From a virus: DNA of 20,797 nt. Both the position numbers and the translations under genes were made by a program. Positions 1 through 20,797 of this stretch are shown piece by piece. Where the stretch lies: the IMG/VR virus record IMGVR_UViG_3300029267_001796, positions 1 to 20,797 of that record, one strand, 5' to 3'. The notes under the pieces are model-generated. The model was not told where the DNA came from, did no database searches, and saw only the letters and a list, made by a program, of their open reading frames with translations. Every line of letters begins with the position of its first letter. Positions within the stretch are counted from its first letter, which is position 1.

Positions 1-575
1 GAGTAACGTCCTACATCCCGGATCAAGCCTTCGGTGATGTTGGTCAGCTTTTGGAAGACCTCAATCACGCCGGTTGTGACCATGGTGATCCCGGCTAGTC
101 CAGCAGCGGCTGCCATGCCAACAGGACCAAGGGCGGCGAGACCTTGTGTTACGGCACCTGCCCCCATACCCCCAAGACCGCCAATGGTTGCACTGCCGGT
201 GACTTGCCCGAGGATTGCCCCGGAGAACGCGGGGAAGGCGGCTGATCCTGCAAGCCTTCCCATCATAGCTTGCATACGGGAAGGGCGTGGAGGAATGACA
301 GGCGGTGGTGCCGGCGGTGGACCGACTGCTTGGGCAGTAGGGACGTTCTGCCTTTTCAGTTCGTTGAGGATTTCTCGAAGAACGCCATGACTTGATGTGC
401 CGGTACTGCTGGCAGAAGGTAGCTCCGGCATTCGAGACGTGGGAGGCGGAGGGGGAGGAGGGATTTCCCCACGGAACATCACCCGTTCATAGTCGGTACG
501 TTCACCAGGGTTCCAAGGTCGACCACCTGGACCAGAGGAAAGGTCTTTGAAATTGACGTTGATTTCTTCGGCCAT
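1..575 (-). CDS. Probable tape-measure/minor tail protein, N-terminal part (cut by window edge)
   Basis: Reading the minus strand from the ATG at 575 gives about 191 codons open to the left edge, so the C-terminus lies outside the window. The start is supported by AAGGTTTGACC before the ATG, and the gene begins 9 bases after the tail tube stop. The visible protein has a short acidic N-terminus, a run of seven prolines near residue 40, a charged helical stretch, a second proline-rich linker (PPPAPPPVIPPRPS), then a long Gly/Ala-rich hydrophobic segment and a helix ending VIEVFQKLTN. Hydrophobic Gly/Ala-rich stretches followed by helices, placed directly after a tail tube gene, are typical of tape-measure proteins, which set tail length and cross the host envelope. 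No tail assembly chaperone pair or frameshift gene lies between tube and this gene. The assignment is inferred from position and composition; another minor tail protein is possible. Confidence 0.55.
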   Translation of the reverse strand, partial: MAEEINVNFKDLSSGPGGRPWNPGERTDYERVMFRGEIPPPPPPPTSRMPELPSASSTGTSSHGVLREILNELKRQNVPTAQAVGPPPAPPPVIPPRPSRMQAMMGRLAGSAAFPAFSGAILGQVTGSATIGGLGGMGAGAVTQGLAALGPVGMAAAAGLAGITMVTTGVIEVFQKLTNITEGLIRDVGRY

Positions 576-584
576 GGTCAAACC

Positions 585-1631
585 TTATGATGGGACAAAC
601 CACTCTTCCGATCCGATAGCTCCCTGGGGCACACAGTTGAAACGGAGTGGGACGGTTCGCAAGGCGTGCTCATATAGCAGTTGGATCGGGGTCCCGGGTG
701 AGAGGATTGCCTTGTCAATGGTGAAGGTATGGCCGGCTGACGCAGCGGGCGTATTGGCAACCGGGGTGAGGACAAGTGGCTTGGCAAGCCCACTTAGTAA
801 GCGGCCGATGGGACTGGCGGCATTGGACATAATCCCAACGTCGGTCTCCGCTGCCCCGGTTGTGTAGTAGGGCCAGAATGCTTTGCGGCCCGCTGCTGCT
901 GTGTACTCATTGAGGACCATGGATACCCAAACGTCACCACCGCGGTATACGAAGTCCTGGATGGAATCACCATAGGCATCGCCGGTAATGGGCTGGGCGT
1001 GCATCCTCCAACCAAGACGGATACCATTGGTTTGACCGACGGAGACCCCATCATAGGTCACGGTGTACGGGCCGGCAATGAAGCCACCAACAGCAGCCGG
1101 GTCGGTTGTTGAGCCAGAGGTTGCTGAAGTGAACCATCGGATAGTGCCGGTATCATCCCACGGCAAAAGGGTTAGCTCGATTGGAATGACGCGAAGGCTG
1201 GGCGTTAGATCGAATTCAGCAACGTGACCAGGTGTGAGGATCGCATAGTTGGCTGTGATGATTCGTGGCCAACCAATTGCACCACCGCCAATGTCTGTAG
1301 ACTCGGCCGGTGTTCCATCGGCTGCTTCCAAGGTGATTTGTTTTGCAAGACTGGAAGCGAGGACCCCAAGGGTTCCGACCTTTCCAAAGGTTGCATTGAA
1401 TGGCCAGAAGACCTTGGCGAGGTTTGGGGCACTGTACTTAGTCAGTGTGAATCGAAGCTGGCAATTGCCTCCGCGATAGACGCCATCTTGCCAGGTGTCA
1501 CCATAGCTATCACCCCGGATGTCGGCTGCGGAGAAACTGTAGTTCAGGTGCAGACCGTCTAGTTGGCCGATGTAGAACGGAGTTCCACCTACGTCATATT
1601 TCACATTGTATCGGCCGGCGATGAAAGCCAT
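585..1631 (-). CDS. Major tail tube protein with two tandem tube domains
   Basis: The 348-aa product is an internal duplication. Residues 3-169 and 184-348 align along their whole length. Both copies begin FIAG.Y.V.YD, share GD.YGD..QD.VYRGG, then FWP, then an AIL(T/S)PG strand and a closing (R)VIPIEL/(R)TVPLRF strand ending in a W-F pair. The linker between them is rich in Thr, Ser and Gly. Position after a tail-terminator-like gene and before a tape-measure-like gene, plus beta-strand-rich composition, supports a tail tube subunit, which stacks as rings around the tail lumen. Most tube proteins carry one domain and form hexamers; a two-domain chain would be expected to form a trimer with pseudo-sixfold symmetry, as known for phage T5 pb6. 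The ATG at 1631 is preceded by GGGAGAACCTAATC. No sheath gene is visible, which favours a non-contractile tail. Confidence 0.75.
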   Translation of the reverse strand: MAFIAGRYNVKYDVGGTPFYIGQLDGLHLNYSFSAADIRGDSYGDTWQDGVYRGGNCQLRFTLTKYSAPNLAKVFWPFNATFGKVGTLGVLASSLAKQITLEAADGTPAESTDIGGGAIGWPRIITANYAILTPGHVAEFDLTPSLRVIPIELTLLPWDDTGTIRWFTSATSGSTTDPAAVGGFIAGPYTVTYDGVSVGQTNGIRLGWRMHAQPITGDAYGDSIQDFVYRGGDVWVSMVLNEYTAAAGRKAFWPYYTTGAAETDVGIMSNAASPIGRLLSGLAKPLVLTPVANTPAASAGHTFTIDKAILSPGTPIQLLYEHALRTVPLRFNCVPQGAIGSEEWFVPS

Positions 1632-1633
1632 GA

Positions 1634-2161
1634 TTAGGTTCTCCCTGAAATGGTCTGATGACGTTCAGCACGGCCGAAGTGGACGCCTAACACCAGGAAG
1701 GCACAAGTCTCCGGTGCTGCGAAGATCCAGGTACCATCTTGTTCTGCGGGTGTGCCATCCGTTCCCTCCCAGAAAAGTGGAACCTGGAATTTGTCGGTGC
1801 CGGAAGTGATGAGGGCATTGGCGGCTGCCATGACAGTATAGCTTCGGTCAATTTGAAGCACGATGTCCCGGGCTAGCTTTTCCATGCCGGTTAAGGCTTT
1901 GAGGAAAAGCTCACCACCGATTCTGTCTTGTGGGAATTGGGCCGCTGCAAAGGTAAGGGTGCAGTCAAGCCCAATGATCTCGTGAAGCCCATCATCAAAG
2001 TTGCCGGCAGGTCTCCAATAAGTTGGGTGAACGGATACAAAGCGTTTGCCAATGAACGGTGGTGGTTGGGCAGACTGTTCAACATCGCACTCCCCGTTGT
2101 CTAGTGACAATTGGGTGCGAAGATGATTCCGCACGGCTTCACACAGGGCTGCAACGCTCAC
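1634..2161 (-). CDS. Tail terminator / neck-type protein
   Basis: This 175-aa protein starts at a GTG lying directly after the TAA of the preceding 53-aa gene (TAAGTG), with AAGGGAAAG as ribosome binding site inside that gene. The N-terminus is a helix followed by strands, including a VSVHPTYWRPAG segment and a LDCTLTFAAAQFPQDRIGGE segment typical of alpha/beta tail terminator or gp37-like (DUF1834-type) proteins. These cap the tail tube or join it to the neck. The role is inferred mainly from position: it lies between head-tail joining genes and the tail tube gene, two bases from the tube gene start region. I see no catalytic motif. A general neck protein of another family cannot be excluded. 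Confidence 0.5.
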   Translation of the reverse strand: MSVAALCEAVRNHLRTQLSLDNGECDVEQSAQPPPFIGKRFVSVHPTYWRPAGNFDDGLHEIIGLDCTLTFAAAQFPQDRIGGELFLKALTGMEKLARDIVLQIDRSYTVMAAANALITSGTDKFQVPLFWEGTDGTPAEQDGTWIFAAPETCAFLVLGVHFGRAERHQTISGRT

Positions 2162-2323
2162 TTACTTTCCCTTGGCCGCAAGTTCCTGGAACCGTTTCTT
2201 TCCGTACTTCTGCCTCCCGATCTTCGCTGCAAGGGCATCGGGGTTGCGGATTCCCTTCCGTTTGAGTTTTGAGGAAAGTTGCTTGAACCTTTTTCCCGAA
2301 CCTAGTCGTGGCTTACAAGACAT
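2162..2323 (-). CDS. Small basic phage protein (53 aa)
   Basis: A short gene between the tail-completion-like gene and the tail-terminator-like gene. The ATG at 2323 follows GGAGGAATAGCCT, a strong ribosome binding site embedded in the end of the upstream gene. The product begins MSCKPRLGSGKRF, continues with a Lys/Arg-rich helix (KLKRKGIRNPDALAAKIG) and ends RQKYGKKRFQELAAKGK. The pattern of an IGR.KYGKK segment followed by a helix and a basic tail is one I associate with small proteins found among head-tail genes of phages and prophages; no biochemical role is established that I know of. Nucleic acid binding is possible from the charge. It is very likely real because of the ribosome binding site, the exact packing between neighbours (stop TAA abuts the next GTG) and the composition. 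Confidence 0.75.
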   Translation of the reverse strand: MSCKPRLGSGKRFKQLSSKLKRKGIRNPDALAAKIGRQKYGKKRFQELAAKGK

Positions 2324-2326
2324 AGG

Positions 2327-3040
2327 CTATTCCTCCAGAAGGGAAGTGATGCCCTTTCGGATTCCGTCACGAACCCATGGGAGCATCTGCTTAGCTGTAG
2401 GCCATAGTCTTCGGTGTTTATGTTGCCTTGAAGCGTACTCGACTTCTGTTCCTATTGTAATCCGGTCCTTCTGGAGGGAAAAGACCTGGTTGGGCGATGG
2501 GTCGTAGTGTTCCCGGGAGACATGACCCGGTTTTAGGCTTCTTTCCAGGTCATGGCTGACAATCAGGATGGGCACTTTTCGACCACCGAGGACTTCCAGC
2601 TTGGTTTTTGCCCCCCGGGATTTGAGGATTGCCCAGGCCAGTTTGGCTGCGATTTGCTTGGCTTGGGCTTCCCCCACACGGGAGGATAGGCGTTTGAAGT
2701 TCGATGCGAAGATTGCCTTCCATTGTCGATTTTGGGCAGCAGTGAGAAGCCCCCGGCCTCCGCGTCCTAGCCCTTGAATCCCGAGAGCCTTACGCTCACC
2801 AGGTCGTATGGGCCTCTGTGCAATGGTTGACCGGGCCAGGGGCTTCCACTGGTTCCCAAACTCATCCCGTCCACCTTTCGATTTGACCAGAAAGGCTTTG
2901 TGGATTTGAGTGAATAGGTAGTGAACAAGGTAGACGGCAACAAGCCTTGTGTACTGCTCTTCTCTGGCGGAGAAGGCAGCACCAAGCCGGCGTTTCAACT
3001 GGGCCCGGGTGTGGGCCCTGATGTTGATTGTTGTTGCCAT
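2327..3040 (-). CDS. Tail completion / virion morphogenesis protein, Mu gpG or HK97 gp10-like
   Basis: The 237-aa protein starts at the ATG at 3040, which overlaps the upstream stop as TAATG; a start further upstream would intrude more into that gene. The N-terminal half is a long charged helix. Then comes GNQWKPLARSTIAQR, the W-x-P-L-x-x-x-T pattern common in phage virion morphogenesis (gpG-like) proteins, a GLLTAAQ segment corresponding to the usual L-x-x-S/T-G-x-L region, and near the C-terminus ITIGTEVEYASRQHKHRRLWP, matching the usual iGt-x-x-x-YA-x-x-H pattern close to the end. Such proteins complete the tail or neck so that heads and tails can join. It lies in a run of head-tail joining genes. 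The family match is by eye; the region between 95 and 160 is longer than usual. Confidence 0.65.
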   Translation of the reverse strand: MATTINIRAHTRAQLKRRLGAAFSAREEQYTRLVAVYLVHYLFTQIHKAFLVKSKGGRDEFGNQWKPLARSTIAQRPIRPGERKALGIQGLGRGGRGLLTAAQNRQWKAIFASNFKRLSSRVGEAQAKQIAAKLAWAILKSRGAKTKLEVLGGRKVPILIVSHDLERSLKPGHVSREHYDPSPNQVFSLQKDRITIGTEVEYASRQHKHRRLWPTAKQMLPWVRDGIRKGITSLLEE

Positions 3041-3546
3041 TACCACCACTCATAGACGTAATCCGGTTCGACGTGTTCACCGGAGTAAACACCGCCTGTG
3101 GAGATTTGTTGGACCGTGCGAATCTTGGGTACTCGGAAGCGATGATCCACGCGGTAGTTTCTCATGGACGGGGTAAAGTCGTCCCGCATGGGCAAGCGGG
3201 GAATGCGGAACGTGCCAGACCCAACCTGTTCAAGTTGGGCCATGACACGTTCATATTGAGACTCGAACTGTGGTGGGTTGCCACGTCGAGTGGAAAGGAG
3301 GTACGCCCCGATGATGGAAGCAACACGGCGTACCCATTTGTTGTTTGTTGCGTACTCCTCATCATACCAGCGTAGAATGTAGAGGTTTACAACGTCCGTC
3401 GCTTCGTCTACGATGTCATCCCATACGTTGGTCTCGGCGGCACCATCGCTGTCGTCATCTGCACGATACAAGGCACCTGTTACCGACCAGAGACGTTCGA
3501 TCTCGGTTTGGGACGTGTAGGTGTAGGTTAAGGTTTCGACTGCCAT
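3040..3546 (-). CDS. Head-tail connector protein (gp36/DUF1320-like)
   Basis: The start at 3546 is chosen because GGAAGGTAGCACT lies just upstream; an in-frame start five codons earlier would remove that site. The 168-aa product begins with a short segment, then helices: VWDDIVDEATDVVNLYILR and NKWVRRVASIIGAYLLSTRR, followed by GNPPQFESQYERVMAQLEQV and a basic, strand-rich tail ending YEWW. Two to three helices of an all-alpha connector followed by a proline- and arginine-rich tail are typical of small head-tail adaptor proteins such as Mu gp36 or HK97 gp6, which form a ring under the portal. The stop overlaps the next ATG by one base, indicating translational coupling. Family membership is inferred from helical pattern and position. 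Confidence 0.6.
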   Translation of the reverse strand: MAVETLTYTYTSQTEIERLWSVTGALYRADDDSDGAAETNVWDDIVDEATDVVNLYILRWYDEEYATNNKWVRRVASIIGAYLLSTRRGNPPQFESQYERVMAQLEQVGSGTFRIPRLPMRDDFTPSMRNYRVDHRFRVPKIRTVQQISTGGVYSGEHVEPDYVYEWW

Positions 3547-3561
3547 AGTGCTACCTTCCAA

Positions 3562-4701
3562 TCAAGAGCCAGGGGTAATGGGCTCTGCCCGATCGACTAC
3601 GTAGACTGCTCGCATGTGTTCATCGGTGCCGGGAATGCCAATCATGGCAATGCGACAGGTGCAACGGTACCCCTCTTGGGCAGAGAGGGAGGTAATAACA
3701 TCGCCACTACTATCAATGATGTTATTGCAGAGGTCATAGACGTAGGCTTCTTCATGACCATCAATGGCCTTGAGAGAACCACCTGCCATGATCTTGGGCG
3801 TAGCTGCCCAACGATGCAGACAATTGGCACCGGAGCCCGAAGCATGGTCAGATCGGTATCGGGCTGCATTGTAGTCGCCGATCTCCATGACCACTTCGTT
3901 GGTAAGGGCTTGGGTAAGCCATGTGTCCTTGATTCGAGCAAGACCTTGCTTGATTAGGGCTTGTTCAATTTCGTATTGTTTGACCCTGAGAGGCGGGTCC
4001 CGCCTGTCGTATTTGATCTTCCAGATCAAGTCTGCGTTTGGGTAGTGCTCTTTGTCGTACCAGTAGATATGTGTCCAGAGGATACGACACTTCCGAAGCC
4101 AGAAGAGTGCCTTTTCTTCCCAGAGAACCGGAGAACCGATTGTTGGGAAGCCTAACCAGAATTGGCCTTGGAAGGTGGAACCGGCAGTCAATGATTCGTC
4201 GTAGGAGGCAAGATCCTTGATCCAGTAAATTTCCGCAAATACTGGATCGGCGTACGCTTTGGCCAAGCTCGTGAAACGTAGCATGACCGGAATGGCGGGC
4301 TTGAAACTTGTTCCAGTCACAAACCGTCGGAAGAGGATTGGTCGCTTGAATTCCACGATTGTCCATTCCCGCCACTGCGTTAATTCCTTGTCGCAGATGA
4401 TCTCCGGGTGTGGTCGTAGAAGAAAATCCAAGTCAACGTATTCCTTGGTAACGAAGTCTCCCATCAGGAACGGATTATCCCTTGGAATGTAATCTGGCGG
4501 CGTCACTAACCCATTTGCATACTTGTCCGGCTTGAATGGACCGAAGATCTCTGCTTCATCTCCCCACGGCTCCAGGAGATTGGACGGCAACACCGCTTCC
4601 GGTTCCGGCATTACCTCCACTGGCATTTGTTCGGGTTCAACGGGAATTGTATCACTGGGAATGACAACCCCCAGGGCCGCAGCGGAATCGAGTAAAGGCA
4701 T
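3562..4701 (-). CDS. Unassigned structural-region protein (379 aa)
   Basis: I do not recognise this family. The start at 4701 follows AAGGATAGACCAA. Residues 12-45 are rich in Pro and Glu and probably disordered. The rest is rich in Trp, Tyr and charged residues with predicted strands (for example WTIVEFKRPILFRRF, ILWTHIYWYDKEHYP) and ends with a Cys-containing segment YRCTCRIAMIGIPGT. Cys residues are also present at positions in ANCLHRW and DLCNNII. There is no membrane segment. It lies between an unassigned structural protein and the head-tail connector, so a virion, neck or baseplate role is plausible. It lacks the long alpha-helical layout expected for a portal protein and I did not assign it as one. 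Confidence 0.7.
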   Translation of the reverse strand: MPLLDSAAALGVVIPSDTIPVEPEQMPVEVMPEPEAVLPSNLLEPWGDEAEIFGPFKPDKYANGLVTPPDYIPRDNPFLMGDFVTKEYVDLDFLLRPHPEIICDKELTQWREWTIVEFKRPILFRRFVTGTSFKPAIPVMLRFTSLAKAYADPVFAEIYWIKDLASYDESLTAGSTFQGQFWLGFPTIGSPVLWEEKALFWLRKCRILWTHIYWYDKEHYPNADLIWKIKYDRRDPPLRVKQYEIEQALIKQGLARIKDTWLTQALTNEVVMEIGDYNAARYRSDHASGSGANCLHRWAATPKIMAGGSLKAIDGHEEAYVYDLCNNIIDSSGDVITSLSAQEGYRCTCRIAMIGIPGTDEHMRAVYVVDRAEPITPGS

Positions 4702-4746
4702 TTGGTCTATCCTTGTTTACGTTGGTTGTGCGGATGTGATTAGAGG

Positions 4747-5943
4747 CTATTGCGAGATAGCCCGGTCATAAGCACCAACAATGCTCACCTCGTCTCCAGT
4801 ATCCCCACCACTTTCCCCAGTGACGGAGATTCCTTGAACCAGGGAGTTGATCTTGCCCGAGGTTGTCCAGGAGTTGCGGAGAACATCCAGGGCAATGACG
4901 TAAGCAGCCACATCACATGTACCAGCAGGACCACCGGAGGTGTCGGCGTCTACCGTGATAGATGTGTCACCCACTGCTGTGATTGTATTGACTCCGCTGA
5001 AGTCGGTACCTGTCTTACAATCACTGATGAACACCTTATCGCCCGCAGACAAGCCATGCCCCGAGGGCATGGTAATCACTGCTTGGCTGGCGGAAGTGTA
5101 TGCCGTATCATTTTGGGCTGCGGTTCTACTCTTGATCCGCACAATCTCGTTGGTGGTTCCTTCCTCCAGAAGGAGCAGGTTATCATAGGTGGCGGATTCA
5201 AGAATACAAGCATACGGTATCGAGTCCCCCTCAGAAGCCCCCCCTGAAGGCAGTGGGATTGCATACTGACCACTGGCCACAGCACATGGGAAAGCCCAAC
5301 GATGGGGGTAGAGGTATTGGGAAGTGGTACTGCCGTTTGGCACCACGAAGGTCAGGCTTGCGATAGAGCTATCTGCCAGGGTAGCAGTGTAGGTAAGAGT
5401 CCAATCAGCCCCAATGGTGTTCTCGGGTTTGACGTAGAATTTGCCTTGGGTTACCTTGTCGGTATCAAGGCTTGTCGTTTCACTGGTTGGAGTGGAATCA
5501 CCTTTCTCAAAGACGTTGAAGATGATTCGGTCACTATCCCCACTTGGGTATCTTGTAAACACAAGCTCGGGGTCCGGATAGACCGGCAAGAGTTCTGCAA
5601 TCTCTTGCGGACACCGCCACATGTACGAGTTAAGAAGATCGTCGAAACCCAACACGTCGGCAGACGTTCCACCATAGGTGTACGTGAAGCCTTGCTCAAT
5701 GGCATAGTTCACCTTGTCGTATGACCATGCCCAGACTAGCGAGCGGAGGGCAGTTTCCGGATCGTCCAGTACGTCGTCAATGGAAGACACCAGGCGGTTT
5801 TTGCAGGCACACTCATAGTCTTCATCCGCCGCACCATCGACGATGGAGAAGAGAGAGGGTGAGTGGGTGAAGGCATTGCGGACCTCAAAGATGCACCTCG
5901 CAAGATGGTCCATTTCATCACGAATCGTGGATTCAACTGACAT
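4747..5943 (-). CDS. Unassigned virion protein with a beta-rich C-terminal domain (398 aa)
   Basis: The ATG at 5943 overlaps the stop of the GH56-like gene as TAATG, so the two are translationally coupled. Residues 1-135 are helical and contain aromatic clusters (SLVWAWSYDKVNYAIEQGF) and Cys in YECACKN and YMWRCPQE. From about residue 140 onward the protein is beta-rich with many Thr, Ser and Gly. Around residues 295-345 there is the pattern MPSGHGLSAGDKVFI followed by NTITAVGDTSITVDAD. This HGL-x-x-GD-x-V ... I-x-x-V...T-x-x-V-x-x pattern recurs in tail and structural proteins of many phages as a small beta-barrel. The function is unknown. Position between a probable glycosidase and neck genes suggests a virion component. 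Confidence 0.7.
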   Translation of the reverse strand: MSVESTIRDEMDHLARCIFEVRNAFTHSPSLFSIVDGAADEDYECACKNRLVSSIDDVLDDPETALRSLVWAWSYDKVNYAIEQGFTYTYGGTSADVLGFDDLLNSYMWRCPQEIAELLPVYPDPELVFTRYPSGDSDRIIFNVFEKGDSTPTSETTSLDTDKVTQGKFYVKPENTIGADWTLTYTATLADSSIASLTFVVPNGSTTSQYLYPHRWAFPCAVASGQYAIPLPSGGASEGDSIPYACILESATYDNLLLLEEGTTNEIVRIKSRTAAQNDTAYTSASQAVITMPSGHGLSAGDKVFISDCKTGTDFSGVNTITAVGDTSITVDADTSGGPAGTCDVAAYVIALDVLRNSWTTSGKINSLVQGISVTGESGGDTGDEVSIVGAYDRAISQ

Positions 5944-6920
5944 TAGCTAGGTTCCTTAGAGAGAAGGGTAAATACTTCCGAGATCAGTTTATCAATGGGT
6001 GGCGTCCCTTCCATCAAGAGCAGGCTTCGTAGTGCCTGCCACCAGTCTGCATTTTCCTCCCAGGTTGGGTAGTCTTCGCACCCGTAGTCTTTTTGATGCC
6101 AGAGGGCTACGCCATCTCCGAGGTAGTAGGCTAGGTGAAGGAATGGAATGAAACGGTGGTAAGGGACTCGTTGATCCTTGCCGGGGGTCTTCCAATGATC
6201 GTACCACCATACGGAGAGGAACGGGTACACGGGTTTGTTGTATCGTCTGGCTTCCCGGATAAGACAGGCTAGGTACTGGTGTTGTTGGTCTTGCTCCCAC
6301 CAAGGGATGTAGTTTCCGTTCCAAATGGTACCGCCAAACATGTAGTGGTGTGGAAAGATGAGATGGGGTTGTTCCGCCATTATGGCAAGTTGATCGTTGA
6401 TCGAAGTCCACTCATCACGGAATTGCCACCACCACCCACTATGACAGCACGGCAACATACTCCACCAGCCCCATTGTACATCGGGGCGTTCCGCCTTGAT
6501 GATGTCCCCTATGCGAATCCGTTTCTCGGCAATGTTCTGGCGGAAAACAGGCTGCTTGAGTTCATCATCATACCAGTAGGGTTGATAGCCGTGTTCCGGG
6601 TCTTCAGGTTGTTCCTTGTCCTCTAGGTCACAGATCAGTATGCGGTTTTCAGGGACGTTTGCAAGCCGGGCCTTGAGGGAGTCTTCGTCGATCCAGACGG
6701 GATCGTAGTTGCCCACACCGAAGAAATGGTTGCCGAATACCCAATAAGGGATCTCCATTCCCCATTGTTCTGCATGGGCGTGCTCGAAGTCCCATGGGTT
6801 AGGGTAGTCGGGATGGTTGAATGAGAAATGGGTGAACACCCTCTTTCCATGCTCCCGAAAGGAAACAGCATTGCGGGGCATGTCTAATTTGGATGCTAGA
6901 TAGTCCGTGAGGGTGCTCAT
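5943..6920 (-). CDS. Putative GH56-like (hyaluronidase-fold) TIM-barrel glycosidase
   Basis: The 325-aa product resembles GH56 hyaluronidases at several landmarks in the right order. ILICDLED at residues 94-101 supplies the D-x-E pair (D98, E100) corresponding to the family's IDWE catalytic motif. VQWGWWSMLPCCH at 148-160 corresponds to the WGYY-x-x-P-x-C segment. INDQLAIMAEQPHLIFPHHYM at 174-194 corresponds to the ND-x-x-x-W...-x-LPS-x-Y strand. IREARRYNKPVYPFLSVWWYD at 221-241 corresponds to the EA-x-R...-P-x-x-x-Y strand, and LGDGVALWHQKD to LGA-x-G-x-x-x-WG. Trp, Tyr and His are very abundant. There is no signal peptide. The start follows AAGGAAAGCA and lies 8 bases after the beta-helix gene stop, so it may act with that protein in degrading a host-surface polysaccharide. 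The substrate is unknown; a different retaining TIM-barrel family is the alternative. Confidence 0.6.
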   Translation of the reverse strand: MSTLTDYLASKLDMPRNAVSFREHGKRVFTHFSFNHPDYPNPWDFEHAHAEQWGMEIPYWVFGNHFFGVGNYDPVWIDEDSLKARLANVPENRILICDLEDKEQPEDPEHGYQPYWYDDELKQPVFRQNIAEKRIRIGDIIKAERPDVQWGWWSMLPCCHSGWWWQFRDEWTSINDQLAIMAEQPHLIFPHHYMFGGTIWNGNYIPWWEQDQQHQYLACLIREARRYNKPVYPFLSVWWYDHWKTPGKDQRVPYHRFIPFLHLAYYLGDGVALWHQKDYGCEDYPTWEENADWWQALRSLLLMEGTPPIDKLISEVFTLLSKEPS

Positions 6921-6928
6921 TGCTTTCC

Positions 6929-9130
6929 TTATGCAGCGTCAGGGGTAATGGCCCCTTGATCGGCCCCGGCATTGGTGAAGCCACGAAGAATCCATTCCGT
7001 GGCGGAGATGCACTCGACAATGTAGTGGGAGTCAGCAGGTAGGGCGGCTTCGTTGGTTCCATCACTATTAACGTTGTTGATCTTTACGTTGGAGCTTGCT
7101 ACTGTGCGAAGTTCGCATCCGGTAGCATCTGTGATGAGGGTGATCTTCTGACCTACGGTCGGCGGTGGTAGGGTCACGATGTGGTTGGCATTGCCGGAAG
7201 TGATCTCTGCGGTGATGTTTCGACAGGTGGTGATCTTTCCAGTTGTGAGACCGTCGGCAGTAGCGGTAAGGGCTAGGGTTCCTGTTTTGAAGTAGCGGGC
7301 AGACTCGGGAAGGATGTAGATGTCCGGGGTCGTTGCTACGCTGTCAGTAGTGTAAGCAGACTCAGCAATGGCGACTACGTAGTCACCGGCTTCTGCTAGC
7401 TCGAAGGCACCGTCACCACCGAATTCGCCGTCAATTTCAAGCTCATCCCCGATAGCGATGTTGTCGTTGCCGTCTACTGCTGCATTTGCGGTAAAGCCCT
7501 CTGTCTGCAACCAGCCATAGTCACTATCCGGAATGGTAGCATCCTTTACTACAATGCCAAGAAATCTCTCAGCACTCTCTGAAGTACAAATTTCAACTTC
7601 TTCGGCAGTATCCCCAAGCCCCACTCTACGTTGCATGGCGTAGTAGCGGGTCAAGGCTCCGCCGGTGTTGTTCAAGACGTAGCGAATATCCGTTTGTTCA
7701 TGTGGTAAGGTACCGGAGTTGTCCTTGATTACGTTGCAGCCCGCATAGTAGTGGGTGAGGTCAATTGTGGTTTGCCCGGTTCCATCCATGCGGAACGAAT
7801 TCCCCGTGATGGAATTCAAGTAGTGCTCCATGTCGATAGCTTTGGCATTGTTGCCGAGTATGGTAAAGCAGTTGCCCACAATGGAATTGAAATACCCGGT
7901 GTTTACGTGCAGGGCGGTTTGTACATCGTTGGCGATAAGCTCGAACGAGTTGCCCACGATGGTATTCCCATAGCCCACACCAGTCAGGTACATCAAGCCA
8001 GGAGGATCGGTGTCATTGTCATAGAACCGATTGCCTACAATGGTATTCCTATGGGCCCCGAACATTTTTACTGCATAGGCATTCTCACTTAGGTTTGCCC
8101 AGCAGCCATTAAGAGTTACCCTGGTACTGCGGTGCATGACAACCGCATGGCCATGATTATTCGTTATCATAGCGTTGTTGATGCAAGCCTCATCACCTGG
8201 GGCAAGTACGATACCATTGCCATAGCAGCCTTCCTGCCAACAGTCTCCATTCATGCGAACCCCATGCCCGTGATTGATGGTGACCCCATCCCCTCCCGTA
8301 TACCAGACACTTACATTCCTAATATCAATCTCAGCCGTCCAACGGGAAATAACAAGACCATTTTCTCTCGCATCGTAGGCTACTGCTGTGGTCTGCGGCA
8401 CAATGTCAAAGTTATGCAGCCTCACACCCCACACCAAGTGAGAAGCATCATAGCCGTCTTCCAAATGGATTGCAGAGCAATGGGCCCCGGTTGCCATACG
8501 TAGGGTGGTAGCCCCTGTGTCTGCACCTTCCAGGCTAACCTGGGAGGGCACCTCCAAAGCCGAGACAACACGGGTAAAGGTAAGGGTGTCTGGATTCCAG
8601 TTGGTTGTTAGACGACCGTTGAGCTCAATAGTGTCCGGGGTTCCAGAGGTTTTTGCGGTAACCGTGAAAATTACATCGTCTTCACTATCTGCCGGGTCAA
8701 CTCCAGCACCATCATGGGAAAGGCGAAGCAATTCACCTACGTTCACATCGGCAATTGTCCCCGTGGTCCAAGCAGAAACCGCAAGGGTTGTCGGGCTTCC
8801 GGAAGTAGTACAAGTACCTTTCCAGATAGTCTTGCCGGTAGGGTCAGCATAGAAGTATTCTCCAGGGGTGAGCTTCACCACTCCACCCCCATCGGTGCCT
8901 GCCTGAGTCAAAGCCTCTTGGATCTGGATGTTATCTGCGGTGCCATCACATTGCCGCCAAGCAACGAGTTTCCACAACCAGCCTGCATCGGCAGATGCAA
9001 CAACGTATTGTCCGGTAAAAGAGCGGTAGGCTGTCCTGGATAAACCAGGGCCGGCGACGGTAAAGCCAGAGGCAATCAGGATGATGATTACAATTGGTCG
9101 CAAGAGGAAGGTTTTGATACGGTTGAACAT
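6929..9130 (-). CDS. Membrane-anchored right-handed beta-helix protein (tailspike-like)
   Basis: This 733-aa protein starts with a basic cap and a hydrophobic segment at residues 9-26 (LLRPIVIIILIASGFTVA), a membrane anchor or uncleaved signal. Residues 58-95 (W-R-Q-C-DG-x-A-DN-x-x-I-Q-x-A-L...GG-x-V-x-L-x-PG-x-Y) are the usual opening of pectate-lyase-type beta-helices. Many short turns with NTIVGN, NSIVGN and NSITGN repeats follow to about residue 480, as in NosD/tailspike solenoids. Residues about 510-610 resemble a DUF2190-type head decoration domain (DELEIDGEF..AEAGDYVVAIAES). About 650-720 is a small beta-sandwich (IVTLPPPTVGQKITLIT...EWILRGF). Such proteins usually bind or cleave polysaccharide. 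The start follows CGGAGTTGATTCC. It lies 47 bases after the 156-aa membrane protein and just before the GH56-like gene. Confidence 0.75.
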   Translation of the reverse strand: MFNRIKTFLLRPIVIIILIASGFTVAGPGLSRTAYRSFTGQYVVASADAGWLWKLVAWRQCDGTADNIQIQEALTQAGTDGGGVVKLTPGEYFYADPTGKTIWKGTCTTSGSPTTLAVSAWTTGTIADVNVGELLRLSHDGAGVDPADSEDDVIFTVTAKTSGTPDTIELNGRLTTNWNPDTLTFTRVVSALEVPSQVSLEGADTGATTLRMATGAHCSAIHLEDGYDASHLVWGVRLHNFDIVPQTTAVAYDARENGLVISRWTAEIDIRNVSVWYTGGDGVTINHGHGVRMNGDCWQEGCYGNGIVLAPGDEACINNAMITNNHGHAVVMHRSTRVTLNGCWANLSENAYAVKMFGAHRNTIVGNRFYDNDTDPPGLMYLTGVGYGNTIVGNSFELIANDVQTALHVNTGYFNSIVGNCFTILGNNAKAIDMEHYLNSITGNSFRMDGTGQTTIDLTHYYAGCNVIKDNSGTLPHEQTDIRYVLNNTGGALTRYYAMQRRVGLGDTAEEVEICTSESAERFLGIVVKDATIPDSDYGWLQTEGFTANAAVDGNDNIAIGDELEIDGEFGGDGAFELAEAGDYVVAIAESAYTTDSVATTPDIYILPESARYFKTGTLALTATADGLTTGKITTCRNITAEITSGNANHIVTLPPPTVGQKITLITDATGCELRTVASSNVKINNVNSDGTNEAALPADSHYIVECISATEWILRGFTNAGADQGAITPDAA

Positions 9131-9177
9131 GGAATCAACTCCGATTGATCTCTGAAGTCAGTTGGGTTGCCGGGGAT

Positions 9178-9648
9178 CTACTTGCCGTAGAACAAGACGT
9201 TCAAGTGAACGGTTCCAGCCTCGGCGTCAACGACCAGGGATTCAAGATCGCCCTGATACCATCGCTCTCCGCCGATAGAAAGCAGCATTCCGGTAGGCGT
9301 TGCACCCACGGGTGTACCGCCGTCGTCTTGATAGCGGATGTTGCCGTCCTCTGCCTGGATGTAGGCGAGGTATGCCCCTGTTGGAATGGATGGGGTTCCG
9401 GTTGCAGCCGTACCATCCAGAAAGACAGGAGTGCCGGAGACTACGGCAAGCCGGGAATACGATCCGGTAATAGGACGGTACTCGCTCTGAATAACCGCTG
9501 TTTTTGCCAGACCGATACCCGTTCGGGCTTCGACTTTCTGGAGGAGAAAATCCTGCAAGGCCGTTCCGACTGCAATCCCAACGATGATGCAGGCGATGAG
9601 GCCGATTGCTAGACGGAACTTGTTGGTGTGGATAGGGTCGTTGTTCAT
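9178..9648 (-). CDS. Small virion-type protein with N-terminal membrane segment (156 aa)
   Basis: The product has a short polar N-terminus, a hydrophobic helix at residues 14-34 (LAIGLIACIIVGIAVGTALQD) and a beta-rich C-terminal domain. The segment GNIRYQDDGGTPVGATPTGM followed by a W-Y-x-GDLE strand and a closing VHLNVLFYG strand matches a small beta-barrel pattern (R-Y-x-DDG-x-x-P-T-x-x-G-M-x-L) that is frequent in short phage structural proteins downstream of capsid genes. The start follows TTTGGAGAATCAAA and sits only 13 bases from the U-tract of the terminator of the capsid gene. A virion decoration or head-joining role is inferred; the membrane segment is unusual for that role. Confidence 0.65.
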   Translation of the reverse strand: MNNDPIHTNKFRLAIGLIACIIVGIAVGTALQDFLLQKVEARTGIGLAKTAVIQSEYRPITGSYSRLAVVSGTPVFLDGTAATGTPSIPTGAYLAYIQAEDGNIRYQDDGGTPVGATPTGMLLSIGGERWYQGDLESLVVDAEAGTVHLNVLFYGK

Positions 9649-9660
9649 TTTGATTCTCCA

Positions 9661-9697
9661 AATAAAGAACCCTGCGGGGGGCAGACCCGCAGGGTTC
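9661..9697 (-). terminator. Intrinsic terminator after the major capsid gene
   Basis: On the minus strand a perfect 12-bp stem (GAACCCTGCGGG pairing with CCCGCAGGGTTC) with a 7-base loop is followed directly by TTTATTT. It lies 33 bases after the capsid gene stop and just before the ribosome binding site of the 156-aa gene. Downstream tail genes therefore depend on read-through or antitermination. Confidence 0.85.
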
Positions 9698-9729
9698 GTG
9701 GGCCCCGCTGTTTCGGTTAGAGGGAACTG

Positions 9730-10950
9730 CTACGGGAAGTTGATTGTGCCGTCAACAACTGCCCGGGGGATGTAAAGGGCGGGCAGGCAGTTGTCGACTT
9801 CAATCAGATCAAAACCAGAGGGCTGCGTCGTCGGTTCAGCCCATCCAGCGAGGCCAAAGCGTTCTGTCGATTGGGCAACCACGTTTTCCCGAACCAGTTC
9901 GGAACCTTCGTGCAACTCGAACCAAACAGGGCTCGGGTCGGGGCAGAAGTAAGCGTGGTCGTCTGGCACAAACTTGGCGAAGGCGTAGGCCGAGGTACCA
10001 TCCCACACCTTAAGGCCACCATCGTAGACGTGCCAGGTGAGCCAAGGCATGGGCCGAAGAACGATGTCGAATGAGGTATTGCCGTTAATCCTGTCGGGAT
10101 CTCCCGGATCTCCCCATCCGGGGCTGACCCGATAGTCGGTCCACACCGCATTGGCCGATCCGCACGCATTGCGAATCTCCGTGTTGTTGATGACCCAAAC
10201 CCAGGTGGATGAGTTGATCCAGACGTGGCGGAGCGGCATACCGTGCTGGACCTCGAATGCAGCGTTCAGCAGGTGCATCTGAGTCAAGATCGGTGCGTTG
10301 GTAGTGTCCGACCATTTCAGGGTTGCCGTGCCGTTATCGAAAAGCTGTTGAGCCGCATTGTAGCTCGTTGGGATGAGCTTGTTCGCATCCAAGTCCGTCA
10401 TCTCGCATTCGCCGAGGTTGCCGGCAGGAACGCGGTAGTTGATTTCGGGACTGGTCGGTGTTGCGGCATCCCGGAGCAGGATGTTATCGCCTTGCAAGTC
10501 CAGATCGAAACCGCCACGGAACATGCGGGAGATCATGAACTCCCGGGCGTTGTAGAACCGCTGGGCCAGCGTTTCCTCCTGCCTGGTCACGTAGCGTTGT
10601 CCGCGGTTGTCGATTTCTCCCCAGGGACGACCAAGCGGGCGGGTACGATAGAGGCGGGATTCCTCCAAGTGCTTCTTTTCGTGCCCACGCCACATGGTTG
10701 CCGAGACGTGCCCGATTTTCTGCAAGGCAACAGTCGCCGGGCCGGAATCCAAATCGCGGCCGGTGGCAATGTCTCGCACGTTGTCCATGATGTCCCAGCC
10801 GGTAGCATTGCCACCAACCGGATTGATATTGGGACCTCCCGGGAGGCACCCAAGGAATCGTTGGAACACCTGTTGCGGTGTTCTGATCCTGGAGATGACC
10901 CGAGTTACAACCGGGGCCTTCAGGACTTGGGGAAGTGTGATGTTGGCCAT
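9730..10950 (-). CDS. Major capsid protein, probably lambda gpE-type (HK97 fold)
   Basis: The 406-aa product has the length and layout of major capsid proteins of the gpE-like group (PF03864 type). It has a short N-terminal arm with RTPQQVFQRFLG, a strand/helix region with GWDIMDNVRDIATGRDLDSG, a long basic helix (MWRGHEKKHLEESRLYRTRP), the ETLAQRFYNAREFMISRMFRGG helix typical of the gpE central region, and a beta-rich C-terminal half with many Trp. It follows a protease-scaffold and a decoration gene and precedes a strong terminator, exactly the lambda C-D-E order. The start at 10950 is preceded by TTTGGAGACCTTCC. A stable hairpin sits upstream of its leader. About 400 copies per particle would be expected. 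The family was assigned by eye from pattern and context. Confidence 0.75.
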   Translation of the reverse strand: MANITLPQVLKAPVVTRVISRIRTPQQVFQRFLGCLPGGPNINPVGGNATGWDIMDNVRDIATGRDLDSGPATVALQKIGHVSATMWRGHEKKHLEESRLYRTRPLGRPWGEIDNRGQRYVTRQEETLAQRFYNAREFMISRMFRGGFDLDLQGDNILLRDAATPTSPEINYRVPAGNLGECEMTDLDANKLIPTSYNAAQQLFDNGTATLKWSDTTNAPILTQMHLLNAAFEVQHGMPLRHVWINSSTWVWVINNTEIRNACGSANAVWTDYRVSPGWGDPGDPDRINGNTSFDIVLRPMPWLTWHVYDGGLKVWDGTSAYAFAKFVPDDHAYFCPDPSPVWFELHEGSELVRENVVAQSTERFGLAGWAEPTTQPSGFDLIEVDNCLPALYIPRAVVDGTINFP

Positions 10951-10976
10951 GGAAGGTCTCCAAAGTTGGTGTTAGA

Positions 10977-11022
10977 AGGAAGGGGCTGATCTGCGGGCCT
11001 AGAGTTGGTTCAGCCCCTTCCT
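10977..11022 (-). terminator. Long inverted repeat between decoration and capsid genes
   Basis: AGGAAGGGGCTG and CAGCCCCTTCCT form a perfect 12-bp stem with a 22-base loop in the capsid gene leader, 25 bases after the decoration gene stop. There is no T-run after it on either strand, only TCTAAC on the minus strand. It may be a partial terminator, an attenuator or a 5' stabilising or processing hairpin for the abundant capsid mRNA. Confidence 0.55.
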
Positions 11023-11047
11023 GTTCATCCGAATTTGTCAAGCTGCG

Positions 11048-12595
11048 TTAGGCAGCGTTACGCTCGATTGCCTGTCCACGAACGGTAATGGAACGTGCGG
11101 CTCCGGCCAGATCCTCAACGGCGATGTACGGGATCAAGTCCGTGGTATCATCCAAGGCAGCCGAAGTCTCAACGTGAACGCCGTTGATGTAGAACCGGGC
11201 TTTCCGGTCATTACCGATAGCGATCTTGAGATGGTAGTCGGTGTTGGCAAGAACATCTACGTTCGTGTCATGCTCATCATCAGCACCGATTGCAGCCCCG
11301 GACGAAACCGCGAGCCATTGGGTGGTAACAGTCGCATGGTCAGTTCGGTACCAGAAGCAGGCTTGGTCTGCGTCAGTACCGATAGCAGAGGGTGAAGCTA
11401 CTGCCAGTTTAAGGCCGGCAATGATTGCCATGTTGGTGACAGCAGCACCCGTCCGAATACGGCACTCCCAGATAGTTTCCTGGTCAGTGCCCCAGGTGAT
11501 GTTGGCCCACGGAGTCAGGTTTGTGTCCTGATGTGGGCCGAGAATTACCTGGTCATTACCACCACCGTCCGTCTCTAGGGTAATGCCACCTTCGGCATCG
11601 TAGGTCACGTCATCGTCAGATGCACCGGTACCACTGATCTCGAAGTGTGGATCACAGACCAGCATGGCTGCAATCTCTGCCGCCGTTGCACCATCGTTTC
11701 CATCGTCGGCGGAGGAAGGTGCAATGGAGGCGTTGAGTTGCGGCAGACCGAATTCCCCGGCAGTCCATTCCAGCCGATAACGGTTGCCGGAGAACTTATC
11801 CACGTCACCTTGACTGTGAATGGCGATGTACTTGGTTGTCGAAATGCCGATGATCTCGACAAACTCGCCAATATGGGGCTGCATGGCAACGGCTTCACAG
11901 GTCGCATCCCCATCGGCGATGATGGGTGCCCCGGAGGCTGCCATGATGATAACTTCATTCGGGTTTGCAACGTAGAACCCGAAGCGATAGCCCTCTTTAG
12001 GCCCTGTGGCCGGCAAGGTGAACGTGACGCTACCGGTTGCCCCGTTGTTGGTGAAGAGGACGTTGTTGTCCGCTTCGACAAGCGTGGCGTCTGCGGTAAT
12101 GTCGCGGGTGTCACGCCATCCACCGAAGACGTTCATCTGCGGCTCATCGTCGAACACGGCACGGTTCTGGAATTGCTGGCGAACCTGTTGCTCCCAGTTC
12201 TGGCCGTTGATGCCACGGGTGGTGGTGCCCGAAACAATGAAGCCGGAGGGCTTCATGGGACCGGCAACCATGATGTGACCTCGGAGTCGATCCAGGTTGG
12301 CACCGGCGGCTTGCATCTTCTGCTCGTGCATGAGCACACCGAAGATGTACTGGGTGCCGTCTGTTGCGGTGGAATCCCACTGCTTGAGCTTGCCGGTGGA
12401 TGCTACCTTGCCCATCAAAAGACCGGCAGGGAGCGTGTCCAGGTCGGTTCCACCGTCGTTGTAGCGTGAGGCACCGTCGATAAGGCAGGGAAGGGTAATG
12501 ACGTTATCACGCCGTCCCCACCAAATGATGTCCTCAGTGTTGAAAAGGGCTTCCCGGATTCCGGGGATCGCGGAATGATACTCGAAATTCAACAT
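11048..12595 (-). CDS. Capsid decoration protein fused to beta-sandwich and lectin-like domains
   Basis: The 515-aa protein looks modular. Residues 40-125 (LPAGLLMGKV...WDSTATDGTQYIFGVLMHE...RGHIMVAGPM) resemble the lambda gpD-type head decoration domain, where small trimers stabilise the capsid. Residues 165-265 form a beta domain (SVTFTLPATGPKEGYRFGF, then EVIIMAASG, CEAVAMQPHIGEFVEIIG). Residues about 300-512 resemble a concanavalin A/LamG-type jelly roll, with WANITWGTDQETIWECRIRT, ACFWYRTDH and DYHLKIAIGNDRKARFYING as typical strands. It sits between protease-scaffold and capsid genes, as gpD does. Lambda gpD is only about 110 aa, so the two C-terminal domains are additions that would project from the capsid and could bind glycans. 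The start follows TTAGGAGAGTCCA. Confidence 0.7.
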   Translation of the reverse strand: MLNFEYHSAIPGIREALFNTEDIIWWGRRDNVITLPCLIDGASRYNDGGTDLDTLPAGLLMGKVASTGKLKQWDSTATDGTQYIFGVLMHEQKMQAAGANLDRLRGHIMVAGPMKPSGFIVSGTTTRGINGQNWEQQVRQQFQNRAVFDDEPQMNVFGGWRDTRDITADATLVEADNNVLFTNNGATGSVTFTLPATGPKEGYRFGFYVANPNEVIIMAASGAPIIADGDATCEAVAMQPHIGEFVEIIGISTTKYIAIHSQGDVDKFSGNRYRLEWTAGEFGLPQLNASIAPSSADDGNDGATAAEIAAMLVCDPHFEISGTGASDDDVTYDAEGGITLETDGGGNDQVILGPHQDTNLTPWANITWGTDQETIWECRIRTGAAVTNMAIIAGLKLAVASPSAIGTDADQACFWYRTDHATVTTQWLAVSSGAAIGADDEHDTNVDVLANTDYHLKIAIGNDRKARFYINGVHVETSAALDDTTDLIPYIAVEDLAGAARSITVRGQAIERNAA

Positions 12596-12634
12596 TGGAC
12601 TCTCCTAAGACTGCTGCTGTTCTCTCCCTTTATT

Positions 12635-12653
12635 GGGCAACGACAAGTTGCCC
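12635..12653 (-). other. Short hairpin between protease-scaffold and decoration genes
   Basis: GGGCAAC and GTTGCCC form a perfect 7-bp stem with a 5-base loop in the 60-base gap. It has no T-tract (AATAAAGG follows on the minus strand), so it is at best a weak terminator or an mRNA-processing or stability hairpin. Confidence 0.4.
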
Positions 12654-12655
12654 GT

Positions 12656-13192
12656 TCACTCTTTTCTGGAGGGAGAAGCAAGGCCAGCGTTTTGAAGTTG
12701 TGCGTCTGCCGCTTTGTCCGCATCTTCCTCGGAAATGGCATTCATGCCGCTTTCCAACATGGACTCGGGGATCTCTTGCTCGAAGGCAAAGCGAAGCCCT
12801 TCGGGTTTCTTGGGCGATCCGTTTTCGTCGGACAGGATGCTCGCAAGGGAACCGAACCCCGTGGAATTGGAAGGCAGGTCTTCCAGGATTCCAAGCACGT
12901 TGTCCAACTCCGTGGTGGCTTGCTTGCCGTCTGCACCAAGGCTGAACTCGAAGGCTTCGATCATCGGCTTCAGCTTATTGGTTGCAACGGCCGGGGTGAT
13001 GCGACCTTGCTCCACGAGTCGTTCGACCCGGGACACGTAGGTCTTTTTGGCAGAGTCGGTGGCGAAGGCCAAGGCGTGCTTGACGGTATCGTCCTTTGCC
13101 TCGGCTTTGCCGACGATTTCCTGGAATTGCTTGCACTCGTCTTCGGAGGCAAACTCCAGGGACTTGCCGTCCTGTGATACCTTGACTTTCAT
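12656..13192 (-). CDS. Possible nested scaffold protein from an internal start
   Basis: Inside the protease-scaffold gene, the codons for M-G-E-N-L-M contain GGGAGAGAACCTG immediately before an in-frame ATG at 13192. This closely resembles the ribosome binding site of the tail tube gene (GGGAGAACCTAATC). Translation from here would give a 178-aa scaffold beginning MKVKVSQDGK without the protease. Nested, in-frame scaffold genes are known in lambda (Nu3 in C) and Mu (Z in I). The acidic linker just upstream is the expected junction. Confidence 0.5.
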   Translation of the reverse strand: MKVKVSQDGKSLEFASEDECKQFQEIVGKAEAKDDTVKHALAFATDSAKKTYVSRVERLVEQGRITPAVATNKLKPMIEAFEFSLGADGKQATTELDNVLGILEDLPSNSTGFGSLASILSDENGSPKKPEGLRFAFEQEIPESMLESGMNAISEEDADKAADAQLQNAGLASPSRKE

Positions 13193-13972
13193 CAGGTTCT
13201 CTCCCATAGCGATTGGAAGTGGTTTCTCAGTGGGTTTGCCGGCTTGGTCTTGATTTTGACCGGCCGGGGTACCCTCCGATGTCTGACTGCCCTTGATGGC
13301 TTGAACTGCGGTGACGATGCGTTCCACCACATTCTCTGCGTTCGTGTCGCTTGGAAGAACGACGCCAACTTGAGCAAGGGCAGCAACAGCATCCGAAACG
13401 GATGCGTTGTTCGCTTCGATGGACCCGGCTTGATTCTCCGGTTCCTTTGGTTCCTGAACGGTGTCGGCGAAGAGGAGTTGAGAAAGTGCAAGGGCCATGG
13501 CGGGTTCGCCCTTGTGCTTCGTCTTCACTTTCTCGAAGTTGGTCTGCCCGGGGGTAACGGGGTGGGTGACCAAGGCAACGTGCATCATGCTCTCGCCCCA
13601 CTCACGCCCCATGCCGTCTTTCCAGTTGGGCAGGACGTAGGGCGAAACCTCTTGGACGGTGGTGCCGACTTTGGAAGCGTCTTCGTCTCGGGGAACGTCA
13701 AGCTGGCCGTACAAGGAACCATCCTTGGCTTGCCATATCTTCTCCCAGAAACCAGCGTTGTTGTCGGCAGCCCGTTCTTCCTTGGAGAGGGGTTTGGATG
13801 CGTCGTGCTTCCAAGGGGCGGGGATTCGCAGCGGGTTCTCGGCGGAGGTCATTTGATCAAAGGCCGTTGCCCACTGCTTCAGTCGATCATGGCTCAGATG
13901 AACACGTTCGGGTCCGGTGGGGGTTGAAGCCTCATACGTGCCCGGTCGGGCAATGAGCTTGGTGAACTTCAT
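12656..13972 (-). CDS. Prohead protease-scaffold fusion (Mu gpI-like)
   Basis: The start at 13972 is chosen because GGAGGAAACA directly precedes the ATG; 438 aa result. Residues 1-145 resemble Mu-like prohead proteases: FTKLIARPGTYEAS at the N-terminus, PAPWKHD (H56, candidate catalytic His), a DGSLYGQLDV strand, QEVSPY (S110, candidate nucleophile) and SMMHVALVTHPV, the usual strand that closes this fold. Residues 155-260 are a low-complexity acidic linker with many Gln, Ala and Thr. Residues 261-438 are charged and helical, typical of a scaffold. The protease would cleave the scaffold and itself during capsid maturation. A likely internal start at 13192 would give the scaffold alone. It is the first gene after a sigma70-like promoter and is followed by decoration and capsid genes. 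Confidence 0.75.
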   Translation of the reverse strand: MKFTKLIARPGTYEASTPTGPERVHLSHDRLKQWATAFDQMTSAENPLRIPAPWKHDASKPLSKEERAADNNAGFWEKIWQAKDGSLYGQLDVPRDEDASKVGTTVQEVSPYVLPNWKDGMGREWGESMMHVALVTHPVTPGQTNFEKVKTKHKGEPAMALALSQLLFADTVQEPKEPENQAGSIEANNASVSDAVAALAQVGVVLPSDTNAENVVERIVTAVQAIKGSQTSEGTPAGQNQDQAGKPTEKPLPIAMGENLMKVKVSQDGKSLEFASEDECKQFQEIVGKAEAKDDTVKHALAFATDSAKKTYVSRVERLVEQGRITPAVATNKLKPMIEAFEFSLGADGKQATTELDNVLGILEDLPSNSTGFGSLASILSDENGSPKKPEGLRFAFEQEIPESMLESGMNAISEEDADKAADAQLQNAGLASPSRKE

Positions 13973-14024
13973 TGTTTCCTCCGACAATATAGATGTCTGC
14001 GGATCGGACCCTGTTCTGTTCCTC

Positions 14025-14054
14025 ATTCTATTTGTGCAATTTCAGGTTGGTCAA
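14025..14054 (-). promoter_or_regulatory. Sigma70-like promoter for the capsid operon
   Basis: On the minus strand TTGACC (5 of 6 consensus bases) is separated by 18 bases from TAGAAT (5 of 6). It points at the protease-scaffold gene, whose ATG is about 45 bases downstream of the expected transcription start. No equally good promoter is visible for the divergent plus-strand gene. Confidence 0.6.
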
Positions 14055-14150
14055 TAGGAACTGGGTGGTAAAATGGTCTCAGACGGAAGAATTTTCCCCC
14101 AGAAGGATCAAATCAGAGCTAATATAGTCCTAAGACAAAGGAATTAGCCC

Positions 14151-15587
14151 ATGGCACTCTCTTATGACCATCTGTTCCGTGACATCGGCGAAGTAATTGA
14201 GGCCATTGATGACCTGCTGGATTTCGCCGATGGAACCGCTGCAATCGACCTGGTGAACATGGAAGATGAGATCAGCGACCAGTTCATCGACGAAACGGAT
14301 CTGGGGGATGGGGCTCTGGCTGCCAGGTATGACGTGCTAAGTGGTACGTCTGAGATGTTCATCGGATTCAAGGATGCTGTGATTGGCTGGATTACCAGCC
14401 TCGGCTCTCTGGCGGAAGAAAGGCTACGGGATTATGACACCGTGCTGGATGAGATGAACCTGACGAAGGACGTGACCACGGAAGACCTGCTGGAGGAACT
14501 GTATCGGAAGATGGTGGACGATGGAGAAGACGTGGACCAGAGTACGGTGACGGTTGGTGCTGCCACGGTGATTGATGGGAACGGGGATGGGGTGGTACTC
14601 AACACGAAACTGTTGGATGGATCAAGTGCCCCAAGTAGCGGCTGGCCTGTCATTCCTGATTATGCCCAGGACTTGAGCAATGCGGCCGGGGCAGGAAGAA
14701 TGCCTGGCGAGAACGCAGCCTATACGGGAACGGATTCGGAATTGGGTGTGGTCAGTGAGACCATGACCTTGACGTGCATTCAGGATTCGGAAACGGATGG
14801 GGTGGATGAAGGATCGGAAGTGTTCTCCTGGTCAGGAGAAGAAGGGGATGAGAATTACAGTTGGGAGGCAGAAGGAAGTGGGCTAGGCCCTAGCGTGACC
14901 GTAGCGAATGGGGCGGGGATCATTACGGATGGGGAGTTCGAGTATTTCACAAGTGACGACCCGGACTATTGGACAATCGACAATGGGACGGCTTCAACCC
15001 ACATCTTGGAGAACACTGCAAGTGAGCATCGTGGTAGTGCTTGCTTGGAGTATGCTGGCGATGGGGCACAAGCTACCATTGAAATCCATCAGGATGTGTC
15101 GGACTTGACGCCATTGCGGAGGTATTTCGTTGGTTGTTGGGTGAAGGGGACGGCTGGAATTGTGGCAGGTGATTTGACGATTGAGATGGAAGGGACGGGA
15201 TACACGGCGGGGACAACGGAAAAGATCAGCATGAACTCAGCAGCCCTGGCTGCTCAAGTAGCATGGGATGAGGAGTATTTCTTCTTCACGGCACCGGCTG
15301 AAATCCCAAGCGACTTCAAGCTGGTTGTGAAGGTGGAGAACACCCTGACGAATGCAAAGAGTGTTTACGTGGATGGGTTGGCGTTGGCACCCGTCGAGTA
15401 CCACGGTGGCGTTGGGGTTGCGATCCTTGCGGGCAACGCGAAGTTTATCCGAGGGGATCGGTCCACATTCACCGTGGCAAACGACGCTGCTGGCACGTTC
15501 CAGGAGTTCTTCCGAAAGAACTTCAGGGTCCAGTTGCCAAGTGACGGGGCTGCCGGGGAAAGCATTTCCGATGCTTGGGCAGAGTAA
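14151..15587 (+). CDS. Acidic protein with carbohydrate-binding-type domain, only plus-strand gene (478 aa)
   Basis: This is the only convincing gene on the plus strand. The start follows AAAGGAATTAGCCC. Residues 1-125 are helical and acidic (IGEVIEAIDDLLDFADG, LLEELYRKMVDDGEDVD). Residues 130-250 are low-complexity, Gly/Ser/Asp/Glu-rich with short strands. Residues about 256-418 look like a CBM4/9-type jelly roll: DGEFEYF, then W-x-x-DNG-x-AS, ENTASEHRGSACLEYAGDGA, IHQDVSDLTPLRRYFVGCW and a closing SVYVDGLALAPV. Residues 420-478 form a C-terminal tail with an FRKNFRVQLPS segment. A sugar-binding virion accessory protein is the best guess. It sits between terminase and protease genes, where a portal gene is normally found, and ends 14 bases before the end of the convergent 117-aa gene. 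Confidence 0.8.
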   Translation: MALSYDHLFRDIGEVIEAIDDLLDFADGTAAIDLVNMEDEISDQFIDETDLGDGALAARYDVLSGTSEMFIGFKDAVIGWITSLGSLAEERLRDYDTVLDEMNLTKDVTTEDLLEELYRKMVDDGEDVDQSTVTVGAATVIDGNGDGVVLNTKLLDGSSAPSSGWPVIPDYAQDLSNAAGAGRMPGENAAYTGTDSELGVVSETMTLTCIQDSETDGVDEGSEVFSWSGEEGDENYSWEAEGSGLGPSVTVANGAGIITDGEFEYFTSDDPDYWTIDNGTASTHILENTASEHRGSACLEYAGDGAQATIEIHQDVSDLTPLRRYFVGCWVKGTAGIVAGDLTIEMEGTGYTAGTTEKISMNSAALAAQVAWDEEYFFFTAPAEIPSDFKLVVKVENTLTNAKSVYVDGLALAPVEYHGGVGVAILAGNAKFIRGDRSTFTVANDAAGTFQEFFRKNFRVQLPSDGAAGESISDAWAE

Positions 15588-15601
15588 CCTGGTTGGGCCG
15601 G

Positions 15602-15955
15602 TTAGCCTTGCTTCTTCCCAGTAGTTGCTGCCTTTGCCTTTTGCTTGGGCTCAGCAGGTTGGGAAGGTTCCTTGGGCTGGGCAGGTGCCTGGGTTTCTGG
15701 CTTCGGGTCTTCGCTCTTGCGTAAGGTAGGCAAGGCCGGATTAGGTTCCAGGATTTCATCGACGTTGCATGGTTCGGGGAACTCTGCTGTGACCATGTAG
15801 TCGCCGGTTGCCAAGGGAACTAGGGTCACGGATGATGCACCTTGCTCCGAAAGCTGATTCATCACGTTCTGAAGTCCGGTCTTTACCGGATGCCTCGTAT
15901 GTCCGTGCAGTGCAGACAGAACGGGAATGGGGTAGTGGCAGACTTTGTAAGGCAT
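15602..15955 (-). CDS. Hypothetical protein with disordered Lys/Pro-rich tail (117 aa)
   Basis: The start at 15955 follows GGAGAGTCCTA. Residues 1-65 look folded: MPYKVCHYPIPVLSAL, a helix KTGLQNVMNQLSEQG and a strand pair SVTLVPLATGDYMVTAEFP. Residues 75-117 are Pro-, Lys-, Ala- and Gln-rich with no hydrophobic core (for example PAQPKEPSQPAEPKQKAKAA), so are probably disordered. I do not recognise the family. It follows the terminase large subunit gene by 20 bases and would be co-transcribed with it. In this location a small head or portal-associated protein could be expected, but nothing in the sequence proves that. Confidence 0.65.
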   Translation of the reverse strand: MPYKVCHYPIPVLSALHGHTRHPVKTGLQNVMNQLSEQGASSVTLVPLATGDYMVTAEFPEPCNVDEILEPNPALPTLRKSEDPKPETQAPAQPKEPSQPAEPKQKAKAATTGKKQG

Positions 15956-15975
15956 TAGGACTCTCCGTGCTGAAG

Positions 15976-17496
15976 TTAGGATACGACCATCGGTGTATGA
16001 TCGCTTTGATCGTTTGGTACCTCGAACAAGCTGGCACCACAGGACGTTACTAATTCGAGGAAGCAGATACCGGCATAGGCCAGTGTGTCTACTTGGTCGG
16101 CAGTTTCCTTTGGATCACCTGTCCAGGTGAATATCTCTTGTTCCCATTTGCGAAGCCATGGGGCGTACTTTTCTCTGGGGAAGAAAACCTTCCCACGTTC
16201 CATCTGATTGGCCGCGGTGGTGGCACGCACGAGCTTGTCCTGTGATGCGGGGCGAAGGTCCTTGACCGGGAAGCCTTCTGCCGCTAGGAGTTGGAACAAG
16301 CCGATGCCCAAGCCGTTGGCTTCAACACCGACGAAGAGTAGCCGGCCGGAACCCATGACCTTCGGTAAGTTGGAGCCCGGTTGGTTGGTCGCGTGCTTCC
16401 GGCAGTTCATGCGGATGCGTTGTAGGACCTCGGGGGTTTCTGCTTGGAAGCGGTCTACATCCCATAGGAGCAGATCCCATTGGGGCGTGATGCACCAAGT
16501 AGAGATGACGGTCCAGGAGGGTTCACGCTGCCATAGCAGTGCATCCGCCGGACCTTCCCGAACAGAGGCAGCAGGGTCAATGGTTTGGAAGAACACGCAA
16601 TCATGGACGTAGTGGGTGCGTCCGTCCTCAAGGACGATGACCAGGTGGTCGTCCGTGAAGCCATAGTATTTAGCCCAGGACCTCCGGAAACGACTGTCGG
16701 GACTGACGCCCCAGTCACCGTTTAGAAGTTGTTCGCGGGTAATGGGGTCAAGCTCTTGAAGGGATTCGATGTATTCCCCTTGATCGAGGAATGGGTTGTC
16801 TGAAATGAAGGCTGGGATGTGGGGACGTTGGGGGTGGGTTCCCCGGTAGATAGGCCCAACACGTTCGATCTGGAAACGCTCTTGAACCCAACCATGACCT
16901 ACACCACCGGGGTTGGAGGCTGAACGAACACGCAAGGGGATCTTGGACTGTTGGGCAAACTCACGACAGGTAGGGCAGTTGGGATTGGGCTGTTGTTGGT
17001 GTTCGGGACAATGGCCCCTACGAAGACGGGAGAACAGGTAGGTGTAGTCCCATTCCCAGTGCTGTGTGAGTTCATCGAAGCCGATGAATTGGAAGGCCGA
17101 TGACTGATAGCGGTACCGATCCATCGGGCCATTGAGGTAGCCGAACTGTAGCACGGCACCTGACGGGAACGTCCATTTGTTGAGTGAACCATTCCAATGG
17201 GCGTCCGATTGAGAAAGCCACTGGTGAGAGCGTGGGATCAGGGCTTCCTCAAGTTGTAAGTCGGTGAGGGTCTTGCGGAACAGTAGGGCAGAATAGCGTG
17301 GTACGTCCACGTATTGGAGGGCTGCCATTAACAGGGCGTCCGACTTGCCACCACCTGCCGCACCCCCATAGAACGCTTCCCGATGAGGTAGCATGAGAAA
17401 GCATAGTTGCCTGGCTGTTGGCCGGTGTGGGATGTACTCCGACCAGTGCAGACATCGCCAGAACTTTCGTTGTGCCTCAATCGGGATAGCAGTCAC
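15976..17496 (-). CDS. terL: Terminase large subunit (TerL)
   Basis: The 506-aa packaging motor subunit has a Walker A motif GGAAGGGKS at residues 44-52, an adenine/arginine strand ALLFRKT at 70-76, a Walker B FQFIGFDEL at 135-143, the coupling motif RSASNPGG at 191-198, and a probable RNase H-like nuclease start QTIDPAAS (D307), with a second acidic strand DLLLWDVDRF (residues 341-350). It cuts concatemeric DNA and drives it into the prohead. Between Walker B and the coupling motif is an insert with HC at 162-163 and CPTC at 174-177, which could bind zinc. It begins at a GTG that overlaps the upstream stop as TAGTG; no ATG and only a weak ribosome binding site are nearby, so translational coupling is likely. 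Confidence 0.93.
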   Translation of the reverse strand: MTAIPIEAQRKFWRCLHWSEYIPHRPTARQLCFLMLPHREAFYGGAAGGGKSDALLMAALQYVDVPRYSALLFRKTLTDLQLEEALIPRSHQWLSQSDAHWNGSLNKWTFPSGAVLQFGYLNGPMDRYRYQSSAFQFIGFDELTQHWEWDYTYLFSRLRRGHCPEHQQQPNPNCPTCREFAQQSKIPLRVRSASNPGGVGHGWVQERFQIERVGPIYRGTHPQRPHIPAFISDNPFLDQGEYIESLQELDPITREQLLNGDWGVSPDSRFRRSWAKYYGFTDDHLVIVLEDGRTHYVHDCVFFQTIDPAASVREGPADALLWQREPSWTVISTWCITPQWDLLLWDVDRFQAETPEVLQRIRMNCRKHATNQPGSNLPKVMGSGRLLFVGVEANGLGIGLFQLLAAEGFPVKDLRPASQDKLVRATTAANQMERGKVFFPREKYAPWLRKWEQEIFTWTGDPKETADQVDTLAYAGICFLELVTSCGASLFEVPNDQSDHTPMVVS

Positions 17497-17771
17497 TAGA
17501 CTTCGCCAGGGTTCAATGGGTGTTCAAAGCCTTCCTCGCTTTCGAGGATGGCAAGGGTCACCGGGCAACCAAGGTGATGATACCAGCCATAGGCTGCGAT
17601 TCTGAGTTTGAAATATCTGCCCGCACGTTCCAAGTCGTTAATATCCTGGGCCTCTTGGGACAGGAAGCGAAGTTTTTCTACTTCCTTCAGAAACCGCTTG
17701 AGCTTCCTCCGTTTAGCTGATTTGGTCTTCGGGCTGCCCCATTCCAGGGTAAGGGTTCGCTGAACGGACAT
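17496..17771 (-). CDS. Small charged helical protein (91 aa)
   Basis: The start at 17771 is preceded by AAGGAGGTTCCA, one of the best ribosome binding sites in the window; an upstream in-frame extension would overlap the zinc-binding protein gene and lacks such a site. The product begins MSVQRTLTLEWGSPKTK, followed by a strongly basic then charged helix (AKRRKLKRFLKEVEKLRFLSQ) that may form a coiled coil, then ERAGRYFKLRIAAYGWYHHLG. Family unknown. Its stop overlaps the TerL start by one base, so it is probably coupled to terminase expression. A terminase or packaging accessory is conceivable from position only. Confidence 0.7.
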   Translation of the reverse strand: MSVQRTLTLEWGSPKTKSAKRRKLKRFLKEVEKLRFLSQEAQDINDLERAGRYFKLRIAAYGWYHHLGCPVTLAILESEEGFEHPLNPGEV

Positions 17772-17781
17772 TGGAACCTCC

Positions 17782-18033
17782 TTATTCATTGCAATGACAA
17801 TGTTCCATGGGCTTGTTGCAGCGAATGCACAGCAATCCAGTTCCTCGGCAGCGAAGGCAAGTGTCACGTAGGTTCGCGGTTTGGAAACTGGTTGCAATCT
17901 CTGCTGCATTGGGTTGACGAAAGACAAAGCCGAACCCAGAGCAGATTGGGCAGTATCGAAAGCCTGGCAAGATGCTGGCTTTCTTGTTAATGCTTTGCTT
18001 GATTACCTCTTGGTTTGGTGTCTGGTTCGGCAT
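17782..18033 (-). CDS. Cys-rich zinc-binding protein, DnaJ-like Cys motif (83 aa)
   Basis: The product holds CPICSGFG (C-x-x-C-x-G-x-G), then CLRCRGTG, CIRC and a final HCHC: Cys pairs typical of zinc ribbons and of the DnaJ central domain, here reduced to about two metal sites. The first 25 residues are polar and basic. No J-domain or peptidase domain is present, so it is not a DnaJ chaperone. Similar small Cys-rich proteins occur in phages without known function; nucleic acid or protein binding is plausible. Start at 18033 lies one base after the stop of the 38-aa membrane peptide gene; only a weak AGGG site is present, suggesting translational coupling. Confidence 0.7.
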   Translation of the reverse strand: MPNQTPNQEVIKQSINKKASILPGFRYCPICSGFGFVFRQPNAAEIATSFQTANLRDTCLRCRGTGLLCIRCNKPMEHCHCNE

Positions 18034-18034
18034 G

Positions 18035-18151
18035 TCAGAACCCTATTTCGATTCCCAAGAGGACCAGGCCCAACAGAAACACAGTCGACAGCAGAACGAG
18101 GGTCAATGCGAACACGGTAGTACCAATCAGGTTGGAAATGAAATTGAACAT
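18035..18151 (-). CDS. Single-span membrane peptide (38 aa)
   Basis: A very short gene: ATG at 18151 after GGGAGATTGAC, stop at 18035-18037, next gene starting one base later. The peptide begins MFNFISNLIG and is then almost wholly hydrophobic through to LLGIEIGF (residues about 8-36), with no charged residue except one Glu near the C-terminus. That is one transmembrane helix. In phages such peptides can be holin-like or lysis-timing components, but no endolysin or spanin gene is next to it, so the role is unknown. The strong ribosome binding site and the tight packing between neighbours support it being real. Confidence 0.65.
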   Translation of the reverse strand: MFNFISNLIGTTVFALTLVLLSTVFLLGLVLLGIEIGF

Positions 18152-18185
18152 GTCAATCTCCCGTGGGGGTTAGGGTGACTTGACC

Positions 18186-18422
18186 TTAACCTAGTTTCTT
18201 GACGTGCGTTCCTTCTGGGAGAGAAGGGGGATTCAGCTTGTGAAACAAGACGCGGCAACCTGCCCTTGCCGGATAGAGTCCGACGAAGGTGTAGCCGGTC
18301 AGATCGCCACCTTCCGCTTCGATGGCTTTGATGAGGATTTGTGCCATTTCTTCATGGCTGAAAACGTAACCGCGGGCTTCAGAACATTGCATGGTAGACC
18401 TCTTGATTAAAACGTCTTGCAT
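18186..18422 (-). CDS. Small hypothetical protein with two possible starts (78 or 68 aa)
   Basis: Two in-frame ATGs, at 18422 and 18392, each have a ribosome binding site at the same spacing (AGGAGGTCTATC and AGAGGTCTACC). They lie within a 30-bp-spaced duplication described separately. From the first start the product is 78 aa, from the second 68 aa. The common part has a helix SHEEMAQILIKAIEAEGGD followed by strands (YTFVGLYPARAGCRVLFHK) and a proline-rich end. The family is not recognised. It is the first gene downstream of the pentamer array, so any regulatory effect of the array on transcription would act on this gene first. Confidence 0.65.
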   Translation of the reverse strand: MQDVLIKRSTMQCSEARGYVFSHEEMAQILIKAIEAEGGDLTGYTFVGLYPARAGCRVLFHKLNPPSLPEGTHVKKLG

Positions 18423-18438
18423 GATAGACCTCCTGACT
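18387..18438. repeat. Two near-identical copies of a translation start region, 30 bp apart
   Basis: The 22-base segments at 18387-18408 and 18417-18438 match at 19 of 22 positions. On the minus strand each contains a purine-rich ribosome binding site and an ATG; both ATGs are in frame with the 78-aa gene. It appears to be a local tandem duplication of the initiation region. Confidence 0.8.
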
Positions 18439-18457
18439 GAAGGGGTTGGTGAAAACC

Positions 18458-18708
18458 ATTCCGATCCCTTCCATTCCTATCCGCTTCACTTCGTTACTAT
18501 CCGTTCCGCTACTTTCCACTTCCATCCGCTCCTTTCCGTTCCGATCCTCTACTTTCCATTCCCATCCGATCCAATCCGTTCCGCTCCGCTGGATGGATAA
18601 GGGCAACCATTGCTTTCCATTCCCGTCCCCTCCCCTCCTCTCCCGTCCCATCCACTACCTTCCATTCCCGTCCTGTCCATGCCCATCCAATCCAGTCCTA
18701 TCCACTAC
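18458..18708. repeat. Phased degenerate pentamer array, NNTCC on plus / GGANN on minus
   Basis: Two blocks of contiguous 5-bp units. Block 1 is 18458-18587 (26 units) and block 2 is 18614-18708 (19 units); a 26-base interruption (18588-18613) shifts the phase by one base. By hand count 36 of 45 units are exactly NNTCC, the third base is T in 44 and the fifth is C in all 45; most exceptions are NCTAC or NCTTC. The first two bases are almost free. The array ends on the TerS stop codon. All frames tend to stay open because of composition, but the 5-bp rhythm and lack of a ribosome binding site argue against a protein. Possible roles: packaging site, structured or protein-titrating RNA, or expanded simple repeat. 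Confidence 0.85.
18622..18649 (-). other. Potential G-quadruplex in the pentamer array
   Basis: On the minus strand five runs of three or four G (GGG, GGG, GGGG, GGGG, GGG) are separated by loops of 1 to 6 bases. This fits the canonical quadruplex pattern. It would form in the transcribed (minus-sense) RNA or the G-rich DNA strand. Confidence 0.55.
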
Positions 18709-19469
18709 ACCGCTTCTCCGTTTCCGTCTGTTTCTGCGTCAACGTCTACCACGTCTTCACCGTTCTGTTGTTCGAGGGCGTTGAAGACACGTTGACCTTC
18801 TTCTGTTGCTTCGATCAGTCCGAGTTCCTGGAACAAGTACAATGCACCGGCAAGGGTTTCTTCATCTGCTGGGAACTGTTCTTTCTGAGTGACTTCAACA
18901 TCGTGTTGTAGCGTTCCACCGATCTGAATGTTGGGCGACCAGTCCTGTTTTGCAGAGCCATGCGTCAACCACCATTTCGGATCTTCTTTCGCAACAGCAA
19001 CCTCTGCCAAAAGCCTGGCCTTACCTTTCGCTTCCTCAACATCTTCGAGAAATCCCAGGTAGATGAATCCATTGGGCGGTTCGATCAAGTCATTTGGATC
19101 AGGTTGTAAGTCTTCCTCTTCGCATTGTTCTAGCCTGGACAATCGTTCACGCTCTTTCCTTCCCTTGTTCAACCAGGCATAGAACGTCTTGGCGTTTACA
19201 CCAAGGGAGGCTGCTGCTACATGGTCGTAGGCCCCTGCTTCTATGTAGCGAAGGAACCTGTTGTAACTCTCTGCACTTAGGGTTTCAAGGCGAAGACGCT
19301 TCCTTGGCTTCCCTTTCTGGCGGAGAATAGTAGCAGCCGTTAGTAATGGATTATGGGTGTCATCAGGGTTGCCGTTTCCATTGCCGTTTGAGTGACCATT
19401 GCCGGTGGTGTGTCTTAGCCCATCTTGGTCTTTGTCTTGGTCTTCCGGGCCCATTGGGTGTTTGGCCAT
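18705..19469 (-). CDS. terS: Terminase small subunit (TerS)
   Basis: The start at 19469 (254 aa) is chosen for ACAGGAATCGAGCC upstream; longer versions lack a site and run into the terminator. Residues 15-40 are Gly/Asn/Asp-rich and disordered. Residues about 62-108 form a helix-turn-helix: RFLRYIEAGAYDHVAAASLG, then VNAKTFYAWLNKGRKE. Residues about 145-185 (FLEDVEEAKGKARLLAEVAVAKEDPKWWLTHG) match the helical core often seen in small terminases, ending near a W-W motif, and the segment after contains DWSPN. The C-terminal 60 residues are acidic. TerS recognises the packaging site and recruits TerL. Here TerL is separated by about 1.2 kb containing small genes and the pentamer array, unlike the usual adjacency. 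Confidence 0.8.
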   Translation of the reverse strand: MAKHPMGPEDQDKDQDGLRHTTGNGHSNGNGNGNPDDTHNPLLTAATILRQKGKPRKRLRLETLSAESYNRFLRYIEAGAYDHVAAASLGVNAKTFYAWLNKGRKERERLSRLEQCEEEDLQPDPNDLIEPPNGFIYLGFLEDVEEAKGKARLLAEVAVAKEDPKWWLTHGSAKQDWSPNIQIGGTLQHDVEVTQKEQFPADEETLAGALYLFQELGLIEATEEGQRVFNALEQQNGEDVVDVDAETDGNGEAV

Positions 19470-19555
19470 GGCTCGATTCCTGTTGTCACATTTGCCAAAG
19501 TGTCCAGTCCGAAGAAACCAAACTTCTGCTAAGATAGTGTAGAGGTATGGGCATG

Positions 19556-19589
19556 AAAAAACCACCCCCCACTTCAGGTGAAGGGTGGT
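19556..19589 (-). terminator. Intrinsic terminator upstream of TerS
   Basis: On the minus strand ACCACCC pairs with GGGTGGT, with an inner CAC/GTG extension and a 5-base loop, followed by six T. It would end transcripts from the DUF4417-like and 52-aa genes, so TerS needs its own promoter or read-through. I see no convincing promoter between it and TerS. Confidence 0.8.
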
Positions 19590-19643
19590 CAGTCTCAAGC
19601 CTGGTCATTTGACCGGCTTACCCAACCCCCACGATTGGCTCAA

Positions 19644-19802
19644 TTAAAAGTTGCCTTCCCTCAGCAAACGCCGTGCTCGGTTGCGGACACGATCAGGGGC
19701 ACCTTCATCGGCGGCGATCTGACGAAGCCTCCGCTCTGCACCGGCGACAGTACGTGGACGCAATCGGCGACGGCCAACGTCCGAAGCAGCACCTTTACTC
19801 AT
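19644..19802 (-). CDS. Small Arg-rich protein (52 aa)
   Basis: The ATG at 19802 is preceded by AAAGGAACGATGCT and lies 13 bases after the stop of the DUF4417-like gene. The product begins MSKGAASDVGRRRLRPRT, then has helical repeats RRLRQIAADEG and DRVRNRARRLLREGNF, giving a very high Arg content and a probable nucleic acid-binding or coiled helix. No family is recognised. It is the last gene before the terminator at 19556-19589. An alternative start ten codons earlier would overlap the upstream gene and has no comparable ribosome binding site. Confidence 0.6.
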   Translation of the reverse strand: MSKGAASDVGRRRLRPRTVAGAERRLRQIAADEGAPDRVRNRARRLLREGNF

Positions 19803-19815
19803 AGCATCGTTCCTT

Positions 19816-20559
19816 TCAGGCTGTCGGGGCAAGCCTACCTTGCCTCTGTTTCCGGGCTTTGACCACTTGATCCTGCATGTAGCTTCGGGTGGGAACCCAG
19901 GTGCAGGGGCCTACTTTGGTTGCCCACTCTTTTGCTACTTTATCGGTCCTAGCCCACAGCCAAATTGGGGTTTTGGGCCAGCGACTCACAAGCCACCTGG
20001 CCCCTTTCCAAAACTGGGTACGTCCCCATTCTATACCCTTTTGGTGGTGAGCGTCAATAAGAATTGGGCCGGGGAAGCTATCCGGCCACCATCCCGACCA
20101 TATCTCCAGCCACCCATCCAGGGCCAAAATGCCGACGTTGGGAATCAGGGAAAATCCCGCCTTGATGAAATCGGAGGAGACTACGGCTGATCGGTAGACC
20201 TGATATAGCTGGTAGATGAGGGGTTGGAACTTCCAGGCTGAGAAGTCTGGGCTGACAACCTTGGAGATGCCACGCTCCTGCAACCAGGCTACCTTTTTCA
20301 GGAATAGATGACCTTTCCAGAGTGGTTCGATCAGGTTGTCTTCGCACAGGAAATGGACGATGCACTTTTTCGGATCACCACCTGCCTCGAAATACCGCTT
20401 CACGTCCCATCCATCACAACGAACTAGATAGTTGAGGTTGTAGTCCGTTCTGATCCCTGGCATCCATCCAATGGCATCCATTGCAGGAAGATGGCCCAAT
20501 GAGATGCAACCTTCCCCACTGATTTGTGGGAAGCCAAGACTGGTTGGGCTGAGGTTCAT
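19816..20559 (-). CDS. DUF4417-like protein (247 aa)
   Basis: The ATG at 20559 follows GGAGGAATAACGCA, which overlaps the upstream gene's last codons; an earlier in-frame start would lie inside that gene. The central part matches DUF4417 as I know it: a strand with IVHFLCEDNLIEPLW, VVSPDFSAWKFQPLIYQLYQ (the conserved PDFS with hydrophobic/aromatic followers), YRSAVVSSDFIKAGFSLIPN and later WLVSRWPKTPIWLW. The N-terminus has YNLNYLVRCDGWDVKRYFE. The function of DUF4417 is unknown; it occurs in phages and bacterial mobile elements. Not a recognised enzyme, although PDFS...IPN resembles a TIM-barrel-like strand order. It precedes the 52-aa gene in the same transcript. Confidence 0.7.
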   Translation of the reverse strand: MNLSPTSLGFPQISGEGCISLGHLPAMDAIGWMPGIRTDYNLNYLVRCDGWDVKRYFEAGGDPKKCIVHFLCEDNLIEPLWKGHLFLKKVAWLQERGISKVVSPDFSAWKFQPLIYQLYQVYRSAVVSSDFIKAGFSLIPNVGILALDGWLEIWSGWWPDSFPGPILIDAHHQKGIEWGRTQFWKGARWLVSRWPKTPIWLWARTDKVAKEWATKVGPCTWVPTRSYMQDQVVKARKQRQGRLAPTA

Positions 20560-20563
20560 TGCG

Positions 20564-20797
20564 TTATTCCTCCGCGTGGTCCCTTGGTGCCTTTGGAAAA
20601 TCAGCACCTAAGTCAAGGGCCTCATCTGATAGATGGGATGGGGGTTCACCTTCCCGAAGCCAATCAACAACACCCTGGAGATCAAGATCGGTTTGCAACA
20701 GGAAGTCCGCTACTTTGTTTTGCTCCCGATTAGTTCGGAACCATAGATACAGGTTCACGAGGTTAAGTGTGATTGCCACCACACAAAGGACGATGGA
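20564..20797 (-). CDS. Membrane-anchored small protein, 5' end cut by window edge
   Basis: The frame is open to the right edge, so the true start lies outside. The first visible residues (SIVLCVVAITLNLVNLYLWF) form one transmembrane helix, followed by a soluble polar tail: FRTNREQNKVADFLLQTDLD, VVDWLREGEPPSHLSDEALD and an acidic end DHAEE. A GTG inside the hydrophobic stretch (20782) could start a shorter form but has no ribosome binding site. Its last codons contain the ribosome binding site of the DUF4417-like gene. No family recognised. Confidence 0.6.
   Translation of the reverse strand, partial: SIVLCVVAITLNLVNLYLWFRTNREQNKVADFLLQTDLDLQGVVDWLREGEPPSHLSDEALDLGADFPKAPRDHAEE

What the first reader, a model, noticed from the sequence alone, without database searches (positions are those of the whole stretch)
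5943..6920. GH56-like hyaluronidase-fold enzyme in a phage virion module
The protein shows, in order, the D-x-E catalytic pair, the WGYY/P-C-like segment, the ND...P..Y strand, the EA.R...P strand and the G-x-x-x-W strand that characterise GH56. Known phage hyaluronidases such as HylP are beta-helix lyases, not GH56, so a tail-region GH56-like hydrolase would be unusual and may target a host-surface glycosaminoglycan-like polymer.
Basis: partly seen in the sequence, partly recalled or inferred. Interest (0 to 1): 0.7.

Follow-up and report, generated by a model that had tools for sequence, protein, structure and literature searches.

The report
Phage enzyme resembling animal hyaluronidases
A virus of microbes carries a gene distantly related to the hyaluronidases of animals and venoms (glycoside hydrolase family 56), with most of the catalytic residues kept; it most likely cuts a sugar coat of the host cell, a job that known phage hyaluronidases do with an entirely different protein fold.

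Summary
The 325-aa protein (window 5943-6920, minus) has no direct hit in Pfam, PHROGs, NCBIfam, PDB sequences or 50,697 phage records. Three relatives on IMG/VR contigs (L167, L168, L169) tie it in (BLASTP to L168 1e-9; profile probability 97%), also after the motif used to find the first relative is masked (94%). Two relatives pass the Pfam GH56 cut-off. The profile of this protein plus relatives finds only GH56 hyaluronidases among 177,635 PDB sequences (bee venom, 4e-10). The AlphaFold2 model of relative L168 (pLDDT 68) has GH56 enzymes as its six best solved-structure matches (Z 13.8-16.1). D98/E100, Y193 and W274 align with GH56 catalytic residues, but the position of Tyr202/184 is Trp (W153), and the protein itself does not match PF01630. 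So: GH56-like, a divergent variant, not a formal member. A bacterial relative looks secreted and sits inside a capsule/exopolysaccharide cluster, so a surface-polysaccharide depolymerase is the best explanation. Hyaluronan as substrate, virion location and activity are unproven; its own fold was not modelled well (pLDDT 38).

The parts
5943..6920 (-). GH56-like hydrolase gene, 325 aa (P0001)
   Evidence: ORF; homology chain to GH56
6923..6930 (-). Shine-Dalgarno-like AAGGAAAG before the ATG
   Evidence: sequence
6627..6629 (-). Asp98 codon, matched to GH56 Asp129/111
   Evidence: invariant Asp in phage and bacterial relatives; role from PMC13080975
6621..6623 (-). Glu100 codon, matched to the GH56 acid/base Glu131/113
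   Evidence: invariant Glu in phage and bacterial relatives; role from PMC13080975
6462..6464 (-). Trp153 codon at the position of GH56 Tyr202/184 (substitution)
   Evidence: Tyr in every other sequence compared
6342..6344 (-). Tyr193 codon, aligned with GH56 Tyr247/227
   Evidence: invariant Tyr in relatives and GH56
6099..6101 (-). Trp274 codon, aligned with GH56 Trp321/301
   Evidence: invariant Trp in relatives and GH56
6929..9130 (-). adjacent beta-helix protein with an N-terminal hydrophobic segment, likely spike or depolymerase partner
   Evidence: NosD E 8.8e-9 and Beta_helix E 2e-7; hydropathy 2.29 at residues 8-26
4747..5943 (-). downstream gene whose start overlaps the stop of the GH56-like gene; weak major-tail-protein match
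   Evidence: phrog_584 E 1.6e-5; overlap

Best explanation
The gene encodes a single-domain TIM-barrel glycosidase of a phage and bacterial side branch of the GH56 (hyaluronidase) clan. Shown: homology, the conserved D-x-E, Tyr and Trp of the active site, and the gene context. Inferred: it hydrolyses a beta-linked polymer that contains N-acetylhexosamine on or around the host cell, by the GH56 route: Glu100 donates the proton to the glycosidic oxygen, the substrate's own 2-acetamido group attacks the anomeric carbon, Asp98 steadies the oxazoline(-ium) intermediate, and water then opens it. It would be carried by, or act with, the beta-helix protein encoded next to it to clear capsule or exopolysaccharide at infection (or be set free at lysis). 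The likely source is a secreted hydrolase of a bacterial exopolysaccharide cluster.
For: Homology of P0001 to phage relatives: BLASTP 46.6 bits to L168, 43 bits to L167 (2000 shuffles at most 30.8 and 27.3); hhalign probability 96.8 over residues 60-301; it holds when the motif used to find the first relative is masked (94.1%, P 1.3e-7). GH56: the profile of P0001 plus relatives against all PDB sequences hits only 1fcq 4e-10, 2atm 1.4e-5 and 2pe4 2.4e-5 at significance; L168 25.4 and L169 33.2 bits against the PF01630 cut-off of 23.2. Fold: L168 model pLDDT 67.6, pTM 0.69; Foldseek best hits all GH56, 2.6e-7; second look Z 16.1, rmsd 3.5, 237 aligned. Catalytic residues: with PMC13080975. Surface-polysaccharide role: relatives sit with a GDSL esterase (L168), a polysaccharide-deacetylase-like ORF and tail genes (L169), or behind a fibre-like N-terminus (L167); the bacterial relative L171 (E 2.6e-39) has a signal-peptide-like start and lies among Wzy_C, Wzx-type, pyruvyl transferase, glycosyltransferase, GDP-mannose dehydratase, Wza- and Wzz-like genes.
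Against: P0001 itself matches no Pfam model, even at E 10. Its own model is useless (pLDDT 38). Tyr202/184, whose mutation harms GH56 enzymes (PMC13080975), is Trp153. No signal peptide and no fibre or virion-anchoring domain, so the virion location is a guess. The nearest relatives of the window's head genes (L006, L007) lack the gene. Substrate unknown.
Confidence: 0.62

Rival explanations
1. GH56-like fold but not a hydrolase: a binding protein (lectin-like spike or adhesion accessory) that kept the groove and lost efficient catalysis.
For: Tyr202/184 replaced by Trp153; 22 Trp in 325 residues suggests sugar stacking.
Against: D98, E100, Y193 and W274 are all kept across very distant relatives, which is not expected of a dead enzyme.
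Confidence: 0.17
2. Lysis enzyme: acts with neighbouring membrane-anchored proteins to break a cell-wall glycan at release.
For: The slot after the capsid gene holds a papain-like and a metallopeptidase-like ORF in relatives L007 and L006 (read by eye, not by profile); neighbours 6929-9130 and 9178-9648 have N-terminal hydrophobic segments; no signal peptide on P0001.
Against: Relatives sit with carbohydrate esterase, deacetylase-like and fibre-like genes, and the bacterial relative sits in an exopolysaccharide cluster; no wall-binding domain.
Confidence: 0.13
3. Metabolic or biofilm enzyme released into the surroundings, unrelated to adsorption.
For: Related, probably secreted bacterial proteins occur in Verrucomicrobiota and Bacteroidota outside phages.
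Against: Encoded in the middle of the virion gene block, tightly packed between spike-like and tail-like genes.
Confidence: 0.08

Closest known systems
GH56 hyaluronidases (bee venom hyaluronidase 1fcq, Ves v 2 2atm, human HYAL1 2pe4, PH-20 9jub)
   Same: TIM-barrel fold (in relative L168), D-x-E pair, Tyr247/227 and Trp321/301 equivalents, order of strand motifs, ND before the PxxY strand
   Different: Shorter segment between D-x-E and the WGYY strand; Tyr202/184 is Trp; single domain; phage-encoded; P0001 itself below Pfam detection
Uncharacterised GH56-like bacterial proteins (Verrucomicrobiota L154-L161, Bacteroidota L165, Pseudomonadota L171, Burkholderia L172)
   Same: D-x-E, PxxY, KPxYP, DGxxxW pattern; significant profile matches
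   Different: Probably secreted, some with extra domains; Tyr kept at the Trp153 position
Phage hyaluronidases HylP and kin (PL16)
   Same: Phage enzymes that can act on a hyaluronan-type coat
   Different: PL16 are triple-stranded beta-helix lyases (PMC11669647); this is a TIM-barrel hydrolase type

Membership tests
GH56 (Pfam PF01630) | Score over the curated Pfam cut-off of 23.2 bits | tested here: not met
   P0001 gives no match at E up to 10; its relatives L168 (25.4) and L169 (33.2) do pass
GH56 (Pfam PF01630) | Significant profile similarity to solved GH56 enzymes | tested here: met
   As part of the family profile: PDB hits 1fcq 4e-10 and others; alone only weak, P 5e-4
GH56 (Pfam PF01630) | TIM-barrel fold nearest to GH56 | tested here: inconclusive
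   Shown for relative L168; P0001's own model has pLDDT 38
GH56 (Pfam PF01630) | Asp129/111 and Glu131/113 (D-x-E) | tested here: met
   D98, E100; invariant in phage and bacterial relatives. The register to GH56 itself rests on the strand-plus-D-x-E pattern and the model of L168, because automatic alignment across the long GH56 insert failed there
GH56 (Pfam PF01630) | Tyr202/184 | tested here: not met
   W153 in P0001, Tyr in all others
GH56 (Pfam PF01630) | Tyr247/227 and Trp321/301 | tested here: met
   Y193 and W274
GH56 (Pfam PF01630) | Hydrolysis of hyaluronan or chondroitin | not testable with these tools
   needs an assay
PL16 phage hyaluronate lyase (HylP) | Sequence signature of the triple-stranded beta-helix family | tested here: not met
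   No Pfam or PHROG match; homologous instead to a TIM-barrel family

The most novel reading that the evidence does not exclude
Phages of several kinds carry a so far unnamed branch of the GH56 clan, taken from secreted hydrolases of bacterial capsule or exopolysaccharide clusters, and use it as a depolymerase; in this window's protein the catalytic Tyr has become Trp, which points to an altered active site and a polymer other than hyaluronan.
Probability: 0.5. Interest if true: 0.7.

Novelty: new variant of a known kind. Interest (0 to 1): 0.58.

Why it matters
Known phage hyaluronidases are beta-helix lyases, and GH56 is described as an animal and venom family (PMC11669647, PMC12254123). A phage and bacterial branch would widen GH56 beyond animals, give a new depolymerase scaffold, and bear on where the fold of the animal enzymes comes from. 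The papers searched mention no phage GH56; the library is open-access only.

Tried and rejected
Direct searches of P0001: Pfam, PHROGs, NCBIfam, PDB sequences, phages, viral and genome contigs, all empty. Single-sequence structure: useless. Capsid and terminase relatives: L006 and L007 share head genes but not this gene. Pattern EAR.....PVYP[FY]: only T4-type baseplate-hub-like and TonB-like chance hits. P0001 in Verrucomicrobiota: noise. Alignments A4, A6 and A7 put D98/E100 out of register with the relatives' D-x-E; A5, A8 and A9 correct it; in the last global alignment the GH56 D-x-E was itself misplaced, so that column was not used. PL16 lyase and chance resemblance rejected. Actinomycetota with the profile: nothing.

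Full report
What is there. The window is a 20,797-base virus record. Read on the minus strand it runs: terminase large subunit (15976-17496; phrog_979 E 2.9e-63), candidate protease (12656-14026), head decoration protein (11048-12595), major capsid protein of E type (9730-10950), a small protein with an N-terminal membrane segment (9178-9648), a beta-helix protein (6929-9130), the gene in question (5943-6920), a weak major-tail-protein match (4747-5943), then further genes including a Mu gp36-type connector (3040-3561, E 1.2e-6). The gene has a good ribosome-binding site and is packed tightly with its neighbours. It has no signal-peptide-like hydrophobic segment.

First results. The protein, called P0001, matched nothing directly: Pfam, PHROGs, NCBIfam, PDB sequences, 50,697 phage records, IMG/VR and GTDB genome contigs. 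A single-sequence AlphaFold2 model was useless (pLDDT 38).

Bridge through relatives. Searching Verrucomicrobiota genomes with the Pfam GH56 model gave weak hits, one of which opened an uncharacterised family of bacterial proteins with a D-x-E motif. P0001 scored 30.8 against that family's profile, where 100 shuffles reached at most 22.7 and the best other window protein 25.5 over 25 columns. A degenerate DNA pattern from that family, which P0001 itself does not match, found one phage protein on a 168.8-kb IMG/VR contig (L166/L167). It aligns with P0001 over 263 columns at 43 bits, E 2e-9; 2000 shuffles reach 27.3. A last scan gave two more phage proteins and a fragment (L168, L169, L170). P0001 to L168 is 46.6 bits. 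With the pattern region masked, the single-pair score to L166 falls to 27.3 bits, just over the best of 2000 shuffles (25.4), while the profile comparison stays at 94% (P 1.3e-7), so the link does not hang on the motif that was used to find the relative.

GH56. L168 and L169 pass the Pfam GH56 cut-off (25.4 and 33.2 against 23.2 bits). The profile of P0001 plus phage relatives, searched against 177,635 distinct PDB sequences, hits bee venom hyaluronidase (4e-10), Ves v 2 (1.4e-5) and human HYAL1 (2.4e-5) and nothing else of note. hhalign of the phage profile without P0001 against a four-sequence GH56 profile gives 97.2%, score 77.1, against at most 26.4 in 200 column shuffles; adding two bacterial relatives gives 98%.

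Fold. Foldseek ranks GH56 entries first to fifth (E 2.6e-7 to 3.0e-5; TM 0.49-0.62 by query length). In the second look the six best are all GH56 (Z 16.1 to 13.8; bee venom enzyme rmsd 3.5 over 237 residues), above GH164 at 13.6 and GH5 at 12.8. The margin over other TIM-barrel hydrolases is modest, which is usual for this fold; the sequence evidence makes the choice.

Active site. PMC13080975 lists the strictly conserved GH56 residues: Glu131/113, Asp129/111, Tyr202/184, Tyr247/227 and Trp321/301 (human/bee numbering, checked against the sequences). In P0001 these are E100, D98, W153, Y193 and W274. D98 and E100 are invariant in the seven-sequence alignment of phage and bacterial relatives. 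In the L168 model D66 ends the strand 62-66, Tyr104 ends the strand 100-104 and Trp228 lies near the end of the strand 225-229, as a shared active site needs. The Tyr to Trp change is peculiar to P0001 among all sequences compared.

What it does. The GH56 mechanism is substrate-assisted and retaining (PMC12254123, PMC13080975), so the substrate should carry an N-acetylhexosamine; this is inference by kinship. Context points to surface polysaccharide: L168 follows a GDSL esterase (PF13472, 5.3e-12), L169 follows a polysaccharide-deacetylase-like ORF (PF01522, 7e-4, under its cut-off) in a tail-gene stretch, and L167 has a fibre-like N-terminus (the last read by eye). The best bacterial relative (L171, E 2.6e-39, one of 349 Pseudomonadota genomes and the only one of 149 in its family) starts with a signal-like stretch and lies in a cluster with Wzy_C, Wzx-type flippase, pyruvyl transferase, glycosyltransferases, GDP-mannose dehydratase, Wza-type export and Wzz/kinase genes. 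Hydrolases in such clusters usually cut the polymer made there (general knowledge). A phage with such an enzyme could clear the coat of its host.

Limits. Formal GH56 membership of P0001 is not claimed: it fails the Pfam cut-off and one of five catalytic positions. The fold is inferred from a relative with about 20-25% identity. Whether the protein is in the virion, which polymer it cuts, and which organism is the host, are open. The literature library is open-access only.

Noticed in passing
L173:858-15214 (Pseudomonadota genome G612): A GH56-like, probably secreted protein is embedded, on the opposite strand, in a Wzx/Wzy-type exopolysaccharide cluster; only 1 of 149 genomes of the same family has it.
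   Followed up: partly
window 6929-9130 and 9178-9648, minus: Both genes between the capsid gene and the GH56-like gene start with a strong hydrophobic segment (hydropathy 2.3-2.6), unusual for virion proteins of a tailed phage.
   Followed up: no
window 14151-15587, plus: A protein with a weak carbohydrate-binding module match (CBM_4_9, 7.8e-4) is encoded on the opposite strand inside the head gene block; it is conserved, also opposed, in relatives L006 and L007.
   Followed up: partly
window 11048-12595, minus: The lambda-D-like decoration protein carries a C-terminal extension with a faint laminin-G/lectin match (0.029), possibly a sugar-binding capsid decoration.
   Followed up: no
L006:9591-11071 and L007:18455-19267: In the two nearest phage relatives the slot after the capsid gene holds a metallopeptidase-like and a papain-like ORF instead, so this slot seems to swap hydrolases.
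   Followed up: partly
L168:1563-3761 and L170:403-2601: The terminase next to the GH56-like gene appears to be interrupted by an intein-like insert (CFAGETKVLTRYGTYQI... ending VVHNC).
   Followed up: no
L172:804-2681 (Burkholderia arboris replicon): A GntR/UTRA regulator and a SIS-domain protein of the MurNAc-6-phosphate etherase type lie about 3-5 kb from a GH56-like protein, hinting at amino sugar use.
   Followed up: no

Follow-up and report, generated by a model that had tools for sequence, protein, structure and literature searches.

What is the role of a degenerate pentameric array that directly follows the terminase small subunit gene of a phage? We addressed this question using a linear IMG/VR virus record of 20,797 bases, which was analysed over its entire length and is referred to here as the window. 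The window is a fragment of a tailed phage genome, with terS, terL and a match to a major tail protein; almost all of its large ORFs are encoded on the minus strand. The record ends 1.2 kb upstream of terS, and no relatives were recovered from IMG/VR with the window TerL as bait. The two tracts of the array are bounded by the terS stop codon (18705) on one side and a small ORF (18422) on the other, in the following arrangement:

15976–17496, minus strand: terL (phrog_979, E 2.9e-63)
18415–18459, minus strand: second tail, ATGGTTTTCACCAACCCCTTCAGTCAGGAGGTC..., resembling the array ends of contig L133 (ATGGTTTTCACACTTTCACACAAGGGGACTATC)
18460–18589, minus strand: tract 2, 26 pentamers; first G in 26/26, second G in 20/26, A in 26/26
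18590–18615, minus strand: boundary (tail) element of 26 bp between the tracts, AAGCAATGGTTGCCCTTATCCATCCA, matching the boundaries in contigs L133 and L128; not part of the array
18616–18705, minus strand: tract 1, 18 GGANN pentamers; first G in 18/18, second G in 17/18, A in 17/18
18705–19598, minus strand: terS (phrog_4102, E 1.9e-11)

The terS gene is located upstream of the array on the same strand, and the two are perhaps co-transcribed. Immediately upstream of terS, the window encodes a DUF4417 protein (PF14386, with a further match to phrog_940, nuclease; 19816–20607, minus strand), and a strong terminator-like hairpin with a T run lies between these two genes, at the predicted terS start (19560–19590, minus strand). 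A 478-aa ORF (14151–15587, plus strand) runs against the direction of almost all other large ORFs.

The self-identity of region 18458–18708 at lag 5 is 0.589, compared to 0.318 ± 0.028 in 2000 dinucleotide-preserving shuffles (z 9.8; shuffle maximum 0.398), and is also high at lags 10, 15, 20, 25 and 30; nowhere in the rest of the window does the lag-5 signal approach this level. Chance low complexity is thereby ruled out, as the original prediction had held. The sense unit is GGANN on the minus strand, that is, the strand of the genes, again as proposed, and across the 44 units, the first G is present in all 44, the second in 37 and the A in 43. By contrast, the NN positions are nearly free, with a summed entropy of about 3.4–3.5 of 4 bits, and this retention of the core next to two unconstrained bases bears out the claim that the array did not arise by slippage. 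Equally correct was the placement of the array against terS: the first unit of tract 1 directly follows the TerS stop codon (GTG TAG TGGATAGGACTGG...), and the NN series of this tract reads TA CT TT TG AT CA CG AT AG GT TG CG GA GG GG CG AT (AA AT). The description of two phased tracts also stands (18 + 26 = 44 units, with the boundary element in between), but tract 2 is less regular than claimed, with an exact GGA in 77% of the units and interrupting GTAGN and GAAGN units inside.

Scans of IMG/VR with a (TCCNN)x8 pattern and its non-periodic version picked up long degenerate arrays as well as simple repeats. The former, in which GGA is nearly invariant and NN approaches maximum entropy, are found in dozens of viral contigs and have up to 37 perfect cores in a row; for instance, the L128 array consists of 37/37 perfect cores with an NN entropy of 3.88 of 4 bits, and L133 carries arrays at five places within 6.4 kb. 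The arrays listed for each contig share one orientation, with GGA mostly on the same strand as the neighbouring genes, and often start right at a stop codon. In GTDB, a 9-unit non-periodic pattern yielded no hits and a shorter one recovered 14 loci, so that arrays are few in these genomes; two of them, the Spongiibacteraceae MAG L137 and the Zixibacteria MAG L144, combine long degenerate arrays with a gene for the protein Vipr, discussed below. The architecture of the loci varies. Compact arrays comprising 12–19 guides, mostly of 10–13 units each, are present in L031 (10500–11780), L127 (3701–4606) and L137 (4450–5362), where the guides are separated by a short constant sequence, in the sense orientation CGGCTGTAAT or GGCCGTAAA. 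In L123 (6640–7123), three arrays are interspersed with copies of a tRNA-3′-end-like sequence (GGCGATGCGGGAGTCGAACCC...), and in L062 (6750–8466), a repeated hairpin (CCGCCGTCGCAGAAATGTGACGGCGG), which is not an Rfam family, follows the arrays. An Rfam search on ten array loci detected one unrelated c4-2 RNA and nothing else.

Comparison of the genes located beside the arrays revealed a common protein family of about 190 aa, and all nine members scanned match phrog_4652, a family of unknown function. This family is encoded in 24 of the 29 other array-bearing records versus none of the 35 records whose TCCNN repeats are simple or short (p about 5e-13 by a hypergeometric count that ignores relatedness). 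A profile built from ten members matches PDB 36pp, ‘SUSP1 Vipr protein’, with an E-value of 1.8e-35 (1.3e-31 for a single member), and also shows a weak match to Csm5 (E 0.15). A scan of the same kind recovered the arrays of SUSP1, with a GGT core, and GGC or GGY arrays were found beside Vipr in five of the six further named phages checked; in Medea1, no array passed the filter. Among these phages, Mycobacterium phage LittleE (L216), Gordonia phages MakoManhole (L215) and Trine (L218) and Pseudomonas phage LESphi2 (L217) carry unannotated GGC/NN arrays beside Vipr homologues. One phage record, L088 (G010), encodes two different Vipr homologues, at 21891–22481 and 34412–34987.

VIPR, which consists of the RAMP protein Vipr and vrRNA, was first reported in 2026, in phages whose repeats are of the GGY form; its type locus is in Escherichia phage SUSP1, it is a possible forerunner of CRISPR, and phages use it against rival phages (PMC13142463). 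The vrRNAs are tracts of GGY/NN pentamers, 9–16 repeats long, with a conserved 3′ tail, and their NN pairs are the guide letters, which read double-stranded DNA while skipping one base, resulting in the repression of competing phages; for SUSP1, a block of transcription upon VIPR binding has been established (PMC13142463). The array in the window shares with the SUSP1 system the pentamer pitch, the two fixed G residues and a fixed third base, the hypervariable NN, the sense-strand intergenic location in a phage genome and a 3′ boundary element, and its relatives encode a Vipr homologue. It differs in the third base, which is A in 43 of the 44 units rather than the published Y, although the published description also allows ‘a related consensus’ (PMC13142463), in the tract length (18 and 26 units rather than 9–16), in the sequence of the tail, in its position beside terS and in the absence of vipr from the fragment. 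With respect to length, the internal GTAGN units would split the tracts into pieces of about 8–11 units, and the GTAGN and GAAGN units of tract 2 may indicate that several guides overlap or are staggered.

The closest counterparts of the window array are those of L133 and L128, with which it shares the GGA core, a closely similar boundary (GGTTGYYCTYATC..CAT), long tracts and arrays abutting stop codons. The local score of its ends is 19 against the L133 ends (shuffle maximum 12) and 15 against the L128 ends (shuffle maximum 11), in both cases above all 200 shuffles. These two contigs differ from the window in that they carry vipr, and no phage genes common to the window and either of them were detected. 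Taken with the linkage of such arrays to Vipr, the match of the array ends makes it most likely that the window carries VIPR guides, in an array of a GGA subtype, and we consider it highly probable that the array also functions as such. Its assignment to VIPR is provisional, as the core has A where the published repeats have a pyrimidine and the fragment contains no vipr gene. The array and its tails are predicted to fold no more stably than shuffled sequences (fold z 0.96 and 0.16), as expected of a guide RNA; the matching ends showed no common fold, and the array region has no match in Rfam.

By homology with SUSP1, a mechanism can be proposed. The minus strand would be transcribed along with the packaging genes into a purine-rich RNA, in which the fixed GGA, directly visible in the repeat, is followed each time by two guide bases. 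Along this RNA, the small RAMP protein Vipr would assemble, holding each GGA and presenting each NN to double-stranded DNA, such that the NN series would spell out a gapped target, and the bound complex would block the transcription of a competing phage or prophage. The arrangement recalls the class 1 CRISPR effectors, in which RAMP proteins (Cas7) also oligomerise on a guide RNA and the pairing is periodically interrupted, but with a six-nt period and a contiguous spacer; a CRISPR repeat-spacer array was not seen in the window.

The proposed mechanism presumes that the vipr gene lies past the end of the fragment. No Vipr homologue was found in the 20.8-kb record, and five of the 29 other array records similarly lack a detectable one. 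Accordingly, the array could be an orphan or decaying guide array, either a relic or one served by Vipr from a helper phage or the host, a reading that overlaps with the functional guide array as its special case. The loss of the exact core in 23% of the tract 2 units would fit with decay, and satellites with their own vrRNAs have been reported (PMC13142463). Nevertheless, the first G is intact in 44/44 units and the A in 43/44, and imperfect units are also present in the functional SUSP1 arrays. Furthermore, the record is a linear fragment with only 1.2 kb of sequence upstream of terS, so that a vipr gene could plausibly be located just past its end; among the 11 viral records that contain both vipr and terL, the two genes are within 5 kb of each other in eight. 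On the whole, we regard an orphan array as unlikely.

The remaining alternatives fare far worse. Some pac sites contain repeats of a short core and, with the array lying against the terS stop codon, the original prediction pointed to a packaging signal (pac/cos) or an array of TerS-binding sites. However, equivalent arrays in the relatives are scattered among non-terminase genes, several per genome and mostly on the sense strand, and track the Vipr gene (24/29 records). Nor is the array kept beside terS in the relatives: TerS of the same family (phrog_4102) is encoded in only two of the 29 other array-bearing records. A role in packaging thus appears highly improbable. Even less credible is an RNA that titrates a regulator through many GGA sites, in the manner of the CsrA sponges CsrB and RsmZ. 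GGA is indeed the recognition core of CsrA/RsmA, but neither a rigid 5-nt pitch over 18–44 units nor linkage to a RAMP gene is a feature of such RNAs, and the array displays no unusual folding and no resemblance to any Rfam family. Finally, low-complexity or decayed coding sequence can be dismissed: ORFs of 112 aa (plus strand) and 90 aa (minus strand) span the array, but have no Pfam match, the plus-strand frame is open automatically because no stop codon can occur on the plus strand of a (TCCNN)n tract, and the lag-5 periodicity has to be reckoned with.

If the window array is a VIPR guide array, the question is how the GGA arrays relate to the published ones. The third base of the repeat follows the Vipr phylogeny: on a tree of 32 proteins, it needs 3 changes versus 8.7 for shuffled labels. 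This sample is not neutral, since it was through their arrays that the GGA members were found; Medea1, which has no detected array, was treated as non-GGA. All arrays detected in the named phages are of the GGY type. L133 and L128, whose tails are the most similar to those of the window, fall among the GGA members, together with L062, L023, L079 and L153. Within the GGA units, the NN pairs carry a genomic neighbour signature (TA 0.78, AA 1.13, TT 1.21, AC 0.82, GT 0.83; z 5.4), as expected if they were copied from real targets. Across the unit junctions, TA is not depleted (1.04), which speaks against a contiguous, zero-skip reading.

The codon-phase test, which examines whether successive NN pairs of a guide stay in a single codon register, separates the two types. 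The 48 GGT guides of SUSP1-like phages give a signal at skip 1 (z 3.9 when the codon model is derived from these phages; 1.0 to 3.0 under the three models derived from the other loci) and none at skips 0, 2 and 3, skip 4 being the register of skip 1; this result agrees with the published one-skip rule and was obtained from the guide sequences alone. The 147 GGA guides, by contrast, give no signal at skip 1 (z -0.5), where simulated coding targets would yield a z of 5 to 13, and the signal is still absent from arrays limited to 9–16 units (z -0.9); once the number of tests is taken into account, the values near 2 obtained at other skips do not support a claim. GGA guides thus differ from those of SUSP1 in the absence of a codon-phase signature, so that their targets or read-out may differ: they may be aimed at non-coding DNA, be read differently or represent mixtures of overlapping guides. 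One possibility, which we put forward tentatively and with considerable doubt, is that GGA-type VIPR is a functionally distinct branch, in which Vipr holds GGA and the guides follow a different rule or are aimed at non-coding DNA, such as promoters, instead of codons whose wobble base is skipped. In IMG/VR, three one-skip patterns of 8 units taken from the window array had 29 exact matches, all ascribed to chance, as none extends along the guide, and 931 nine-unit guide windows from all arrays found no match in the collected array loci at skips 0–2.

Taken together, these observations point to a GGA branch of VIPR spread over metagenomic phages, often near terminase genes, of which the window array was reached from raw sequence, without the protein. 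Such a branch offers a test of which features of the noncontiguous code hold in general. Moreover, arrays with three bases fixed, two free and a pitch of five are recognisable by themselves, and this offers a way to find VIPR in genome fragments that do not contain the protein.
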